Part shown: positions 1 through 64,000 of the stretch, piece by piece | Numbering within the stretch: the first letter of the stretch is position 1 | Layout: the number at the start of each line of letters is the position of its first letter | Source: Streptomyces sp. NBC_01298 | GTDB lineage: Bacteria; Actinomycetota; Actinomycetes; Streptomycetales; Streptomycetaceae | Reading direction: 5' to 3' | Assembly (NCBI RefSeq): GCF_035978755.1 | Contig: NZ_CP108414.1 | Span: forward strand, 5,084,001-5,148,000 | Length of the DNA: 64,000 nucleotides | The notes under the pieces: generated by a model | Database searches by the model: none | Seen by the model: only the letters and a program-made list of their open reading frames with translations | Told to the model about the DNA's origin: nothing | Made by a program: the position numbers and the translations under genes

Positions 1-46
1 GGTAGGTGACGTCGAGCGCGGTGTTGAGCGTCACGGTCAGGATCAT
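1..46 (-). CDS. PfkB-family sugar kinase, N-terminal fragment (runs off window)
   Basis: Only the first 15 codons are inside the window. The minus strand from 46 reads MILTVTLNTALDVTY, which matches the opening of 1-phosphofructokinase/tagatose-6-phosphate kinase proteins of the PfkB family (they usually begin MILTVTLNPALD). It lies downstream of nagA on the same strand, separated by a strong hairpin, so it may be a separately or weakly co-transcribed sugar kinase of the amino-sugar locus. The substrate cannot be told from the fragment. Confidence 0.7.
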   Translation of the reverse strand, partial: MILTVTLNTALDVTY

Positions 47-105
47 GGCGGGCCCCGGTCTCGGTGTGTGCGGCCTCGGGCGGGGCAACAGCATGCCAAA
101 CGGAG

Positions 106-141
106 AAGCGGTCGGCCCAGTACCCCGGGCCGACCGCTTTT
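106..141. terminator. Intrinsic-type terminator hairpin after nagA
   Basis: A perfect 13-bp inverted repeat (106-118 with 127-139, 8-nt loop) lies between the nagA stop and the sugar kinase start. A short T run follows it on the plus strand and a TTCTCC tract on the minus strand. It probably ends or attenuates nagA transcription. Confidence 0.75.
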
Positions 142-156
142 GTGGGAGATCCCGGG

Positions 157-1326
157 TCAGTTGCCCGCCGCGAGCGGGTTCACGATCCATTCGCCGCGCC
201 GCATGACGCCCCGGACGTCGAAGGCGGAGTCGAGGACGACGAGGTCCGCGTACTTGCCGGGCTCCAGCGAGCCGACCTGGTCGTAGACGCCGATCAGCTT
301 GGCCGGGTTGGCGGAGATCGCCTGGACCACGGACTCGACGGGGAGCTTGTCGAGGGTGACCGACCGCTTGAAGGCGGTGTCCAGGGTGAGCGTGGACCCG
401 GCGATGGACCCGCCCTCGACGAGGCGGGCGACGCCCTCCTTGACCTCCACCTCCAGCGGGCCGAGGTGGTAGATCCCGTCGCCGAAGCCGGCCGCGTCCA
501 TCGCGTCGGTGATCAGGGCCACCCGGTTCGCGCCCGCGTGGTGGAAGGCCAGCTCCAGCATGGCCGGGTGCAGGTGGGTGCCGTCGTTGATCAGCTCGAC
601 GGTGACCCGCTCGTCCTCCAGCAGGGCCGCGATGGGGCCGGGGGCGCGGTGCTCCAGGCCGGGCATCGCGTTGTAGAGGTGGGTGGCCACGGTCGCGCCG
701 GCGTCGATGGCCTCGCAGGTCTGCTCGTACGTGGAGTCCGTGTGGCCGATCGCCGCGATGACCCCGTGCTCGGCGAGCAGCCGTACGGAGTCCAGGCCGC
801 CGGGGAGCTCGGTGGCGAGGGTGAACATGCGGGCGGCGCCGTGCGAGGCGTCGATCAGCTTGCGGACCTCGGCCGGGTCGGGGTCGCGCAGCAGGTCTTC
901 CTTGTGCGCGCCCTTGCGGCAGGGGTTGATGAAGGGGCCCTCGAAGTGGATGCCCGCGATGTCGCCCTGCTGGGTCAGCTCGGCGAGCAGTCCGGCGCGG
1001 CGGGCCAGTTCGTCCAGGTCGCCGGTGACGGTGGAGGCGACCAGGGTGGTGGTGCCGTGCTCGCGGTGGGTCCGTACGCCCTTGAGCACCTCCTCGGCGG
1101 TGCCGGAGGTGAAGGAGGCCCCGCCGCCGCCGTGGTTGTGCATGTCGACGAAGCCGGGGACGATCAGGCACCCGGTGAGGTCGACGACGGCCGCGTTCTC
1201 GTCCGCGCTGCCGGCGATGCGCTCGCCGTCGACGATGAGGCGTCCGCCCTTGACGATGCCCGTGGGCAGCACCACGTCGGCGCCGGAGAGAACGGTGCTG
1301 CGGCCCACATGTGCGCTTCCGGACAT
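157..1326 (-). CDS. nagA: N-acetylglucosamine-6-phosphate deacetylase
   Basis: NagA hydrolyses GlcNAc-6-phosphate to glucosamine-6-phosphate and acetate in the cytoplasm, the committed step of GlcNAc use and cell-wall amino-sugar recycling. The 389-aa protein is full length for this amidohydrolase family. Visible motifs are the metal-binding HNHGG after PGFVDM, the HFEGPF glutamate, GHTDSTYEQ, the THLYNAMPG loop and the catalytic aspartate in LITDAMDAAG. The ATG at 1326 overlaps the stop of the upstream ROK kinase by one base (TGATG), so the two are translationally coupled. A longer reading begins inside the kinase gene and was rejected. A dre site upstream of the operon implies DasR control. 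Confidence 0.95.
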   Translation of the reverse strand: MSGSAHVGRSTVLSGADVVLPTGIVKGGRLIVDGERIAGSADENAAVVDLTGCLIVPGFVDMHNHGGGGASFTSGTAEEVLKGVRTHREHGTTTLVASTVTGDLDELARRAGLLAELTQQGDIAGIHFEGPFINPCRKGAHKEDLLRDPDPAEVRKLIDASHGAARMFTLATELPGGLDSVRLLAEHGVIAAIGHTDSTYEQTCEAIDAGATVATHLYNAMPGLEHRAPGPIAALLEDERVTVELINDGTHLHPAMLELAFHHAGANRVALITDAMDAAGFGDGIYHLGPLEVEVKEGVARLVEGGSIAGSTLTLDTAFKRSVTLDKLPVESVVQAISANPAKLIGVYDQVGSLEPGKYADLVVLDSAFDVRGVMRRGEWIVNPLAAGN

Positions 1327-2267
1327 CAGGCAGGTACCTCCGTGGCGAGTAGATCCCAGGCGAGCAGCCCTGCACCCAGGCATCCGGCGGTGTCCCCGAG
1401 GGCGGCCGGAACGATGTGGGGCAGCCGCTGGAACGTCACGCGTTCCTCGACGGCCGTCCGTAGTGGTGTGAACAAGGTTTCCCCGGCCTCGGCCAGTCCG
1501 CCACCGATGATCAGCGTGCGCGGGTCCAGCAGGGTGATCGCGGTGACCAGCCCGTCGGCCAGGGCGCCGATGGCGGCGAGCCAGACCTCCCGGGCGCGCT
1601 CGTCGCCGGATTCGACGGCCTTGGCGCAGTCCGCGGCGTCCGCTTCGGGGTCGCCGGAGGCGGCCGCCCAGGCGCGGCTGACGGCGGAGGCGGAGGCGAG
1701 GGTCTCCAGGCAGCCGCGCTGGCCGCAGCCGCAGGCGGGTCCGCCGGGGCGGACCACGATGTGGCCGATCTCGCCCGCGTACCCGTGCGCGCCGGCCTCG
1801 ATGCGGCCGGCGATGCCGATGGCTCCGGCGATGCCGGTGCCGAGGGGGACGAACAGGAAGCGGTCGGCGCCGCGGCCCGCGCCGATGCGGCCTTCGGCGA
1901 GTCCGCCCGTGCGGACGTCGTGGCCGAGCGCGACCGGGATGCCGCCGAGGCGTCTGCCGAGCAGTTCGCGCATCGGGACGTCGCGCCAGCCCAGGTTCGC
2001 CGCGTAGACGGCGATCCCGTTCTCGGCGTCGACGATGCCGGGGACGGCCACGCCGGCCGCGGAGGCGGTGGTGTGGAAGCGTTCCCGGCCGAGGTCGAGG
2101 AGCTCGGCGGCGAAGTCCTGGATCGTCTCGACGACGGCTTCGGCGCCCCGCTCGCGGCCGGTGGCGCGGCGCGCTTCGTGGAGCAGGGTGCCGTCGGCGG
2201 CGACGAGGGCGGCCTTCATCCCAGTGCCGCCCACATCGAGGGCGATGACGTGTTTCACGGGTTTCAC
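1326..2267 (-). CDS. nagK: ROK-family sugar kinase, probable N-acetylglucosamine kinase
   Basis: Predicted cytoplasmic kinase that phosphorylates GlcNAc (or a related hexose) for the NagA encoded next in the operon. The 313-aa protein starts with the phosphate-binding motif ALDVGGTGMKAALV, continues with LFVPLGTGIAGAIGIAG, and carries the ROK zinc signature CGCGQRGCLE. The ROK fold and nagA linkage support NagK; glucokinase is the alternative by sequence alone. The GTG at 2267 (VKPVKHVIAL) is preferred, with another GTG at 2258 and an upstream ATG at 2297 possible; no strong ribosome-binding site distinguishes them. A dre site overlaps the upstream edge. Confidence 0.85.
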   Translation of the reverse strand: MKPVKHVIALDVGGTGMKAALVAADGTLLHEARRATGRERGAEAVVETIQDFAAELLDLGRERFHTTASAAGVAVPGIVDAENGIAVYAANLGWRDVPMRELLGRRLGGIPVALGHDVRTGGLAEGRIGAGRGADRFLFVPLGTGIAGAIGIAGRIEAGAHGYAGEIGHIVVRPGGPACGCGQRGCLETLASASAVSRAWAAASGDPEADAADCAKAVESGDERAREVWLAAIGALADGLVTAITLLDPRTLIIGGGLAEAGETLFTPLRTAVEERVTFQRLPHIVPAALGDTAGCLGAGLLAWDLLATEVPA

Positions 2268-2295
2268 GGGTGACAGTCTCGCGTGATCGGAGGGC

Positions 2296-2311
2296 AAAGG
2301 TCTAGTCCACT
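2296..2311. promoter_or_regulatory. DasR-responsive element (dre) of nagKA
   Basis: AAAGGTCTAGTCCACT matches the 16-bp Streptomyces dre palindrome (AGTGGTCTAGACCACT type) at 13 of 16 positions when read on the minus strand, including the central GGACTAGACC core. It lies just upstream of the kinase start. DasR is the GntR-family GlcNAc sensor, and dre control of nag genes is established in Streptomyces. Confidence 0.8.
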
Positions 2312-2365
2312 GAGAGGGATTGTTGAGTGGCCATACAAATTAGGGACCTTCGTCGGCGGACGGGC

Positions 2366-2459
2366 CGGTACGCGGGCCCGTACGGGGGTCCGTACGCGGG
2401 TCCGTACGTGCGTGCGTACGCGGGTCCGTGCGTGTGTGCGCGTGCAGGCCGTGTGCACG
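2366..2459. repeat. Degenerate short tandem repeats in the nag intergenic region
   Basis: About 95 bases are built from repeated CGTACG-containing units of the type GGGTCCGTACGC, grading into GTGCGTGTG alternating sequence. The units are self-complementary (CGTACG), so the tract could form alternative hairpins. It lies between the two divergent dre sites. No coding capacity is credible here. Confidence 0.7.
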
Positions 2460-2488
2460 TTTGGGGTCGGATGTTGACCAGGATCAAA

Positions 2489-2504
2489 AGTGGTGTAGAC
2501 CTTT
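2489..2504. promoter_or_regulatory. Second dre site, upstream of the sugar-binding lipoprotein
   Basis: AGTGGTGTAGACCTTT matches the dre consensus at 13 of 16 positions and lies about 40 bp before the GTG start of the divergent lipoprotein gene. This suggests that the lipoprotein is in the DasR regulon together with nagKA. Confidence 0.75.
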
Positions 2505-2544
2505 ACGCGAATCGTACGGAACAACCTGGGGTGGAACGAGAACT

Positions 2545-3861
2545 GTGAAGGCCCGAACTGTCCAGGCCAGAAGGCTGAACCTCGCCGCGTCCGGCCTCGC
2601 ACTGTGCCTGACCACGGTGACGCTGACCGGCTGCGGCGCCGTGTCGGGCGTCACCGGGGACAACGAGGTCACCCTGAAGGTCGTGGCGGCCGACTACGGG
2701 GACAAACCGGAAAACTCCTCCAAGCCCTACTGGAAGGACCTCGCCGCGGCCTTCGAGAAGCGCAACCCCGGCATCAAGGTCCAGGTCGAGGTCTACTCCT
2801 GGGAGGAGGTGGACGCCAAGGTCGCCGAGATGGTCAAGGCCGGCGAGGCCCCCGACATCGCGCAGATCGGCGCCTACGCCGACTACGCCGCCGACGGCAA
2901 GCTGTACACCGCCGACGAGCTGCTCTCCGTGAACACCCAGGCCGACTTCCTCGATCCGCTCGCCGAAGCGGGCAAGGTCCGGCGCGATCAGTACGGCATG
3001 CCCTTCGTGGCCAGCACCCGGCTGATGTTCTACAACGAGAAGCTCTTCGCCGACGCCGGCATCATCCCCAAGGACGGCAAGACCCCCTGGCGCCCCAAGA
3101 GCTGGGCCGATCTGGAATCGGCCGCCAAGAAGCTCAAGGCGGACGGCGTCCCGACGCCCATCGCGCTGCCCCTGGGCCGCGAGGAGGCGCAGGCCGAGAC
3201 GATGCAGTGGCTGCTCGCGGGCGGCGGAGGCTACGCCGACAACGAAGACCAGTACGCGATCGACTCCCCGAACAACATCGCCACCCTGGAGTTCCTGCGC
3301 GACGACCTCGTCGGCGCGGGTCTGACCGGCCCCGTCGAGCCGGGCAAGCTGAACCGCCAGGCCGCCTTCGACTCCTTCTCGCGCGGCGAGGTCGGCATGC
3401 TCAACGGGCACCCCACGCTGCTCAAGCAGGCCGCCGCCAAGGGCGTGAAGTACGGCATGATCCCCATGCCGACCTCCGACGGGGTCAGCCACCCCACGAT
3501 GGGCGTCGCCGACTGGGTGATGGCCTTCAAGGCCGGCCACCAGACGCAGTCCGGGAAGTTCCTGGACTTCCTCTACGAGGCCGAGAACGTGACGGCCTTC
3601 ACCGAGAAGTACGACCTGCTGCCGGTGACCACCAGCGGCTCCCGGGCGATGGACGCCTCCACCGGGTCCTCCTCGGCGGAGCTGAAGACCTTCCTGCACG
3701 CCCTGCCCAACGCGCGGCTCTACCCGGTGGGCAAGAAGTCCTGGGCGACCGTGAGCGAGGACATCAAGAAGAACATCGGCAAGGCCGTGCAGCCGGGCGG
3801 GCAGCCCGCGAAGATCCTGGCGGACCTGGCGGAGGCCGGGCGCAAGGCGGATCCGCGCTGA
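2545..3861 (+). CDS. Extracellular sugar-binding lipoprotein of an ABC transporter
   Basis: Predicted membrane-anchored solute receptor (438 aa) of the family 1 extracellular sugar-binding proteins. It starts with a basic n-region, a hydrophobic stretch and a lipobox LTGC with the lipidated cysteine at about residue 30. Mature-domain features typical of the family include PYWKDLAAAFEKRNPGIKVQ and DIAQIGAYADYAADG. The start is the GTG at 2545, preceded by a purine-rich GGAACGAG; an upstream in-frame ATG would bury the signal peptide. No permease or ATPase lies next to it, so it must use a transporter encoded elsewhere. A dre site upstream and divergence from nagKA suggest an amino sugar or chitooligosaccharide ligand. 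Confidence 0.85.
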   Translation: MKARTVQARRLNLAASGLALCLTTVTLTGCGAVSGVTGDNEVTLKVVAADYGDKPENSSKPYWKDLAAAFEKRNPGIKVQVEVYSWEEVDAKVAEMVKAGEAPDIAQIGAYADYAADGKLYTADELLSVNTQADFLDPLAEAGKVRRDQYGMPFVASTRLMFYNEKLFADAGIIPKDGKTPWRPKSWADLESAAKKLKADGVPTPIALPLGREEAQAETMQWLLAGGGGYADNEDQYAIDSPNNIATLEFLRDDLVGAGLTGPVEPGKLNRQAAFDSFSRGEVGMLNGHPTLLKQAAAKGVKYGMIPMPTSDGVSHPTMGVADWVMAFKAGHQTQSGKFLDFLYEAENVTAFTEKYDLLPVTTSGSRAMDASTGSSSAELKTFLHALPNARLYPVGKKSWATVSEDIKKNIGKAVQPGGQPAKILADLAEAGRKADPR

Positions 3862-3904
3862 TCCGTGCTGACCGGCGCTGACCGGCACTGATCCGTGCCG
3901 ACCC

Positions 3905-3938
3905 GAGCAGCCCCGCGCCGACCCGCGCGGGGCTGCTC
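3905..3938. terminator. Hairpin terminator after the lipoprotein gene
   Basis: A 13-bp G+C-rich stem (3905-3917 with 3926-3938, 8-nt loop) follows the lipoprotein stop. Short CTGATCCGTGCTGACC-like direct repeats lie just before it. There is no T tract, as is usual for Streptomyces terminators. Confidence 0.65.
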
Positions 3939-3982
3939 CCGGTCGGGCGGGCGCTGTCGGAGGGCGGAGTTAACCTGGCCGT

Positions 3983-4234
3983 ATGACGGACGCGGACGAG
4001 AGGCCGCCCGCCGGGCTGAGCCCCGACGAAGCGGCCGTACTGGCCTACGAGGCCCGCACCTGGCCCGGCCCGGGCGCCAAGGAGCGGGCCATAAGGGAAG
4101 GACTGGGGATGCCCCCGGTCCGGTACTACCAGCTGCTCAACGCGCTGATGGACGATCCCAGGGCGCTGCGGCACGCCCCCGGCACCGTCAACCGCCTGCG
4201 GCGCATCCGGGAGGCCCAGCGGGCCCGGCGGTAG
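3983..4234 (+). CDS. DUF3263 domain protein, small putative DNA-binding protein
   Basis: An 83-aa soluble protein. The central part, AYEARTWPGPGAKERAIRE followed by RYYQLLNALMDDP, matches the actinobacterial DUF3263 family, whose pattern resembles a helix-turn-helix (KERAIREGLGMPPVRYYQL). The C-terminus is basic. Its role is unknown. It sits alone on the plus strand between the lipoprotein gene and otsB with its own short upstream region. Confidence 0.8.
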   Translation: MTDADERPPAGLSPDEAAVLAYEARTWPGPGAKERAIREGLGMPPVRYYQLLNALMDDPRALRHAPGTVNRLRRIREAQRARR

Positions 4235-4299
4235 CGCCCGAGGCCCGGGCATCGCCCGCGCCGTAGCCGTGGCCCGGCTGGGCCGTTAGGGTCGTGCGT

Positions 4300-5160
4300 A
4301 TGGGGAGCCATCCGCACGATCTGCCGATGCCCGTCACCACCGCCGGACGCGAGGGACTCGAAGCCCTCCTCCGCGCACCGCGCCGCTCCGTCGTCGCCCT
4401 CGACTTCGACGGCACCCTCGCCGACATCGTTCCCGACCCCGACCAGGCACGGGCCCACCCCGGAGCCGTTCCCGCGCTCGCCGCGCTCGCCCCCGAGGTC
4501 GGCTCCATCGCGGTCGTCACCGGCCGGCCCGCCGGGGTCGCCGTCCGCTACGGGGGCTTCGCCGGGGTCCCCGGACTCGAACACCTGGTGGTCCTCGGCC
4601 ACTACGGAGCCGAGCGCTGGGACGCCGTGAGCGGCATCGTGCACGCTCCGGCCGAGCATCCGGGGGTCGCGGCGGTCCGGGCCGAGCTGCCCGGGTTCCT
4701 GGACGCGATCGGCGCGTGGCGCGGGACGTGGATCGAGGAGAAGGGCCAGGCACTGGCCGTCCACACCCGCCGCGCGGCGGACCCGGAGGCGGCCTTCGCG
4801 GCCCTGCGCGAGCCCCTGGCGGGGCTGGCGGCCCGGCACGGCCTGATGGTCGAGCCGGGGCGGGCCGTACTGGAGCTGCGGCCGCCGGGCATGGACAAGG
4901 GCGTCGCGCTCACGGAGTACCTCGCGGAGGTGGGGGCGCAGGCCGTGCTCTACGCCGGGGACGACCTGGGTGACCTCGCGGCGTACTCGGCGGTGGAGAA
5001 GCTGCGCGCCGGCGGGATGCCGGGGCTCCTGGTCTGCAGTGGCTCGGCGGAAGTCCCGGAACTCGCCGCCCGCGCGGACCTGACCCTGTCCGGCCCGTCG
5101 GAGGTAGTCGCCTTCCTGTCCGCCCTGGCAGCGGCACTGACCGAGCCCGCACCTTCCTGA
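4300..5160 (+). CDS. otsB: Trehalose-6-phosphate phosphatase
   Basis: OtsB removes phosphate from trehalose-6-phosphate, the last step of the OtsA-OtsB pathway to the compatible solute trehalose. The 286-aa HAD-superfamily protein has motif I DFDGTLADI at about residue 33, AVVTGRP (motif II region), a conserved KGVALTEYL, and the acidic GDDLGDLAAY motif near the C-terminus. ATG 4300 is preferred; ATG 4327 is an alternative. TAGGGT lies 8-13 bases upstream, compatible with a -10 box and a leaderless transcript. It is convergent with otsA, which is therefore in a separate transcript. Confidence 0.92.
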   Translation: MGSHPHDLPMPVTTAGREGLEALLRAPRRSVVALDFDGTLADIVPDPDQARAHPGAVPALAALAPEVGSIAVVTGRPAGVAVRYGGFAGVPGLEHLVVLGHYGAERWDAVSGIVHAPAEHPGVAAVRAELPGFLDAIGAWRGTWIEEKGQALAVHTRRAADPEAAFAALREPLAGLAARHGLMVEPGRAVLELRPPGMDKGVALTEYLAEVGAQAVLYAGDDLGDLAAYSAVEKLRAGGMPGLLVCSGSAEVPELAARADLTLSGPSEVVAFLSALAAALTEPAPS

Positions 5161-5215
5161 CGCGGCGCCGCGAAGCCGGGGAGGCCCGCCAGGGCCGAGC
5201 CGTGCGAGCGGTGCG

Positions 5216-6688
5216 TCAAGAAGGAGAGGGGTCGCGCAGGGCGTTCAGCTGGGCCGTGAGCCATGGGGCCGGGGGGAGGGCCGTGGCTGCCGCCGCCAGG
5301 CGTTTCGTGCGGTCCGCGCGTTCCGCCGACGGCATGGAGAGGGCGGCGTGCAACGCCTCCGCCGTCGCCGTCACGTCGTACGGGTTCACCGTCAGCGCGT
5401 CCGCGCCCAGTTCCTCGTACGCGCCCGCCCCGGTGGACAGCACCAGCGCGCACCCCGCCTCCGAGACCACCGGGATCTCCTTGGCGACGAGGTTCATGCC
5501 GTCCCGTACGGGATTGACCAGCGCCACGTCCGCCAGCCGGTACACCGCCAGCGATCGCGCGAAGTCGTCCTCGACGGAGACGATCACCGGCCGCCAGTCG
5601 TCCGTACCGAACTCGGCGTTGATCTCCGCGGCCAGCTCCCGCACCGACTGCGTGTACTCCCGGTAGACGGCCAGGTCCTGCCGGGACGGATAGGCGGAGG
5701 CCAGGTGGACCACCTCCTCCTGCCACCCGGGGTACGTGGTCAGCAGCTCCCGGTAGGCCAGCAGCCCGCGCAGGATGTTCTTCGACAGCTCCGTCCGGTC
5801 CACCCGCGCGATCGTCCGCAGGTCGCCGACCTCCGCCCGCAGCGCCGCGAGCTTGTCGTCCACCTCCGGCCGGTGCGCGAGCGCGCGCAGCTCGTCCCCG
5901 TCCACGCCGAGGGGGTAAGCGGTGACGTGCGTGAACCGGGCCTGCCCGGGCCGGTCCCCGTCCGCGCTCCTCCCGCGGTGCTGCACGCCGCGCTCGGGAC
6001 CGTCCGGAGCCGATGCCCGCGCGAGCCCGTGCACGTCGTCGGCCACCGCGCCGCTGATGAAGTTGTCCGCCCACTCCCGGGTGTGGAACCCCAGCCGGTC
6101 CGCCCCGAGCATCCCCCACACCAACTGGCTCCGGATGTCCTGCGGAAGCATCCCCAGGAAGTCCCGCGAGGCCCACGGAGTGTGCGTGAAGTGCCCGATC
6201 CGCAGGTCCGGGCGGAGCTCCCGGAGCATTCCGGGGGCCAGGGCCAGGTGGTAGTCCTGGATCAGGACGGCCGCGTCCTCGGCCGCCTCCTCCGCGAGGG
6301 CCGCCGCGAAGGCCTCGTTGTACGTGACGTACGAAGCCCAGCGCCGCCGGAACTCCGCGTCGAAGACCGGCTCGCGCGGGATCTCGTACAGGTGGTGGTG
6401 GAGGAACCACAGCACCGAGTTCGCGATGCCGTTGTACGCGTCGTCGTAGACCGCCGGGTCGATCGAGAGCATCCGTACGCCCGGCTCGCAGACCCCCTGC
6501 CGTACCGCCTCCCGGTCCGCGTCCGACAGCGCCGCGCAGATCCACAGCGCGTCCGGCTGCTCCGCGAGGGCGGCGGAGAGCCCGGAGACGAGGCCGCCCC
6601 CGCCGCGGCGGGCACTGAGCGTGCCGTCCGCGGCGAGGGCGTAGGAGAGGGGGCCGCGATTCGCGGCGACGAGCACCTGGGAAGCCAT
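5216..6688 (-). CDS. otsA: Trehalose-6-phosphate synthase (GT20)
   Basis: OtsA joins glucose from a nucleotide sugar to glucose-6-phosphate to make trehalose-6-phosphate. The 490-aa protein has family length and motifs: VLVAANRGPLSY at the N-terminus, HTPWASRDFLGMLPQ (His and Trp of the acceptor pocket), GADRLGFHTREWADNF, and VNPVRDGMNLVAKE, which holds the donor-site residues. It faces otsB across a gap of about 55 bases and lies downstream of gpgS on the same strand, separated by 134 bases. Together these genes form an osmolyte/glycogen-linked sugar cluster. Confidence 0.95.
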   Translation of the reverse strand: MASQVLVAANRGPLSYALAADGTLSARRGGGGLVSGLSAALAEQPDALWICAALSDADREAVRQGVCEPGVRMLSIDPAVYDDAYNGIANSVLWFLHHHLYEIPREPVFDAEFRRRWASYVTYNEAFAAALAEEAAEDAAVLIQDYHLALAPGMLRELRPDLRIGHFTHTPWASRDFLGMLPQDIRSQLVWGMLGADRLGFHTREWADNFISGAVADDVHGLARASAPDGPERGVQHRGRSADGDRPGQARFTHVTAYPLGVDGDELRALAHRPEVDDKLAALRAEVGDLRTIARVDRTELSKNILRGLLAYRELLTTYPGWQEEVVHLASAYPSRQDLAVYREYTQSVRELAAEINAEFGTDDWRPVIVSVEDDFARSLAVYRLADVALVNPVRDGMNLVAKEIPVVSEAGCALVLSTGAGAYEELGADALTVNPYDVTATAEALHAALSMPSAERADRTKRLAAAATALPPAPWLTAQLNALRDPSPS

Positions 6689-6822
6689 GCGGCGAACCTA
6701 GCCCGCCTCGCCTCCGGTCAAACGTCGGTGCCTGCGCGTACGCCGGACCGAGAGGAAGACCACACCGCCGAGTGCGGCGAGCGTGGCGGCCGCCGTCCCC
6801 TCAGCCGGAGCCGCGTCGGGGG

Positions 6823-7893
6823 TTACGCCACGCGGCGGCGCGCGTACTCCTCGATGTCCCGCATCGGCGGCCGTTCCTCGGTGTCCACGGTGTAGGTGTG
6901 CGGTACGAACCCCTGCGGGCCCCGCTCGAACTGTGTCAGCTCGGGGCGTACGAGGTGTCCGCGCGAGAGCCGGACCTGCGCCGTGCGGTAGATCGCCGCG
7001 GCCATCCGGCCCAGGGCCTGGCCGTCCTGGTGGCGGTGCAGCCGCACGCCCACGTCCACCTGGGCCAGCGCGTCCAGCCCGGCGGTGTGCAGCGCGTCCA
7101 CCAGCAGGCCCAGCTCGACCCCGTAGCCCACGGGGAACGGCAGCCGTTCGAGGAGCTCGCGGCGTACGGCGTACTCGCCGCCCAGCGGCTGGACGAAGCC
7201 GGCCAGCTGCGGCCAGTGCAGGTTGAGCAGGGGCCGGGCCACCAGCTCCGTGACCCGGCCGCCCTGGCCGTGGGCCCTGGCGGAGGCGAGCCCGCCGGGC
7301 TCCTGGCCGTGGGCCCTGGCGGAGGCGAGGCCGCCGGGCTCCTGGCCGCCGAGTTCCGGACCGCCGAGCTCCGGGCCGAGCGGGCGGTCGTACATCGCCT
7401 TGACGAACCGCACGTCCGGCTCGGTCAGCAGCGGGCCGACGATTCCCGAGACGAAGGCCGACGAGAAATCGCGCAGGTCGGCGTCCACGAAGCAGACGAT
7501 GTCCCCGGTGGTGGCCAGCAGCGAGCGCCACAGCACCTCGCCCTTCCCGGGCAGCGCCGGGATCCGCGGCAGGACCTCGTCGCGGTGCACCACCCGGGCC
7601 CCGGCCTTGGCCGCGACCTCCGCGGTGCGGTCGGTGGAGCCCGAGTCGATCACGACGAGCTCGTCCACCAGGGGCACCGGCAGCCCCTCGATCAGATCGC
7701 GCCGGATCACCTCGACGATCTCGCCGACCGTGGCCTCCTCGTTCAGCGCCGGCAACACCACGCTCACCGTGGTCCCCGCTGCCCGCTTGGCCGAAAGCAG
7801 CTGGCCGAGCGGTCGGTCGGCGGCGGACCAGGAGCGGTCTGCCAACCAGCGCTCCACCTCTTCCAGCACCTTCAGCACTCCCTGTTCCATCAC
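6823..7893 (-). CDS. gpgS: Glucosyl-3-phosphoglycerate synthase
   Basis: GpgS (GT81/GT2-like) transfers glucose from NDP-glucose to 3-phosphoglycerate, starting glucosylglycerate or methylglucose lipopolysaccharide synthesis. The GT-A fold is visible: TTVSVVLPALNEEATVGEI, VIDSGSTDRT, IVCFVDADLRDF (metal-binding DAD) and the conserved GGRVTELVARPLL. At 356 aa it is longer than the roughly 325-aa mycobacterial enzyme, because a loop just before GGRVTELVARP holds two copies of a 13-residue repeat (ELGG-, QEPGGLASARAHG-type). This loop lies close to the acceptor site and may modify it or be neutral. ATG 7893 is followed directly by a second ATG. Confidence 0.92.
   Translation of the reverse strand: MMEQGVLKVLEEVERWLADRSWSAADRPLGQLLSAKRAAGTTVSVVLPALNEEATVGEIVEVIRRDLIEGLPVPLVDELVVIDSGSTDRTAEVAAKAGARVVHRDEVLPRIPALPGKGEVLWRSLLATTGDIVCFVDADLRDFSSAFVSGIVGPLLTEPDVRFVKAMYDRPLGPELGGPELGGQEPGGLASARAHGQEPGGLASARAHGQGGRVTELVARPLLNLHWPQLAGFVQPLGGEYAVRRELLERLPFPVGYGVELGLLVDALHTAGLDALAQVDVGVRLHRHQDGQALGRMAAAIYRTAQVRLSRGHLVRPELTQFERGPQGFVPHTYTVDTEERPPMRDIEEYARRRVA
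7264..7341. repeat. 39-bp tandem duplication inside gpgS
   Basis: Two 39-bp copies (7264-7302 and 7303-7341) differ by a single base and stay in frame. They are followed by two copies of a 15-bp unit (about 7347-7376) encoding GGPEL-type residues. Only near-identical recent duplication explains the match. Confidence 0.9.
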
Positions 7894-8090
7894 GGGTTCT
7901 ACACGGGTTCGACACGGGGATCATCACTCGTTTGGACCGAAATGTGATCCATCTCGCGGTTCGGACGGCTGTCTCAACCCCCCGGACCTTCGGTTACAGT
8001 CTTGAACAACGCGATGGCCCACCGCATGCCGGGGGGCCCGCGTACAAACGCACCGGCGCGCCACAGAGCGCGTGTGCCGGTGCCATACCG

Positions 8091-8248
8091 CTCATCCAGA
8101 GGGGCAGAGGGACACGGCCCGTTGAAGCCCCGGCAACCCTCCAGTCGGTTCTCGCGATCGCGCATTCCAGCGCCGCCAGCGAGGTCCCCGGCTAGGGAAG
8201 GTGCCAAATCCGTCTCATGGCGAAGTGCGCCATGGGGAAGATGAGGAG
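8091..8248 (+). ncRNA. SAM-I (S-box) riboswitch of thrC
   Basis: The leader contains the SAM-I core: CATCCAGAGGGGCAGAGGGA, then GGCCCGTTGAAGCCCCGGCA, then AAGGTGCCAAATCC. The last is followed by a P4 hairpin (CATGGCG/CGCCATG, 8216-8234). P1 would pair CTCATC at 8091 with GATGAG at 8240-8245. The 3' strand of P1 runs into AGGAG (8244-8248), the likely ribosome-binding site of thrC, so SAM binding should hide it and block translation. Confidence 0.92.
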
Positions 8249-8264
8249 AAAGGGCCTCGCCATC

Positions 8265-9575
8265 ATGGCTGCACAGTCTGTCGCAACCTCTGCCGAAACC
8301 GTTGAGAACATCGCTTCGGGTACCTCCGTCGATCTCGGTCCCGCCACCGGCCTTTCCTGTCGTGAGTGCGGTACCCGCTTCGAGCTCGGCCCGATCTTCG
8401 CCTGCGCCGAGTGCTTCGGACCGCTCGAAGTCGCCTACGAACTGCCCCTGGGCGACCCGGAAGCCCTGCGCGCCGCCATCGAGGCCGGCCCGAACAACAT
8501 CTGGCGCTACGCGCCGCTGCTGCCCGTCCCGGCGGACGTGGCCTCCAAGCCGAGCCTGAACCCCGGCTTCACCAAGCTCGTGGACGCGGCCAACCTGGCC
8601 AAGGAGCTCGGCTTCACCGGCAAGCTGTACGTCAAGGACGACTCCGGCAACCCGACGCACTCCTTCAAGGACCGCGTCGTGGCCATCGCCGTCGAGGCCG
8701 CCCGCGCCTTCGGCTTCACCACCCTCTCCTGCTCCTCCACCGGCAACCTGGCCGGCGCCGTCGGCGCCGCGGCCGCCCGTGCCGGCTTCCGCTCCTGCGT
8801 GTTCATCCCGCACGACCTGGAGCAGGGCAAGGTCGTCATGGCCGGTGTCTACGGTGGCGACCTGGTCGGCATCGAGGGCAACTACGACGACGTCAACCGC
8901 TTCTGCTCCGAGCTCATCGGCGACCCGCTGGGCGAGGGCTGGGGCTTCGTCAACGTCAACCTGCGCCCGTACTACGGCGAGGGTTCCAAGACCCTGGCGT
9001 ACGAGATCTGCGAGCAGCTCGGCTGGCAGCTGCCCGACCAGATCGTCATCCCGATCGCGTCCGGCTCGCAGCTCACGAAGATCGACAAGGGTCTGCAGGA
9101 GCTGATCAAGCTCGGCCTCGTCGAGGACAAGCCGTACAAGATCTTCGGCGCCCAGGCCGAGGGCTGCTCCCCCGTCTCGACCGCCTTCAAGGCCGGTCAC
9201 GAGGTGGTCCGCCCGCAGAAGCCGAACACCATCGCCAAGTCGCTGGCCATCGGCAACCCGGCGGACGGCCCGTACGTCCTGGACATCGCGCGCCGCACCG
9301 GCGGGTTCGTCGAGGACGTCAACGACGAGCAGGTCGTCGAGGCCATCAAGATCCTCGCGCAGACCGAGGGCATCTTCGCCGAGACCGCGGGCGGCGTGAC
9401 CGTCGGCGTGACGAAGAAGCTCGTCGAGAACGGGCAGCTCGACCCCGCGCTGACCACCGTGATCCTGAACACCGGTGACGGCCTCAAGACCCTGGAGGCG
9501 GTGGCCGCCGACAGTGGCCAGACCGCCACGATCCGCCCGAGCCTGGACGCGTTCCGCGCCGCCAACCTCGCCTGA
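8265..9575 (+). CDS. thrC: Threonine synthase
   Basis: ThrC converts O-phosphohomoserine to threonine with pyridoxal phosphate. The 436-aa protein opens with a short zinc-ribbon-like segment (CRECGTRFE...CAEC), then the PLP site GNPTHSFKDR (Lys Schiff base), SSTGNLAGAVGAAAAR, and VIPIASGSQLTKI. The ATG at 8265 is chosen because an upstream in-frame ATG lies inside the riboswitch; the P1/SD element GAGGAGAAAG is 12-21 bases upstream. The cysO-like gene follows after 35 bases and probably shares the transcript. SAM-riboswitch control ties this branch-point enzyme to methionine/SAM status. Confidence 0.95.
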   Translation: MAAQSVATSAETVENIASGTSVDLGPATGLSCRECGTRFELGPIFACAECFGPLEVAYELPLGDPEALRAAIEAGPNNIWRYAPLLPVPADVASKPSLNPGFTKLVDAANLAKELGFTGKLYVKDDSGNPTHSFKDRVVAIAVEAARAFGFTTLSCSSTGNLAGAVGAAAARAGFRSCVFIPHDLEQGKVVMAGVYGGDLVGIEGNYDDVNRFCSELIGDPLGEGWGFVNVNLRPYYGEGSKTLAYEICEQLGWQLPDQIVIPIASGSQLTKIDKGLQELIKLGLVEDKPYKIFGAQAEGCSPVSTAFKAGHEVVRPQKPNTIAKSLAIGNPADGPYVLDIARRTGGFVEDVNDEQVVEAIKILAQTEGIFAETAGGVTVGVTKKLVENGQLDPALTTVILNTGDGLKTLEAVAADSGQTATIRPSLDAFRAANLA

Positions 9576-9610
9576 TTCCTCCCCCTGCACACCGGAAAGG
9601 CAGTAGCGCC

Positions 9611-9889
9611 ATGAGCGTCAACGTCCGCATCCCCACCATCCTGCGCACCTACACCGGCGGCCAGGCCGAGGTCTCCGCCGAGGGCGCGACCCTCGAAGAG
9701 GTCATCCAGTCCCTGGAGACGAGCCACCCCGGCATCGCCGCGCGCGTCCTGGACGACCAGGGCAAGCTGCGCCGCTTCGTCAACGTCTACGTCAACGACG
9801 ACGACGTGCGCTTCGAGGGCGGGCTGCAGACGTCCACCCCGGACGGCGCCGGCATCTCGATCATCCCCGCCGTCGCGGGTGGCTGCTGA
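9611..9889 (+). CDS. cysO: CysO-like ubiquitin-fold sulfur carrier with Gly-Gly-Cys terminus
   Basis: A 92-aa MoaD/ThiS-fold protein, close in pattern to mycobacterial CysO (VRIPTILRTYTGGQ..., RRFVNVYVNDDDVRFEGGL, IIPAVAGG). CysO carries sulfur as a C-terminal thiocarboxylate, which is transferred by CysM to O-phosphoserine to form cysteine; the Mec+ metalloprotease then releases the amino acid. This copy ends in Gly-Gly-Cys, one residue beyond the diglycine at which CysO ends. It must be trimmed before activation, or it mimics the CysO-Cys adduct. It lies 35 bases after thrC, probably under the same SAM riboswitch, before a strong terminator. Confidence 0.85.
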   Translation: MSVNVRIPTILRTYTGGQAEVSAEGATLEEVIQSLETSHPGIAARVLDDQGKLRRFVNVYVNDDDVRFEGGLQTSTPDGAGISIIPAVAGGC

Positions 9890-9949
9890 GCCTTCGGCCG
9901 AGCCATTGGCTGAGCCTGCGCGGCACCTCGTGAGACCTCGCGGAAACTG

Positions 9950-9985
9950 AATTGCCCCCTCCGTTAAGAAACGGAGGGGGCAATT
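9950..9985 (+). terminator. Strong terminator of the thrC-cysO transcript
   Basis: A perfect 16-bp inverted repeat (9950-9965 with 9970-9985) with a 4-nt AAGA loop and a C/G-rich stem. It is placed about 60 bases after the cysO stop. Confidence 0.9.
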
Positions 9986-10318
9986 CTGCTTGGTTGGGCG
10001 CGGTAGAGTTGGGGAAGTCCCCTCCGCTGTTCTTGCCCGCCGCATATGAGCGGGCCGCGTGAGGGTTGACATTGAGTCAACATGCAAGTGCGCTATGGGT
10101 CGTTGGCGTGGTTTGTCCGGCCCGAGTTGCCCTGGAATATTCCAGGTTTTCACCCTATTTCAATCTTTCGCTGTGTCCAGAATTCTCGTCGGAATGACCT
10201 GTTGCAGACAGCAGCGGTGCGGATACATTCAGCCCCGGTCGAGGCGTTCCGGCGCAAGTTCTGACCCGGGACCGCGAAGTGCGGTCCTGCGCAAGGGCCA
10301 GTAATAGGGGAGTTAGGC
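9986..10318 (+). promoter_or_regulatory. Long leader region of the cold-shock gene
   Basis: These 333 bases hold no gene. They are less G+C-rich than the surroundings and contain a 6-bp inverted repeat GTTGAC/GTCAAC (10065-10081) that includes a TTGACA hexamer, plus a GCCCG/CGGGC hairpin before it. Long structured leaders are usual for cspA-type genes. A ribosome-binding site, AGGGGAG, lies just before the csp ATG. Confidence 0.55.
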
Positions 10319-10525
10319 ATGGCTCAGGGCACCGTCAAGTGGTTCAACGCGGAGAAGGGCTACGGCTTCATCGCGGTCGACGGTGGTGCGGATGTGTTCG
10401 TCCACTACAGCGCCATCCAGATGGACGGGTACCGCACCCTTGAAGAGGGTCAGCGGGTCGAATTCGAGATCTCGCAGGGCCAGAAGGGTCCGCAGGCGGA
10501 CATGGTCAAGCTCGCCGCCGGCTAG
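10319..10525 (+). CDS. Cold-shock protein (CspA family)
   Basis: A 68-aa single cold-shock domain protein binding single-stranded nucleic acid. It has RNP1 KGYGFIAV and RNP2 VFVHYSAI, and the family start [11 protein letters not shown]. Such proteins act as RNA chaperones and are abundant in Streptomyces. It has its own long leader and a strong terminator after it, so it is monocistronic. Confidence 0.95.
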
Positions 10526-10599
10526 TCCGACCGCGATCGACCACCGACACGTACGCGGTCACGCACGGCGGCCGCGCACGACGGCACAACGGCATATGT

Positions 10600-10641
10600 A
10601 CGAGGGGCCCACATCCTGGACACGGGATGCGGGCCCCTCGT
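10600..10641 (+). terminator. Terminator of the cold-shock gene
   Basis: A 17-bp, nearly perfect stem (10600-10616 with 10625-10641) with ACGAGGGGCCC/GGGCCCCTCGT arms, about 75 bases after the csp stop. Confidence 0.85.
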
Positions 10642-10701
10642 GCGTGGCGGCTCCGGAGCCCTTGCGGCGTCCGGCTGTTCATCCCGGGTTGCCCGAAGCC
10701 G

Positions 10702-10728
10702 CTTGCACTCGGGGGGGTCGAGTGCTAA
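10702..10728. promoter_or_regulatory. CIRCE element A upstream of groEL2
   Basis: CTTGCACTC, nine bases, GAGTGCTAA: an HrcA-binding CIRCE inverted repeat with two mismatches in the left arm. The TTGCAC within it, 17 bases before TAATCA (10726), also fits a SigA-type promoter, so HrcA would cover the promoter. Confidence 0.8.
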
Positions 10729-10737
10729 TCATTGGCG

Positions 10738-12517
<1,780 letters not shown>

Positions 12518-12574
12518 TCCACCCCCGGGCTCTGGCCCGAAGGTAGATCGGCCGTTCGCACCACGCAGTACGTA

Positions 12575-12612
12575 CCGAGGGCGGCATCCCCAGCTGGGGA
12601 TGCCGCCCTCGG
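12575..12612. terminator. Palindromic terminator after groEL2
   Basis: A perfect 38-bp palindrome with CCGAGGGCGGCATCCCC arms, about 60 bases after the groEL2 stop. A GTTTCC tract follows the stem. Confidence 0.85.
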
Positions 12613-12636
12613 GCGTTTCCGTCAGTCGCTCGCGCT

Positions 12637-12655
12637 GTAAGACGTTTTGTCTTAC
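12637..12655. promoter_or_regulatory. Probable VapB autoregulatory operator
   Basis: GTAAGAC-GTTTT-GTCTTAC, a perfect 7-bp inverted repeat that ends ten bases before the antitoxin ATG. Antitoxins of this type bind such palindromes in their own promoter. Confidence 0.7.
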
Positions 12656-12664
12656 GCTTGGGCC

Positions 12665-12898
12665 ATGGCTGACACCGTGACGATCCGCACCGACTCGGAG
12701 ACCGAGCACGCTCTGGATGTACTGACCCAGGACGGCAGCTCACGATCCGTTGCCATAAGGGCGGCGGTGCTGGAGGCTGCCCTGCGCAAGGAGCGCGCCG
12801 CCGCGCTGCGCCGCGCGGTACTGCGGATGCCGCTGGGCGAACCCGACGGCATCGACATCGCAGCGGAACTCTCGCGAAATCGCGAGGACGAGCGCTGA
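12665..12898 (+). CDS. vapB: VapB-type ribbon-helix-helix antitoxin
   Basis: A 77-aa antitoxin partner of the following PIN toxin. The N-terminus (TVTIRTDSETEHALDVL...RSVAIRAAVLEAAL) has the strand-helix-helix pattern of Arc/MetJ/CopG DNA-binding proteins. The charged C-terminus (LSRNREDER) is the usual toxin-masking tail. Its stop overlaps the toxin start by one base (TGATG). ATG 12665 follows the palindromic operator closely; an earlier in-frame GTG start falls inside the operator. Confidence 0.8.
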   Translation: MADTVTIRTDSETEHALDVLTQDGSSRSVAIRAAVLEAALRKERAAALRRAVLRMPLGEPDGIDIAAELSRNREDER

Positions 12899-13290
12899 TG
12901 ATCTACCTCGACTCCGCCGCGATCGTGAAGCTGGTCCACGCCGAATCCGAGACGCAGGCGCTGCGCGACTGGCTCGATGTCAGGGCGGACACCGGATGGG
13001 TCAGCTCGGTGCTGGCAGAGGTGGAATCCTTCCGGGCGTTGGCCCGCCATGCACCGCAAGCCGCCGCGCGGCTCCATCTCGTCCTGGACCTGATCGATCT
13101 GATCAACCTCGATCCGGGCATCCGCATCCTGGCCCAGACCGTGCGGCCTGCCACCGTTCGAAGTCTCGACGCCATCCATCTGGCGACGGCGCTCGGCCTC
13201 GGCACGCGGCTGACCTCGTTCGTCACCTACGACAAGCGCCTCGCGGATGCTGCCCGCGATGCGGGACTGCCCGTCGATGTCCCCGCGTGA
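12898..13290 (+). CDS. vapC: VapC-type PIN-domain ribonuclease toxin
   Basis: A 130-aa PIN-domain protein, predicted RNase toxin. The acidic metal-binding residues are all present: Asp5 (YLDSAAIV), Glu41/43, Asp91 (SLDAIHLATA) and Asp112 (TYDKRL). It is translationally coupled to the antitoxin. Known targets of the family are tRNAs or rRNA, but no target can be read from the sequence. The catalytic set is complete, so it is probably active. Confidence 0.88.
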   Translation: MIYLDSAAIVKLVHAESETQALRDWLDVRADTGWVSSVLAEVESFRALARHAPQAAARLHLVLDLIDLINLDPGIRILAQTVRPATVRSLDAIHLATALGLGTRLTSFVTYDKRLADAARDAGLPVDVPA

Positions 13291-13307
13291 GCTGGTTGAC
13301 TGCCGGC

Positions 13308-13943
13308 ATGACTGACGTGAGCGGCGACGTGTTCATCAAGATCTGCGGGCTCAAGACCGCGCGCGACGTCGAGGCGGCCGTGGCGGCCGGGGCCGAGGCC
13401 GTCGGCTTCGTGTTCGCGCCCGGCAGCCCGCGTACGGTCGACGCCGCGACCGCGCGGGAACTCGTCGGGCACGTCCCGGACGGGGTGCTCACCGTGGGGG
13501 TGTTCCGGGGGCAGTCCGTCGCCGAGGTGCGGCGGTTCGCCGAGGAGAGCGGCGTACGGGGCGTGCAGCTGCACGGCGAGGAGGGCCCGGAGGACTTCGC
13601 GGCGCTGCGCGCGGACGCCGCGGGCCGCACCCTGCTGCGGGCGACCGCGCACCACGTGGAGCGCTGCGGGGAGTACGGGGAGGACCTGCTCCTGATCGAC
13701 GCCCCGGACCCCGGCTCCGGCAAGCCGTGGAACTGGGGCTCGGCGGAGTTCACCGCCCCCGCGGGCCGCTGGCTGCTGGCGGGCGGACTGACCCCGGGCA
13801 ACGTGGCGGAGGCCCTCACGGTCACGGGCGCCTGGGGCGTGGACGTCTCCAGCGGCGTGGAGAGCGAGCGCGGCGTGAAGTCCCCGGACCTCATCCGAGC
13901 CTTCATCGCGGCGGCCCGCGCGGCGGGGCCCCGCCGGGCCTGA
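13308..13943 (+). CDS. trpF: Phosphoribosylanthranilate isomerase
   Basis: A 211-aa TIM-barrel enzyme for the third step of tryptophan synthesis. Diagnostic motifs appear in order: FIKICGLKTARD (catalytic Cys at about residue 13), VGFVFAPGSPRTV, GVQLHGEE, LLLIDAPDPG (catalytic Asp), WLLAGGLTPGNV and GVDVSSGVESERGVK. It is unusual because streptomycetes normally rely on bifunctional PriA for this step. ATG 13308 is chosen; it starts just after vapC. No other trp gene is nearby. Confidence 0.9.
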   Translation: MTDVSGDVFIKICGLKTARDVEAAVAAGAEAVGFVFAPGSPRTVDAATARELVGHVPDGVLTVGVFRGQSVAEVRRFAEESGVRGVQLHGEEGPEDFAALRADAAGRTLLRATAHHVERCGEYGEDLLLIDAPDPGSGKPWNWGSAEFTAPAGRWLLAGGLTPGNVAEALTVTGAWGVDVSSGVESERGVKSPDLIRAFIAAARAAGPRRA

Positions 13944-14190
13944 GCACGGGGCCGGCCGCCCGCCCGGCACCGGCGGCGAAGCCCCCAGGCCCTTCCGGGC
14001 CCGGCCTTCGGGCCCGGCCTTCGGGCCCGGCCCACCTGCTCTTCAGCCCGTCCGGCGTGTGAGGACCGGGGTCCGGGCGTGTGGATCCGCTGCGCCGTCC
14101 GGCCGCTTGCCGCAGGTGTCTCCGTGGACCGGGCCACTGGGGGTGGTCGGCTGGCCGACGGCCCATCGCCCACGCCGAAAGCTGGTCCCC
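13944..14190. other. Intergenic region with short repeats
   Basis: About 250 bases without a gene. It holds three near-copies of CCGGCCTTCGGGC (about 13998-14034) and then CAGCCCGTCCGGCGTGTGAGG (14046-), a half of the dispersed Streptomyces intergenic repeat also seen at 45 kb. It probably acts as the trpF transcription end. Confidence 0.5.
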
Positions 14191-14823
14191 GTGAAACGAG
14201 CCCGTTTCCTCGCCGCCGCAGCCGTCGTCGTCCCGTCCCTGCTGGTGGCCGTGCTCGGCAGCGCCGCCGCAGCCGCCCCGCTGCCCGATCCGAAGCCGCC
14301 GGTCCCGCACTGCATCACCCCCTTCGACGGGGACCTCAACGAGCTGTACGGCGTGAAGGACCGCATCATCGGTCCGGTCCCCTGTCGCGAGACCTACGCC
14401 AAGGCGAAGTGGGTCAGGATCGCGCCGGGCTGGGGCACGGCGCCGAGCGGTGCGAAGGCCGTCTATCCGGCCGGCTACACGCCGCAGCGCCCCGATCCGA
14501 TCGACGACTTCAACTCCAAGTTCGTCAGCGCCACGTACGTCCACGACCTCGGCACGCCGCGGGAGCAGCGCTTCACCTACAAGAAGAGCCGGGTCCTGCG
14601 CACCGGTCTCCTCGGCCCCGACGGCGTTCCGTACTCGATCGCCATCTCGCCGCCGTTCAAGGCGCTGGACCTCGGCACGCACACCACCCTCGTCCTGTTC
14701 ACGCTCACGGCGCAGCACTGCGACGGGCTCGGGACGGTCGAGGAGGAGAACTGCCTGCCCGCCGGCACCTTCGAGTACACGAGCAACGCCCCCTTCGACG
14801 TGATCCCGAAGCCCACCGGCTGA
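14191..14823 (+). CDS. Secreted protein of unknown function
   Basis: A 210-aa protein that starts with a classical Sec signal peptide (VKRARFLAAAAVVVPSLL..., AAAAAP cleavage region). I do not recognise the mature domain. It contains two cysteine pairs' worth of residues (PHCITPF, PVPCRETYA, QHCDGLG, ENCLPAG), suggesting disulfides outside the cell. The GTG at 14191 gives a proper signal peptide; a longer upstream reading has none. It stands alone between trpF and the TetR gene. Confidence 0.7.
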   Translation: MKRARFLAAAAVVVPSLLVAVLGSAAAAAPLPDPKPPVPHCITPFDGDLNELYGVKDRIIGPVPCRETYAKAKWVRIAPGWGTAPSGAKAVYPAGYTPQRPDPIDDFNSKFVSATYVHDLGTPREQRFTYKKSRVLRTGLLGPDGVPYSIAISPPFKALDLGTHTTLVLFTLTAQHCDGLGTVEEENCLPAGTFEYTSNAPFDVIPKPTG

Positions 14824-14869
14824 GCAGGGCGGCAGGACCGCGGGGGTCAGGCGTCAGGCCGTCGGGCCG

Positions 14870-15496
14870 TCAGGCCAGCGAGTCGATCCAGCGCTCCAGG
14901 CGGCGCCCCTCCGTGGCCATCAGCTCGGGATCGCGGAAGGTGTTCGTGAGCAGGGAGACGCCCTGGTAGGCGGCGATCAGGGCGACCGCCAGCTCCCGCG
15001 CGTCCGCCGCGCGGCCCATCGCCAGGAACTGCCCCTCGGCCCAGTCGAGCAGCACCCTCATCACCTTGGCCAGGGTCTGGTCGAGGCCGTCGTCGCGCTT
15101 GTCGAGCTCGGAGGCGAGCGAGCCGGTGGGGCAGCCGTGGCGCGCGGTGAGCTCGCGCTGTTCGACCCAGCCGGAGACGAGGGCCTTCAGCCGGGCCTGG
15201 GGGGTGGGGAGCGCGTCCAGGGCGGTGATCAGACCGGCCAGGTGCTGCGCGTGGGCGTCGATCGCCGCTTCGACCAGCTGGTCCTTGGTCTTGAAGTAGT
15301 AGTAGACGTTGCCGAGCGGGACGTCGGCCGCGCGCGCGATGTCGGCGATCGTCGTCTTCTCCATGCCCTGTTCGTGCAGGACCTGGGCCGCGGCGGCGGC
15401 GAGGCGTTCGCGTTTGCCGCCGCGCTTGGCCCGGGGGCGGTCCGCCCGGGCTTCCGGGGCGGCTTCGGCGGCATCTGAGTAAGTCACCTGACTCAC
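14870..15496 (-). CDS. TetR/AcrR-family repressor
   Basis: A 208-aa repressor with N-terminal helix-turn-helix (MEKTTIADIARAADVPLGNVYYYFKTKDQL) and a ligand-binding C-terminal part of the YxaF/LmrA kind (RHGCPTGSLASEL). It is divergent from the NmrA-like reductase gene. Two related operators lie in the gap (15478-15497 and 15535-15558), one overlapping its own GTG start, so it likely represses both itself and the reductase/dehalogenase pair. The start GTG 15496 sits just after TATAGT, so the mRNA may be leaderless. Confidence 0.9.
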   Translation of the reverse strand: MSQVTYSDAAEAAPEARADRPRAKRGGKRERLAAAAAQVLHEQGMEKTTIADIARAADVPLGNVYYYFKTKDQLVEAAIDAHAQHLAGLITALDALPTPQARLKALVSGWVEQRELTARHGCPTGSLASELDKRDDGLDQTLAKVMRVLLDWAEGQFLAMGRAADARELAVALIAAYQGVSLLTNTFRDPELMATEGRRLERWIDSLA

Positions 15497-15497
15497 T
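15478..15497. promoter_or_regulatory. TetR operator 1 (own promoter)
   Basis: AGTAAGTCA-CC-TGACTCACT, a 9-bp inverted repeat with one mismatch that overlaps the start codon of the TetR gene. Its arms resemble those of operator 2. Confidence 0.7.
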
Positions 15498-15534
15498 ATA
15501 GACGGGCACCGCCCGGCGGGCTATGGTCGTGCCA

Positions 15535-15558
15535 TGAGTTGGTCAGCCGACTAACTCA
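15535..15558. promoter_or_regulatory. TetR operator 2 (reductase promoter)
   Basis: TGAGTTGGTC-AGCC-GACTAACTCA, a 10-bp inverted repeat with one mismatch, 22 bases before the reductase ATG. Confidence 0.75.
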
Positions 15559-15579
15559 CTTCACGGGTGGGAGCCTTTC

Positions 15580-16401
15580 ATGTTCGTCATCACGGGTGCG
15601 ACCGGAAACGTCGGCAGCGAGCTGGTACGGATCCTCGCGGCGGCGGGGGAGCAGGTCACGGCCGTCTCCCGGCGGGCGCCGGAGGGCGCTCTGCCCGAGG
15701 GGGTCCGCCACCATCGGGCCGACCTCGCCGAGCCGCGGAGCCTGCGGCCCGCGCTCGCCGGGGCCGGGGCCCTGTTCCTGCTCGTCGCCGGCGAAGATCC
15801 GCGGGCGGTCCTCGACCTGGCCGCGGAGGCCGGCGTACGCAGGGTCGTACTGCTGTCCTCCCAGGGGGTCGGGACCCGGCCCGAGCAGTACGGGCACCCG
15901 GCCGCCTTCGAGGAGGCCGTGCGCCGGTCCGGTCTGGAGTGGACGGTCCTGCGCTCGGGCGGGCTCGATTCCAACGCCTTCGCCTGGGCCGAGTCGATCC
16001 GTACGCACCGCACGGCCGCCGCGCCCTTCGGGGACGTCGGGCTGCCGACGGTCGACCCGGCCGACGTCGCCGAGGTCGCGGCGGCCGTCCTGCGGGGCTC
16101 CGGGCACGAGGGCCGCACGTACGACCTGACCGGCCCGGCGCCGGTCACCCCGCGCGAGCGGGCCGAGGCGATCGCGGGGGCGATCGGCGCGCCGGTGCGG
16201 TTCGTGGAGCAGAGCCCCGAGGAGGCCCGGGCGCAGATGCTGACCTTCATGCCGGAGCCGGCCGTGGAGGGCACCCTGTCGATCCTGGGCGCCCCGCTCC
16301 CCGCCGAACGGGCCGTCAGCCCGGCCGTCGAGCTGATCCTCGGCCGCCCCCCGCGCCCCTTCGCCGCCTGGGCATCCCGCACGGCACCGGCCTTCCGCTG
16401 A
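15580..16401 (+). CDS. NmrA-like NAD(P)-binding protein (atypical SDR)
   Basis: A 273-aa Rossmann-fold protein with FVITGATGNVGSELVRIL at the N-terminus (GxxGxxG dinucleotide site) and VVLLSSQGV. It lacks the classical YxxxK catalytic pair, so it is an NmrA-like sensor or quinone-reductase-like protein. The TetR gene is divergent and the haloalkane-dehalogenase homologue follows after 109 bases, probably co-transcribed. NmrA/QOR2 members next to TetR regulators often respond to electrophiles; the substrate here is unknown. Confidence 0.82.
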   Translation: MFVITGATGNVGSELVRILAAAGEQVTAVSRRAPEGALPEGVRHHRADLAEPRSLRPALAGAGALFLLVAGEDPRAVLDLAAEAGVRRVVLLSSQGVGTRPEQYGHPAAFEEAVRRSGLEWTVLRSGGLDSNAFAWAESIRTHRTAAAPFGDVGLPTVDPADVAEVAAAVLRGSGHEGRTYDLTGPAPVTPRERAEAIAGAIGAPVRFVEQSPEEARAQMLTFMPEPAVEGTLSILGAPLPAERAVSPAVELILGRPPRPFAAWASRTAPAFR

Positions 16402-16510
16402 CGACCCGCCCGGTCGGCCCGACCGCTCGCCTCACCCGGCCGTCCGGCCGTCCGGCCTGCCTGCCTGCCGGCCCGCCCCATCCCATCCCGTCCCCGTCTC
16501 CGGAGGAGCC

Positions 16511-17317
16511 ATGCCCGTACAGCCCGTACTCGACTCGACGGTCCACTACCGGGAGGCCGGCGACCCCGCCGGAGTCCCCGTGGTGTTCCTGCACGGGAAC
16601 CCGACCTCCTCCCACCTCTGGCGGAAGGTCCTGCCCGCCCTCGGCTACGCCTTCGCCGATCACGCCCGCTACCTCGACGCCTGGTTCGACGCGCTCGGCC
16701 TGGACGAGGCGGTGCTCGTCGGGCACGACTGGGGCGGCGCGCTCGCCTTCGACCGGGCCGCCCGGCATCCGGGGCGGGTGCGCGGGATCGCGTTCACCGA
16801 AAGCATCGTCAAGCCGATGAGCTGGGAGGAGTTCCCGGAAGGCGGCCGCGAGCTGTTCCGGGCGATCAAGACGCCAGGGGTGGGGGAGGCCATGCTCCTG
16901 GACGCGAACGGGTTCGTCGAGGGGCTGGCCGGCAGCGGCGTCCGCCCGATGGACCCGAGCGACCTGGACGTGTACCGGGCCCCGTACCCGACGCGGGAGA
17001 GCCGGCGCCCGCTGCTCCAGTGGGCCCGGTCGATGCCGCTGGGCGGGGAACCCGCCGAGGTGGTGGCGCGGGTGGCGGCGTACGGGGACTGGCTCGCGGG
17101 GAGCCCCGCGATACCCAAGCTGCTGCTGACCTTCGCCCCGTGGCCCGGGGCGATGACGGGACCCGAGGCCGTCGAGTGGTGCGTGGCGAACGTCGCGGGC
17201 CTGGAACTCGCCCGGCACGACGACGTGCCCGCCGGGCACCACACCCCCGAGGACCACCCGCTGCTGGTCGCGGCGGCGGTACGGAACTGGGCGGAGCGGC
17301 ACGGACTGTGGGGGTGA
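16511..17317 (+). CDS. Haloalkane dehalogenase homologue with internal deletion
   Basis: An alpha/beta-hydrolase (268 aa) resembling haloalkane dehalogenases such as LinB (about 296 aa). Retained catalytic residues: nucleophile Asp73 in VGHDWGG, halide-binding Asn30 (HGNPTSS) and Trp74, acid Glu97 (FTESI), and His243 (AGHHTPEDHP). Oddity: between LWRKVLPAL and GYAFADHARYLDAW about 27 residues are missing. This is where the family has the strand and DLIGMGDSDK-type loop after the oxyanion motif, which belong to the core sheet. The deletion is in frame, so the protein may be misfolded or newly adapted. GGAGGAG gives a strong ribosome-binding site. Confidence 0.8.
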   Translation: MPVQPVLDSTVHYREAGDPAGVPVVFLHGNPTSSHLWRKVLPALGYAFADHARYLDAWFDALGLDEAVLVGHDWGGALAFDRAARHPGRVRGIAFTESIVKPMSWEEFPEGGRELFRAIKTPGVGEAMLLDANGFVEGLAGSGVRPMDPSDLDVYRAPYPTRESRRPLLQWARSMPLGGEPAEVVARVAAYGDWLAGSPAIPKLLLTFAPWPGAMTGPEAVEWCVANVAGLELARHDDVPAGHHTPEDHPLLVAAAVRNWAERHGLWG

Positions 17318-17439
17318 GCAGCCGGTTGCTCCGAGCGCCGCGAAGGGGGCGAAGGGCGCGCGGCACGGGTCTTCGGACCCTTCGGCGGCGGACGTAGGTC
17401 CCTGTCCGCGGGCCTTCCGCCCCGGGGAGACTTCGCATC

Positions 17440-18900
17440 ATGGACACTCTGGATTCGGTGATCGTCAACGTCAACGATCATCTCTGGACCTACCTGCTGA
17501 TTCCGCTGGTGGTCGGCGCGGGCCTGTACTTCACGGTCCGCTCCCGGGGTGTGCAGCTGCGCCTGCTTCCCGAGATGTTCCGGGTGGTGAAGGAGAAGAC
17601 CCCGCCGCGCGCCGACGGCCGCAAGCAGGTCTCGTCCTTCGGCGCCTTCACGATCTCGGCCGCCGCGCGCGTGGGCACCGGCAACATCGCCGGTGTCGCC
17701 GCCGCGATCACCCTGGGCGGCGCGGGCGCCGTGTTCTGGATGTGGATGATGGCGCTGATCGGCGCGGCCTCCGCCTTCGTGGAATCGGCCCTCGCCCAGC
17801 TCTACAAGGTGCGCAATGCCGGCGGCGCCTACCGGGGCGGTCCGGCGTACTACATGCAGCGGGCGCTCGGTAAACGCTGGCTCGGAGTGCTCTTCGCGGT
17901 GACGATCACGGTCACCTTCGCCTTCGTCTTCAACGCCGTGCAGGCCAACACCATCACCGCCGTCGCCGCGGGCTCTCTCGCGGACACGGGCGGCTCGAAC
18001 TGGTTCGGCCCCTCCCTCGGCGTGCTGCTGGCCGCCCTGCTGGGGCTGGCCGTCTTCGGCGGGGTCAAGCGGATCTCGTCCATCACCACCGTCCTGGTCC
18101 CGGTGATGGCGATCGTCTACCTCCTCCTCGGCGCGGCGGTGGTCCTCCTCAACATCACCGAGTTCCCCCGGGTCATCGCCGACATCGTCGGCGGCGCCTT
18201 CGGCTTCCGCGAGCTGGCGGCCGGCGGCATCGGCGCGGCGATCCAGCAGGGCATCCGGCGCGGCATGTTCTCCAACGAGGCGGGCCTCGGCTCCGCCCCG
18301 AACGCGGGCGCCGCCGCCGAGGTCTCGCACCCGGTCAAGCAGGGCCTCGTACAGTCCCTGGGCGTCTTCTTCGACACCCTCCTCGTCTGCACGATGACGG
18401 CCTTCATCGTCCTGGTCAGCAACCCGGAGCTGTCGGGCCGCCAGGGCGCGGACCTGACGCAGACGGCGCTCAGCGAGACGCTGGGCGGGTGGGCCGGCCA
18501 CCTGCTGACCGTCGTCGTCTTCATGCTCGCCTTCAGCAGCATGATCGGGAACTACTACTACGGCGAGACCAACATCCAGTTCATCACCCGCAAGCGGTGG
18601 GTCCTGCCGGGGTACCGGGTGCTCGTCCTGTCGGCGGTCGTCCTGGGCTCGCTCGGCTCGGTGTCGGTCGTCTGGAACCTGGCGGACGTGTTCATGGGCC
18701 TCATGGCGCTGATCAACCTCGCCGCGATCATCCCGCTGTCGGCCATCGCCTTCCGCCTCCTGGACGACTACCTCGCCCAGCGCCGCGCGGGCCTGGAGCC
18801 GGTCTTCACCCGCGACCGCATGCCGGACCTCCGCGGCGTCCAGTGCTGGGACCCGATCCGCACGACGGTCCCGTCGGCGCAGGCACCGGAACGGGTGTAG
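17440..18900 (+). CDS. Alanine/glycine:cation (Na+) symporter, AgcS family
   Basis: A 486-aa multi-spanning transporter that imports alanine or glycine with sodium. The AgcS signature is clear: GTGNIAGVAAAITLGGAGAVFWMW, FGGVKRISSIT, QQGIRRGMFSNEAGLGSAPN and MLAFSSMIGNYYYGE. About 10-11 hydrophobic segments run through the protein, and the C-terminus is cytoplasmic and polar. The start at 17440 is preceded by GGGGAGA. The gene stands alone after the dehalogenase homologue. Confidence 0.93.
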   Translation: MDTLDSVIVNVNDHLWTYLLIPLVVGAGLYFTVRSRGVQLRLLPEMFRVVKEKTPPRADGRKQVSSFGAFTISAAARVGTGNIAGVAAAITLGGAGAVFWMWMMALIGAASAFVESALAQLYKVRNAGGAYRGGPAYYMQRALGKRWLGVLFAVTITVTFAFVFNAVQANTITAVAAGSLADTGGSNWFGPSLGVLLAALLGLAVFGGVKRISSITTVLVPVMAIVYLLLGAAVVLLNITEFPRVIADIVGGAFGFRELAAGGIGAAIQQGIRRGMFSNEAGLGSAPNAGAAAEVSHPVKQGLVQSLGVFFDTLLVCTMTAFIVLVSNPELSGRQGADLTQTALSETLGGWAGHLLTVVVFMLAFSSMIGNYYYGETNIQFITRKRWVLPGYRVLVLSAVVLGSLGSVSVVWNLADVFMGLMALINLAAIIPLSAIAFRLLDDYLAQRRAGLEPVFTRDRMPDLRGVQCWDPIRTTVPSAQAPERV

Positions 18901-19006
18901 CGGGGCCTGCGCCACCCGATCGTGGGACGGGGAAGGCAAGCGCCCGCCGCCCATCGGCGGCCCGCCCTACCCTCGCTGGCATATGCCACAGCAGAGGGGA
19001 TCCGCG

Positions 19007-19609
19007 ATGACGGCAGCCACGCCCGAGCCCGGCCGCACCACCGACGGTCACCCGTGGGAGTACCTGCTGCGGAGCTGGTGCGACCTGGACGTGCCGAAGG
19101 GCTGGCGGGCCGAGATCGACGGCGGCCGGATCACCTTGGACCCACCGTCCCACCGTCATCACCACGCCATCGCGGCCACGGTGCAGCGCGCGCTGTACGG
19201 GGTTGTGCCGCCCGACTTGGGTGCCTACCAGTGGCTCGGCATCCACATCGCCGCACTCGGCAAGCTCTACGTACCCGACCTCGTGGTCGCCCCCGCCGCC
19301 CTGGTCGATGACGTGGCAGCCGAGGTCTCCGACCCCGTCGACGCGGCCGAGGCGCTGCTCGTGGTGGAGATCACCTCCAAGAGCAGCGCCGAGGACGACC
19401 GGAAGAAGAAGCTCTGGGCCTACGCCCACGCCCCCGTCCCGGTCTACCTCCTCATCGACCGCTTCGACGAGCACGGCCCCACGGCCACCCTGTTCACCGA
19501 ACCGCAGAACGGTGCCTACAAGCACGCCGTCCGCGTCGCCTTCGGCGACGCGTTGCGGCTCCCCGAGCCCTTCGCGGTGACGGTCGACACGGGGAGCTTC
19601 CCGCACTGA
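19007..19609 (+). CDS. Uma2-family (DUF820) endonuclease-like protein
   Basis: A 200-aa PD-(D/E)XK-fold protein of the Uma2/DUF820 family, common in multiple copies in Streptomyces. Motifs are KLYVPDLVVAP (the PD), AEALLVVEITSKSSAEDDRKKK (the ExK with the basic helix) and YLLIDRFDEHG. The cellular role of these proteins is not established. ATG 19007 follows GAGGGGA and is preferred over the ATG at 18983. It converges with the I9 gene. Confidence 0.85.
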   Translation: MTAATPEPGRTTDGHPWEYLLRSWCDLDVPKGWRAEIDGGRITLDPPSHRHHHAIAATVQRALYGVVPPDLGAYQWLGIHIAALGKLYVPDLVVAPAALVDDVAAEVSDPVDAAEALLVVEITSKSSAEDDRKKKLWAYAHAPVPVYLLIDRFDEHGPTATLFTEPQNGAYKHAVRVAFGDALRLPEPFAVTVDTGSFPH

Positions 19610-19624
19610 TCCAGGGCAGGACCG

Positions 19625-19984
19625 CTAGAACGCCGGGCCGGAGACGGCGACCGGGCCGTCCGGCTCCACCGAGGTCACGACCGCCGTCGCCCGCAGGGAT
19701 TCGACCTGGTCGGGGGAGAGGCGGGCGCTGAAGCCGTTGAGGGCGTGGCGGTAGACGTGGACCGGGGTGATCCCGTACGCGTCCGCGACGGCGGCCGGGT
19801 CGAGGCCGCGGTGCACGGTGACGATGTACGCCGGCCACTCGGCCGGGGCCGTGGCGGATGCGGGAGCGGGAGCGGCGGGGCCGGTCGGGGAGGGGGCGGC
19901 GGCGTGCGCGGGCAGGGTGGCCGAGGCCGCGAGGGCGAGGGCGGCGAGGGTCGTCGGCAGGGTCCAGCTCGTACGGGTACGCAT
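19625..19984 (-). CDS. Secreted stand-alone inhibitor I9 (subtilisin propeptide-like) protein
   Basis: A 119-aa protein with a Sec signal peptide (MRTRTSWTLPTTLAALALAA, cleaved near AHAAAP) followed by a single inhibitor I9 domain: AYIVTVHRGLDPAAVADAYG, HALNGFSARLSPDQV and VVTSVEPDGPV. These are the same patterns as the propeptide of the neighbouring subtilase, but no protease domain follows. It probably acts as a free intermolecular inhibitor or chaperone for a secreted subtilisin, most likely the divergent one. ATG 19984 is chosen because it directly precedes the signal peptide. Confidence 0.8.
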   Translation of the reverse strand: MRTRTSWTLPTTLAALALAASATLPAHAAAPSPTGPAAPAPASATAPAEWPAYIVTVHRGLDPAAVADAYGITPVHVYRHALNGFSARLSPDQVESLRATAVVTSVEPDGPVAVSGPAF

Positions 19985-20368
19985 GACGGCGAGGCCACCA
20001 CGTACGGCCGGTCCGGTCAACGACCGTCGGCGGCGCGGCGGTCACGGGCGGGAGTGAACCGCGGGAACCGCGAATGCGCCCCTCCCCGGATGCGTGCGCG
20101 GTGCCTTCCGTACGGGTGAACCTGCCGACCCGCGCCGCATCCGCGCGAGGTGGTCGCGCAGGTCGGGAAAGGCCGGAAAGCGAAGGGCGGAATCCTTTCT
20201 TCAGTCCGTACGAGAATCAGCCCGCAGTGCGGCCGGACGGCCGGTCCGGCCCGGTCAAGGCCGACCGACGGCCCGCCGATGAACGGGAGGGCCGCACTCC
20301 GGGACGCGTTCCCCGTCGAACGGAGGCGGCTTCCACATGCCGCCCTCCACTCTTCGGGAGTCCCCTCG
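19985..20368. promoter_or_regulatory. Divergent intergenic region between I9 protein and subtilase
   Basis: These 384 bases carry no convincing gene. They should hold the promoters of both divergent genes. I see a GGAGGCGGC/GCCGCCCTCC hairpin (20322-20347) and a small CTCTTCGGGAG hairpin overlapping the GGGAG ribosome-binding site of the subtilase. The latter could modulate its translation. Confidence 0.45.
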
Positions 20369-21562
20369 ATGTCCATGCGCCTGCTCGCCCGCGCCGCCAC
20401 CACCGCCCTGCTCGCCATCACTCCGGTGGCCATCGGTACCGCGTCCGCCGACGTCGCGCCCGAGCCCACCCCGGTGCCGCTGACCGTCTCGGCCAACGCC
20501 ATCCCCGGCCAGTACATCGTGACGCTGGAGCCCGGCTTCGACCCGGCCAAGGTGGCGGAGCGGCTGGGCCTCAAGCCGAAGTTCCTCTACACCAAGGCGA
20601 TGAACGGCTTCGCCGTTCCGATGACCCCGCTCCAGCTGCAGATCGCCCGGGTGGCCCTGGGCGTGAAGTCGGTGGAGACGGACGCGAAGGTCTCGGCCCC
20701 GTCGAGCGTGCCGTCGACGGCCACCGCCCTGCGCGGGCCGTCCGCCTCCTGGGGCCTGGACCGGATCGACCAGAAGGAACTGCCGCTCGACAACACCTTC
20801 ACCACCGAGGGCAACGGCGCCGGGGTGACCGCGTACATCCTCGACTCGGGCATCGAGTACGCGCACGACGAGTTCGGCGGCCGCGCCACCTTCGGCTTCG
20901 ACGCGATCAACGACGGCCGCAACGGTCTGGACTGCAACGGCCACGGCACGCACGTCGCGGGGACGGTCGCCGGGAAGACGTACGGGGTGGCGCGCAAGGC
21001 GAACGTGGTCAGCGTCCGGGTCCTCGACTGCACGGGGAAGGGCGACTCCTCCGGGATCATCGCGGGCCTGGACTGGGTGGCCAAGAACGCCAAGCAGCCG
21101 GCTGTCCTGAACGGCTCCCTGGGCGGGGACAAGTCCCAGGCCGTGAACGATGCGGCGACCGCCGTCTCGGACGCGGGCGTGCTGCCGGTCATCGCGGCCG
21201 GCAACTCCTCGATCGACGCCTGCAATGTGTCGCCCGCATCGGCGGCCAGGGTGCTCACGATCGCCGCGTCCAACAAGTACGACGAGGAGACGGACTTCTC
21301 CAACTACGGCGAATGCGTCAGTCTCTACGCGCCCGGACAGGAGATCCTCTCCGCGAAGCTCGGGGGCGGCTCCGTGGCCCAGAACGGCACGTCCATGGCC
21401 GCACCGCACGTCACCGGTGTCGCGGTCCTCTACAAGCAGGCCAACCCGAAAGCCACGCCGGCGGAGATCGCCGAGTACATCGACGACGAGTCCACGAAGG
21501 ACGTCCTTAAGAGCGTCAGCAAGTCCAGCCCGAACCGCCTGCTGTTCACCAACGGCCTCTGA
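20369..21562 (+). CDS. Secreted subtilisin-like serine protease (S8, proteinase K type)
   Basis: A 397-aa extracellular endopeptidase: signal peptide (residues 1-28), I9 propeptide (about 47-108, PGQYIVTLEPGFDPAKVAERL), then the catalytic domain with Asp159 (YILDSGIEYAH), His192 (GHGTHVAGTV), the oxyanion Asn in AAGNSS, and Ser342 (NGTSMAAPH). Cysteines CNGHG, VLDCTG and DACNVS suggest disulfides as in proteinase K relatives. GGGAG lies eight bases before ATG 20369. An orphan I9 protein is encoded divergently. Confidence 0.93.
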   Translation: MSMRLLARAATTALLAITPVAIGTASADVAPEPTPVPLTVSANAIPGQYIVTLEPGFDPAKVAERLGLKPKFLYTKAMNGFAVPMTPLQLQIARVALGVKSVETDAKVSAPSSVPSTATALRGPSASWGLDRIDQKELPLDNTFTTEGNGAGVTAYILDSGIEYAHDEFGGRATFGFDAINDGRNGLDCNGHGTHVAGTVAGKTYGVARKANVVSVRVLDCTGKGDSSGIIAGLDWVAKNAKQPAVLNGSLGGDKSQAVNDAATAVSDAGVLPVIAAGNSSIDACNVSPASAARVLTIAASNKYDEETDFSNYGECVSLYAPGQEILSAKLGGGSVAQNGTSMAAPHVTGVAVLYKQANPKATPAEIAEYIDDESTKDVLKSVSKSSPNRLLFTNGL

Positions 21563-21589
21563 TCGCCGCAGGCGCGAGGGCCGTGCCGC

Positions 21590-22597
21590 TCACGCAGCGG
21601 CGCGGCCCCACCTCATCCGCGACCACGGCAGCGCCAGCTCGCTCCGGCCGGTCACCTCGCGCGGGGCGAGATCGGCGATCGGGGCGGCCTCGCGGTGCCT
21701 CGCGTAGACGGTGTCCACGTAGCGGTGGCCGGTGTCGGGGGCGATGAAGAGGACCGTGCGGTGCGGTGAGCGCTCGCGCTCGTGGCGCGCCGCGAGGTAG
21801 CCGGCGCCGGTGGAGAGCCCGGCGAAGACCGCGTGCCGGCGCAGCAGGTCGACGCTTCCGGCGAGGGCGGCGTCGAAGGAGATCCAGTGCAGGGTGTCGT
21901 ACAGCTCGTGCGAGACGTTCCCGAAGGGGATGGAGCTGCCGATCCCGGCGATGATCATCTCGGGGTCGGTGACGTGTTCCGAGCCGAAGGTGACGCTGCC
22001 GTACGGCTGGACGCCGACGAGTTCGACGTCCGACGTGTCGGCGGCGTCCTCGCGGAGGTAGCGGGTCAGGGCGCCGGTGGAGGCGCCCGAGCCGACTCCG
22101 CCGACGACGGTGAGCCCGGCCGCCGTCGTGCCGACGGCCTCGCGGATCCGGTCGGCGATCGCGCGGTAGCCGAGGTAGTGGACGTCGTCGTGGTACTGGC
22201 GCATCCAGTGGTACCCGGGGTGCTCGGCGAGGATCTCGTGGATCCGCTCGACGCGCCGCTTCTGGTCGAGCTTCAGGTCGCCGCACGGTTCCATCTGCTC
22301 CAGCGTCGCCCCGAGGACGGCCAGTTGGGTCCGCAGCGTGTGGTCCACGGTGGCCGACCCGACGATGTGGCAGCGCAGGCCGTACCGGTGGCAGGTCAGG
22401 GCCAGGGCGTACGCGTAGATCCCGCTGGAGCTGTCCAGCAGGGTGTCCCCGCGGCGTACGACGCCGGTGTCGAGCAGGTGGCGCACCGCCGCGAGGGCGG
22501 AGACCACCTTCATCGTTTCAAAGCGCAGGCAGACGAGCCGGTCGTCGAGGCGTATCAGGTCCGGCCGGCCGATCGACTCCGCGATGTGCTGGTCCAT
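21590..22597 (-). CDS. PLP-dependent cysteine-synthase-family enzyme (SbnA-like)
   Basis: A 335-aa fold type II PLP enzyme. IGRPDLIRLDDRL aligns with the IGNTPLVRL start of O-acetylserine sulfhydrylases, Lys30 (FETMKVVSALA) takes the Schiff-base position, DSSSGIYAYALAL replaces the TSGNTG loop, and VGSGASTGALTRYL is the phosphate-binding glycine loop. The altered active-site motifs mean it is not housekeeping CysK; a beta-replacement on O-phosphoserine or O-phosphothreonine is plausible because the upstream gene encodes a GHMP kinase. AAGGAG lies nine bases before ATG 22597. The kinase gene overlaps its first 80 bases. It is the last gene of the operon. Confidence 0.8.
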   Translation of the reverse strand: MDQHIAESIGRPDLIRLDDRLVCLRFETMKVVSALAAVRHLLDTGVVRRGDTLLDSSSGIYAYALALTCHRYGLRCHIVGSATVDHTLRTQLAVLGATLEQMEPCGDLKLDQKRRVERIHEILAEHPGYHWMRQYHDDVHYLGYRAIADRIREAVGTTAAGLTVVGGVGSGASTGALTRYLREDAADTSDVELVGVQPYGSVTFGSEHVTDPEMIIAGIGSSIPFGNVSHELYDTLHWISFDAALAGSVDLLRRHAVFAGLSTGAGYLAARHERERSPHRTVLFIAPDTGHRYVDTVYARHREAAPIADLAPREVTGRSELALPWSRMRWGRAAA

Positions 22598-23552
22598 GGT
22601 GGGGGATCTCCTTCGCAGGGGTGGTGCCGGTCGTGAAGGTGCGGGTGGCGGGGATGCCGTGGGCGGATAGGGCGCGCAGGCAGCCGCGGACGCGGCGGCG
22701 CAGCCCCGGGGCGGCCTGGTCGAAGAGCACGCCCGCGACCGCGCCGCTGTGCGCGATCTGTACGCCGACCGCCCCGGACCGGTGGGCGAGGGCGGCGAGC
22801 GTGTCGAACTCCGGGTGGCCGAGCACCTCTTGGCCGCGCCGTGCGCTGGCGGTGGCGACCGCGCCGAGCAGTTCCGCGCTGCCGGTGGCCACGGCCCGGC
22901 GCAGCAGCGCGCGCAGCCGCTCGTAGGCCCGTACGTCGCTGCGGTCCACGTCGGCCACGTCGGCCACCGGCAGCGCCAGGGTGTCGACGGGCGCGCCCCC
23001 GCCGAGGGCGCAGCCCACCACGACCAGCGGCGGCAGGGCCGGGCCGAGCACCTCCAGGACCCGGCCCTCCCGCTGGGCGAACAGCACCGGGCGGCTGCCC
23101 AGCATCAGCGGATCGGAGGCGAGCTCGGCGCGCACGGCGAGCGCGGCGACCGTCGAGGGGTCCAGCCGCAGCCCGTACGAGTCCGCGACCGCGCGTACGG
23201 CCGCGATCACATCGCTGCTGGAGCTGCCCATGCCCAGGCCCACCGGTATCCCGCCGGTGAGCCGCAACTCCCCGCCGCAGGGCGGCCGACCGGTCCGCCG
23301 CGCGCACTCCGCGACCGTGAGGGCCGCGGCCCGCGCCGCCTTCGTGCGGTCGGCGGGTACGACGGTCAGCGCCTCGGGCGGCGTGCCGGGACGGCGGACG
23401 TACGCGGCGCTGCTGCCGGGGCCCGCCATGGGCAGGGTGACCAGTCCGGCGCACCTGCGCCCGGCGGCGTCGAGGAAGACGCCCTGGAGGATCTCGCCGT
23501 GGTGGCAGGGGGCCCGCCCGGTGCCGGGAGCGTCCGTGGCGCCGGGGTTCAC
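22518..23552 (-). CDS. GHMP-family kinase, PduX-like (amino-acid kinase candidate)
   Basis: A 344-aa kinase. It begins APCHHGEILQGVF, the motif position of L-threonine kinase PduX (CPASCGELLQG), and has the GHMP ATP motif GLGMGSSSSD. PduX makes O-phospho-L-threonine for cobalamin. No cobalamin gene is nearby, so here phosphorylation of serine or threonine for the following PLP enzyme is inferred. GTG 23552 overlaps the upstream stop (GTGA). The 3' end runs 80 bases into the PLP gene in another frame; this is unusual but the reading frame stays open with normal codon use. Confidence 0.75.
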   Translation of the reverse strand: MNPGATDAPGTGRAPCHHGEILQGVFLDAAGRRCAGLVTLPMAGPGSSAAYVRRPGTPPEALTVVPADRTKAARAAALTVAECARRTGRPPCGGELRLTGGIPVGLGMGSSSSDVIAAVRAVADSYGLRLDPSTVAALAVRAELASDPLMLGSRPVLFAQREGRVLEVLGPALPPLVVVGCALGGGAPVDTLALPVADVADVDRSDVRAYERLRALLRRAVATGSAELLGAVATASARRGQEVLGHPEFDTLAALAHRSGAVGVQIAHSGAVAGVLFDQAAPGLRRRVRGCLRALSAHGIPATRTFTTGTTPAKEIPHHGPAHRGVDRPAGPDTPRRPARLPAL

Positions 23553-24388
23553 GCGCCGCCCGCCGTCCGGTAGCGGTACAGGACCGTCTCCTCGGCGCTG
23601 AACTGGGAGAAGGGGAAGGGCTCCGCGGACAGGGCGCTCACCCCGGAGCCGAGGAAGGCGCGGGCCACGGCGCTGCCGGTCTGCGCGTAGACGACCAGCG
23701 GGATGCCCCGGGAGCGGCAGCGCTCCAGGATCGTGTCGAAGGTGCCGTTGCTCAGGGTCATCCCGGTGGCGACGACGGCGTCGGCGGTGTCCAGTACCTC
23801 GTGCATGTCGTCGGTGACCGGGTCGCCCCACTGGGTGGCCCTGAGGTTGAGGTCGCAGGGGAGCGGACGTCCGCCGCGTGCGCGGATCGCCGCCACGAGC
23901 GGGTTGACGACCCCGATGAGCCCGACCGTGGCGCCCTCCTCGATGTCGAGCAGTCCGGCGATGGCCGCGTCCCGTGCCCCGGCGCGGACCTCCGGGGTGC
24001 CGGCGGGGAGGGTGACCGGCTCGGCGTCGCCCTCCCCGGCCGCCACGCGGTGGGGGCGGGTCTCGGAGAGGTAGGCGTCGAGGGCGGCGATCCGCAGCGG
24101 GCGGGGGGCCTCGCGCAGGAGGACGTCGAGGGGGGTGCCGGAGGAGTCGCGGCAGACGGAGGGGTCGATCTCGCCGGCCTCGAAGGCGCAGCCGCCGAAG
24201 GATCCGCCGAGGCGGACCAGGACGTACTGGTTGAGGTAGGTGGTGTCGCCGCCGGCCAGGCGGGTGCCGTGGTGGATCCAGAACACGCTGGTGGCGACGA
24301 GCGAGGAGGGGAGCGGGCCGTGCTCGCCGGCGAGTACGGCCGAGAGGAGCGCGTCGACGGAGGTCGCGGGGGTGGTGGTGGGGGTCAT
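23549..24388 (-). CDS. DUF364/DUF4213-like Rossmann protein (putative metal-chelation domain)
   Basis: A 279-aa protein with the C-terminal pattern of the DUF364 'heavy-metal chelation' family: ATVGLIGVVNPLVAAIRARG, DTADAVVATGMTLSNGT and LERCRSRGIPLVVYAQTG. The N-terminal half (SVFWIHHGTRLAG, YLNQYVLVRLGGSFGGCAFE) looks like the DUF4213 enolase-like extension. Function is unproven in the family. Its place between a siderophore-type ABC transporter and two amino-acid enzymes suggests a role in making or handling a metal ligand. ATG 24388 has AGGA upstream; a GTG at 24403 overlapping the ATPase stop (GTGA) is also possible. Confidence 0.72.
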   Translation of the reverse strand: MTPTTTPATSVDALLSAVLAGEHGPLPSSLVATSVFWIHHGTRLAGGDTTYLNQYVLVRLGGSFGGCAFEAGEIDPSVCRDSSGTPLDVLLREAPRPLRIAALDAYLSETRPHRVAAGEGDAEPVTLPAGTPEVRAGARDAAIAGLLDIEEGATVGLIGVVNPLVAAIRARGGRPLPCDLNLRATQWGDPVTDDMHEVLDTADAVVATGMTLSNGTFDTILERCRSRGIPLVVYAQTGSAVARAFLGSGVSALSAEPFPFSQFSAEETVLYRYRTAGGA

Positions 24389-24399
24389 GGGGTTCCTGT

Positions 24400-25209
24400 T
24401 CACAGAGCGGTGTGGGGTGTCGGCATCGGCGCCGGTGTGCGTACGGGGAGCGGTCCGCGGTAGCTGACCTGCGGGTGTCCGAGGGCGTCGGTGGTGAGTT
24501 CGGCGTCCACTTCGAAGACCTCGGCGAGCCGCCGCGGCGTCAGGACGGCGGCCGGCGGGCCGGCGGCGATCAGGCGGCCGTGGTGCAGGAGCAGCAGCCG
24601 GTCGCAGTACCGGGCGGCGAGCGACAGGTCGTGCAGGGCGACCAGGACCGTCTGGGGGGTGGCGGCCAGCAGTTCCATCAGTTCGAGCCGGTGTTTCACG
24701 TCGAGGTGGTTGGTGGGTTCGTCGAGCAGGAGCCCGGACGGCTGTTGGGCCAGCGCGCGGGCCAGGTGGGTGCGTTGCCGCTCGCCGCCCGACAGGGCCT
24801 TCCAGGGGCGGTCGGCGAGCGCGGTGAGCCCTACGCGTTCCAGCGCGGCGGCGACCACGGCCCGGTCGGTGGCGTCGGGCCCGCGCCAGCGGTCGCGGAA
24901 GGGGGTCCGCCCCAGGCCCGCGATGTCGGCGACCGGCAGATCGCCGTCCGCGCCCGCGTCCTGCGCGACGAAGGCGACCCGCCGGGCGATCCGGCGCGCA
25001 CTCCAGCCGCGCACGGACTCCCCGTCGTACCGGACCGCGCCCGCGTCGGGAGTCCGCAGCCCGGCCAGGCAGCGCAGCAGCGAGGACTTGCCCGAGCCGT
25101 TGGGGCCGAGCAGTGCGACGGTCTCGCCGGGGGCGATGTCGGCGCCGACCCCGCGCACGACGGGGGTGCCCGCCACCGACCAGCTGAGGTCTTCGGCGGT
25201 GATCCTCAC
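24400..25209 (-). CDS. Siderophore/metal-chelate ABC transporter ATP-binding protein
   Basis: A 269-aa FecE/BtuD-type ATPase powering the permease encoded just upstream. Walker A is GPNGSGKSS, the Q-loop FVAQDAG, the signature LSGGERQR, Walker B LLLDEPTNHLD and the H-loop LHDLSL. GTG 25209 overlaps the permease stop (GTGA); the longer reading from 25326 lies inside the permease gene and is rejected. Confidence 0.93.
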   Translation of the reverse strand: MRITAEDLSWSVAGTPVVRGVGADIAPGETVALLGPNGSGKSSLLRCLAGLRTPDAGAVRYDGESVRGWSARRIARRVAFVAQDAGADGDLPVADIAGLGRTPFRDRWRGPDATDRAVVAAALERVGLTALADRPWKALSGGERQRTHLARALAQQPSGLLLDEPTNHLDVKHRLELMELLAATPQTVLVALHDLSLAARYCDRLLLLHHGRLIAAGPPAAVLTPRRLAEVFEVDAELTTDALGHPQVSYRGPLPVRTPAPMPTPHTAL

Positions 25210-26342
25210 AGTTCCCCCCGCTTGCGCAGGACCAGCAGGAAGATCGGTACGCCGAGCAGCGCCGTGATCACGCCGACGGGCACCTCGCGGGGTCCGAAGG
25301 CGATCCGTGCCAGCGCGTCCGTCCACACCAGGAACACCGCGCCCGCCAGGGCCGCGTAGGGCAGCAGCACCCGGTGCAGCGGCCCGACGAGGAACCGCAC
25401 CCCGTGGGGGACGATCAGCCCGACGAAGCCGATGGCGCCGACGGTGGCCACCGCGACCGCGGTCAGCACGGCGGTGACCACGAGCAGCAGCATCCGCGTG
25501 CGCCGTACGTCGATCCCCAGGGACGCGGCGGTGTCGGTGCCGAAGGCGAGCCCGTCGAGGGCGTTCGAGCAGAGCCAGGCCGCCGCCAGCCCCAGCGGGG
25601 TGACGACCGCGCAGACCGCGACGGTGTTCCAGCGGGCGGGCGCCATCGAGCCCAGGAGCCAGTGGGTGACGGCCCGGGTGGTGTCCGCGTCCGCCGAGGC
25701 CATCAGGACGAGCGAGGTCAGCGCGGTGAAGAGCTGCCCGATGACCACGCCGGTGAGGACGATGCGTACGGAGTCCAGCCCGGTGCGCCGCAGGAGCAGC
25801 AGGAGCAGCCCGAAGGAGAGCAGCGCTCCGGCGAGCGCTCCGCCGGTGACGCCGAGGGTGCCCGCGCCGATGCCGAGGACGACCACGGTGACGGCTCCGG
25901 CGGAGGCGCCCGAGGAGACGCCGAGCAGGTAGGGGTCGGCGAGGGCGTTACGGGTGACCGCCTGGAGCACCGCTCCGCACACGGCGAGGGAGGCGCCGAC
26001 GAGGGCGGCCATCAGCACGCGCGGCAGTCTCAGGTCCCAGACGAGCGAGTCCAGGAGCGGGGGCAACGGCGCGACGTCCAGGCCGAGTCGGCTGCCGAAG
26101 ACGCGGGCGAGCCCGGTCCAGCCCACGTCGGCGGCGCCGATCCGTACCGCTGCCGCGACCGAGGCGGCCAGGACGGCGGTGGCGAGGAGGAAGAGGCCCG
26201 CCCCCGTCGCCGCGGACCGGCGAGGGGCCGGGCCCGGCCCCCGCGGGGCCACCGGGTCGGCGGGCACCGGGTTGGTGGGCACGGAGTCGGCGGGCACCGG
26301 GTCGGTGGGTACAGGATTCGCCGCTACGGCGTCAGCGGACAT
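25206..26342 (-). CDS. FecCD-family ABC transporter permease
   Basis: A 378-aa inner-membrane permease of the iron-siderophore/cobalamin import family, working as a homodimer. About nine to ten hydrophobic segments are present, with family motifs such as LPRVLMAALVGASLAVCGAVLQ, NALADPYLLGVSSGASAGA and IGFVGLIVPHGVRFLVGP. The N-terminal 45 residues are an unusual repeat of NPVPTDPVPADSVP-type units (a Pro/Asp-rich cytoplasmic tail). It overlaps the binding-protein gene by 11 bases. Confidence 0.93.
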   Translation of the reverse strand: MSADAVAANPVPTDPVPADSVPTNPVPADPVAPRGPGPAPRRSAATGAGLFLLATAVLAASVAAAVRIGAADVGWTGLARVFGSRLGLDVAPLPPLLDSLVWDLRLPRVLMAALVGASLAVCGAVLQAVTRNALADPYLLGVSSGASAGAVTVVVLGIGAGTLGVTGGALAGALLSFGLLLLLLRRTGLDSVRIVLTGVVIGQLFTALTSLVLMASADADTTRAVTHWLLGSMAPARWNTVAVCAVVTPLGLAAAWLCSNALDGLAFGTDTAASLGIDVRRTRMLLLVVTAVLTAVAVATVGAIGFVGLIVPHGVRFLVGPLHRVLLPYAALAGAVFLVWTDALARIAFGPREVPVGVITALLGVPIFLLVLRKRGEL

Positions 26343-27360
26343 ACCCGAGGTCCTTCATCCCGGCCGCCAGCAGCCCCAGGGCGTGCACGGAGCGCACCGA
26401 GGGGTCGAGTTCGATGCCGGGCACTTCGAGGATCTTGGCTTCGCGGACCGCGGCGAGCTTGGAGACGACCGGGTGCCCGGTCATGGCGGCGCGCTTCTCG
26501 GCGGCGCTGTCGCCGGGACGGCCGCGCTCGGACAGGTCGCCGATCACGATGAAGTCGGGGTCGCGCTCGGCGACTTCCTCCCAGGAGACCTCCGGCCAGT
26601 CCTCGTCGACGTCGTCGAAGGCGTTCTTCGCGCCGACGATCCGGCTCATCTCGCTGGGCAGGCCGGTCTTCCCCGCCACGTAGGGCATGCCGTTGAAGAC
26701 GGAGTAGAGGTAGACCACGGTGGGCTGTCCGGCGCCGCCGGGCACCTTGGGGGAGTTCCGCGCGGCCTTGGCGACGGCCGCGCGCTGGTCGGCGGCGAGT
26801 TTCCCGGCCCGCTCCTCGGCGCCGAAGACCTTGCCGAGGTTCTCGTAGTCGGAGAAGAGCAGCTCGAAGGGGGTCCGGCCGGCCGGGTTCTGTCCGGGGC
26901 AGTCCACGGCGCTGACGAAGGTCGGGACCTTCAGGGCGGCGAGCTCCTCGCGGGTGCCCGCCCGGTCCTTGGTGAAGAGGTCCGCGGAGCCGCCGATGAC
27001 GAAGTCGGGGGTCGCGGCCCGCAGTTGCTCGCCGGTCGCGATCTTCGGGGCGATGACCGGGATCTTGGCGTACGCGGCCCCGTACGCGGCGGGGATCTTC
27101 GTCTTGAGGTTGGCGGTGCCCGCCATCGAGTCCTGGAGCCCGAGTTCGAGCAGGGTCTCGGTCGAGGTCTGGTCCAGGGCGACGGCCCGCTGCGGCGGCG
27201 CGGCGAAGGTCGCCTGGCGGCCGCAGCTCGTGACGGCGGTCGCGGTGGAGGGGGTGGAGGCGGTGGAAGGGGTCTTGGCGTCGTGGGCGGCGGGTGCGGA
27301 GCAGGCCGCGGTGGCGAGGGCGAGGGTCAGGGCGATGCCGAGGCGGGCGGGGTGGCGCAT
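26332..27360 (-). CDS. Siderophore-type substrate-binding lipoprotein (TroA/FepB fold)
   Basis: A 342-aa surface lipoprotein with signal peptide and lipobox ATAAC|S at about residue 20. The class III binding-protein layout is visible: PPQRAVALDQTSTETLLELG, then PDFVIGG, the long linker helix region, and DPDFIVIGDLSERG. It feeds the FecCD permease encoded after it with 11 bases of overlap. It is first in the six-gene operon. ATG 27360 directly precedes the signal peptide; the longer upstream reading crosses the divergent promoter and was rejected. Confidence 0.9.
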   Translation of the reverse strand: MRHPARLGIALTLALATAACSAPAAHDAKTPSTASTPSTATAVTSCGRQATFAAPPQRAVALDQTSTETLLELGLQDSMAGTANLKTKIPAAYGAAYAKIPVIAPKIATGEQLRAATPDFVIGGSADLFTKDRAGTREELAALKVPTFVSAVDCPGQNPAGRTPFELLFSDYENLGKVFGAEERAGKLAADQRAAVAKAARNSPKVPGGAGQPTVVYLYSVFNGMPYVAGKTGLPSEMSRIVGAKNAFDDVDEDWPEVSWEEVAERDPDFIVIGDLSERGRPGDSAAEKRAAMTGHPVVSKLAAVREAKILEVPGIELDPSVRSVHALGLLAAGMKDLGYVR

Positions 27361-27451
27361 GGGTTCTCCGGTCTGGGCGGGGCGGGGCGGGTGGAAGCGA
27401 ATGTGGGCGTTGTCGTGCACCGGGCAAGAGCGCTGCGTTCGAGGGGTACTG

Positions 27452-27472
27452 TAATGGTATTCATTTTCATTA
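27452..27472. promoter_or_regulatory. Zur/Fur-like operator between the transport operon and exporter
   Basis: TAATGGTATTCATTTTCATTA, an A+T-rich imperfect palindrome in a region otherwise about three-quarters G+C. On the minus strand it reads TGAAAATGA, the half-site of Streptomyces Zur boxes (TGAAAATGATTTTCA type); the other half is degenerate. It sits in the shared divergent promoter and could control both directions in response to zinc or iron. Confidence 0.6.
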
Positions 27473-27529
27473 AGAACCCCGGGGGGTGGTTCGCCGGGCC
27501 CCCTCCCCTCCCCAAGGAGCAGTCGCACC

Positions 27530-28789
27530 ATGGCAACCACACCCGCGCCACCGGCGCCCAAGTCCGTTGACCCGCGCCCACGTTCGGTCCTGCTTGACGT
27601 GTCGTTCCTGCGCCTGTGGGCGGGTACCACCGCCTCCGGACTCGCGACCTGGGCCCTGCCCTTCGTCCTCGGGCTCGCCGTCCTCCACCGCGACCTGAGC
27701 GCCGCCGGCCTCGGTCTGGTCCTCGCCGCGCGCACGGTCGGCTTCCTCGCCGCCGTCACCGTCGGCGGCGTCCTGGCCGACCGGCACTCCCGCCGCGCGG
27801 TCGTCCTGTGGTCGGCCCTGGCGGCGGCGGCCGCAGCACCCCTCCTCGCGGCCGGACTGGGCCGCTCGCTCCTGCTGATGACGGCCGCCGCAGCCCTCGC
27901 CGGGGCCGGACAGGGCGCCTGCCGCCCGGCCTTCCAGGCGCTCACCGCCGAGACCGTCGACCCCGGGCGCCGTCAGCAGGCCAACGCCGCCATGACCATG
28001 GCCGTGCGCGGATCCACCCTCGCCGGACCCGCCCTGACCGCGCTGCTCGCGGGCTTCCTCGACGTCTCGACCCTGCTGCTCGGCATCGGCCTGCTGTGGC
28101 TGGTCGCCGCGCTGGTCCCGGGCAAGGGCCGGGGCGTCGCCGCCCGTGCCGTCACCGCGCCGCGCGCGAGCTTCCGCACCGAGTTCCTGGAGGGCGTACG
28201 GGAGGCCCGCCGCCACCCCTGGTTCCTCGCCGGACTGGCCGCCCTCGTCGCGGTCATCGCCCTCGGCTACTCCGCCACCAGCGTCGCCCTGCCCCTGATC
28301 AGCCGGGACCGCTACGCCGGCGCATGGGTGCTCGCCGCGGCCATGACGGCCTACATAGTGGGCGCGCTCGGCGGAGCCCTGGTCATCGCCCGCTGGCGGC
28401 CGCGCTCACAGGGCTGGGCCGCCTTCGCGGGACTGGCGGCGTACGGCTGCGCCCCGCTGAGCCTGACGCTGCCCGTGCATCCGGGGGTGGTCGTGGCCGC
28501 CTACGCCGTCGCCGGGACCGGGATCGAACTCTTCAACGTGCCCTGGTTCACCGCCACCCAGCGCGAAGTCGCCCCGGAGCGGCTGGCCCGCGTCTCCTCG
28601 CTGGACTTCCTCGTCTCCTACGGTCTGGCCCCGGTCGGCCTCGCCCTGATCGCCCCGGCCATCGACGCCTTCGGCGTCACACCCGTCCTCGGCGCCTGCG
28701 CGGCCGCCTGCTTCCTCGTGCCGGCGGCTGCGGCCCTGGTCCCGACGGCCCGCCACTTCGCGCGGAGCGCCCCGGCGCCGGTGGCCTGA
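27530..28789 (+). CDS. MFS exporter, EntS-like (MFS_3)
   Basis: A 419-aa major-facilitator protein with 12 predicted membrane segments. The family opening is SFLRLWAGTTASGLATWALP, followed by GGVLADRHSRRAVVLWS (motif A) and GAGQGACRPAFQALTAETV. The enterobactin-exporter group to which this pattern belongs usually secretes siderophores. It is divergent from the metal-chelate import operon, sharing the promoter with the Zur/Fur-like box, so it probably exports the product of the kinase/PLP/DUF364 enzymes. AAGGAG precedes the ATG. Confidence 0.87.
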   Translation: MATTPAPPAPKSVDPRPRSVLLDVSFLRLWAGTTASGLATWALPFVLGLAVLHRDLSAAGLGLVLAARTVGFLAAVTVGGVLADRHSRRAVVLWSALAAAAAAPLLAAGLGRSLLLMTAAAALAGAGQGACRPAFQALTAETVDPGRRQQANAAMTMAVRGSTLAGPALTALLAGFLDVSTLLLGIGLLWLVAALVPGKGRGVAARAVTAPRASFRTEFLEGVREARRHPWFLAGLAALVAVIALGYSATSVALPLISRDRYAGAWVLAAAMTAYIVGALGGALVIARWRPRSQGWAAFAGLAAYGCAPLSLTLPVHPGVVVAAYAVAGTGIELFNVPWFTATQREVAPERLARVSSLDFLVSYGLAPVGLALIAPAIDAFGVTPVLGACAAACFLVPAAAALVPTARHFARSAPAPVA

Positions 28790-28890
28790 GCCGCGTTGGG
28801 CCGTGGCGGTGGCCGTCCCCGGCCGTCCGGGGGAACGGCCGGAACGGCCGCGTCGCGGTCCGCCCCTTCCGCAGCCCGGCGTGGGCATCG

Positions 28891-28925
28891 TCGTCTCGTC
28901 GTCGTTGACGACGACGACGAGACGA
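28891..28925. terminator. Perfect hairpin between MFS exporter and GYD protein
   Basis: A perfect 15-bp inverted repeat of CGT/ACG triplets (28891-28905 with 28911-28925, 5-nt loop), 100 bases after the exporter stop and 16 before the next ATG. It may terminate the exporter transcript or restrict translation of the next gene. Confidence 0.6.
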
Positions 28926-28940
28926 AAGAAGGTGGACGCG

Positions 28941-29279
28941 ATGCCGCTGTATCTGTCGAGGTTCAGCTACACGCCGGAGACCTGGGCGAGGCTGACGGCC
29001 CATCCCGAGGACCGCTCACAGGCCGCCAAGTCGTACATCGAGTCCGTCGGCGGGAAACTGCACGGCTTCTGGTACGCCTTCGGCACGCACGACGGCTACA
29101 ACCTCTGGGAGGCCCCGGACGACGTGTCGATGGCCGCGGTCGCGCTGGCGATCAGCGGGGGCGGCGCGCTCAGCTCGTTCGAGACGACGGTCCTCCTGAG
29201 CATCGACGACACCCTGGACGCCCTCCGCAAGGCCAAGCGGATCCGCTACCGGCCTCCGGGCACCTCCGACACGCCATGA
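28941..29279 (+). CDS. GYD-domain protein
   Basis: A 112-aa small soluble protein of the GYD family (DUF3303-like dimeric alpha/beta barrel). The family pattern is visible in YLSRFSYTPETWARL, KSYIESVGGKLHGFWYAFGTHDGYNLWEAP and the final IDDTLDALRKA. Function is unknown in the family. ATG 28941 follows AAGGTGG. It converges with the PIN toxin gene. Confidence 0.85.
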   Translation: MPLYLSRFSYTPETWARLTAHPEDRSQAAKSYIESVGGKLHGFWYAFGTHDGYNLWEAPDDVSMAAVALAISGGGALSSFETTVLLSIDDTLDALRKAKRIRYRPPGTSDTP

Positions 29280-29298
29280 CCTCGGCGGTCGGCGCTCT

Positions 29299-29712
29299 CT
29301 AGACCTTCACGGCCGCGAGTCGCGCGCCGCAGAGCGCGGTGAGGTCCTCGGGGTCGGAGGTGAGGACGGTGACCGGGCCCGGCGCCGCGAGCGCGGTGGC
29401 GGCCAGCATCGCGTCGATGGCGTACTTGTGTCCGTGCAGGCCGGCCTCGCGGAGCAGGGCCTTGGCGGCGTGGGCGATCTCCTCGGTGACGGGCTCGACC
29501 ACCACCCTGGACAGCGCCCACGTGAGGGCCGGCATGTTGATCTTCGGGTGGACCACCTCCACGAGGGTGGCCGTGCTGGTGATGACCCGCATGTCGTCCG
29601 CGAGGGCGAGGGCGAGCCAGCGGGTGATGGTGCGATCCCGCAGCACGGCCTTTGCGAGTCCCTCGCTGTCCAGCACGAGGGTGCCTCCGGGCTTGGTCGG
29701 CTTCGGCGTCAT
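29299..29712 (-). CDS. PIN-domain toxin of a second toxin-antitoxin pair
   Basis: A 137-aa PIN-domain protein with the acidic residues Asp15 (LVLDSEGLAK), Glu52 (TATLVEVVHP), Asp100 (YAIDAMLAATAL) and Asp120 (LTSDPEDL), consistent with an active metal-dependent RNase. Its ATG overlaps the antitoxin stop (ATGA). It is distinct in sequence from the VapC at 12.9 kb. Confidence 0.87.
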   Translation of the reverse strand: MTPKPTKPGGTLVLDSEGLAKAVLRDRTITRWLALALADDMRVITSTATLVEVVHPKINMPALTWALSRVVVEPVTEEIAHAAKALLREAGLHGHKYAIDAMLAATALAAPGPVTVLTSDPEDLTALCGARLAAVKV

Positions 29713-29981
29713 ACGACGTCCTTCTGCTCGGTGTCGCTGTCGGAATGCCCTCCGTGGGCGCGGCGGAATTCCTCGCGGGTCGCGTCGATCTCCTCCGCGG
29801 TGATCGGTCCGTGCTCCGCCTCCGCCACGGCGACGAGCTCGGCCAGGTTGTCCCGTTCGATCTGGCGGGCCACGGCGGCGGTGACGTAGGCGGAGAGGCC
29901 GGAGGGGCCGCTTCGGGCGCGAGCGGCCTCGGCGATGTCGCGGGGCATCGAGATGGAGTACTTCTGGGTGGCATCGCTCAT
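29709..29981 (-). CDS. Ribbon-helix-helix antitoxin partner
   Basis: A 90-aa antitoxin. KYSISMPRDIAEAARARSG...LSAYVTAAVARQIERD is a CopG-type DNA-binding N-terminus with a long acidic C-terminal tail (HGPITAEEIDATREEFRRA) that would wrap the toxin. ATG 29981 is chosen, as upstream codons give no homologous sequence. Coupled to the PIN gene by a 4-base overlap. Confidence 0.82.
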   Translation of the reverse strand: MSDATQKYSISMPRDIAEAARARSGPSGLSAYVTAAVARQIERDNLAELVAVAEAEHGPITAEEIDATREEFRRAHGGHSDSDTEQKDVV

Positions 29982-30119
29982 GCCACCCATGCTACTTCCG
30001 ATGCTACCGCCGCGTTCGGCGTGTGGGGCGTAGACGTACATGTGCATAGGCTCTCGGCATATGCGCGGCTGCGGAGGCTTTTGCGTGCCGGTTCGCACGA
30101 TGGGGTGATGGCTCGTGCG

Positions 30120-30701
30120 TCAGTCCGTGCTGATGCGGGCGTGGAGGTGTTCGTCGTGCCAGCCGTCCGTGTGGAGGAGGGCGCCGCGCATGGTGCCCTC
30201 CAGGGGGTAGCCGGACTTCAGGGCGACGCGGCAGGAGGCCGGGTTGGCCGTGGAGTGGGTGATGCGCAGGCGGTGCAGGCCGAGTTCCCCGAAGGCCCAG
30301 GGGGTCAAGGCGGACAGGCCTTCGGTGGTGGCTCCGGCGCCGCGGCCGGCCGGGAGGAGCCAGTACATGAACTCCCCGCTGCCGCCGGTCAGATCGAGGT
30401 CGGCCAGGCCGATCACGCCGACCGCGCAGCCGCCGTCCGCGGGGGCGAGGGCCCAGACCGCCGTGCGTTCGGCGTGCCAGCGCTCGCGCCAGCGGGCGAT
30501 GCGGGTGACGGCCTGCTCCTTGGTGAGGGGGTCCGGGCGGTTCCAGTGGCGGATGTCCGGATCGGCGTACGCGGCCACGAGCGCGGGGGCGTCGTAGGGC
30601 TCGCAGGGGCGCAGGCGCAGTCCGCAGGGGAGGTCGTACGAGGGCTGGGCGAGGGCGGCCATGCGGCCGGCCGGGACCACGGGCGGTATCGAATCGGTCA
30701 T
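30120..30701 (-). CDS. GNAT-family N-acetyltransferase
   Basis: A 193-aa acetyltransferase of the RimJ/RimL type. The acetyl-CoA site region AGRGAGATTEGLSALTPWAFGELG is followed by the typical HRLRITHSTANPASCRVALKSGYPLEGTMRGAL. Such enzymes acetylate protein N-termini or small amines; the substrate is unknown. The ATG at 30701 is preferred. The sequence upstream is a repeat tract (30751-30820). Confidence 0.88.
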   Translation of the reverse strand: MTDSIPPVVPAGRMAALAQPSYDLPCGLRLRPCEPYDAPALVAAYADPDIRHWNRPDPLTKEQAVTRIARWRERWHAERTAVWALAPADGGCAVGVIGLADLDLTGGSGEFMYWLLPAGRGAGATTEGLSALTPWAFGELGLHRLRITHSTANPASCRVALKSGYPLEGTMRGALLHTDGWHDEHLHARISTD

Positions 30702-30750
30702 CGGATCATTGTCGGCCCCTCGTCCGGCCCCGGTGGTCCCGGGTCCGGCC

Positions 30751-30820
30751 GTGGTGGGCCGTGGTGGGGCGTGGTGGGGCGTGGTGGGTGGTGACGGGCC
30801 GTGGTGGGCCGGGGTGGGGC
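30751..30820. repeat. GTGGTGGG tandem-repeat tract
   Basis: About seven degenerate copies of GTGGTGGGNC in the gap between the GNAT and the lipase. The purine-rich strand could form G-quadruplex-type structure. It is upstream of the GNAT gene on the minus strand. Confidence 0.75.
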
Positions 30821-30936
30821 CATTGGGGGTCGGTCGCCCCGGTGGTCGTAACAACCGGCGGACACTTCGTCACGGTAAGCGACATTTCATCCCATTCTTC
30901 CTAGTCTCACGTCCCGGTACCGAGTGACCGAACGAA

Positions 30937-32286
30937 ATGGACGATGAGATGAGACGACGGCTTTCCGCGATCGCCGCGGCCGGTGTGGCCGCGATCCTCG
31001 CGCTGGGCGGCGGGGCGACCGCGACCGCGAACGCGACCGGATCCGGAACCGGGGTCACGAACCCGGACGGCGGCAAGGGCGGCAAGGGGCTGTGCGCGCC
31101 GGGGGTTCCGATCGGGCCGGAGGGCGAGAAGTTCTACGATCCGCCGTCGCCGCTGCCCGAGGGGGACCACGGTGACCTGATCTGGGCCCGTCGCGTCGAC
31201 GCCCCCGACGGTGCGCGCGCCTGCCGGATCCTGTACCTCTCGACCCTGCAGACCGGTACCCGCGTCGCCGTCTCGGGCATCGTGGCCTGGCCCGACGCCC
31301 CCGCGCCGCGCAGCGGCCGCAACGTGGTGGCCTGGGCGCACGGGACCGTGGGCGGGCCGCGCCAGTGCGCGCCCTCCGCGGTGCCGAACCCGGCGACGGA
31401 CCTCATCGGCTACTACACCTACGACAGCCCGTGGGGCATCGACGTCGGCGTGCCGGCGCTGACGCAGTTCCTCGACTCGGGCGACGTCGTGGTCGGTACC
31501 GACTACCAGGGTCTGGGCACGCCGGGCGTCCACCAGTACACGGTGGCCGTCACGGAGACGAACAACGTCCTGGACTCGGTCCGCGCGGCCCGCCAGATCG
31601 CCGACGCCCGCGCGAACCGCAAGGCGGCCGTCCTGGGCTGGTCGCAGGGTGGCGGCGCGGCGGCGTTCATCGCCCAGAACTACAAGGCGTACACCCCGGA
31701 GACCAACCTGGTCGGCATCGCGGCGCTGGCGCCCGCCGCCAACCTGGGGCCGGACTTCCGCGGCCTGGTGCCGCCCGGCCCGACGGACGCCACCTCGCCC
31801 TCCCACAACGCGGCGCTGCGCGTCAACGTCTACCGGGGCTTCCTCGCGGCCTACCCCACCCTGAAGGCCGAGGACGTGCTGAAGCCGGCCGGGCTGGAGG
31901 CGCTGCGCGGTGACGGGGTGATGTGCATCGAGCACCTCGCCGACGTGATCCAGAACAACGTGGGCAACGTGGGCCAGCTGGACACCCTGTTCCAGCCGCT
32001 GACCGTGGTGCCGGAGGTCTGGCACCAGCGCTTCCGCGAGAACACCCCGGGCTACGTGACCTCGGTGGCGCCGATCCTGGTGATGCAGGGAACGGCGGAC
32101 ACGGTCATCAACCCGTACTCCACCGATGAGTACGTGCGGCGGGCCTGCGGCTTCGGCAAGCCGGTCGAGTACACGAAGTACCAGGGGGCGACGCACCAGA
32201 CGATCCCCAACGTCGCGGAGCCGGAGTACCTGGGCTGGATCGCGAACCGCTTCGCGGGCAAGCCGGCGCCGTCCAACTGCGCCTGA
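30937..32286 (+). CDS. Secreted lipase (LIP-family alpha/beta hydrolase)
   Basis: A 449-aa secreted hydrolase. A signal peptide (RRRLSAIAAAGVAAILALGG) is followed by the secretory-lipase layout: VVAWAHGTVGG (oxyanion His-Gly), DVVVGTDYQGLG, the nucleophile elbow GWSQGGGAAAF, ILVMQGTADTVI (acid Asp) and YQGATHQTI (His). ATG 30937 is given; ATG 30949 is an equally good start of the signal peptide. A strong shared terminator follows. The upstream region is unusually A/T-rich for the window and may hold the promoter. Confidence 0.87.
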   Translation: MDDEMRRRLSAIAAAGVAAILALGGGATATANATGSGTGVTNPDGGKGGKGLCAPGVPIGPEGEKFYDPPSPLPEGDHGDLIWARRVDAPDGARACRILYLSTLQTGTRVAVSGIVAWPDAPAPRSGRNVVAWAHGTVGGPRQCAPSAVPNPATDLIGYYTYDSPWGIDVGVPALTQFLDSGDVVVGTDYQGLGTPGVHQYTVAVTETNNVLDSVRAARQIADARANRKAAVLGWSQGGGAAAFIAQNYKAYTPETNLVGIAALAPAANLGPDFRGLVPPGPTDATSPSHNAALRVNVYRGFLAAYPTLKAEDVLKPAGLEALRGDGVMCIEHLADVIQNNVGNVGQLDTLFQPLTVVPEVWHQRFRENTPGYVTSVAPILVMQGTADTVINPYSTDEYVRRACGFGKPVEYTKYQGATHQTIPNVAEPEYLGWIANRFAGKPAPSNCA

Positions 32287-32310
32287 CGGACGGCGACACC
32301 CGAAGCAGTG

Positions 32311-32349
32311 AAGGCTCCCGGCCGGTGGACCACACCGGCCGGGAGCCTT
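32311..32349. terminator. Bidirectional terminator between lipase and the displaced murP tail
   Basis: A perfect 17-bp stem (32311-32327 with 32333-32349) with 5-nt loop and AAGG/CCTT ends. It would stop both the lipase transcript and, before the insertion, the convergent murP transcript. Confidence 0.9.
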
Positions 32350-32369
32350 CGTACGTGGGGGGCCGCCGG

Positions 32370-32492
32370 TCAGCGGCCCACGGGGACGGGAGCCGCGTCC
32401 GGTACGGGTGCGCCGGCTGCGGCCGGTGCGGCCTCGGGGGCCGGCTCCGCGTCCGGGGCGGCGTTGAACTCCTCCAGCATCTGGTGTGTTAA
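32370..32492 (-). pseudogene. Displaced 3' end of murP (original C-terminal codons)
   Basis: The minus strand reads an open frame ending ...QMLEEFNAAPDAEP...VPDAAPVPVGR and a stop at 32370. It lacks a start and ends abruptly where the mobile element begins. The segment (L)T-x-Q-M-L-E-E-F-N matches the position of FTRLLCTSLN at the present end of MurP, and both continue into Ala/Pro-rich tails. It lies on the same strand and beyond the element, where an insertion in murP would leave the original end. This is inferred, not proven; a comparison with an uninterrupted murP would settle it. Confidence 0.65.
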
Positions 32493-32526
32493 CTGCACCT
32501 TCTCCGGCTCGTTGGGCAGGGCGACG
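32493..32526 (+). repeat. Left end repeat of the mobile element
   Basis: CTGCAC at 32493-32498 and AGGGCGACG at 32518-32526 recur, inverted, at the other end with 17 instead of 19 bases between them. Confidence 0.65.
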
Positions 32527-32551
32527 TGTCCCCCGCTCAAGGAGAGCCCGC

Positions 32552-33754
32552 GTGAAACCGAACCTGCACCACGACCTGATCGAAGGCCGGGCCGATGTGC
32601 CTCGCCTCGGGTCGGTGGCCAAGCTGGAGACCCAGCACCCGCCGTACGCCGTCCTCACCGCGTCCGGTGAGGTGGTCGAGCCCGCCCTTTCGTACCTCCG
32701 GGACCTGGCGCTCAGCGACAACAGCCCGCTGACCGGCCGCAGCTATGCGCATGACCTTCTGCGCTGGTTCCGGCTGCTGTGGTTCCTCGATCTGCCGTGG
32801 GACAAGGCGTCCGAGGCGGAGGCTGCCGCCCTCGTGGGGTGGCTCCGTACGGCACCCAACCCGCAGCGCCGCCGGAGCAGTCCTGACTCGCCACGGCCAG
32901 GGTCGGTGAACATCCGCACGGGTAAGCGGTACCTCCAGGCCGGCTATGCGCCGAGCACGATCAACCACGCATTGACCGTGGTCAGCAGCTTCTACGCCTT
33001 CCACCGTCACTACGGACGTGGCCCGCTGACCAACCCCGTCCCGGAGTCGCTCGCACAACGAAGGGCGCTGGCGCACCGAAACTCCACCGAGCCGGCGCAG
33101 CCATTCCGGCGGGCACGGCTACGGCAGCGAGTGTCGAAGGGCGACCCAAGGGCGATTCCCGACGTTCTGTGGGACGAGTTCTTCGAAGCGATGACGCATG
33201 ATCGGGACAGGGCCGCTGTCCTGCTCTACGTCTCCAGCGGTGCCCGAGCCGAAGAGCTTCTGGGGGTCACCCCGGCCGATATCGACTGGTCACGGCAGGT
33301 CTTCCACGTGATCTCCAAAGGGACCAAGGAACGGGACCCCGTACCGGCCAGCCCGCAGGCCCTCATCGTGCTCGCGGCCTACCTCGACTCCATCGGCCTG
33401 CCCGCGGCTCACGAGCCCGTGCTGCGGACGCGGCGCGGCCCCGACAAGCCCCTGAGTTACTGGGCGATGCGCCGGGTCGTCCAGCGGGCCAACGCGAAGC
33501 TCGGTACGAACTGGACGCTGCACGATCTTCGCCACACGGCAGCCAGTCGTATGGCGAACGACCCGAACCTGACCCTGACCGAGGTCCGGGCGATCCTCCG
33601 GCATGCGGACTTGGCGACCACGGGCCGCTACCTCAATGCCCGCGTCGAGGACCTCTTCGATGCCCTGCAGGAGCACTACAACCGGCCCAAGGTCGTGCGC
33701 AGTATTGCGCCTGGCTACGACGAGGACGACTTCAAGGCGGTGTTCGGTGCCTAA
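32552..33754 (+). CDS. Tyrosine recombinase/integrase 1 (TnpA-like)
   Basis: A 400-aa site-specific recombinase with the full catalytic set: Arg232 (SSGARAEELLG), Lys256 (VISKGTKERDPVP), His324-x-x-Arg327 (LHDLRHTAASRM), His351 (RHADLATT) and nucleophile Tyr360 (GRYLNA). The N-terminal half has a SAM-like core-binding domain (RSYAHDLLRWFRLLWFL). GTG 32552 follows AAGGAGAG by seven bases; it begins 59 bases from the element end. The next recombinase overlaps it by eight bases. In Tn554-type systems such pairs act together. Confidence 0.93.
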   Translation: MKPNLHHDLIEGRADVPRLGSVAKLETQHPPYAVLTASGEVVEPALSYLRDLALSDNSPLTGRSYAHDLLRWFRLLWFLDLPWDKASEAEAAALVGWLRTAPNPQRRRSSPDSPRPGSVNIRTGKRYLQAGYAPSTINHALTVVSSFYAFHRHYGRGPLTNPVPESLAQRRALAHRNSTEPAQPFRRARLRQRVSKGDPRAIPDVLWDEFFEAMTHDRDRAAVLLYVSSGARAEELLGVTPADIDWSRQVFHVISKGTKERDPVPASPQALIVLAAYLDSIGLPAAHEPVLRTRRGPDKPLSYWAMRRVVQRANAKLGTNWTLHDLRHTAASRMANDPNLTLTEVRAILRHADLATTGRYLNARVEDLFDALQEHYNRPKVVRSIAPGYDEDDFKAVFGA

Positions 33755-36248
33755 CCGTCAAACTCCCGACACCTACACCGCGCGAAACCGCCGCGTCGCC
33801 TCCTACCGAGAGGGTGCACGGCCAGAGGCGCCAACGAGCCGGTTCTCCACTGCGTCCGTGAAGGCCGCACCGGCACCGCGGCCAGAGGTCCCGCCGGCGC
33901 CGTTCGGGGATCTCTCCCGGGCGACGTTGGAAGAGGTCCGGGAGATCGCCACAGGAGCACTCAAGGGGCGTTCAGACCGTTCCCACGCGAACAAGCGGCG
34001 CCGTGGAATGAACATGCTGCTCGCCCACTTGGAGACACTGCCAGGGGAGACCTGGCAGCAGCGGTGGGAGGCGAGCGGCTTCGACGGCGAGAACGCGCCC
34101 TCGGTCAACATCCTCGCGCGTGAGGGGTTTCAGTACGACGGCTTCGACCTGATCACGGCCGCCAAGATGGCCTTCTGCCTTCGGGTGGTCCAGCCGTCGG
34201 TGTCAGGCTTCCGCGCCAACAAGTTCACGCGGTACGCCGAGCCCTTTCGGGAGATCCAGAACGACCCACTCCTGGACCGGTTCTTCGAGGCCGTTGACGG
34301 ACACCCCACGATGGGACACGTCCACAAGGCACGTGCGAAGTTCGATCTCACCTGCGCGCTGACCACTCAGGGCATCGCACTCGAAGATCTGACGCCTGCG
34401 GCTCTGCTGCACTACTCGCTGGAGTCGAAGCGTCTCGGGCTGACCCACGGGGCCAACAAGAACCACAATCGCTTCGCTGCGCTCGGTGCCTGGCAGTTGC
34501 TCCACGCCATGGAGCACTTTCCGGCTGAGACGCCACCGACGCTCAGGACGTTCGTGTACACCGGTCAGCGGACGATCGAGGAACTGGTGGACCGCTACGC
34601 GATCAAGAGCCTCTCAGTCCGACAGCTGTTGATCGACTACCTGACCCGCAGGCGGGCGGAGACTGACTACGTCACCGTCACCGGCCTTGCTCGGAACCTG
34701 GCCAAGCACTTCTGGGCCAAAATCGAGGAGCTCAGCCCGGGACACCCTGACCTGGTCCTCGGCCAAGACCTCTACGACCAATGGCGAGCCGAGCTCCAGA
34801 CGTGCACCACTGGTGGCGGCCGGGAGCTGAGGAAGCGCCTGGACCCGGAATCCATCCTCCTTGCCGTTCGCGGCCTCTACGTCGACCTCCACAGCTGGGC
34901 TGTCGAAGAGCCGGAGCGGTGGGCGCAGTGGGTCGTTCCGTGCCCCATCCGTCCGCAGGATCTGAAGGGGTTCGGGAAGCGCAGGCGGGAGATCAATCGG
35001 CGAATGGCGGACCGGGTCCGCGTCCGGCAGCCGCTCCTGCCCGCGCTGGTGGCCCACGTAGAAGCACGCCACGAGTTCTACGCCGGTCTGCTGGATGCCG
35101 CTCGCCCGATCGCGCTCGGTGAGGAGTTCATCCACCAAGGGCGCCGTTACCGGCGCCGGAACTCCGACTATGACCGGCGCATGGCTGCGGCGGAGGCAGA
35201 GCCGGCGGTGAGGATCACGGAAGAGGAATCGGGTGAGCGGATCAACGTGACCGTTGTCGAGGACTCCGCCTTCTGGGAGTGGGCGGCAGTCGAGGTGCTG
35301 CGGCACAGCGGAATCCGGGTGGAGGAACTCTGCGAGCTCACGCACCTGAGCATCCGCCAGTACCAACGGCCTAACGGCGAGGTCATCGCCCTGTTGGTGG
35401 TCGCGCCGTCGAAGAGCGAGCGCGAGCGAGTGATTCCGATGTCGGCCGAGTTGTTCCACGCTGTCGCGCAGATCCTTCGCCGTCATACGCGCAACGGCAG
35501 GACCATCCCCCTCGTGACCCGGTACGACCCGCACGAACGGACATGGTCGGAACGGATGCCTTTCCTCATGCAGCGGCACCTCGGGACTGCGATCGGTGTC
35601 ATGTCTGGCGCAACGGTGCTGGCCATGCTTGGCCGCAGCTGCAAAGAGCTGGCCGAGACCAACCCCGCATTTGAGGATCTGACGTTCACCCCGCATGACT
35701 TCCGTCGGCTGTTCGCCACCGAGGTTGTCAACGGTGGTCTGCCGATCCACATCGGAGCTGCCCTGCTTGGTCACCTGAATCTGCAGACGACGCAGGGATA
35801 CGTCGCAGTATTCGCCGAGGATGTGGTCGGCCACTACCAGGCCTTCCTCAACCACCGGCGGTCTCTGAGGCCCGAGGTGGAATACGGCGAGGTCAGCCCA
35901 CAGGAATGGAACGAGTTCGAGGAGCACTTCGACAAGCGCAAGGTGGAGCTGGGCAACTGCGCGCGGCCCTACGGGACGCCCTGCCAGCACGAGCACGCCT
36001 GCATCCGCTGCCCCATGCTCCAGATGAACCCCAAGATGCTGCCGAGGCTCGCGGAGCTGGAGAGGGACCTTCTCCTGCGCCGCAAGAAGGCCGAGGAGGA
36101 GCAGTGGCTCGGCGAGATCGATGGCATCGACCTGACGCTGACCTTCCTCCGCACGAAACAGGCTGAGGCAGCTCGACTCACTCACCGTCCAGTGGTGGAG
36201 CTGGGCCTTCCTCGCCCCCGTCGTGAGCGGCCTGAGGCCGAGGCATAG
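33747..36248 (+). CDS. Large tyrosine recombinase 2 (TnpB-like, zinc-motif C-terminus)
   Basis: An 833-aa recombinase, far longer than most. The catalytic domain lies at about 500-690: HSGIRVEELCEL (Arg), SKSERERVIP (Lys), PHDFRRLFATE (His-x-x-Arg), GHLNLQTTQGY (His and Tyr nucleophile). After it comes a cysteine/histidine cluster (CARPYGTPCQHEHACIRCPM) of the kind seen in TnpB-type recombinases, probably zinc-binding, and a charged helical tail. The GTG start at 33747 overlaps the end of recombinase 1. The long N-terminal part is helical and may bind the element ends. Confidence 0.9.
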   Translation: MPNRQTPDTYTARNRRVASYREGARPEAPTSRFSTASVKAAPAPRPEVPPAPFGDLSRATLEEVREIATGALKGRSDRSHANKRRRGMNMLLAHLETLPGETWQQRWEASGFDGENAPSVNILAREGFQYDGFDLITAAKMAFCLRVVQPSVSGFRANKFTRYAEPFREIQNDPLLDRFFEAVDGHPTMGHVHKARAKFDLTCALTTQGIALEDLTPAALLHYSLESKRLGLTHGANKNHNRFAALGAWQLLHAMEHFPAETPPTLRTFVYTGQRTIEELVDRYAIKSLSVRQLLIDYLTRRRAETDYVTVTGLARNLAKHFWAKIEELSPGHPDLVLGQDLYDQWRAELQTCTTGGGRELRKRLDPESILLAVRGLYVDLHSWAVEEPERWAQWVVPCPIRPQDLKGFGKRRREINRRMADRVRVRQPLLPALVAHVEARHEFYAGLLDAARPIALGEEFIHQGRRYRRRNSDYDRRMAAAEAEPAVRITEEESGERINVTVVEDSAFWEWAAVEVLRHSGIRVEELCELTHLSIRQYQRPNGEVIALLVVAPSKSERERVIPMSAELFHAVAQILRRHTRNGRTIPLVTRYDPHERTWSERMPFLMQRHLGTAIGVMSGATVLAMLGRSCKELAETNPAFEDLTFTPHDFRRLFATEVVNGGLPIHIGAALLGHLNLQTTQGYVAVFAEDVVGHYQAFLNHRRSLRPEVEYGEVSPQEWNEFEEHFDKRKVELGNCARPYGTPCQHEHACIRCPMLQMNPKMLPRLAELERDLLLRRKKAEEEQWLGEIDGIDLTLTFLRTKQAEAARLTHRPVVELGLPRPRRERPEAEA

Positions 36249-36257
36249 GGTCGCCGG

Positions 36258-37052
36258 ATGGCCGACAGGTTTGATGTGGCGCAGGCCCTTGCGGGAGCGT
36301 CGGGTGGGCGGGCCCGAGTATGGGACTTCGCCGCGCAATTCGCGGCGTCTTGGGCGACGCCTCTCTCGCCGGGGGACGGATTTGTGCCGGCGGAAGTGCG
36401 CCGTGCAGAGGAGCGACTGGGGTACCGGTTTCCCGTGGCTCTCCACGAGGCCTACGCGCTCTTCGGCCGCCGCCGCGATCTCGTTGCGCAGCACAACCCC
36501 TTGCTCCCTCCGGACGAACTGCTCCTCGATCCGTCCGGACAGCTGCTGGTGTTCCGAAGCGAGAATCAGGGTTGCGCGGGATGGGGCGTTCCCCTTGATC
36601 AGCTGTCGGCCGATGACCCACCGGTGGTCTTCTTCTCGGACTACTTGCCCGACCTGGCGTGGGAGCCGTTCATGCCAAGCTTGTCTCTCGCCTTTGCGGA
36701 GACGATCCTCAGCGAAACGGTGATGGGCAGGCGCTACGACCCGACCGGACGAGACTGCGTGGCTACACCAGAGGTCCTTTCCGGCGTTGAAGATCAATTC
36801 CAGCCGGTCGGGCTGCCGGTGTACCCGGCCTGGCACTCTCCTACGGAACCTCCGATCCGGTGGTTCTCCGCAGCGGGCAAGTTGCTGTGTCTGGAGCCCG
36901 GAAACTCAGGACAGGATCTGGTAGTCGTCGGCAGGACAGAGGGTGACCTCCTGGAGGTACTGCGGGCGATCCCCGGCGAGTGGTCCGATTCGGCGGACAC
37001 GGCTAACCGGGCGGAACCGGAGGAGCAGCACGACCTGGTTTTGCCGTTCTGA
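36258..37052 (+). CDS. SMI1/KNR4 (SUKH) family protein, element cargo
   Basis: A 264-aa protein. PAEVRRAEERLGYRFPVALHEAYALFG is the SUKH-domain opening, followed by NPLLPPDELLLD and LLVFRSENQGCAGWGVPLD. SUKH proteins often serve as immunity proteins against contact-dependent or polymorphic toxins; others have unknown roles. It begins ten bases after recombinase 2, probably co-transcribed, and has no toxin beside it. As the only cargo of the element it may protect the host from toxins of kin strains. Confidence 0.82.
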   Translation: MADRFDVAQALAGASGGRARVWDFAAQFAASWATPLSPGDGFVPAEVRRAEERLGYRFPVALHEAYALFGRRRDLVAQHNPLLPPDELLLDPSGQLLVFRSENQGCAGWGVPLDQLSADDPPVVFFSDYLPDLAWEPFMPSLSLAFAETILSETVMGRRYDPTGRDCVATPEVLSGVEDQFQPVGLPVYPAWHSPTEPPIRWFSAAGKLLCLEPGNSGQDLVVVGRTEGDLLEVLRAIPGEWSDSADTANRAEPEEQHDLVLPF

Positions 37053-37109
37053 CAGGTTTCGCCGCCAGGTCGTCGTCATGGACGACGGCCCGGCGGCCTC
37101 CGCCTGGCA

Positions 37110-38669
37110 TCAGCGGACAGGTACAGCTACTTCCTCGGTGACAGGCGAGGCGGTACTCGGGGTGGCAGCGGTGCTCTCCGCCGTCAGTTCCTCGTCGCCC
37201 TCCTCCCGATTGAGTGAAGTGCAGAGAAGCCGGGTGAAGCCGAAGAAGTAGGTGGCGGCGAAGCCCACGAGGTAGCCGACGGCCAGGCCGCCCGCGTAGA
37301 TCGCGATGGTCATCCCCATGCCCGACTTGCCGTCCAGCAGCGGGAACAGCGCCCAGCCCGAGGGGCCGATGGCGGTGGAGCCGAAGGCGGTGCCCAGCTG
37401 GTTGAAGAGGCCCACGAAGGCTCCGCCCGCGGCGCCGCCGACGCAGGCGGTGATGAAGGGGCGGCCCAGGGGGAGGGAGACGCCGTAGATGAGGGGTTCG
37501 CCCACGCCCAGGAAGCCGGCCGGGAGGGCGGACTTGATGGTGGCGCGGATCGAGCGGTTGCGGGGGAGCTTGTAGTAGACGGCGATGGCCGCGCCGACCT
37601 GGCCCGCGCCCGCCATGGCGAGGATGGGGAGCAGGACCGTGTAGCCGGTCTGTTCGATCAGCGTGGTGTGGATGGGGATCAGGGCCTGGTGCAGGCCCAG
37701 CATGACCAGCGGGAGGAACAGGCCGCCGAGGACCAGGCCCGCGAAGGCGCCGCCGGTGGCGAGCAGCCAGGTGGCGAAGGAGCCGATGGCGGAGGAGACC
37801 TCACCGGCGACGAACATCAGGCCGAAGATGGTGACGAGGCCGGAGATCAGCACCGTGAGGGTGGGGGTGACCAGGACGTCGAGCGCCTCGGGGACCCACT
37901 TGCGGCACCACTTCTCCACCTGGACGGCGAGCAGCGCGGCCGCCAGTGCGCCGAGTACGCCGCCCTGGCCCGGGGAGAGCTGCTGGCCGAAGGCGTCGAT
38001 CTTCGCGACGCCGGGGAAGACGATGATCGCGGCGACCGCGCCGCCGAGGATGGCGGTGCCGCCGAACTCCTTGGCCGTGTTGTAGCCGACGAAGACCGCG
38101 ATCAGGGACATGAACCCGCTCGCCATCGCGGCGAGGGCGGGGACTACGGCCGGCACCCAGCCCATGTTGGTGAGGAACCCATTGAGTCCGGCGATGATGC
38201 CGCAGCCGATGAGGGCCGGGATCAGCGGGACGAAGATGTTCGCGATGCGGCGCAGGAACAGCTTGAAGGGCGTGGAGTTCTTCGCCTTCTGGGCGTTCTT
38301 GATGGCCGCGCCCTGGGCGGCGAGTTCGTCGGCGCTGTGACCGGCGCTGTGACCGGCGCCGGTGCCGGCGGGTGCGGGGGCGGCGGGCGCCGTCGCCGCC
38401 GCCGCCGAGCGGCCTTCCGCGACCAGGGCCTCGAACTCGGGCGTGACGCGGGCGACGGTGCCCGGGCCCAGCACGATCTGGTACGTGTCGTCCTCGACGA
38501 CGCCCATCACGGCGGGCAGGGCCTTGAGGGCCTCGTCCTGGACCAGGGTGCGGTCGCGCAGGGTGATCCGCAGGCGGGTCATGCAGTGCGCGATGGAGAG
38601 GATGTTGTCCGGACCGCCGACCAGGGGAAGGATCGCGGCGGCTGTGGCGCGGTTCTTGTCAGTGGACAT
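37110..38669 (-). CDS. murP: MurNAc-type PTS permease EIIBC with element-derived C-terminus
   Basis: A 519-aa phosphotransferase permease of the glucose/GlcNAc superfamily. The N-terminal EIIB domain has the phosphorylated Cys29 (SIAHCMTRLRITLRD). After an Ala/Pro linker the EIIC domain spans the membrane about ten times (KLFLRRIANIFVPLIPALIGCG, GHP-like GVGEPLIYGVSLPLGRPF). No EIIA is fused, so a separate Crr-type EIIA must supply phosphate. The next gene is murQ, 50 bases upstream, which supports MurNAc uptake. The last 39 or so residues lie inside the mobile element, so the natural tail has been replaced; the membrane domain is intact. Confidence 0.88.
   Translation of the reverse strand: MSTDKNRATAAAILPLVGGPDNILSIAHCMTRLRITLRDRTLVQDEALKALPAVMGVVEDDTYQIVLGPGTVARVTPEFEALVAEGRSAAAATAPAAPAPAGTGAGHSAGHSADELAAQGAAIKNAQKAKNSTPFKLFLRRIANIFVPLIPALIGCGIIAGLNGFLTNMGWVPAVVPALAAMASGFMSLIAVFVGYNTAKEFGGTAILGGAVAAIIVFPGVAKIDAFGQQLSPGQGGVLGALAAALLAVQVEKWCRKWVPEALDVLVTPTLTVLISGLVTIFGLMFVAGEVSSAIGSFATWLLATGGAFAGLVLGGLFLPLVMLGLHQALIPIHTTLIEQTGYTVLLPILAMAGAGQVGAAIAVYYKLPRNRSIRATIKSALPAGFLGVGEPLIYGVSLPLGRPFITACVGGAAGGAFVGLFNQLGTAFGSTAIGPSGWALFPLLDGKSGMGMTIAIYAGGLAVGYLVGFAATYFFGFTRLLCTSLNREEGDEELTAESTAATPSTASPVTEEVAVPVR
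37193..37224 (-). repeat. Right end repeat of the mobile element
   Basis: CGTCGCCCT (37193-37201) and GTGCAG (37219-37224), the inverted counterpart of the left end. It lies within the present 3' coding end of murP. Confidence 0.65.
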
Positions 38670-38719
38670 CGTGGTGTTCGCCTTGCTGCTGGGGGTCAGC
38701 GGGGAGTGGCAGGGGTGGG

Positions 38720-39670
38720 TCAGCGGGGGGTCCGGGCCGGGGCCTGGGGCGGGGTCTGGGTGAGGGCGGCCCGGAGGTGGCCCTGGGAGGCGGTGAGGAG
38801 TTCGGCGGCCGTGGGGCCGTCCACTCCGCCGAGGATGACGAGGATGGCCTGCTTGACCTCGCCGTCGGACGCGGTGAGCGCGGCCTCGATCTCGGCGTCC
38901 GGGGCGCCCGTGGCCAGCGAGACGATGCGCCGGGCGCGGGCGCGCAGCTTCTCGTTGGAGGAGCGCATGTCGACCATCAGGTTTCCGTAGGTCTTGCCGA
39001 GCCGGATCATCGTGAGGGTCGAGATGAGGTTCAGTACGAGCTTCTGCGCGGTACCGGCCTTCAAGCGGGTGGACCCGGTGAGGAGTTCGGGTCCGACGAC
39101 CACCTCGATGCCGTGGTCGGCGGCGGCGGCGAGCGCGGAGCCGGCGTTGCAGGACAGACCGACGGTGAGCGCGCCGCGCTCCCGGGCGAACTCGACGGCG
39201 CCGATCGCGTACGGGGTGCGGCCGGAGGCGGAGATCCCGATGACGGTGTCCTCGGCGGTGAGGGCCAGCTCGGTCAGGTCCTCGGCGGCCAGTTCCCTGG
39301 AGTCCTCGGCGCCCTCGACGGCCTTGACCATGGCGGAGGGGCCGCCCGCGATCAGGCCGATGACCTCGGAGGGGTCGGTGTTGAAGGTGGGCGGGCACTC
39401 GCTGGCGTCCAGTACGCCCATCCGCCCGGCGGTGCCGGCGCCCGCGTAGATCAGGCGCCCGCCGCGGGCCATCCGCTCGGCGATCCCGTCGATGGCGGCG
39501 GCGATCGTCTCCAGCTCGCCGGCGACGGCGGCCGGGACGGTGGCGTCCTCGGCGTTCATCAGGCGGGCGATCTCCAGGGTGGGCAGCCGGTCGATCTCGG
39601 CCAGTTCGGGGCGGAAGGCCTCGGTGGTCAAGGTGGCGAGCTGGGCGCGGAGTTCGGCGTACGCGGTCAT
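38720..39670 (-). CDS. murQ: N-acetylmuramic acid 6-phosphate etherase
   Basis: MurQ cleaves the lactyl ether of MurNAc-6-phosphate to give GlcNAc-6-phosphate, which NagA (encoded at 0.2 kb) can use. The 316-aa protein is an SIS-fold enzyme with GGRLIYAGAGTAGRMGVLDASE, PPTFNTDP, GISASGRTPYAIGA, TGSTRLKAGTAQKLVLN and KTYGNLMVDM, all diagnostic. It follows murR and precedes murP on the same strand. Confidence 0.96.
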   Translation of the reverse strand: MTAYAELRAQLATLTTEAFRPELAEIDRLPTLEIARLMNAEDATVPAAVAGELETIAAAIDGIAERMARGGRLIYAGAGTAGRMGVLDASECPPTFNTDPSEVIGLIAGGPSAMVKAVEGAEDSRELAAEDLTELALTAEDTVIGISASGRTPYAIGAVEFARERGALTVGLSCNAGSALAAAADHGIEVVVGPELLTGSTRLKAGTAQKLVLNLISTLTMIRLGKTYGNLMVDMRSSNEKLRARARRIVSLATGAPDAEIEAALTASDGEVKQAILVILGGVDGPTAAELLTASQGHLRAALTQTPPQAPARTPR

Positions 39671-39728
39671 GGGCTTCGGCTCCTGAGCTACTGGCTGGTG
39701 GTGTCGCTGGTGCTGCGGGCTTGTGCGG

Positions 39729-40694
39729 CTAGCGGGTGGTGCCGGCGCGCTTGGAGGTGGGTACGGGGGTGTGGTGGCGGGGCGCGAGCGCCTCGTACGA
39801 GGCTGCGAGCGCGGGCGCCGCCGTCTCGTAGGTCTGCTGGGCGACGCCCACGAACAGGCAGTCCACGACGAGGAGCTGGCTGGTCCGGCTCGACATGGCC
39901 GCCGGGCGCAGCTGGGTCTCGCGGGCGGCGGAGGTCGCCAGCACGAGGTCGGCGTAGTGGACGACGGGGGAGTTGGCGCGGGCCGTCAGCGCGAGCGTGG
40001 TGGCTCCGTGCTCGAAGGCGGTCCGCAGGGGCTCGATGACGTCGCCGGTGCCGCCGGAGTGCGTGATGGCGACGGCCACGTCGCCGGGGCGCAGCAGTAC
40101 GGCGGTGGTGACGGCCAGGTGCGGGTCGTTGTGAGCGTGGGCGATCAGGCCGATGCGCGACAGCTTCTGCGCGAGGTCCTGGGCGACGAGGCCGGAGGCG
40201 CCGACGCCGTAGATCTCGATGCGGCGGGCGCCCGCGAGGGCGGCGACGGCCGAGCCGAGGGCGGCGAGGTCGATGCCGGCGGCGGTGTCGGCGAGGGTCT
40301 GCGCCTCCTCCTGGGCCAGCTTGGCGACCACGTCGGCGAGGGAGTCGTCGACGGCTATGTCCACGGTGACGGCGGGGGCCGCGCCGGACTCCTGCTGGGC
40401 GGCGAGGGCGGCGAGCGCGAGGCGCAGGTCGCGGTAGCCGGCGTAGCCGAGGAGGCGGGCGGTGCGGACGACGGTGGCCTCGCTGGTGTCGGTGCGGGCG
40501 GCGAGGTCGCTGACGGTGAGCGCGGCGCATCCGGCGGGGTCCCCGGCGACGGCCTCGGCGACGGCCTGCATGGAGCGGGTCATCGAGGGGCCGAGGCTGC
40601 GGACGCGGGCCCGCAGGGCGGCGGGGGCCGGGACGGGGGCGGGGGCGGTGGGGTCCGCGCCGCCTCTGAAGGTTTCTTTCAGGTTCTCGCTCAC
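39729..40694 (-). CDS. RpiR/MurR-family regulator
   Basis: A 321-aa regulator with N-terminal helix-turn-helix (LTVSDLAARTDTSEATVVRTARLLGYAGY) and a C-terminal SIS sugar-phosphate-sensing domain (IEIYGVGASGLVAQDLAQKL, AVAITHSGGTGDV). It is upstream of murQ-murP on the same strand and likely senses MurNAc-6-phosphate. A palindromic box overlaps the region just before its GTG start, consistent with autoregulation. The C-terminus is basic. Confidence 0.9.
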   Translation of the reverse strand: MSENLKETFRGGADPTAPAPVPAPAALRARVRSLGPSMTRSMQAVAEAVAGDPAGCAALTVSDLAARTDTSEATVVRTARLLGYAGYRDLRLALAALAAQQESGAAPAVTVDIAVDDSLADVVAKLAQEEAQTLADTAAGIDLAALGSAVAALAGARRIEIYGVGASGLVAQDLAQKLSRIGLIAHAHNDPHLAVTTAVLLRPGDVAVAITHSGGTGDVIEPLRTAFEHGATTLALTARANSPVVHYADLVLATSAARETQLRPAAMSSRTSQLLVVDCLFVGVAQQTYETAAPALAASYEALAPRHHTPVPTSKRAGTTR

Positions 40695-40697
40695 CCT

Positions 40698-40712
40698 TGA
40701 AACTTATTTTCA
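40698..40712. promoter_or_regulatory. Candidate RpiR operator
   Basis: TGAAACTTATTTTCA, an imperfect palindrome in A+T-rich sequence just upstream of the GTG start of the RpiR gene. RpiR regulators bind similar TGAAA/TTTCA boxes. Confidence 0.6.
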
Positions 40713-40811
40713 GAGGGGCGGGAACGTCAAGACGCCATAAGTCACCGGCGGGAGGGGACCTTCGCCAGGGGGACCTTCGCCACGGGGCGGGTCCGGGTCC
40801 ACAATGTGTCC

Positions 40812-41225
40812 ATGGACCACGCGACCCCCCCAACCCCCCTTGAGCAGGCGCTGCACGCCGCACGCGCCCTGGTACTCGCCGATCTCGTCGCGGGCGATGT
40901 CGCCGAGGCCTATGTCGTCTCCCTCGTCGAGGACGCGGTCACGCACCGCCGGTGGTGGGTGGAGCAGTGGCCGGAGGGCGTCGACTATCTCGCCGGGCTC
41001 GTCGCCCAGGACGTGAAGGACGCGCTGCTGGAGAAGTACGGGCGCTGGCCGCTGTGCCCGGTCTGCGGCCACGGCGAGCCGCACGCGCTGGACGTGGAGC
41101 CCGAGCTCGGCCCGGACCCGATGTGGGTGTGCTCGGAGGCCGGCGTGCGGGTGGCGCCGGTCGGCGGCCTGGGACCGGTCCTCGGCGGCTCCGGCGGCGG
41201 CTCCGGTTTCGGCTTCGGCGAATGA
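40812..41225 (+). CDS. Small uncharacterised protein with CxxC zinc motif
   Basis: A 137-aa soluble protein. A helical N-terminal half (EQALHAARALVLADLVAGD) is followed by WPLCPVCGHGEPHALDVEPE, a possible CxxCxxxxxH zinc site, and a Gly-rich end (GGSGGGSGFGFGE). I do not recognise the family. It is followed closely by the DUF4031 gene, probably in the same transcript. ATG 40812 is preferred over GTG 40806. Confidence 0.7.
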   Translation: MDHATPPTPLEQALHAARALVLADLVAGDVAEAYVVSLVEDAVTHRRWWVEQWPEGVDYLAGLVAQDVKDALLEKYGRWPLCPVCGHGEPHALDVEPELGPDPMWVCSEAGVRVAPVGGLGPVLGGSGGGSGFGFGE

Positions 41226-41232
41226 GCCGCCG

Positions 41233-41502
41233 GTGACGGTGTACATCGACCCGCCCGACTGGCCGGGACACGGCCGCCTGTGGTCGCACCTGGTCAGCGA
41301 CACCTCGTTCGAGGAACTGCACGCCTTCGCGGCGTCGATCGGCTGCCCGCCGAAGGCCTTCGAACGCGACCACTACGACGTCCCGGAGCAGCGCTACGCG
41401 GACGCGGTGCGCGCGGGCGCGGTGGAGATCGGCAGCAAGGAACTGGTCCGCCGGATCACGGCGGCGGGCCTGCGGCGGCCCAAGGGGCGGCCGGCGCCTT
41501 AG
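41233..41502 (+). CDS. DUF4031 domain protein
   Basis: An 89-aa protein that matches DUF4031 in pattern: VYIDPPDWPGHGRLWSHLVSD at the start, FAASIGCPPKAFERDHYDVPE and AGAVEIGSKELVRRI. Function is unknown. It starts 8 bases after the preceding gene, indicating an operon of two, and overlaps the 3' end of the convergent membrane protein gene. Confidence 0.85.
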   Translation: MTVYIDPPDWPGHGRLWSHLVSDTSFEELHAFAASIGCPPKAFERDHYDVPEQRYADAVRAGAVEIGSKELVRRITAAGLRRPKGRPAP

Positions 41503-42086
41503 CGGTGCCCGGGGCCGGTGGTGTCCGGGGCCTCGGTGGTGTCCGGGGCGGAGGCCACCATGGCGATCTGCGCGAAGGCGCCGATCAGCACAGTGCTCTG
41601 CAGGGCCACGAGGTTGCCGAAGGCGAAGGACGCCACGAAGGCGGGGACCGCGGCGGTGTGCAGTACGAGTGCGGTCCGGCACAGTCGGCCGCCTGTGGTC
41701 CACAGCCGCCGGGACTGTCCCGTGGGGCACCACAGGGTCCACGTGATGAAGGCGGCGGCCAGGCACCCGACCCCCACCACCGGCGCGGGTGCGTCCAGCG
41801 GAGCGGTGGCCCCCGCACCGATGCCGTGTTCCGCCACACTCACGGCGTTGAAGACGAAGACCGGCGGCCCGGCCACGGTGAAGGCGGCGCCGATCCACCG
41901 CATCCTCTTGATCCGCACCTTCCGGGGCGGGCCGAGAGGAGACGGGGTCCGGCGGCCGGCCCGTTCGTGGAAGTCCAGGAACCGCCCGGCCGCGCCCCGG
42001 AAGTCGGTCGCCAGGACCAGTCCCATGCCGCTCGCCAGGAGCCCCCACCCCAGCAGGAACAGTCCCGGACCGCCGTCGTCCCCCAT
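41499..42086 (-). CDS. Putative membrane protein of unknown function
   Basis: A 195-aa protein with about four hydrophobic segments (LFLLGWGLLASGMGLVLA, IGAAFTVAGPPVFVFNAV, VVGVGCLAAAFITWTLW, ALVLHTAAVPAFVASFAF) separated by a basic loop after the first segment. No known family is evident. Its stop overlaps the stop of the convergent DUF4031 gene. Confidence 0.65.
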   Translation of the reverse strand: MGDDGGPGLFLLGWGLLASGMGLVLATDFRGAAGRFLDFHERAGRRTPSPLGPPRKVRIKRMRWIGAAFTVAGPPVFVFNAVSVAEHGIGAGATAPLDAPAPVVGVGCLAAAFITWTLWCPTGQSRRLWTTGGRLCRTALVLHTAAVPAFVASFAFGNLVALQSTVLIGAFAQIAMVASAPDTTEAPDTTGPGHR

Positions 42087-42181
42087 GACCCCGTCTCACC
42101 CCTTCCGCGTCCGGCCCCCCGCCGGACGGGCACACGCTAGGCCCCGTACGGGGCCGCCCGGCATGCCGGAATCCGGCAGTC

Positions 42182-43438
42182 TCAGCGGGCTGCCGGCTGC
42201 CGGGTGTCGGCGGTGAACGGTGCGGATTCCGAGGACGCGGCCACCACGCGGGTGGCGCGCGGCCCCGTACGGCGGTCCAGGCGCAGCGCCACCAGGCCCA
42301 GGGCGATCGCGGTGATCGTCATCGCTCCGCCCGCCCAGGCGGTGGCGGAGTAGCCGTAGCCGGCGTCGATGACGGTGCCGCCGAGCCAGGGGCCGCCGGT
42401 GTTGCCGAGGTTGAACGCGGCCGTGGTGGTCGCGCCGGCCAGGGTCGGGGCGGCGCCCGCGACGTTGAACATGCGGGCGTTGAGCGCCGGGGCGGTGAAG
42501 AACGCCGAGAAGCCGAGCAGGAACGAGAGGGCGATCGCGGCCGCCGCCGTGGAGGCCAGCAGGGCCAGCGCCGCCAGGAAGACGGTGGAGGCGGTGATGC
42601 CCCACAGCATCACCCCGAACAGGTGCGCGTCGGCGATCCGCCCGCCCAGCGTGGTGCCCACCAGCGCGCCGATCCCGAAGAGGCCGAGGATCCACGGGAC
42701 CCACTTCGAATCCAGCCCGGCCACGTCCGTGAGCAGCGGGGAGAGGTAGCTGAAGGCGCAGAAGACGCCGCCCGCGGCGAGCGCGGTGACACCGATCGAC
42801 AGCCACACCTGCCGGTCGCGGTAGATGCGCAGCTCGCGCGCCAGCGTCGGCTTCTCGGCGGGCAGCGGGATCTTCGGGATCAGCGCGAGGATGCCGACCA
42901 GTGCGATGGCCGAGGCCGCGCCGACCGCCCAGAACGCGGAGCGCCAGCCCAGGTGCTCACCGAGGAACGCGCCGGCCGGTACGCCGAGGACGTTGGCGAT
43001 GGAGAGCCCGCCGATCATGACGGCCATCGCGCGGGCCCGCTGGTGCCGCTCGACCATCGCGATGGCCACGGCGGCGCCGACCGCCCAGAAGCCGGCGCAG
43101 GCGAGCGCCGAGACGATGCGGGAGGCGAAGAGCAGCTCGTACGAGGGGGCCAGCGCGCCCGCGACCTGCCCGAGGCCGAAGAGGGTGATCAGCGAGAGCA
43201 GCGTGGTGCGCCGGGGCAGCCGCAGCGTGGCGACGGCGAGCAGCGGCGCACCGACGACCATGCCGATCGCGAAGGCGGATATGAGCAGGCCCGCCTGGGG
43301 GATGGTGACGCCCATGTCCTCGGCGATGGGTGGCAGCAGCCCGGAGAGCATGAACTCGCTGGTGCCGAGTGCGAAGACGGAGAGGCCGAGGATGTAGACG
43401 GCTACGGGCATACGGGTGCGTTCGGCTGCTGCGGGCAT
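42182..43438 (-). CDS. MFS drug exporter, Cmx/CmrA (chloramphenicol efflux) type
   Basis: A 418-aa DHA1-family proton antiporter with 12 membrane segments. The opening LGLSVFALGTSEFMLSGLLPPIAEDMGV and the GVPAGAFLGEHLGWRSAFW segment are close to chloramphenicol-efflux proteins of actinomycetes. The actual substrate is not certain. The gene is followed by the membrane protein gene; the HD-domain gene begins upstream on the same strand. Confidence 0.87.
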   Translation of the reverse strand: MPAAAERTRMPVAVYILGLSVFALGTSEFMLSGLLPPIAEDMGVTIPQAGLLISAFAIGMVVGAPLLAVATLRLPRRTTLLSLITLFGLGQVAGALAPSYELLFASRIVSALACAGFWAVGAAVAIAMVERHQRARAMAVMIGGLSIANVLGVPAGAFLGEHLGWRSAFWAVGAASAIALVGILALIPKIPLPAEKPTLARELRIYRDRQVWLSIGVTALAAGGVFCAFSYLSPLLTDVAGLDSKWVPWILGLFGIGALVGTTLGGRIADAHLFGVMLWGITASTVFLAALALLASTAAAAIALSFLLGFSAFFTAPALNARMFNVAGAAPTLAGATTTAAFNLGNTGGPWLGGTVIDAGYGYSATAWAGGAMTITAIALGLVALRLDRRTGPRATRVVAASSESAPFTADTRQPAAR

Positions 43439-43465
43439 GAACTACCTCAACCACGACGAACGGGA

Positions 43466-44200
43466 TCACATTCCCGGGGGCCGATCGCTCCCGCTGCTGC
43501 TCCCGCCGCCGCCCTCGCCGCCGCCCTCGCTCAGCCGCACCAGCTCGGCGGCCAGGTTCGTGCGGGCCGGGGCCTCCCAGTGCGCGGCCCCGTAGGCGGT
43601 GCGGAAGAGGCGGGGCAGGGCCAGGAGCTGGCGCAGGACGGCGGCCCGGCCGTCGCGGAAGGCCTCGTCGGGGACGAATCCGTACTCGGCGCGCACGGCG
43701 GCCGCGTAGGCGGCGTACTCCTCGGGCGCGCCCGCGAGGACGCCGAGGTCGGCGTCGCAGAGGAGCTCGCCGTCGGCGTCGCCGGGTGCGGGGTCGTGGG
43801 TGATCGTCAGCCGGACGAGGCGGGCCACCTCGGCGGTGCGGTCGCCGTCGATGCCGAGCTCGGGCAGGGCGCGCTCGGCGAGGGCGGCGCTGCGCTCCTC
43901 GTTCTCGGAGCGGTCGGGGCGGTAGACGGCGTCGTGGAACCAGGCGGCCAGCTCTACGGCGGGGAGGTCCGTTCCCGTTCCCGTGCCCTCCGCTGCCAGT
44001 ACGTCGACGCGTGCGAGTACGTCGGCCAGGTGCGCGGTGGTGTGGTACCTGCGCTGCGGCTCCGCCCAGGCGGCGAGGAGGCGGTCGGCGTAGGGGGCGG
44101 GGTCGCGGTCGGGGGCGGCTCCGGCCGCGGCGGTGGTGGCGTGCCAGCGGGCGCGGAGGTCCTGCTCGCGTCGCGTGTCGGAAGTCATGGCGGATGTCAT
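43466..44200 (-). CDS. HD-domain-like hydrolase
   Basis: A 244-aa protein of the predicted metal-dependent HD phosphohydrolase family. RRYHTTAHLADVLARVD, then AAWFHDAVYRPDRSENEERSA holds the metal-binding His-Asp pair, and LCDADLGVLAG the distal Asp. Substrates in this group are poorly known. The C-terminal tail is Gly/Ser-rich. ATG 44200 is preferred to a TTG at 44287. Confidence 0.8.
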   Translation of the reverse strand: MTSAMTSDTRREQDLRARWHATTAAAGAAPDRDPAPYADRLLAAWAEPQRRYHTTAHLADVLARVDVLAAEGTGTGTDLPAVELAAWFHDAVYRPDRSENEERSAALAERALPELGIDGDRTAEVARLVRLTITHDPAPGDADGELLCDADLGVLAGAPEEYAAYAAAVRAEYGFVPDEAFRDGRAAVLRQLLALPRLFRTAYGAAHWEAPARTNLAAELVRLSEGGGEGGGGSSSGSDRPPGM

Positions 44201-44264
44201 GCGCACATTGTGGTGGTGACGTGATTGTGCTGGTGGAGGGTGGGCGGAGGCCCGTACCCTGGAT

Positions 44265-44280
44265 ATTGGACTAGACCTAT
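44265..44280. promoter_or_regulatory. dre-like site upstream of cutC
   Basis: ATTGGACTAGACCTAT shares the exact GGACTAGACC core of the nagKA dre and matches the consensus at 12 of 16 positions. It ends 30 bases before the cutC ATG. This suggests DasR binding. Confidence 0.6.
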
Positions 44281-44310
44281 TTTCCAATGTGGGACGAAGG
44301 ATGGGATTAC

Positions 44311-45006
44311 ATGAGCAACCGTGCGCTCCTGGAGGTGATCGCCCTCGACGTGGAGGACGCGGTCGCGGCCCAGGCCGGTGGGGCGGACCGACTCGAACTG
44401 GTCACCGACATGGCCGCCGACGGGCTCACCCCGCCGCGCGAGACCTTCGCGGCGATCCGGGCGGCGGTCGGCATCCGGCTGCGCGTGATGCTCCGGAAGG
44501 CGGACGGCTTCTCGGCGGGCTCCCCGCAGGACGTGGAACGCCTGGTCGAGGAGGCGCGGGCGCTGCGCGCGGAGGGGGCGGAGGAGTTCGTGCTGGGCTT
44601 CCTGAACCCCGACGGCAGCCCCGACCTCACCGCCGTGGAGGCGGTCGTGGCGGAGCTCGGCGGCTGCGGGTGGACGTTCCACCGCGCGATCGACCGGGCG
44701 GCCGACCGTGACCAGCTCCGCAAGTCGGTCGCGGACCTGGCCGGGCTCGACACCTACCTGACCGCGGGCGCGGCGGGCGGGGTCGACGAGGGCCTGCCGG
44801 TGCTGCTGGCGGAGGCGGCGAAGTCCGGCACCCCCGGGTACGAGCCGCGGATCCTGGTCGGCGGCGGCCTGGGCCTCTCCCACCTGCCGGTGCTGCGCGA
44901 AGCGGGCATCGACGCCTTCCACATCGGCAGCGCGGCTCGCCCTTCCGGGTGGGACCGGCCGGTGTCGGCGGCGGCGGTCGCGGAGTGGCGCGCCGCCCTG
45001 TCCTGA
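44311..45006 (+). CDS. cutC: CutC-family TIM-barrel protein
   Basis: A 231-aa protein of the CutC family, long called copper-homeostasis proteins although the biochemical role is unsettled. The pattern is full: LLEVIALDVEDAVAAQAGGADRLELV, GLTPPRETF, FVLGFLNPDGSPDL, WTFHRAIDRAADRD and ILVGGGLGLSHLPVL, IDAFHIGSAAR. ATG 44311 follows AAGGATGGG. A dre-like box upstream suggests an amino-sugar connection rather than copper. Confidence 0.88.
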   Translation: MSNRALLEVIALDVEDAVAAQAGGADRLELVTDMAADGLTPPRETFAAIRAAVGIRLRVMLRKADGFSAGSPQDVERLVEEARALRAEGAEEFVLGFLNPDGSPDLTAVEAVVAELGGCGWTFHRAIDRAADRDQLRKSVADLAGLDTYLTAGAAGGVDEGLPVLLAEAAKSGTPGYEPRILVGGGLGLSHLPVLREAGIDAFHIGSAARPSGWDRPVSAAAVAEWRAALS

Positions 45007-45027
45007 CCGGACGGGAGCGGGGGCCTG

Positions 45028-45243
45028 CCCTGCGGGGCCAAGTCCCCTACCCGCCCTTCCACCGTTCCCCGGGGCTGTGCCCCGGACCCCCTGGGGCTCC
45101 GCCCCAGACCCCGCGCCTCAAACGCCGGCGAGGCTGGATTGTGCCGCGCAGCGGCACATCCAGCCCGTCCGGCGTTTGAGGACCGGGTCCGGGCAGAGCC
45201 CGGGGAACGGTGGAAGGGGCGGGTAGGGGACAGCCCCGCAGGG
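45028..45243. repeat. Long imperfect inverted repeat between convergent cutC and helD
   Basis: A 216-bp structure. The outer arms (CCCTGCGGGG...CCGTTCCCCGGGGCTG with its complement near 45190-45243) pair over some 60 bases with interruptions. The inner CCTCAAACGCCGG/CCGGCGTTTGAGG (45116-45128/45169-45181) and GGCTGGATTGTGCCGC/GCGGCACATCCAGCC complete a cruciform. It probably terminates both genes and is one copy of a dispersed family. Confidence 0.85.
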
Positions 45244-47346
45244 CTACGCCAGGGCCCCCGGCAGCGGGGCGGCGTGCAGGACGGTGAGGCCCGAGACGGC
45301 TCGGGTCAGGCAGACGTACAGGCGGCGCAGGCCGGTCCGCTCGTCCGGTTCGCCGGAGACCACCTCCGCCGGCTCGTGCAGCACGACGTAGTCGTACTCC
45401 AGACCCTTGGCCAGCGAAGCCGGCACCAGCGTCAGGCGGGACTCCGCGGTCGTCTCCTCACCCGGTGCCAGGTACGGGAGGCCCGCCTCCGCCAGCGCCT
45501 CCCCGAGCTCGGGGATCCACGCGTCCGCCGCGATCAGCCCGATCGACCCCTCGTGCACGAGGGAGGCCCGGCAGGCCTCGATCACCGCCGCCGGAAGGGC
45601 GGAGGGGGAGTCGACCGAAGAGACGATCAGCGAGCCCGGGGTCTCTCGGACGGAGGAGACCGGGGAGAGGCCCGGCGAGATCGCCGGCAGCAGCCGCGAG
45701 GCGTAGGCGATCACCTCGCGCGGTACGCGGAAGCCCGCGGTCAGTTCCTCCAGCACCGCGCCCGGCTTGCCCAGATGCGCCAGCGCCTCGTCCCAGCTGC
45801 GCGTCGCCCACGGGGTCGTGCCCTGGGCGAGGTCCCCGAGGACCGTCGCGGAGCCGGTCGTGCAGCGCCGGCCCACCGCCCGGTACTGCATCGGGGACAG
45901 GTCCTGCGCCTCGTCGATGACGACGTGGCCGAGCGAGTGCGTGCGCTCCACCAGGTCCGTCGTCTCGTCGATGAGGACCAGGTCCGCCGCCGACCACTTC
46001 ACCGACTTCACGCTGCGCGCCGGCTTCGCCCAGAGGAGGAGTTCCTGCTCCCGCGCCGAGAGGACGCCCTCCGCGTGCGCCGCGAGGAACTCCGCGTCGG
46101 AGAGCAGCCGCAGGACCAGCTTCGCGGGCTCCACCAGCGGCCACACCGCCTTGACCACGGCCTTCACGGCGGGATTGCGCGCCACCGAGTCCTGGACCCG
46201 GTCGTCCGGCGCCTCGCCGGCCTGCTCCATGCGGACGAGGACCGCGTGCGCGATCCGCTGCGGGAGGGCGTCGCGGGCGGCTCCGTAGCGGATGTCGCGG
46301 TTCTGGAGTTCGACGACCATCTCGGCGATCTCGTAGGCGGGTACCCGCCAGCGGCGCGATCCGCGGACCACCATCAGCGGTTCGACCGGCTCCGTCACGT
46401 GCGAGTCGACCGCGCGGCGCAGCACCTCCGCCATGCGGGCGTCGCCCTTGATCACGGCGGTTTCGGCGGTGTCCGCGCCGCGTACCTCCAGGTCCGCCCG
46501 GGCGACCAGATCGTCGACCGTGGCCTGCTTGACCTCCAGCTCGCCGAGGGCGGGCAGGACCTGCTCGATGTAGTGCAGGAAGGAACGGTTCGGCCCGATG
46601 ACCAGGGTGCCCGTACGGGCGAGGCGGTCGCGGTGCGCGTAGAGCAGGTACGCGACACGGTGCAGGCCGACGGCCGTCTTGCCGGTGCCGGGGCCGCCCT
46701 GCACGCAGACGGAGCCCGACAGGCCGGAGCGGACGATCTCGTCCTGCTCGGGCTGGATGGTCGCCACGATGTCGCGCATGGGGCCCACGCGCGGGCGCTC
46801 GATCTCCTGCTGGAGCAGCTTGCTGACGGCCGCCGCCTCGGCGGGGTCGGAGAGGTGCTCGTCCTCGTACGCGGTCAGCTCGCCGCCCGTGTAACCGAAG
46901 CGGCGGCGCAGCCCGATGTCCTGCGGGTCGTTCTTGGAGGCCCGGTAGAAGGGCTGCGAGACCGGCGCGCGCCAGTCGATCACCATCGGATCGCCGCCGG
47001 CGTCGTGGACGTGGCGGCGGCCGATGTAGAACTGCTCGCCCTCCGCGCCCTCGGAGAGCTCCGCGCCGGGCGCGTGCAGGTAGTTGAGGCGGCCGAAGAA
47101 GAGGGGGGTGTGGGAGAGGTCGGCGAGTGCCTTGATCCGGTCGTCGATCTGGGCTTGGAGGACGACCGCGTTGACCCAGTTCGCGGTGACGTCGCGGATG
47201 TCGAGGTTCTCGACGTCCTCGCGCATCGCGCGGAGCGCGGACCGGGAGGCGGCGAGGTGGGCCCGCTCGCGGCCCAGGGGATCGGTGGCGGCCTCGCCGG
47301 GTGCTGATGCGGCGTCGGGGTCGGTGACGTGGGCGTGCGCGGGCAC
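45244..47346 (-). CDS. HelD/HelR-type RNA-polymerase recycling ATPase
   Basis: A 700-aa UvrD-like superfamily 1 ATPase that removes stalled RNA polymerase from DNA. Walker A is QGGPGTGKTAV, Walker B VVIDEAQDLSP, and motif VI lies near GLRRLYVCLTRAVSGLTVLH. The N-terminal coiled coil (RERAHLAASRSALRAMREDVENL) that probes the RNAP secondary channel is present. In Streptomyces the HelR members can raise rifamycin tolerance. GTG 47346 follows GGAGGC; the longer reading from 47469 is not supported. Confidence 0.9.
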   Translation of the reverse strand: MPAHAHVTDPDAASAPGEAATDPLGRERAHLAASRSALRAMREDVENLDIRDVTANWVNAVVLQAQIDDRIKALADLSHTPLFFGRLNYLHAPGAELSEGAEGEQFYIGRRHVHDAGGDPMVIDWRAPVSQPFYRASKNDPQDIGLRRRFGYTGGELTAYEDEHLSDPAEAAAVSKLLQQEIERPRVGPMRDIVATIQPEQDEIVRSGLSGSVCVQGGPGTGKTAVGLHRVAYLLYAHRDRLARTGTLVIGPNRSFLHYIEQVLPALGELEVKQATVDDLVARADLEVRGADTAETAVIKGDARMAEVLRRAVDSHVTEPVEPLMVVRGSRRWRVPAYEIAEMVVELQNRDIRYGAARDALPQRIAHAVLVRMEQAGEAPDDRVQDSVARNPAVKAVVKAVWPLVEPAKLVLRLLSDAEFLAAHAEGVLSAREQELLLWAKPARSVKSVKWSAADLVLIDETTDLVERTHSLGHVVIDEAQDLSPMQYRAVGRRCTTGSATVLGDLAQGTTPWATRSWDEALAHLGKPGAVLEELTAGFRVPREVIAYASRLLPAISPGLSPVSSVRETPGSLIVSSVDSPSALPAAVIEACRASLVHEGSIGLIAADAWIPELGEALAEAGLPYLAPGEETTAESRLTLVPASLAKGLEYDYVVLHEPAEVVSGEPDERTGLRRLYVCLTRAVSGLTVLHAAPLPGALA

Positions 47347-47679
47347 GGAACTGCCTCCATCTGCTGAGGACCTGCGTGATGCGGGCGGACGGGCCCGCCG
47401 GTTTCCGAGCGGCGGGCGGCGCTCCCGGTGACGCGGGCGGGAGGCGGCAAGAGCGGGGATTCTAGTCATCGCGGAGCCGCTGCGCGAATGGAATTAATGG
47501 ATTCAGCGGGGGCCGAAAGTCCTTTGGCGGGGTGGCCCCGTACGGGGGGTGTTCGGGTCGTGTCCTCCTTCGGACAGAGCCCGTAGGGGGCGGCATGGGC
47601 CGGGAGGAGGATGCCGGGGACCTGGAGGTTCAGCCCTCAGGGCGATGTGACAAGCCGGGCAAAAACCGACCATGGATAC
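47347..47679. other. Intergenic region upstream of helD
   Basis: 333 bases between the divergent helD and a small gene. They include an A+T-richer patch (GAATGGAATTAATGGATTCA, about 47488-47507) with an imperfect inverted repeat, and a CCCCGTACGGGG palindrome. These may be promoter elements; nothing else is recognised. Confidence 0.45.
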
Positions 47680-47868
47680 ATGAGCACCGCAACCTACACC
47701 CCGGTCCAGGGTCGCCGCCCTCGCGGCGCCACCGCCACTTCCGACTCCCGCCGCCCCCGGCACAGCGCCGGCAGCGTCCTGCGCGCCGCCAAGGTGTTCG
47801 CGGCGACCGCCGTGAGCGTCGTCGTCCTCGGTGAGTACGCCGAGGACGCGGGCGTCATACGCCGCTGA
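47680..47868 (+). CDS. Short basic protein, unknown
   Basis: A 62-aa protein: an Arg/Thr-rich N-terminal half (YTPVQGRRPRGATATSDSRR) and a hydrophobic segment (VFAATAVSVVVLGEYAEDAG). It looks like the small conserved membrane-associated proteins common in Streptomyces. ATG 47680 gives the best codon bias. Function is unknown. Confidence 0.55.
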   Translation: MSTATYTPVQGRRPRGATATSDSRRPRHSAGSVLRAAKVFAATAVSVVVLGEYAEDAGVIRR

Positions 47869-47920
47869 GGCCCGGCGCCTCCGCTCGGGGGCCGGGGCGT
47901 TGATCCACTAGGGTCGCGCC

Positions 47921-48697
47921 GTGACCCTGAGTCCCGAGCCCGGCCGCTCTCCGTCGCCCCGCGCCGATGTGCTGCTCGCGGGCCTGCTGCTCGTGCTCGG
48001 CGTGCTCTGCGTCGCCCTGCGCATCCCGGTGGCCGAAGCCCTCGCCCCCGGGCTCTCCGCCGCCGAGTGGAGCCCGCCCGCCGCGTATCCGCCCTTCGCG
48101 GCCATCCTCTTCGCCCCGGCCGCCTGGCTGCCGACGGGCGTACTGAAGGCCGTCCTGGTGTGGGGCAGCGCCGGGCTGTTCGCCCTGCTGATCCTGCTGT
48201 CGTGCCGGCTGGCGGGACTGCGGGCCCGGCCGGGCGCCGTGCTGGCCGCCACCGTCGCCGGGCTGTGGCTGGAGCCGCTGTTCCAGACCCCGCTGTCCGG
48301 CCAGATCGCCCTGGCCCTGGCCTGCCCCGTCCTGTGGGACCTGCACCGGCCGCGCGGCGCCCTCGGCAGGGGCTTCGCGCTGGGCGCGGCCGCCGGGATC
48401 ACCCTGACCCCGGCGCTGCTGATCCCGTACCTCCTGCTGACCGGCCAGGTCAGGGCCGGACTGACCGCGCTGGGCGCCTTCGCCGGCACCGGCCTGCTCG
48501 GGCTGCTGGTCCTCCCTGGTGCCTCCGCCGAGTTCTGGTCCCGGCACCCGCCCGCGGGCGGCCGCTCGCTCCTGCTGGACTGGCCCCACCTGTGGGTGTG
48601 GACGGTCCCGCTGCTCACGGCCCTGCTCGCCGCCGCGCTGCGCCGGCGGGTCCGTCAGTCCCCGGCCAGCAGCTCGTCGGCGTCCATGATCCGGTAG
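47921..48697 (+). CDS. Glycosyltransferase 87-like membrane protein (short)
   Basis: A 258-aa polytopic protein with about seven hydrophobic segments. PPAAYPPFAAILFAPAAWLP, LSGQIALALACPVLW and FALGAAAGITLTPALLIPYL are patterns of the DUF2029/GT87 mannosyltransferase-like family, which usually has about 400 residues, so the early part with the catalytic acidic loop is probably missing or shortened. The 3' end overlaps the convergent XPB helicase gene by 43 bases. Confidence 0.65.
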   Translation: MTLSPEPGRSPSPRADVLLAGLLLVLGVLCVALRIPVAEALAPGLSAAEWSPPAAYPPFAAILFAPAAWLPTGVLKAVLVWGSAGLFALLILLSCRLAGLRARPGAVLAATVAGLWLEPLFQTPLSGQIALALACPVLWDLHRPRGALGRGFALGAAAGITLTPALLIPYLLLTGQVRAGLTALGAFAGTGLLGLLVLPGASAEFWSRHPPAGGRSLLLDWPHLWVWTVPLLTALLAAALRRRVRQSPASSSSASMIR

Positions 48698-50298
48698 GCG
48701 TAGCCCTGTTCGGCCAGGAAGCGCTGGCGGTGCGCGGCGAAGTCCTGGTCGATGGTGTCGCGCGCGACGACCGAGTAGAAGCGCGCCTCGTGGCCGTCCG
48801 CCTTCGGGCGCAGGACGCGGCCCAGGCGCTGGGCCTCCTCCTGGCGGGAGCCGAAGGTACCGGACACCTGGATGGCGACCGTGGCCTCGGGCAGGTCGAT
48901 GGAGAAGTTCGCGACCTTCGAGACGACCAGCACGCTGATCTCGCCCTCGCGGAAGGCGTTGAAGAGCTTCTCGCGCTGCGCGTTGGAGGTCTCGCCCTTG
49001 ATGACGGGCGCGTCGAGGTGCTCGCCGAGCTCGTCGAGCTGGTCGATGTACTGCCCGATGACCAGCGTCTGCTCACCCGCGTGCTTGCGCACCAGCGCCT
49101 CGGTGACCTTCCGCTTGGTGGCGGTGGTCGCGCAGAAGCGGTACTTCTCCTCCGTCTCGGCGGTCGCGTAGGCGAGGCGCTCCGACTCGGTGAGGTTCAC
49201 GCGGACCTCGACGCAGTCGGCCGGGGCGATGTAGCCCTGCGCCTCGATCTCCTTCCACGGGGCGTCGAACCGCTTGGGCCCGATCAGCGAGAACACGTCC
49301 GACTCGCGGCCGTCCTCGCGCACCAGCGTCGCGGTCAGGCCGAGGCGGCGGCGCGCCTGGAGGTCTGCGGTGAACTTGAACACCGGAGCCGGCAGCAGGT
49401 GCACCTCGTCGTAGAGGATCAGGCCCCAGTCCCGGGAGTCGAAGAGCTCCAGGTGCGGGTAGATGCCCTTCCGCTTCGTCGTCAGGACCTGGTACGTGGC
49501 GATCGTGACGGGCCGGATCTCCTTGCGCGTGCCGGAGTACTCGCCGATCTCCTCCTCGGTCAGCGAGGTCCGCTTGATCAGCTCGTGCTTCCACTGGCGG
49601 GCGGAGACGGTGTTCGTGACCAGGATCAGCGTGGTCGCCTTGGCCTTCGCCATCGCGCCCGCGCCGACCAGGGTCTTTCCGGCGCCGCAGGGCAGCACGA
49701 CCACGCCGGAGCCGCCGTGCCAGAAGCCCTCGACTGCCTGCTGCTGGTAGGGGCGCAGCGCCCAGCCGGTCTCGTCGAGTTCGATCGGGTGCGCTTCGCC
49801 GTCCACGTACCCGGCGAGGTCCTCGGCGGGCCAGCCCAGCTTGAGCAGGGTCTGCTTGATCTGCCCGCGCTCGGAGGGGTGCACGGCGACGGTGTCGGCG
49901 TCGAGGCGCGCGCCGACCAGCGGGGCGACCCGCTTCGACCGCAGGATCTCCTCCAGCACCGGCCGGTCGGTGCTGGTCAGGACCAGTCCGTGGACGGGGT
50001 GCTTGGAGAGGGTGAGCCGGCCGTAGCGGGCCATGGTCTCGGCGACGTCGACGAGCAGCGCGTGCGGGACGGGGTAGCGGGAGAACTCCACGAGGGCGTC
50101 CACGACCTGCTCGGCGTCGTGCCCGGCGGCCCGCGCGTTCCACAGCCCCAGCGGCGTGATCCGGTACGTGTGGATGTGCTCGGGGGCGCGCTCCAGCTCG
50201 GCGAAGGGCGCGATGGCGCGCCGCGCGGCCGCGGAGAGCTCGTGGTCGATCTCCAGGAGGAGGGTCTTGTCGCTCTGGACGATGAGGGGCCCGTTCAC
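48655..50298 (-). CDS. DNA repair helicase XPB/ERCC3 family
   Basis: A 547-aa superfamily 2 helicase like archaeal and actinobacterial XPB. An N-terminal damage-recognition domain (VQSDKTLLLEI...) is followed by LRPYQQQAVEGFW, Walker A LPCGAGKTLVG, DEVH box LILYDEVHLLP, GLTATLVREDGRE, VVSKVANFSIDLPEA, and motif VI RQEEAQRLGRVLRPK. It acts in nucleotide excision repair or DNA unwinding. GTG 50298 follows AAAGGGA. A helicase-associated WYL protein gene lies 3.3 kb further on. Confidence 0.94.
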   Translation of the reverse strand: MNGPLIVQSDKTLLLEIDHELSAAARRAIAPFAELERAPEHIHTYRITPLGLWNARAAGHDAEQVVDALVEFSRYPVPHALLVDVAETMARYGRLTLSKHPVHGLVLTSTDRPVLEEILRSKRVAPLVGARLDADTVAVHPSERGQIKQTLLKLGWPAEDLAGYVDGEAHPIELDETGWALRPYQQQAVEGFWHGGSGVVVLPCGAGKTLVGAGAMAKAKATTLILVTNTVSARQWKHELIKRTSLTEEEIGEYSGTRKEIRPVTIATYQVLTTKRKGIYPHLELFDSRDWGLILYDEVHLLPAPVFKFTADLQARRRLGLTATLVREDGRESDVFSLIGPKRFDAPWKEIEAQGYIAPADCVEVRVNLTESERLAYATAETEEKYRFCATTATKRKVTEALVRKHAGEQTLVIGQYIDQLDELGEHLDAPVIKGETSNAQREKLFNAFREGEISVLVVSKVANFSIDLPEATVAIQVSGTFGSRQEEAQRLGRVLRPKADGHEARFYSVVARDTIDQDFAAHRQRFLAEQGYAYRIMDADELLAGD

Positions 50299-50435
50299 GC
50301 ACGTCCCTTTCGGCGTGGGAGGACCGCCCGGACGCGGGCGGCCAAACCTCCAGTCTGCCGTATCGCTCCGCGGGCCGGGCGGTTCTGGTCGCGCGACGGC
50401 CGTCACGGGCGCCGCCCCGGCCGGTACGGGCGTGC

Positions 50436-51092
50436 TCAGGGGGCGGGCGTGGAGGTGGCGAAGGCGAGGATCTCGGCGGCGGCCCCGCGGAGGGTGGGGA
50501 AGTGGCGGTGGGCCTCGGGGTGGGCTTCGGGGGTGTTGACCGTCCAGACCGTCATGCCGGCCGCGAGCCCCGACCGGACGCCCGAGGGGGCGTCCTCCAC
50601 GACCAGGCAGTGGGCGGGGTCGGCGCCCAGCAGGGCCGCGCCCCGCAGGTACGGGACCGGTGAGGGCTTGCCCTCCGCGACGGCGGCGGCGTCCACGAGC
50701 ACCGGCGGCACGGGCAGGCCGGTGCGGTCGAAGCGGCCGCGCACCCGGTGTGCGTAGTTCGAGGTGACCAGGCCCCAGCTCCCCGGGGGCAGGGCGGTCA
50801 GCAGCTCGGCCGCGCCGTCGAAGGCGGCGTAGGTGCCGGAGCGGACGTCCTCGTCCTCCAGCTCGTGCAGCGCGGCCAGGCACGCGTGCGGGTCCAGCTC
50901 CGGGGCGACGGCCGCGAAGGTCTCCATCGGGCGGGTCCGCAGGGCCACGGCGTGGACGGCGTCCGGGTCCAGCCCGTGGCGGGCGGCCCAGGTGGCCCAG
51001 ACCCGGCGCTGGTTGGCGACGGCGTCGACGAGGGTGCCGTCCACGTCGAACAGGACGTACCGGGCGGGGGCTGCGGCGGCTGCGTGGGTCAC
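50436..51092 (-). CDS. HAD-superfamily phosphatase (beta-PGM-like)
   Basis: A 218-aa HAD phosphatase with motif I FDVDGTLVDAV, a helical cap, motif II LVTSNY, motif III Lys in EGKPSPVPYL and motif IV CLVVEDAPSGVRSG. Substrates of this subgroup are sugar phosphates or related compounds; none can be named. It begins 7 bases downstream of the TetR gene's stop on the same strand, so both may share a transcript. Confidence 0.88.
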   Translation of the reverse strand: MTHAAAAAPARYVLFDVDGTLVDAVANQRRVWATWAARHGLDPDAVHAVALRTRPMETFAAVAPELDPHACLAALHELEDEDVRSGTYAAFDGAAELLTALPPGSWGLVTSNYAHRVRGRFDRTGLPVPPVLVDAAAVAEGKPSPVPYLRGAALLGADPAHCLVVEDAPSGVRSGLAAGMTVWTVNTPEAHPEAHRHFPTLRGAAAEILAFATSTPAP

Positions 51093-51099
51093 CGGCGGA

Positions 51100-51708
51100 T
51101 CATGCCAGGCCGCGCAGCAGCAGGTTCAGGCCGCCCTCGAATTCCCGCTCCTGGCTGACCGAGCGGGCGTCGCGCGCGGTGGCCGTCATGTACGGGAACT
51201 CCTCCGCGGGGAGACCGGCGATGGCGGTGGTCCCGGGGCCGGCCAGCGGCCCGAGGCGTTCCAGCTGCGTGGCGCCGAGCACGTACGCGATGAGCGCGCG
51301 CAGCGCGATCACCCGGTCCTCGGCCTCGACGCCGGCCTCGGTGAGGACGCCGAGCACGGTTTCCGACCAGCGCAGCCCGCTCGGCGAGCGGTGCCGGTGC
51401 GTCAGGGAGAGCGCCAGGGTGTCCGGGTGGGCGCTCATGGCGTCGCGCAGGCGGCGGGCCAGGACGGTGATCCGGCCGGGCCAGGGGCCCGGGGGCGGCG
51501 GGGTGCTGTCGACGCCGCTGAGGACGAGTTCCACGACGAGCGCTTCGAGTTCCTCGCGGCCCGGGACGTAGCGGTACAGGGCCATGGGGCTGGTGCCGAG
51601 CTCGGTGGCGACGGCGCGCATGGAGAGGCCGGAGAGCCCGTCGCGGTCGATGACGGAGAGGGCGGCGGCGGCCAGTTGGTCCGGGGTGTGGGAGCGGGGG
51701 CGCGGCAT
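51100..51708 (-). CDS. TetR-family repressor of the peroxiredoxin-like gene
   Basis: A 202-aa TetR regulator with helix-turn-helix RDGLSGLSMRAVATELGTSPMALYRYVPGREEL and a C-terminal domain of the TetR_C_1 kind. It is divergent from the peroxiredoxin-like gene. Two near-identical palindromic operators (51719-51741, 51748-51770) fill the gap, so it represses both directions. ATG 51708 is preferred; a longer upstream reading runs through the operators. Confidence 0.9.
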   Translation of the reverse strand: MPRPRSHTPDQLAAAALSVIDRDGLSGLSMRAVATELGTSPMALYRYVPGREELEALVVELVLSGVDSTPPPPGPWPGRITVLARRLRDAMSAHPDTLALSLTHRHRSPSGLRWSETVLGVLTEAGVEAEDRVIALRALIAYVLGATQLERLGPLAGPGTTAIAGLPAEEFPYMTATARDARSVSQEREFEGGLNLLLRGLA

Positions 51709-51718
51709 GACGGTTGAC

Positions 51719-51741
51719 AGCGTACGGCATACGCCTACGCT
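51719..51741. promoter_or_regulatory. TetR operator 1 with promoter
   Basis: GCGTACGGCATACGC core within AGCGTA...TACGCT. It overlaps a TTGACA hexamer (51714-51719) and TACGCT 16 bases later, a likely plus-strand promoter for the peroxiredoxin-like gene. Confidence 0.8.
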
Positions 51742-51747
51742 GGAGGG

Positions 51748-51770
51748 GTAGGCGTACGGCATACGCCTAC
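51748..51770. promoter_or_regulatory. TetR operator 2
   Basis: GTAGGCGTA-CGGCA-TACGCCTAC, a perfect 9-bp inverted repeat sharing the CGTACGGCATACGCCTAC core with operator 1, 22 bases before the next ATG. Confidence 0.85.
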
Positions 51771-51792
51771 GCCTGTCGAGGGAGGGTTTCCC

Positions 51793-52377
51793 ATGTTCGA
51801 ACCCGGTTCCGTGGTACCCGTACGCCTGCTCACGCCCCTCACGGGAGAGGCCGTCCCCGTGCCCGATCCCGAGCGGCTGGTCCATCTGCAGTTCCGGCGT
51901 TTCGCCGGCTGCCCCGTCTGCCACCTCCACCTGCGCTCCGTCGTCCGGCGGCACGCGGAGATCGAGGCCGCCGGCATCCGGGAGATCGTGCTCTTCCACT
52001 CCGCCGCGGAGGAACTGCGCCCGCACACCGCCGACTTCCCCTTCGCCGTGGTCGCCGATCCGCGGCAGCGGCTGTACCGGGAGTTCGGCGTCGAGTCCTC
52101 CCCGCGCTCCCTGCTGGACCCGCGCGCCTGGGGCCCGGTGCTGTGGGCGGTAGTCCGGTCGGCCGTCGAGGTGGTGCGCGGCCGGGAGCGGCTCCCCGCC
52201 CCGCGACAGCCGAACGGACGGCTCGGCCTGCCCGCCGACCTGCTGATCGGGCCCGACGGGACGGTGCTGGCCGCCAAGTACGGGGAGCACGTCTACGACC
52301 AGTGGTCCGTCGACGAACTGCTCCGGCTGGCAGCGGCGGCCCGATATTCCGTGGGCATCGGGGAAGGCTCCGCATAG
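51793..52377 (+). CDS. Peroxiredoxin-like (AhpC/TSA-fold) protein
   Basis: A 194-aa thioredoxin-fold protein. FRRFAGCPVCHLHLRSV gives a CxxC pair at the N-terminus of helix 1, followed by IVLFHSAAEELR and FAVVADPRQRLYREFGV; LIGPDGTVLAAKYGEHVYDQW closes the domain. This is the peroxiredoxin-like group related to AhpC. It probably reduces peroxides or serves as a disulfide oxidoreductase. A divergent TetR with two operators controls it. Confidence 0.85.
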   Translation: MFEPGSVVPVRLLTPLTGEAVPVPDPERLVHLQFRRFAGCPVCHLHLRSVVRRHAEIEAAGIREIVLFHSAAEELRPHTADFPFAVVADPRQRLYREFGVESSPRSLLDPRAWGPVLWAVVRSAVEVVRGRERLPAPRQPNGRLGLPADLLIGPDGTVLAAKYGEHVYDQWSVDELLRLAAAARYSVGIGEGSA

Positions 52378-52386
52378 GGTCCGCGC

Positions 52387-52869
52387 ATGAGCAGCGATCA
52401 GCAGGGCTTCGTACCGCCGGCGGAGATGTTCGAGGTGCCCGTCCGGCTCGTCGGGGAGGGCTTCCGGCTGGAGCCCCTCGGGCCCGAGCACAACGAGGGC
52501 GACCTCGCCGCCTGGAGCGGCAGCGTCGCGCACGTGCGCGCGACGCCCACCTTCCTGGGTGACTGGCCTCCGGAGGGAGGCATGAGTCCAGAGGAGAACC
52601 TCGCCGACCTGGTGCGCCACGCGGGGGACTTCGCCGAGCGGCGGGGGTTCACGTACAGCGTCCTGGAGGGGGAGCGCGACGGGGAGGGCGAGGTCATCGG
52701 CTGTCTCTACATCTACCCGGCGCGCGAGGATCCGGCGCGCGTGCGCGTCAGTTCCTGGGTGCGCGCCGACCGGGCCGCGCTCGACAAGACGGTGTACGAG
52801 ACCGTCCTGCGCTGGCTCGTCGAGGTCTGGCCCTTCGACGCGGAGCGCATCGACTACGCGGCGAGGTGA
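52387..52869 (+). CDS. GNAT-like acetyltransferase
   Basis: A 160-aa protein with GNAT features: VRLVGEGFRLEPLGPEHNEGDLAAW, FTYSVLEGERDGEGEVIGCLYIYP and RVSSWVRADRAALDKTVYETV. The canonical pyrophosphate-binding Q/RxxGxG/A loop is weak, so activity is uncertain. It starts nine bases after the peroxiredoxin-like gene and is likely in its operon. Confidence 0.7.
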   Translation: MSSDQQGFVPPAEMFEVPVRLVGEGFRLEPLGPEHNEGDLAAWSGSVAHVRATPTFLGDWPPEGGMSPEENLADLVRHAGDFAERRGFTYSVLEGERDGEGEVIGCLYIYPAREDPARVRVSSWVRADRAALDKTVYETVLRWLVEVWPFDAERIDYAAR

Positions 52870-52909
52870 TCGGCCGGTCCCCCGGTCCCCCGGGGCCGCC
52901 GCGGCCCCC

Positions 52910-53560
52910 TTACGCGCCCAGGTGCTCCAAGGGCCCCGCCGGATAAGGGGTTTCCGGCGGGAGCAGGGCCCGCGCCGCCTCCGGTTCACCGGAGCGGAGC
53001 AGGCCGTGGACCTCCCGGGCCAGCGGGGTGACATCGCGGACGGAGACCGTCCACTCGTCGGCGTAGGCGCGTGACATCGGCCCGGACAGGCCCAGTTGCA
53101 GCGAACGGTGCGGCAGCGGGTTCAGGTGCAGGTCCCGCTCCGGGTCCCACTGGACGCGGGCGGGGGCGGTGCGCAGCGTTCTCGCCCAGGCCTCGCGGTC
53201 GGCGTGCACGCCGGGGACGTAGTGCGACAGGCAGGCGCCGCTCAGGGCCCGGTCGAAGCCCGCGCGGGTGATCTCGACGGCGAGCACCGTCTCCTGGTCG
53301 GCCTTGGTGGCCCAGCCGCAGCGGTACATCATCCAGAGGAAGGACGGCTTGACCCAGGTCATCCGCTCGCGCTTCCAGGCGGGCGGGAAGCGGCCGTCCC
53401 GGGCGGCGGGCACCCCGATCCGGGGGTGGTAGGCCTGGTACACGGTGACGGTGCCGGCGGTGTGCGCGGCGCGGATCTGGTGGCGGGGGACGGGGTGGGC
53501 GGTCGCTTCGGACACGGTCGCTTCGGGCACAGTCGCGTCGGGCACGGTCGTTTCGGGCAT
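52910..53560 (-). CDS. DUF4291 domain protein
   Basis: A 216-aa protein that matches DUF4291 in pattern: QIRAAHTAGTVTVYQAYHPRIG, RMTWVKPSFLWMMYRCGWATK and HLNPLPHRSLQLGL. Function is unknown. The N-terminal 20 residues are a low-complexity VPDATVPEATVSEAT repeat that may be non-coding or a mis-set start; the domain itself begins near residue 25. It faces the GNAT-like gene and lies downstream of the WYL-protein gene. Confidence 0.85.
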   Translation of the reverse strand: MPETTVPDATVPEATVSEATAHPVPRHQIRAAHTAGTVTVYQAYHPRIGVPAARDGRFPPAWKRERMTWVKPSFLWMMYRCGWATKADQETVLAVEITRAGFDRALSGACLSHYVPGVHADREAWARTLRTAPARVQWDPERDLHLNPLPHRSLQLGLSGPMSRAYADEWTVSVRDVTPLAREVHGLLRSGEPEAARALLPPETPYPAGPLEHLGA

Positions 53561-53633
53561 GCCCCCAGGGTGCGGGCCCGCGCACCGCCCGGGCCAGGGG
53601 TTTTCCTTCCGCGGGTACGGAGCGGACCGCGCG

Positions 53634-56078
53634 CTAGATCTGGTCCTCCTCCAGTTCCGCGACCCCCGTGATCCGGTGCAGGGCGAAGGTCCGTACCTCG
53701 TCCGCCGTGTGGTCGTACCCGGTCACGAAGCCGCCCTCCACGCGCACCGGGGCGATGACCCGCTGGCTCGCCGCGCCGTCGGCGTTGACGTAGCCGATCC
53801 ACACCGCCGACCCGGTGAGCGCGGCCGCCTGCACGGTCGCCAGCGTCTCCGCCGCGCTCGTGCGCGGGAGTTCGCCGGGGCCGGTTCCGGGGCCGCTCGT
53901 CCCCGCGGCGGAGGCCGGCTCCTTGCGGACCGCCGTCGCCGCCAGGTCGCCCGCGCGGATCGCCCGTACGGCCGCCCCCAGCAGCGTCCGGTCCGGGACG
54001 GGAGGCCCGTCCGGTACCGGTACGGGCAGGGCGCGCGCCGGGGTGCGGTGGGCGTCGGCGCGGGAGACCAGGACGTCACCCGTACGGGATTCCGCGGCCG
54101 GGGCGTACCCCATGGCCCGCAACCCGTCGAGCAGCGCGGTCGGTTCGGCCTGCGCGGCCAGGACGGTCGGCGCGAGGCGGCGCAGCCCGAGGCCGGCGGA
54201 CCGCTTGTCGGCGAGGATCTCGTTCAGCATGCCGTCGTCGTCGCAGCGCACGTACGAGGAGGCCGCGCCGACCCGGAGGTGTCCGTGCCGCCGGGCCACG
54301 TCGTCGATGAGGTACGACAGCGGCTGCGGCACCGGGGTGCGGCTGTGCTCGGTGAGGAAGGACTGCAGGTCGACGGCGGTGTGGCCGGCGTCCAGGGCGC
54401 GTCTTACCGATCCGGGCGTGAACCGGTACACGGTGGCCCCGCCCTTGGACTCCACCTCCGCCAGCACGGCCAGCACCTCGGCGAGGGCCCGCCGCAGCGG
54501 CCCCGGAGCCACCGCCGTCAGGTCGGCCTGGAGCAGTACGTGGTCCACGGGCTCGGGCAGCAGCGGCGCGAGCAGGGGCGCCGGGTCGCGGCCCTCCAGC
54601 AGGGCCCGGCCGGGCGCGGCGAGCGCGCCCCGGCCGGTGACTCCGAGCACCTCCGCCTCGGTCAGCGTCCAGCGTGCGAGGCGGGCGCGCAGCTCGCTCG
54701 TCCCGCGCACCGGCCGCTCCCAGTCCAGGCGGGCGAGCAGCGCGGCCGGGTCGGGGGAGGCGCCCTCGGGGAGGGCGGCGAGCAGCCCGAGGATGCGGCG
54801 GCGCACCTCGGGGGCGGCGGAGCGGTCCAGTTCGGCGCCGAGCGCGGAGAGGGTACGCCCCTTCGCGTCCTGTTCGCCGACCAGCCCCGGGGTCCGGGTG
54901 GCGGTCAGCCAGGCCGCCGCCAGCACCGACCAGCGCTCGGCGGGCGGGACTTCGAGCCAGTCGTCGAAGGCGGGGGTCGGGGCGTACCGCTCGTCGGCCT
55001 CGCCGTCGCTGGCGAGCAGGCCCGCCGCGTAGGACAGTTCGATCCAGAACGCCGCCGACGGCTCGTCGGTGTCGAGCGAGGCCGCCGTCCGCTTCAGGTC
55101 GCGTACGGAGAGCCCGCCCGCGCGGAGCACGGCCGGACCGGTGTGCTCCCAGGACTTCACCAGCTCCTCGACCGTCGACAGCGCGGCCAGTGCCTGGCCG
55201 GCCGCGTTCGCGTCCACAAGCTGTGGACGGTGCTCGCGGTGCGCGGGAACCTCCGGGGGCAGCGGCTCCGTCAGCCGGTGCGCGAGCCCGCCGCGCAGGT
55301 ACAGGGCCACCTCGCGCGGCAGCAGCACCGTGCGCGCGGAGGCGGGCAGCAGCAGGCCCCGGTCGCGCAGCCAGCGCACCGGAGGCGTCGGATGGGGCGT
55401 CACTTCCCCGTACGGCGGGCCCCAGACGAGCCGGCCCAGCACCTGGTGGGCCTCGGCCGGAGCCTCGTCGAGCAGCGCCGACATCCGTACCGGGTCGGTG
55501 AACAGGCCCGTCAGCGCGGTCACCGCCGACACCGGGTCGTGCGTCGGGGGCAGCCCGACGGCCGCCACGATCTCCTGGATCCGGGTCGGCGACATGCCGG
55601 CCGTGGCCTCCGCGACGGTGGGGCCGAGCCCGGTCGGGGAGGGGCGCGTGGCGGAGGGGGCGAGCAGTTCGCGGGCGGTGCGGACCAGGCGCAGCCGTTC
55701 GTCGTCGCCCCAGACCAGGGCCTGCTCGCGCAGGGTGGCCAGGGCCCGGGGGAGTTCGGCGCGCGCCCCGTTGTCGGCGCCGGAGGTGGTGCCGGTGTCA
55801 CCGCTGAGCAGGGACTTCAGTACCGCGTACGGGCAGGGCTCCGGGCCCACCGCCAGCGCCTCGGCGGCCTGGAGGGCGAACCGGTCCAGGTGGTCCAGCG
55901 CGCGCACCACCGAAGCCCGCGTACCGGCCCGGGTGGCGAGCTGCGTCACGTCTCCGGGGACCGGGCTCAGCAGGTCGGGCCGGGCGCGCAGCAGGGCGCC
56001 GAGCCCGTCGTCGTCGCGGGCGCGCAGCGCTTCGGCGAGGGAGCGCGGAGCGCTTCCCGCGGTGCTCGGGTCAGGCAC
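53634..56078 (-). CDS. Helicase-associated (XPB/Ssl2-like, WYL) protein
   Basis: An 814-aa actinobacterial 'helicase-associated domain' protein. An N-terminal helical region (SLAEALRARDDDGLGALLRARPDL) is followed by a middle part with winged-helix repeats and a C-terminal XPB-like domain: LLQADLTAVAPGPL, GSVRRALDAGHTAVDLQSFL, YVRCDDDGMLNEIL, then a WYL-like end (VWIGYVNADGAASQRVIAP). It has no ATPase motifs. It may partner with the XPB helicase encoded nearby. GTG 56078 follows AGGAGG by nine bases. Confidence 0.8.
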   Translation of the reverse strand: MPDPSTAGSAPRSLAEALRARDDDGLGALLRARPDLLSPVPGDVTQLATRAGTRASVVRALDHLDRFALQAAEALAVGPEPCPYAVLKSLLSGDTGTTSGADNGARAELPRALATLREQALVWGDDERLRLVRTARELLAPSATRPSPTGLGPTVAEATAGMSPTRIQEIVAAVGLPPTHDPVSAVTALTGLFTDPVRMSALLDEAPAEAHQVLGRLVWGPPYGEVTPHPTPPVRWLRDRGLLLPASARTVLLPREVALYLRGGLAHRLTEPLPPEVPAHREHRPQLVDANAAGQALAALSTVEELVKSWEHTGPAVLRAGGLSVRDLKRTAASLDTDEPSAAFWIELSYAAGLLASDGEADERYAPTPAFDDWLEVPPAERWSVLAAAWLTATRTPGLVGEQDAKGRTLSALGAELDRSAAPEVRRRILGLLAALPEGASPDPAALLARLDWERPVRGTSELRARLARWTLTEAEVLGVTGRGALAAPGRALLEGRDPAPLLAPLLPEPVDHVLLQADLTAVAPGPLRRALAEVLAVLAEVESKGGATVYRFTPGSVRRALDAGHTAVDLQSFLTEHSRTPVPQPLSYLIDDVARRHGHLRVGAASSYVRCDDDGMLNEILADKRSAGLGLRRLAPTVLAAQAEPTALLDGLRAMGYAPAAESRTGDVLVSRADAHRTPARALPVPVPDGPPVPDRTLLGAAVRAIRAGDLAATAVRKEPASAAGTSGPGTGPGELPRTSAAETLATVQAAALTGSAVWIGYVNADGAASQRVIAPVRVEGGFVTGYDHTADEVRTFALHRITGVAELEEDQI

Positions 56079-56212
56079 GGTCGTCGCCTCCTGGTCGCGT
56101 CGGCCGGTCAGTCGGCCGGTCCCCATCCGGTCAACGGTATCCGCTGTGCCCCCGGCCGCTCCACGGGCGCACGCGCTACCTTCTGTCCAGGTGGCACGGG
56201 AGGAGCCGGGGC

Positions 56213-57145
56213 GTGGGGATCGAGAGCGACCATCTGGTCTACGAATATCTCAGCCGGGTCGGGGACTTGGCGCAGCGCAGGCAGCTGCCGTCGGGGGATC
56301 GGATGCGGCTGGTCGCGGGGCTGAGGGACGAGATCGACCGGCGTCGGGCGAAGTACGAACCGGAGACGACGGCGGCGGTCCGGCGCATTCTGGAGCGGAT
56401 CGGCACGCCGGAGGAGGTGCTGGACACGCTGTCGACGACGGGCGGGGCGCAGCCCGTTCCCCCGGCCCCGTTCGCTTCCTCCACCCCCTCCGCCTCCGCG
56501 GTGCCGGTGCAGCGGGGGCCCGCGCCGCCGCATCTCGCGGGGCTCGACGAACTGGGTTCCGGCGAGCGGCTGGAGCCCGACTGGTGGACCGTCGGGCCGG
56601 CATCGACGGTGGAGGGCTTCGCGGGCGGGATCGAGATCCCGGAGCTGCTGAAGGGGCCGGGCGGGGCGCGGGGTCCGGAGCCCGGCCCGGATCCGGAGGA
56701 TTCCGCCGAGGCCGCTCCCGGGTCGCGGCCCACGCTCAGGGGCTTCCTGCGCGAGCGGCGGCGCCGGGCGAAGGCGGAGGCGGCTCCCGCCGCGCCGGCG
56801 GCCGCGCCGCGGCCGAAGCCGTACGCCTTCCTGCTGCTCGCGGCGGTGACCCTGGCCGCGGGGGCCGTCTCCGGCTACTGGCTGCTGCTCGCCGCGGGCT
56901 GGCTGCTCGCGTACGCCTCGCGCGTGCTGGGTCCCGCGGAGCGGAAGTGGGTGGTCTTCGGGCTGCCCGGGGCGGTCTTCTCGGCGGCGGTGGTGTGGCT
57001 GTGGGGCCGCCTGAACGGCCGCTGGGGCGACGCCCTGGCCGACGACGCCCTGAGCGGAACCTTCCGGGACCTCCTGCCCTGGCTGGTCCGGCTCGCGGCG
57101 GTGTCCTCGGCGCTGTACCTGCTCTGGCGCTCCCGGCGCCGCTGA
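56213..57145 (+). CDS. Membrane protein with cytoplasmic N-terminal helical domain
   Basis: A 310-aa protein. A charged N-terminal domain (YEYLSRVGDLAQRR...RIGTPEEVLDTL) resembles the DUF1700-type HAAS regulatory domain that follows sigma-factor operons. Then a Pro/Ala linker of about 100 residues (GPGGARGPEPGPDPEDS) and four hydrophobic segments at the C-terminus (YAFLLLAAVTLAAGAVSGYW, WVVFGLPGAVFSAAVVWLW). Function is unknown. The gene is divergent from the WYL-protein gene. Confidence 0.7.
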   Translation: MGIESDHLVYEYLSRVGDLAQRRQLPSGDRMRLVAGLRDEIDRRRAKYEPETTAAVRRILERIGTPEEVLDTLSTTGGAQPVPPAPFASSTPSASAVPVQRGPAPPHLAGLDELGSGERLEPDWWTVGPASTVEGFAGGIEIPELLKGPGGARGPEPGPDPEDSAEAAPGSRPTLRGFLRERRRRAKAEAAPAAPAAAPRPKPYAFLLLAAVTLAAGAVSGYWLLLAAGWLLAYASRVLGPAERKWVVFGLPGAVFSAAVVWLWGRLNGRWGDALADDALSGTFRDLLPWLVRLAAVSSALYLLWRSRRR

Positions 57146-57273
57146 GCCCCTCCGGGGTCGGTGGCCGCTCCCTGCGGCGGCGTTGCCGGGGACCTGTCCC
57201 CGGACCCCTGCGCCTCAAGCGCCGGCGGGGCTGGGGTTGTGCCGGGGCTTGGTGGCTGCGGGTGGGGGCCGGT

Positions 57274-57406
57274 GCCGGGGGCGGGGTGGGGTGTCGGCCT
57301 GGACTGCATGATTTAGGCGCCCTGCCCTCCGCTTCGACAGGGCGTGGCGTGCTCTCGCGCCACACATCACGCTTTACGTCCCGGCCAACACCCCACCCCG
57401 CCCCCG
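57274..57406. repeat. Long inverted repeat enclosing small hairpins
   Basis: Arms 57274-57299 and 57383-57406 (GGGGGCGGGGTGGGGTGT type) pair at 22 of 23 positions. The interior contains CGCCCTG/CAGGGCG (57318-57344) and GTGGCG/CGCCAC (57344-57363) hairpins. It looks like a multibranched RNA or cruciform. Confidence 0.7.
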
Positions 57407-57446
57407 TCCCCGGCCCCGGCATGCAGCCCCCGACCCCGGGTGGGGG

Positions 57447-57478
57447 GACATTTCAGTCCCGGCCGGGGCTGACATGTC
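57447..57478. promoter_or_regulatory. 32-bp palindrome upstream of the HAD gene
   Basis: GACATTTCAGTCCCGG facing CCGGGGCTGACATGTC, 14 of 16 pairs matching. It lies 78 bases before the ATG and may be an operator or a transcribed hairpin. Confidence 0.65.
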
Positions 57479-57555
57479 ACCAAATTTCACCGCCTGGTAA
57501 GGCGAGGCTAAGTCTACGTTCCCGGCCGCGGTGCCCGGGTCGGCACAATGGAGCC

Positions 57556-58185
57556 ATGACTCCCGAGACGCAGCTGACCGTCGGGTTCGACCTCGACATG
57601 ACCCTCATCGACTCCCGGCCGGGCATCAAGGCGGCCTTCGAGGCGCTCTCGGCCGAGACGGGCACGTTCATCGACACCGCGCAGACCGTTTCGCGTCTCG
57701 GCCCGCCGCTGGCGCAGGAGCTCGCGTACTGGTTCCCCGAGGCGGAGATCCCCGCCGTGGCCGACCGCTACCGGGAGATCTACCCCGCCTACGCCATCGA
57801 GCCGACCCCGGCGATGCCCGGTGCCCGCGAGGCGGTCGAGGCGGTCCGCGCCCTCGGCGGCCGGGCGATCGTCGTCACCGCCAAGCACGAGCCCAACGCC
57901 CGCCTGCACCTGGACCACCTGGGGATCAAGCCCGACGCGGTCATCGGCTCGCTGTGGGCGGAGGCCAAGGCGACCGCCCTGCGCGAGTACGCCGCCCAGG
58001 TCTACGTCGGCGACCACGTCGGCGACGTCCGCGGCGCCCGTACGGCCGGAGCGGTGTCGGTGACGGTCCCGACGGGCCCGTGCCCGGAGCCGGAACTGCG
58101 CGAGGCGGGCGCGGACGTGGTCCTGGCGGACCTCACGGAGCTGCCGGCCTGGCTCGCGGAGTACGAGCGCACGCGGACGGCGTAG
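57556..58185 (+). CDS. HAD-family hydrolase (Gph-like)
   Basis: A 209-aa HAD phosphatase: motif I FDLDMTLIDSRP, a cap with TVSRLGPPLAQELAYWF, motif II VVTAKH, and motif III/IV in EYAAQVYVGDHVGDVRGA. The second motif I residue after Asp is Met rather than Gly, a variant (DxDMT) seen in some HAD groups. Phosphoglycolate or nucleotide substrates are possible. ATG 57556 is preceded by AATGGAG. Confidence 0.85.
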   Translation: MTPETQLTVGFDLDMTLIDSRPGIKAAFEALSAETGTFIDTAQTVSRLGPPLAQELAYWFPEAEIPAVADRYREIYPAYAIEPTPAMPGAREAVEAVRALGGRAIVVTAKHEPNARLHLDHLGIKPDAVIGSLWAEAKATALREYAAQVYVGDHVGDVRGARTAGAVSVTVPTGPCPEPELREAGADVVLADLTELPAWLAEYERTRTA

Positions 58186-58206
58186 CGGACCGTTTGAGCG
58201 GGAGGC

Positions 58207-58479
58207 CTACGCCTGCGGGGCGCGGGCCGCCGTGCGCTGCGCGGCGGCCGACCGCAGCACGCCCGCCGCCGAGATCATGAAGCCGACGCCCATGAGCATG
58301 CACACGGCCCACGCGTACGAGGGGAACGGGTCCGTGTCGAGGAAGAGCGGGGCCATCGTGGCGAGCGTGGCGACGGCGCCGACGATGAAGACGATGCCGC
58401 CGGCCTTGACGAGCGCGTCACCGGGGCGGGCCGCGTCGGGGTCCACGGGCTCGGGCTGAGGCTGAGGAGTAGGGGTCAC
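58207..58479 (-). CDS. Small membrane protein, two hydrophobic segments
   Basis: A 90-aa protein with a Pro-rich cytoplasmic start (TPTPQPQPEPVDPD) and two hydrophobic helices (GGIVFIVGAVATLATMAPLF and AWAVCMLMGVGFMISAAGVL). It resembles small conserved actinobacterial integral membrane proteins of unknown role. GTG 58479 is chosen. Confidence 0.65.
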   Translation of the reverse strand: MTPTPQPQPEPVDPDAARPGDALVKAGGIVFIVGAVATLATMAPLFLDTDPFPSYAWAVCMLMGVGFMISAAGVLRSAAAQRTAARAPQA

Positions 58480-58731
58480 CGGGCCAGGGTAGTTCCCCGC
58501 CCCTCGGACGACCCCGTCCGGTGGGCCGCACCCGCGGATCCCGCGGATCCCGCGCGCCCGAGGAGGGGCGCGAACGATACCGGCCAGTGCTCCTGGCCGG
58601 TATGGGTGGAGCAGCTTGACGAGGGGTAGATAGACGGCGAGGCTTCGGGCAATGGCAGGCAAGAGCAAGCGCTGGATAGCCTGACCTGCGGGAACAGTGG
58701 TTTGGCTGACTGGTGGAATGGGGTGCTCGCT

Positions 58732-59115
58732 TTGCCTACCGGCAAGGTCAAATGGTTCAACAGCGAGAAGGGCTTCGGCTTCCTCTCCCGCGACGACGGC
58801 GGCGACGTCTTCGTTCACTCGTCCGTGCTTCCCGACGGGCTGGACGCCCTCAAGCCCGGCCAGCGCGTCGAGTTCGGTGTCGTCGCGGGGCAGCGCGGTG
58901 ACCAGGCGCTTTCGGTGATAGTCCTGGATCCGGCACCCTCCGTCGCGGCCGCGCAGCGGCGCAAGCCCGACGAGCTCGCGTCCATCGTGCAGGACCTCAC
59001 GACCCTGCTGGAGAACGTCACGCAGCAACTGGAGCGGGGCCGTTACCCCGACAAGGCGCACGGCGGGAAGATCGCCGGCATGCTGCGCGCCGTGGCCGAC
59101 CAGCTCGACGTCTGA
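58732..59115 (+). CDS. Cold-shock-domain protein with C-terminal helical extension
   Basis: A 127-aa protein: a cold-shock domain (GKVKWFNSEKGFGFLSRDD, DVFVHSSVLP) followed by a 60-residue helical extension (KPDELASIVQDLTTLLENVTQQLERGRYPD). Members of this Streptomyces family probably bind nucleic acid and oligomerise through the extension. TTG 58732 is the likely start because homologues begin with the PTGKVKWFN segment; GTG 58723 and ATG 58702 are alternatives. Confidence 0.85.
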   Translation: MPTGKVKWFNSEKGFGFLSRDDGGDVFVHSSVLPDGLDALKPGQRVEFGVVAGQRGDQALSVIVLDPAPSVAAAQRRKPDELASIVQDLTTLLENVTQQLERGRYPDKAHGGKIAGMLRAVADQLDV

Positions 59116-59127
59116 CCCTCGCGCACG

Positions 59128-59165
59128 ACCGTGCCCCGCCGCCCGTCAGGGCCGCGGGGCATGGT
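59128..59165. terminator. Bidirectional terminator between cold-shock and mqnD genes
   Basis: A 17-bp stem with few mismatches (ACCGTGCCCCGC... with ...GCGGGGCATGGT) and a 4-nt loop, between two convergent genes. Confidence 0.8.
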
Positions 59166-59194
59166 CATGTCCTACGGCCTAAGGGCCTGCGGGC

Positions 59195-60091
59195 CTACGG
59201 GAAGGCCAGCGCGTCCGCTGCGATGGCCGGAACCAGGCCCTCCGCGGCCGCCCTGGTCAGCAGGCCGCGCACCGCCGCGTAGCCGGCTTCGCCGAGGTCG
59301 GCGGTGAACTCGTTGACGTACAGCCCGATGTGCTGGTCGGCGACGGCCGGGTCCAGCTCCTGCGCGTGCTCCCGTACGTAGGGCCGGGACGCCTCCGGGT
59401 CCTCCCAGGCCATCCGGACCGACGTACGGGCCGACTCGGCGAGCGCGCGCAGCGCGTCCGTGCCCAGCGAGCGCTTGGCGATGATCGCGCCGAGCGGGAT
59501 CGGCAGGCCGGTCGTGGACTCCCAGTGCTCGCCCATGTCGGCCAGGCAGTGCAGCCCGTAGTCCCGGTAGGTGAAGCGGGCCTCGTGGATGACCAGTCCG
59601 GCGTCGACCCGGCCGTCGCGCACGGCGGGCATGATCTCGTGGAAGGGCAGGACGACCACCTTGCCGACGCCTTCGGGCAGCACGTCGGCGGCCCACAGCC
59701 GGAACAGCAGGTAGGCGGTGGAGCGTTCGCTCGGCACCGCGACCGTCTTGCCGGTCAGGTCCACGCCCGGCTCCCGCGTCAGGACCAGGGGGCCGCAGCC
59801 GCGGCCCAGCGCGCCGCCGCAGGGGAGCAGCGCGTACTCCTCCAGCACCCACGGCAGGACGGCGTAGGACACCTTCAGCACGTCGAACGCGCAGTCCTCC
59901 CCGCGCTCGGCCAGGCCGTTGGTGATGTCGATGTCCGCGAAGGTGACGTCGAGGGCGGGTGCGCCGGGGATCCGCCCGTGGGCCCAGGCGTCGAAGACGA
60001 AGGTGTCGTTCGGGCAGGGCGAGTACGCGATCCGTACGGTCCCCGCGGCCTCCGCTGCGGCCGTTCCGTCTGTTCCGGTCGTTCCGGTCAT
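59195..60091 (-). CDS. mqnD: 1,4-dihydroxy-6-naphthoate synthase (menaquinone, futalosine pathway)
   Basis: MqnD cleaves cyclic dehypoxanthine futalosine to 1,4-dihydroxy-6-naphthoate. The 298-aa protein has a periplasmic-binding-protein fold with SPCPNDTFVFDAWAHG, DITNGLAERGEDCAFDVLKVSY and DAGLVIHEARFTYRDYGL (catalytic His). Its ATG overlaps the stop of mqnB (ATGA). The pair marks the futalosine route typical of Streptomyces. Confidence 0.94.
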   Translation of the reverse strand: MTGTTGTDGTAAAEAAGTVRIAYSPCPNDTFVFDAWAHGRIPGAPALDVTFADIDITNGLAERGEDCAFDVLKVSYAVLPWVLEEYALLPCGGALGRGCGPLVLTREPGVDLTGKTVAVPSERSTAYLLFRLWAADVLPEGVGKVVVLPFHEIMPAVRDGRVDAGLVIHEARFTYRDYGLHCLADMGEHWESTTGLPIPLGAIIAKRSLGTDALRALAESARTSVRMAWEDPEASRPYVREHAQELDPAVADQHIGLYVNEFTADLGEAGYAAVRGLLTRAAAEGLVPAIAADALAFP

Positions 60092-60852
60092 GAGGGTCCT
60101 CCCCAGGAAGCGAGTACGGGGCCCAGGGCCCGGAAGCCGTCGGCCAGCGCCGTCAGCGCATCGCCGATCCGCCAGGCGTCGCGGTCCCGCGGGCCCACGG
60201 CGTTGGAGACGGCTCGGACCTCCAGGACGGGCAGCCCGTGGGCGGCGGCGGCCTCGGCGACCCCGAAGCCCTCCATGGCCTCGGCCCCGGCGAGCGGGTG
60301 CCGGGCGGCGAGGGCGGTCGTACGGGCGGCCGTGCCGGTGACGGTGGAGACGGTCAGTACGGGGGCGAGCAGCGCCCCGGTGGCCTCGGCGGCGCGCGCG
60401 GCGAGCTCCGCGGGAGGCAGGTGCACGCTGCGGCCGAAGCCGAGTTGCACGACGGTGAGGAAGCCCTGCGGGGTCTCGGCGCCCAGGTCGGCGGCGACGA
60501 TCGCGTCGGCGACCACGAGGGAGCCGATCGGGGCGGCGGGCGCGAACCCGCCGCCGATGCCGGCGCAGACGACGAGGCCGTAGCCGTCCGGGGCGGCTGC
60601 CGCGAGCGCCAGGGCGGTCGCGGTGGCGGCTGCCGCGGCGGCCGGTCCGACCCCGGCGACCAGCACGTCGAAGGCTCCCCGGCGGTGGATGAGGTAACCG
60701 CCGGGGAGGGTGCGCGGCGGTTCGCTGCCGGGGGCGTGGTCCGGGCCGTGCTCGTCGACGGGGACGTGGTCCGGATGAGGGACCGGACCGGACAGGCCCC
60801 GGACGACGGAGTCGGCCTCCGCCGTCACCGCGGTCACGATGAGCGCGCGCAT
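60088..60852 (-). CDS. mqnB: Futalosine hydrolase
   Basis: MqnB removes hypoxanthine from futalosine, upstream of MqnC and MqnD. The 254-aa nucleosidase fold shows LIVTAVTAEADSVVRGL, VCAGIGGGFAPAAPIGSLVVADAIVAADLGAE, and EAMEGFGVAEAAAAHGLPVLEVRAVSN, which holds the substrate-binding Glu-Met-Glu. The overlap with mqnD suggests coupled translation. The loop after SVVRGLSGPVPHPD is a His/Pro-rich insertion of about 25 residues. Confidence 0.93.
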   Translation of the reverse strand: MRALIVTAVTAEADSVVRGLSGPVPHPDHVPVDEHGPDHAPGSEPPRTLPGGYLIHRRGAFDVLVAGVGPAAAAAATATALALAAAAPDGYGLVVCAGIGGGFAPAAPIGSLVVADAIVAADLGAETPQGFLTVVQLGFGRSVHLPPAELAARAAEATGALLAPVLTVSTVTGTAARTTALAARHPLAGAEAMEGFGVAEAAAAHGLPVLEVRAVSNAVGPRDRDAWRIGDALTALADGFRALGPVLASWGGPS

Positions 60853-60865
60853 GGTGGGCGTGTGA

Positions 60866-61351
60866 CTACTTGAGCTTGACGTTGAAGGCCCAGACGGCGA
60901 GGGGCTTGCCGTCTTCGGAGACCTGGACGATGTTCAGCTTCTTGGAGGCCGGGGCGTCGCCCTGGCCGCCGGTGGCGAACAGGTCCGCGCCGGGGAAGCT
61001 GCGGTAGGTGTTGGAGGAGGGCTCGGTGATCGGCTGCCCGTCGAGGACCGCCTGCCACTTCTTGCCGTCCTCGACGACGTCCGGCTCGACACCGAGGCGC
61101 AGCGTGTCGCCGCGGCCGTAGCTGATGTTCTTGGAGTGCTTGAGGTCGTTGAAGCACTCCTGGACCTTCTCGCCCGTGAGCTCCTTGGCGTCGCTGCAGG
61201 CGGCTTCGGTGGACACCGACGAGGTGCCGACCGTCACGGTCGCCAGCGGCGTCGGCTTGTCACAGGCGGAGAGGAGGAGGAGGCCGGCGGAAACGGCTCC
61301 GAGGGCCGCGACGCTGCGGCGGGCCCTACCCGAGAAAAGCGGTGCGGTCAT
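60866..61351 (-). CDS. DUF2771-family lipoprotein
   Basis: A 161-aa lipoprotein: signal peptide and lipobox LLSAC (Cys30), then an extracytoplasmic domain with VGTSSVSTEAACSDAKELTGEK and SFPGADLFATGG. It matches the DUF2771 family of streptomycetes, of unknown function. It lies upstream of mqnB on the same strand, 13 bases before it, so it may be co-transcribed with the menaquinone genes. Confidence 0.82.
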   Translation of the reverse strand: MTAPLFSGRARRSVAALGAVSAGLLLLSACDKPTPLATVTVGTSSVSTEAACSDAKELTGEKVQECFNDLKHSKNISYGRGDTLRLGVEPDVVEDGKKWQAVLDGQPITEPSSNTYRSFPGADLFATGGQGDAPASKKLNIVQVSEDGKPLAVWAFNVKLK

Positions 61352-61449
61352 GAGCCGAAGGCTATCGGGCGGGTGGCGTGCCTTGCTGCACGGGGTGGGG
61401 TGGTGCGGCGCCGTGGCGCGAGCGGCCCCGGCTGCGCCGGGCTTTCCGG

Positions 61450-61503
61450 GGCTCCGCCCCGGCCCCGCTCCTCAACCGCCGGAGGGGCTGGATTCGGCCG
61501 GCG
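61450..61503. repeat. Dispersed intergenic repeat copy
   Basis: GGGGCTCCGCCCCGGCCCCG followed by CTCAACCGCCGGAGGGGCTGGATTC, the same layout as the inner part of the 45-kb inverted repeat (GGGGCTCCGCCCC..., CTCAAACGCCGG, GGCTGGATT). It follows the 3' end of the MFS gene (stop 61510). Confidence 0.75.
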
Positions 61504-61509
61504 CCCGTC

Positions 61510-62892
61510 CTACGCCACCCGCGGGCGCTGTGCCCCCGAGTGGGTGTGCCGCGGGGACGTGAGGAAGCCGCGCAGGGCCATCGCCGTGCCCAGGGCCACC
61601 ACCACCGCGGCCACGGACATGCCCAGGACGCCGTTCAGGGGGAGGGCGATGCCGATCGATCCGCCCAGGACCCAGGCCACCTGGAGCAGGGTCTCCGAGC
61701 GGGCGAAGGCGGACGTGCGGACGGCCTCGGGCACGTCGCGCTGGATCATCGCGTCGAGCGAGAGCTTCGCGAGGGCCTGGCAGAAGCCGGCCACCGCCGC
61801 CAGGATGGCCATGAACACCCCGCTGAAGAAGACCGCCGCGAGGACGGCCACCGCGAGGGTCAGGGACAGCACGGAGGCGATGATCGCCTCGGGCGCGCGG
61901 GCCCGGAGCCAGGCCCCGACGGCGGTTCCGCAGGCGTTGCCGACGCCCGCCGAGACGCCGACGATGCCCAGGGACACCGCCGCGCTCTGCCCGGCGAGCG
62001 GGTGCTCGCGCAGCAGGAACGCCAGGAAGAAGATGAGGAACCCGGACAGCCCGCGCATCGACGCGTTCGCCAGCAGCCCGCACAGCACCGGCCGGCTGAC
62101 CGTGCGCAGCCCCGGGCGCTTGGAGTGCGCCTCGTGGGTGGAGAGCCGGGCCCGGCGTTCGCCCTTGGCCTCGTCCACCTTGTGGGGCAGCGTGAACGCC
62201 GCGAAGGCGCCCCAGAGGAAGATCGCGCACGCCCCGTAGAGCGGCCACGGTGGTCCGATCGTGTGCAGGGCGGCGCCCACGGGCGCGGCGGCGCCGGTGG
62301 CGAGCAGGCCGGCCAGGGTGACCCGGGAGTTCGCCTTGACCAGGGAGAACCCCGGTGGGAGGAGTCGGGGGACCACCGCGCTGCGGACCACTCCGTAGGC
62401 CTTGGAGGCGACGAGGACCCCGAGGGCGGCCGGGTACAGCTCCAGGCCGCCGGTGGCCACCGCGCCCGACATCATCACGGCCAGCAGGGCCCGGGTGAGC
62501 ATCGCGCCGGCCATCGCGGCCCGCCGCCCGTGCGGCAGCCGGTCCAGCAGCGGGCCGATCACCGGGGCCAGCAGGGTGAAGGGGGCCATCGTGATGGCGA
62601 GGTACAGGGCCACTCGGCCGCGCGCCTCGTCGGTGGGGACGGAGAAGAAGACGGTGGAGGCGAGGGCGACTGTGATCATCACATCACCGGCGCCGTTGAT
62701 CGCGTGCAGTTCGATCAGTTTGCCGAGGCCCGATTCGCCCGCCCCGTGGGCGTGCGTGGCCCGCCGGATTCCGCGCGCCGTGCCGGTGAACGGCAGGTGG
62801 AGGGCACGCCCGAGGGCCCGGCCGGCCCGCCTGGCCGGTCCCGAGCCGTCATCGGACGACCGTACGGGTGCCACGTGGCCATAGTGCCCCAC
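61510..62892 (-). CDS. MFS transporter, predicted exporter
   Basis: A 460-aa membrane protein with about 12 segments and a long basic N-terminus (ARRAGRALGRALHLPFTGTARG). The pattern YGVVRSAVVPRLLPPGFSLVKANSRV and PVIGPLLDRLPHGRRAAMAG fits an MFS efflux-like subgroup common in Streptomyces. The substrate is unknown. The GTG start at 62892 is tentative; a GTG after six codons is also possible. Confidence 0.82.
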   Translation of the reverse strand: MGHYGHVAPVRSSDDGSGPARRAGRALGRALHLPFTGTARGIRRATHAHGAGESGLGKLIELHAINGAGDVMITVALASTVFFSVPTDEARGRVALYLAITMAPFTLLAPVIGPLLDRLPHGRRAAMAGAMLTRALLAVMMSGAVATGGLELYPAALGVLVASKAYGVVRSAVVPRLLPPGFSLVKANSRVTLAGLLATGAAAPVGAALHTIGPPWPLYGACAIFLWGAFAAFTLPHKVDEAKGERRARLSTHEAHSKRPGLRTVSRPVLCGLLANASMRGLSGFLIFFLAFLLREHPLAGQSAAVSLGIVGVSAGVGNACGTAVGAWLRARAPEAIIASVLSLTLAVAVLAAVFFSGVFMAILAAVAGFCQALAKLSLDAMIQRDVPEAVRTSAFARSETLLQVAWVLGGSIGIALPLNGVLGMSVAAVVVALGTAMALRGFLTSPRHTHSGAQRPRVA

Positions 62893-63230
62893 TTGGTCCC
62901 CCGGAACCTGCTTCCGGCGCGTCGCGGGGACCCGGCCGCCCCCAGGGTTGGCCGTGGGTGTCCGCGAATCGGACCTTGCATGTGGGCCGAAGGCGCCGGA
63001 GGAGGTAGCGTGCGTAGCGCGCCACCGGCGGTTGCTCCTGGCCGCGCGCCTCTTCGCGATCCCGCAGAATGGATCGCAGGTAGGTGCGCCCTGGAACCCG
63101 ATCGGGCGCGGACGTCGACGCGGCCCCCTGGTCCGCTCCGCCCGCGCTACGTAGGGACAGCCGACGGGTCGTTGTGGACGACAAGTACGGACGGCGCACT
63201 CGTGAGACGGCGTAGGAGAGAACGAGACCT
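62893..63230. other. Divergent intergenic region before the DUF3027 gene
   Basis: 338 bases without a convincing gene. The left part reads as a possible short frame but without homologous pattern or codon bias. A GCGCCC/GGGCGC hairpin lies near 63089-63112, and AGGAGA precedes the DUF3027 GTG. Confidence 0.4.
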
Positions 63231-64000
63231 GTGAGTGCTGCGACGACGCGAAGCCGTACCCCCGACCGCCTGTGCGTCGAGGCGGTGGACCTCGCCCGAG
63301 CGGCGGCCGAAGAGGCCGCCTACCCCGGAGTGGTGGGCGAGCACACCGCCGCCATCGCGGAAGGTGACCGGGTCGTCACGCACTTCTTCGAGTGCAAGGA
63401 CCCCGGCTACCGGGGCTGGCGCTGGGCCGTAACCGTGACGCGCGCCTCCCGCGCGAAGAACGTCACCCTCGACGAAACGGTGCTCCTGCCGGGCGAGGAC
63501 GCCCTGCTGGCCCCCGAGTGGGTGCCGTGGAGCGAGCGGCTGCGGCCGGGCGACATGGGCCCCGGGGACCTGCTCCCCACCGATGCCGAGGACCTGCGGC
63601 TGGAGGCCGGCTGGTCGGGTGAGGACGCCCCGCCGCCGAACTCGGTGGTCTCCACCGAGATGGCCGAACTGGTCGAGGCGGAGGACGCCGACGTCACCGA
63701 CCGCGCGGTCGTGCCCGTACGCGGCTCCATCACCTCGGTGGCGGAAGAGCTGGGCATGCGCCGGGCGCGGGTGCTCTCCCGCTACGGGCTGCACAGCGCG
63801 GCCGACCGCTGGGACGAGTCCTTCGGCGCGAAGACCCCGATGGCGCAGGCGGCCCCGGCCTCGTGCGTCTCCTGTGGCTTCCTCGTCGCGATCGGCGGCT
63901 CGCTGGGCCAGGCGTTCGGCATCTGCGCGAACGAGTTCGGACCGGCGGACGGCCGGCTGGTCTCCCTGTCCTACGGCTGCGGCGGGCACTCGGAAGCCGC
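63231..64000 (+). CDS. DUF3027 domain protein (runs off window)
   Basis: The first 256 codons of a protein that continues past the window. TPDRLCVEAVDLARAAAEE and FECKDPGYRGWRWAVTVTR, ending at a zinc-finger-like CVSCGFLVAIGGSLGQAF...YGCGGHSEA, fit the DUF3027 family of actinobacteria. The two cysteine pairs (ASCVSC, and GICAN with YGCG) suggest metal binding. Function is unknown. GTG 63231 follows AGGAGA at 12 bases. Confidence 0.85.
   Translation, partial: MSAATTRSRTPDRLCVEAVDLARAAAEEAAYPGVVGEHTAAIAEGDRVVTHFFECKDPGYRGWRWAVTVTRASRAKNVTLDETVLLPGEDALLAPEWVPWSERLRPGDMGPGDLLPTDAEDLRLEAGWSGEDAPPPNSVVSTEMAELVEAEDADVTDRAVVPVRGSITSVAEELGMRRARVLSRYGLHSAADRWDESFGAKTPMAQAAPASCVSCGFLVAIGGSLGQAFGICANEFGPADGRLVSLSYGCGGHSEA

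Follow-up and report, generated by a model that had tools for sequence, protein, structure and literature searches.

To our knowledge, few bacterial zincophores have been described. Staphylopine and pseudopaline are small, opine-type zinc metallophores made without an NRPS, which are exported and re-imported by ABC transporters. In the staphyloferrin B pathway (SbnI, SbnA and SbnB), an amino-acid kinase supplies the substrate from which a PLP enzyme builds a diamino acid unit. According to excerpts of the respective articles, coelibactin from Streptomyces is an NRPS product repressed by Zur (PMC5472717), while [S,S]-EDDS is a zincophore under Zur control with a structure that points to neither NRPS nor NIS (PMC4993170). 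EDDS is the precedent we found for a zincophore of this kind; for its relative EDHA, the excerpt concerns S. scabiei (PMC8914351).

The stretch of 64,000 nucleotides from the soil bacterium Streptomyces sp. NBC_01298 analysed here (the window) contains a conserved group of seven genes that probably make, export and re-import a small zinc chelator through a route not yet described. We assign a probability of roughly 70% to the reading that these genes form a zinc-metallophore system under Zur control, independent of NRPS and NIS enzymes, with a DUF364 protein and a diamino-acid-type PLP enzyme at its core. All seven reading frames are open and belong to the families listed in Table 1 (Pfam profile search). 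The operon runs from the lipoprotein through the FecCD permease, the ATPase, the DUF364 protein and the GHMP kinase to the SbnA-like PLP enzyme, and the MFS gene is divergent. Consecutive genes overlap by 11 bases (lipoprotein/FecCD), 4 bases (FecCD/ATPase, counting the ATPase from GTG 25209), 4 bases (ATPase/DUF364, with GTG 24403; the alternative ATG 24388 would leave the genes about 12 apart), 4 bases (DUF364/kinase) and 80 bases (kinase/PLP). The start of the lipoprotein and its lipobox were read from the sequence, and its relatives are full-length from that start. These frames, overlaps and Pfam matches agree with the six overlapping genes and divergent MFS gene of a preliminary description of this DNA. 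Its statement that the operon lacks NRPS and NIS synthetases also stands, since no NRPS or NIS (IucA/IucC-type) family was found by Pfam among the seven proteins; the product class it had called unusually simple does, however, have a precedent in EDDS.

Table 1. Features of the locus (positions in the window)
Feature	Position	Strand	Evidence
SbnA-like PLP-dependent enzyme (PALP), 335 aa	21590..22597	-	Pfam PALP 1.3e-32
GHMP-family kinase, 344 aa	22518..23552	-	Pfam GHMP_kinases_N 7.4e-13
DUF364 (PF04016) protein, 284 aa, probable enzyme	23549..24403	-	Pfam 2.6e-11; AlphaFold model
ABC importer ATPase	24400..25209	-	Pfam ABC_tran 3.3e-33
FecCD-family importer permease, 378 aa	25206..26342	-	Pfam FecCD 2.6e-87
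Substrate-binding lipoprotein, 342 aa, ATG 27360	26332..27360	-	Peripla_BP_2 2.6e-27 on longer frame
Zur-type candidate operator TAATGGTATTCATTTTCATTA, between divergent genes	27452..27472	.	Motif search
MFS transporter, 419 aa, putative exporter/recycler of chelator	27530..28789	+	Pfam MFS_1 3.1e-30

The opine-type zincophores resemble the system proposed here in being NRPS-free and in combining export with ABC re-import, but nicotianamine-synthase-like and opine dehydrogenase genes are absent from the window operon. Coelibactin is likewise a Zur-controlled putative zincophore of Streptomyces, yet it is an NRPS product, and the enzymes of the operon include no NRPS. The kinase-to-PLP logic of staphyloferrin B also resembles that of the window; here, however, a GHMP kinase replaces SbnI, the predicted control is by zinc and not by iron, and an SbnB-type OCD partner was found neither in the operon (Pfam) nor, using the OCD of genome G415 (which we take to be Amycolatopsis japonica) as query, in the best 80 of 272 related loci.

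Regarding EDDS, the aes system of A. japonica shares with the window the (here predicted) Zur control, a logic based on neither NRPS nor NIS and a PLP enzyme of the SbnA superfamily, and in locus L234 EDDS-type genes are accompanied by an importer of the window's family. One could argue that the product is an aminopolycarboxylate already described, either [S,S]-EDDS or the related EDHA, which we regard as very improbable. We made the comparison through the gene content around the best Zur site of G415. This site carries an OCD, a decarboxylase, a CysK-type PLP enzyme and (by reading) a MATE-like exporter, in contrast to the DUF364 protein, kinase and PLP enzyme of the window, whose operon lacks the OCD, decarboxylase and CysK-type set (Pfam). 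The CysK-type enzyme of G415 is 29.6% identical to the window PLP enzyme over 274 residues, a search of G415 for DUF364 of the window type gave 0 matches, and the OCD and decarboxylase of G415 type occur in 0 and 2 of the best 80 loci, respectively. On this evidence, which concerns the EDDS side, identity with the EDDS cluster was rejected, because G415 has no such DUF364 and has other enzymes at its Zur box.

The 169-base gap between the divergent arms (lipoprotein start 27360 to MFS start 27530) holds a candidate box for Zur, the zinc uptake regulator, which is new in this analysis. Compared by eye with the motifs in an excerpt of PMC5472717, the box is off at 2 of the 15 specified positions of the actinobacterial motif taaTGaNAANNNTTNtCANta and at 2 of the 11 of the 15-base S. 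coelicolor motif. The latter, searched with 0 mismatches, occurs twice in the genome, both times away from the operon and from the znuA site. Allowing up to 3 mismatches to the 17-base core, the 9.7-Mb genome yielded only two sites, namely that in the divergent gap and another where a znuA gene begins, and the reversed-pattern control gave 0 sites. The seven genomes searched held 21 box sites, of which 7 belong to this locus family, 5 accompany znuA and 2 accompany L33/L31 or L28/CobW genes; the remaining 7 had no assigned gene, and no zinc gene was recognised at the two inspected (L229 and L230). Besides, the box is kept in 62 of the 66 divergent gaps from the best 80 of 272 loci (0.000 in resampled gaps), and the four gaps without a box at 5 mismatches are all outside Streptomyces. 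Zinc control of the locus is hence strongly indicated by its sequence. The metallophore reading of the preliminary description is well supported and, by this Zur-type box common with znuA, narrowed to zinc.

The kinase and the importer could also be taken as parts of an iron, cobalt or corrinoid system, with a PduX-like threonine kinase and a FecCD/BtuCD-type importer serving cobalamin salvage or an iron siderophore. PduX makes a cobalamin precursor, and among the best NCBIfam models of the importer are those for F420-0, EitC and corrinoid transporters, though the scores stay under the respective cut-offs (F420-0 and EitC importers in the case of the ATPase). We nevertheless consider such a system highly unlikely given the Zur-type control and a kinase that adjoins the PLP enzyme in 72 of the best 80 of 272 loci (two such kinases being 29-33% alike). 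Using an iron-box consensus, no match within 6 mismatches was found on the + strand of the window, and the best match in the divergent gap was 11 mismatches off. Iron control through DmdR/IdeR was rejected on the basis of the search of the window's + strand.

Some of the names first given to these proteins have to be read more loosely. The PLP enzyme, described as SbnA-like, reached 129.9 bits with TIGR03945, the equivalog model for SbnA, far under its cut-off of 349.95, so the likeness holds for the superfamily and not at the equivalog level; its lysine and glycine loops align with those of other PALP enzymes. The PduX-like grouping of the kinase comes from the source names of its close homologues, P0219 ('uncharacterized protein involved in propanediol utilization') and P0152 (likewise, in abridged form), but no model matches it: its Pfam match is GHMP_kinases_N only, and a PDB sequence search gave distant GHMP kinases only. 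A literature search for a threonine-kinase/diaminobutyrate precedent found none. The divergent transporter belongs to the MFS family, although 'EntS-like' is a loose label, with MFS_3 barely above its cut-off (27.9 vs 27).

DUF364 membership is clear from a Pfam score of 43.8 bits (gathering cut-off, 23). The AlphaFold model (pLDDT 87.8) matched the DUF364 entry 3l5o with an E value of 6.2e-10, and all Foldseek matches outside DUF364 entries were below TM 0.4; the PDB sequence search gave a marginal match only (3npg, E 0.008). The protein has a two-domain fold in common with Dhaf4260 (3l5o) and PH1506 (3npg), but is 15-16% identical to them and is linked here with a PLP enzyme and predicted zinc control. 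Among its close homologues are proteins with names from S. venezuelae (P0082 and P0102). A chelator-making role for DUF364 was proposed in 2010 (PMC2954201, in its section 9). In Serratia, a DUF364 gene is divergent to a pigment cluster, and zinc is not mentioned in the excerpt of that article (PMC4046660). Our literature search found no report linking DUF364 to zinc.

To determine how the gene set is distributed, as the preliminary description had suggested, we used DUF364 to find actinobacterial loci. The best 80 of 272 confirmed loci were taken, so this sample favours close relatives. Within it, the PLP gene was present in 77, the MFS gene in 75, and the kinase and the FecCD importer in 72 each, so enzymes and transporters travel together in these loci. 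Since the gene set recurs in dozens of species, the operon is beyond chance. In 27 of the best 80, a second importer type accompanies the enzymes, which are therefore not bound to one importer.

Conserved neighbourhoods with the transporter but without the enzymes had been named as evidence against the proposed system, and they exist in part. Of 20 genus genomes that encode the lipoprotein, 4 lack the window-type PLP enzyme. L231-L233 keep the MFS gene and the importer (with a box in two of the three) in the absence of the enzymes, and in L234 window-type importer genes stand beside EDDS-type enzymes instead. Uptake of foreign chelates is common among siderophore importers, and we read this pattern as uptake of chelates made by others. 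As the importer occurs without the window enzymes in these four loci, it is a separable module; as L231-L233 keep the MFS gene, this protein may serve uptake or recycling, and not export of a home-made product. The same loci would suit a scavenging role for the whole system, in which foreign aminopolycarboxylate chelates are imported, the enzymes modify or degrade them within the cell to free zinc, and the MFS protein expels the remains. We deem this unlikely: a kinase with a beta-replacement-type PLP enzyme is a biosynthetic pairing, which also stands in other clusters (in L050, beside an NRPS gene), and the enzymes also occur with the second importer type.

For the preferred reading, synthesis of a zinc chelator, we infer the product, the DUF364 chemistry and the transport directions as follows. 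When zinc is scarce, Zur would leave the box and both divergent arms would be expressed. The GHMP kinase would phosphorylate a hydroxy-amino acid, for which serine or threonine is a guess, and the SbnA-like enzyme could then swap the phosphate for the amine of an amino acid. The result would be a diamino-polycarboxylate like those that arise early on the way to staphyloferrin B and EDDS. The DUF364 protein may act on this intermediate, standing in for the steps that known pathways assign to SbnB or a decarboxylase. Judging from family and regulation, the MFS protein would export or recycle the chelator, and the lipoprotein-FecCD-ATPase importer would take up its zinc complex. If true, this would also assign a task to DUF364. 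There is also practical interest in biodegradable EDTA-like chelators, with EDDS as a case (in the excerpt of PMC9252823).

We also collected further loci. The genus PLP search matched 81 of 199 genomes (40 regions taken, 39 relatives and the genome's own paralogue), the family search 123 of 297 (20 regions taken), and distant DUF364 was found in 51 genus genomes (10 regions taken). For the tree, 144 of 155 loci were kept; we left out matches that contained a stop or were no longer than 290 residues, including three from the ATP-grasp group (L235, L238 and L239). It is an even bet that an entire class of actinobacterial zinc-metallophore systems is built around DUF364 and a diamino-acid-type PLP enzyme, the pair making one chelating unit, mostly under Zur, with third enzymes that vary: a GHMP kinase, an ATP-grasp ligase, a SAM enzyme with methionine salvage or a 2-oxoglutarate oxygenase. 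If so, DUF364 would gain a function, and zincophores would have one more chemical route in addition to those through NRPS, opine and EDDS chemistry. The SAM enzyme F11, whose best PDB matches are to N6AMT1, occurs in 31 of the best 80 of 272 loci. Its action here from elsewhere in the genome was rejected, as a search of the source genome at E 1e-10 gave 0 matches. Finally, a close DUF364 is present in 33 of the 199 genomes sampled from the genus, so the system could be a common route of zinc acquisition; all 33 also carry the PLP gene, in 32 of them nearby on the same contig.

The window, which corresponds to G000:C1:5084001-5148000 in the 9.7-Mb genome of the strain (G000), holds a gene set that is inherited together and whose Zur-type site is in common with znuA. 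Six overlapping genes form an operon with a divergent MFS gene, and the overlaps (11, 4, 4, 4 and 80 bases) and the 169-base divergent gap of the preliminary description were borne out. A GYD-domain gene (28803-29279, plus strand) lies directly downstream of the MFS gene, outside the families that recur in the locus set.

Features of the candidate zinc-metallophore locus (window positions)
Feature	Position	Strand or context	Support
Substrate-binding lipoprotein	27360-26332	minus	Pfam/NCBIfam family support
FecCD permease	26342-25206	minus	Pfam/NCBIfam family support
Importer ATPase	25209-24400	minus	Pfam/NCBIfam family support
DUF364 protein	24403-23549	minus	Pfam support; no DUF364 match in NCBIfam
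GHMP kinase	23552-22518	minus	Pfam/NCBIfam family support
PLP enzyme	22597-21590	minus	Pfam/NCBIfam family support
MFS gene	27530-28789	plus, divergent from operon	Pfam/NCBIfam family support
Candidate Zur box TAATGGTATTCATTTTCATTA	27452-27472	divergent operon/MFS gap	pattern match

The box is the sole site in the window matching the pattern TAATGAAAATNATTTTCATTA (3 mismatches), which gave 0 matches in 100 shuffles. Counted by eye against the motifs in PMC5472717, it deviates at 2 of the 15 specified positions of the actinobacterial Zur motif, taaTGaNAANNNTTNtCANta, and at 2 of the 11 of the S. coelicolor motif, tGaNNatSatNNtCa; the same paper names znuA, rpmG and rpmB as Zur targets. Searching seven genomes with a 17-base core, ATGAAAATSATTTTCAT, at up to 3 mismatches, we found 21 sites, while the reversed pattern, used as a control, gave a single one, in G088. 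Two of the 21 are in the strain's own genome, the second where a ZnuA-family gene begins (PF01297, E 1.8e-82). Fourteen could be assigned to genes and 7 could not: 7 at the window's locus family (two of these in G006), 5 at znuA (two Pfam-tested, three read from near-identical sequence), 1 ahead of L33 and L31 genes and 1 at L28 and CobW genes. L31 and CobW genes are also Zur targets. A stricter 21-base pattern matched the own genome at the window's operon only (control 0). Counting against the box, the 15-base motif at 0 mismatches matches two places in this genome, both away from it.

Using DUF364 as bait in a named-species collection, we confirmed 272 loci, kept the best 80 and counted partners within 8 kb. 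The best-matching named loci come mostly from Streptomyces, the genus to which we assign the window. Among these best 80, a PLP gene was present in 77, a GHMP kinase in 72 (two kinases being only 29-33% alike), an MFS gene in 75 (67 of the window type, 8 other), a FecCD importer in 72 (window type 47, second type 27), the SAM enzyme F11 in 31, and a PhyH oxygenase and a decarboxylase in 2 each; an OCD gene was found in none. The three loci without a PLP gene (L082, L105 and L114) all stop at contig edges. The same loci offered 66 divergent MFS/operon gaps, 62 of them with a box at up to 5 mismatches and 56 at up to 4, compared with 0.000 of 66 in the resampled-gap control. The four gaps lacking a box at up to 5 mismatches come from Actinophytocola, Amycolatopsis (two) and Umezawaea, and six additional boxes lie outside the gaps of the 66 loci. 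In a first genus sample, all ten loci with close orthologues had the box (2-5 mismatches). Because the species are related, these counts speak of retention rather than independent origins.

In 199 genomes of the genus, we detected the PLP enzyme in 81 (E 1e-30 or better), DUF364 in 83 (E 1e-20 or better) and the lipoprotein in 20 (E 1e-60 or better). DUF364 was at least 66% identical in 33 genomes and solely of a distant kind (38-45%) in 50; G012 has both kinds. By hand count, all 33 genomes with the close kind carry the PLP gene; 32 of them have it no more than about 2 kb away on the DUF364 contig, and G081 has it on another contig, at its edge. The PLP gene accompanies the lipoprotein in 16 of 20 genomes. 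Three of the remaining loci (L231, L232 and L233) keep the MFS gene and the importer, with a box in two of them, and lack the enzymes. The gene set of the preliminary description recurs across actinobacteria; in these three loci the transporters stand without the enzymes. Since the MFS gene is kept there, the data favour recycling as at least part of its task.

The gene set suggests a route in which the GHMP kinase would phosphorylate a hydroxy-amino acid, the PLP enzyme would swap the phosphate for an amino-acid amine and DUF364 would complete the chelator, to be exported or recycled by the MFS protein, with the ABC importer bringing back the zinc chelate. SbnI/SbnA are the precedent for a kinase step followed by a PLP step, and the two putative steps would be analogous to these and to kinase-PLP pairs of five other loci. 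The window's PLP enzyme retains the aligned lysine and glycine loops, and scores below the curated SbnA cut-off, hence it is no SbnA by that criterion. The predicted DUF364 model matches DUF364 structures, a family with a deep inter-domain pocket as proposed active site, for which context analysis in the 2010 structure paper proposed a chelator-making role (PMC2954201). Our literature search, which covered few subscription journals, met DUF364 only in that paper and in one on Serratia, and never together with metallophores.

One could ask whether the system is a cluster for [S,S]-EDDS. The genes for that zincophore came to light through Zur sites, and its structure points to neither an NRPS nor an NIS route (PMC4993170). 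In G415, which we take to be the producer A. japonica, the best Zur site stands ahead of genes for OCD, a decarboxylase and a CysK-type PLP enzyme. A MATE-like gene (identified by reading) and an amidase running the other way belong to the same locus, and this content fits EDDS chemistry. The window kind of DUF364 is absent from the G415 genome and the EDDS-type PLP is just 29.6% identical to the window's over 274 residues; therefore, the window system is not the EDDS cluster. A closer G415 PLP (60%) lies in a separate locus with FecCD-importer and ATP-grasp genes, without the box. At the fourth lipoprotein locus lacking the window's PLP enzyme, L234, EDDS-type genes (decarboxylase 43, OCD 41, MATE-like 39 and PLP 50% identity; box present) are followed by a substrate-binding protein (39% identical to its window counterpart), a FecCD permease (55%) and an ATPase (53%). 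By joining the two, this one locus suggests that the importer family handles EDDS-like zinc chelates. The window system would be a non-NRPS, non-NIS zincophore, a kind already known, and there is a fair chance that it forms a separate class.

On a PLP tree of 144 sequences, built by a quick method and with some long branches and an unreliable L234 row, DUF364 linkage, present in 109 rows, requires 2 changes versus a shuffled mean of 31.7. A second DUF364-linked group belongs to an operon of another make-up, in which an ATP-grasp ligase is joined by a distant DUF364 and a CysK-type PLP gene. All 10 genus loci that were fetched (L235-L244) have this operon, 7 of them with a box upstream of the ATP-grasp gene (4-5 mismatches; resampled 0.0), and it recurs at L212 without the box; it is probably another zinc-chelator system. 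In a third arrangement, PLP and DUF364 genes occur with F11 (absent from the window genome when searched), an oxygenase and a different MFS. At L036, two Zur-like boxes separate such an F11-PLP-DUF364-MFS operon from a divergent operon for methionine salvage (MetK, MtnA, aldolase II and ARD domains), and L143 resembles it. The divergent operon hints at methylthioadenosine release, which by analogy could possibly reflect a nicotianamine-type aminocarboxypropyl transfer at both loci.

The kinase-PLP pairs of five other clusters (L049-L052 and L056; 44-47% and 29-35% identical to the window's), one adjoining an NRPS gene (L050), may produce diamino acids that go into peptides. At L188, L183-L187, L189 and L201, where DUF364 and box are absent, FecCD, ATPase and lipoprotein genes stand next to a PLP relative (60-62%), which possibly marks an unrelated siderophore cluster; at L188, an ATP-grasp ligase comes next.

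Elsewhere in the window, two adjoining phage-integrase-family genes (32486-36248, plus strand; 422 and 881 aa) possibly represent a mobile element near the cluster. A SAM riboswitch (RF00162, 74.7 bits; 8089-8247, plus strand) extends into a PALP-family reading frame (8217-9575), perhaps that of a threonine synthase.
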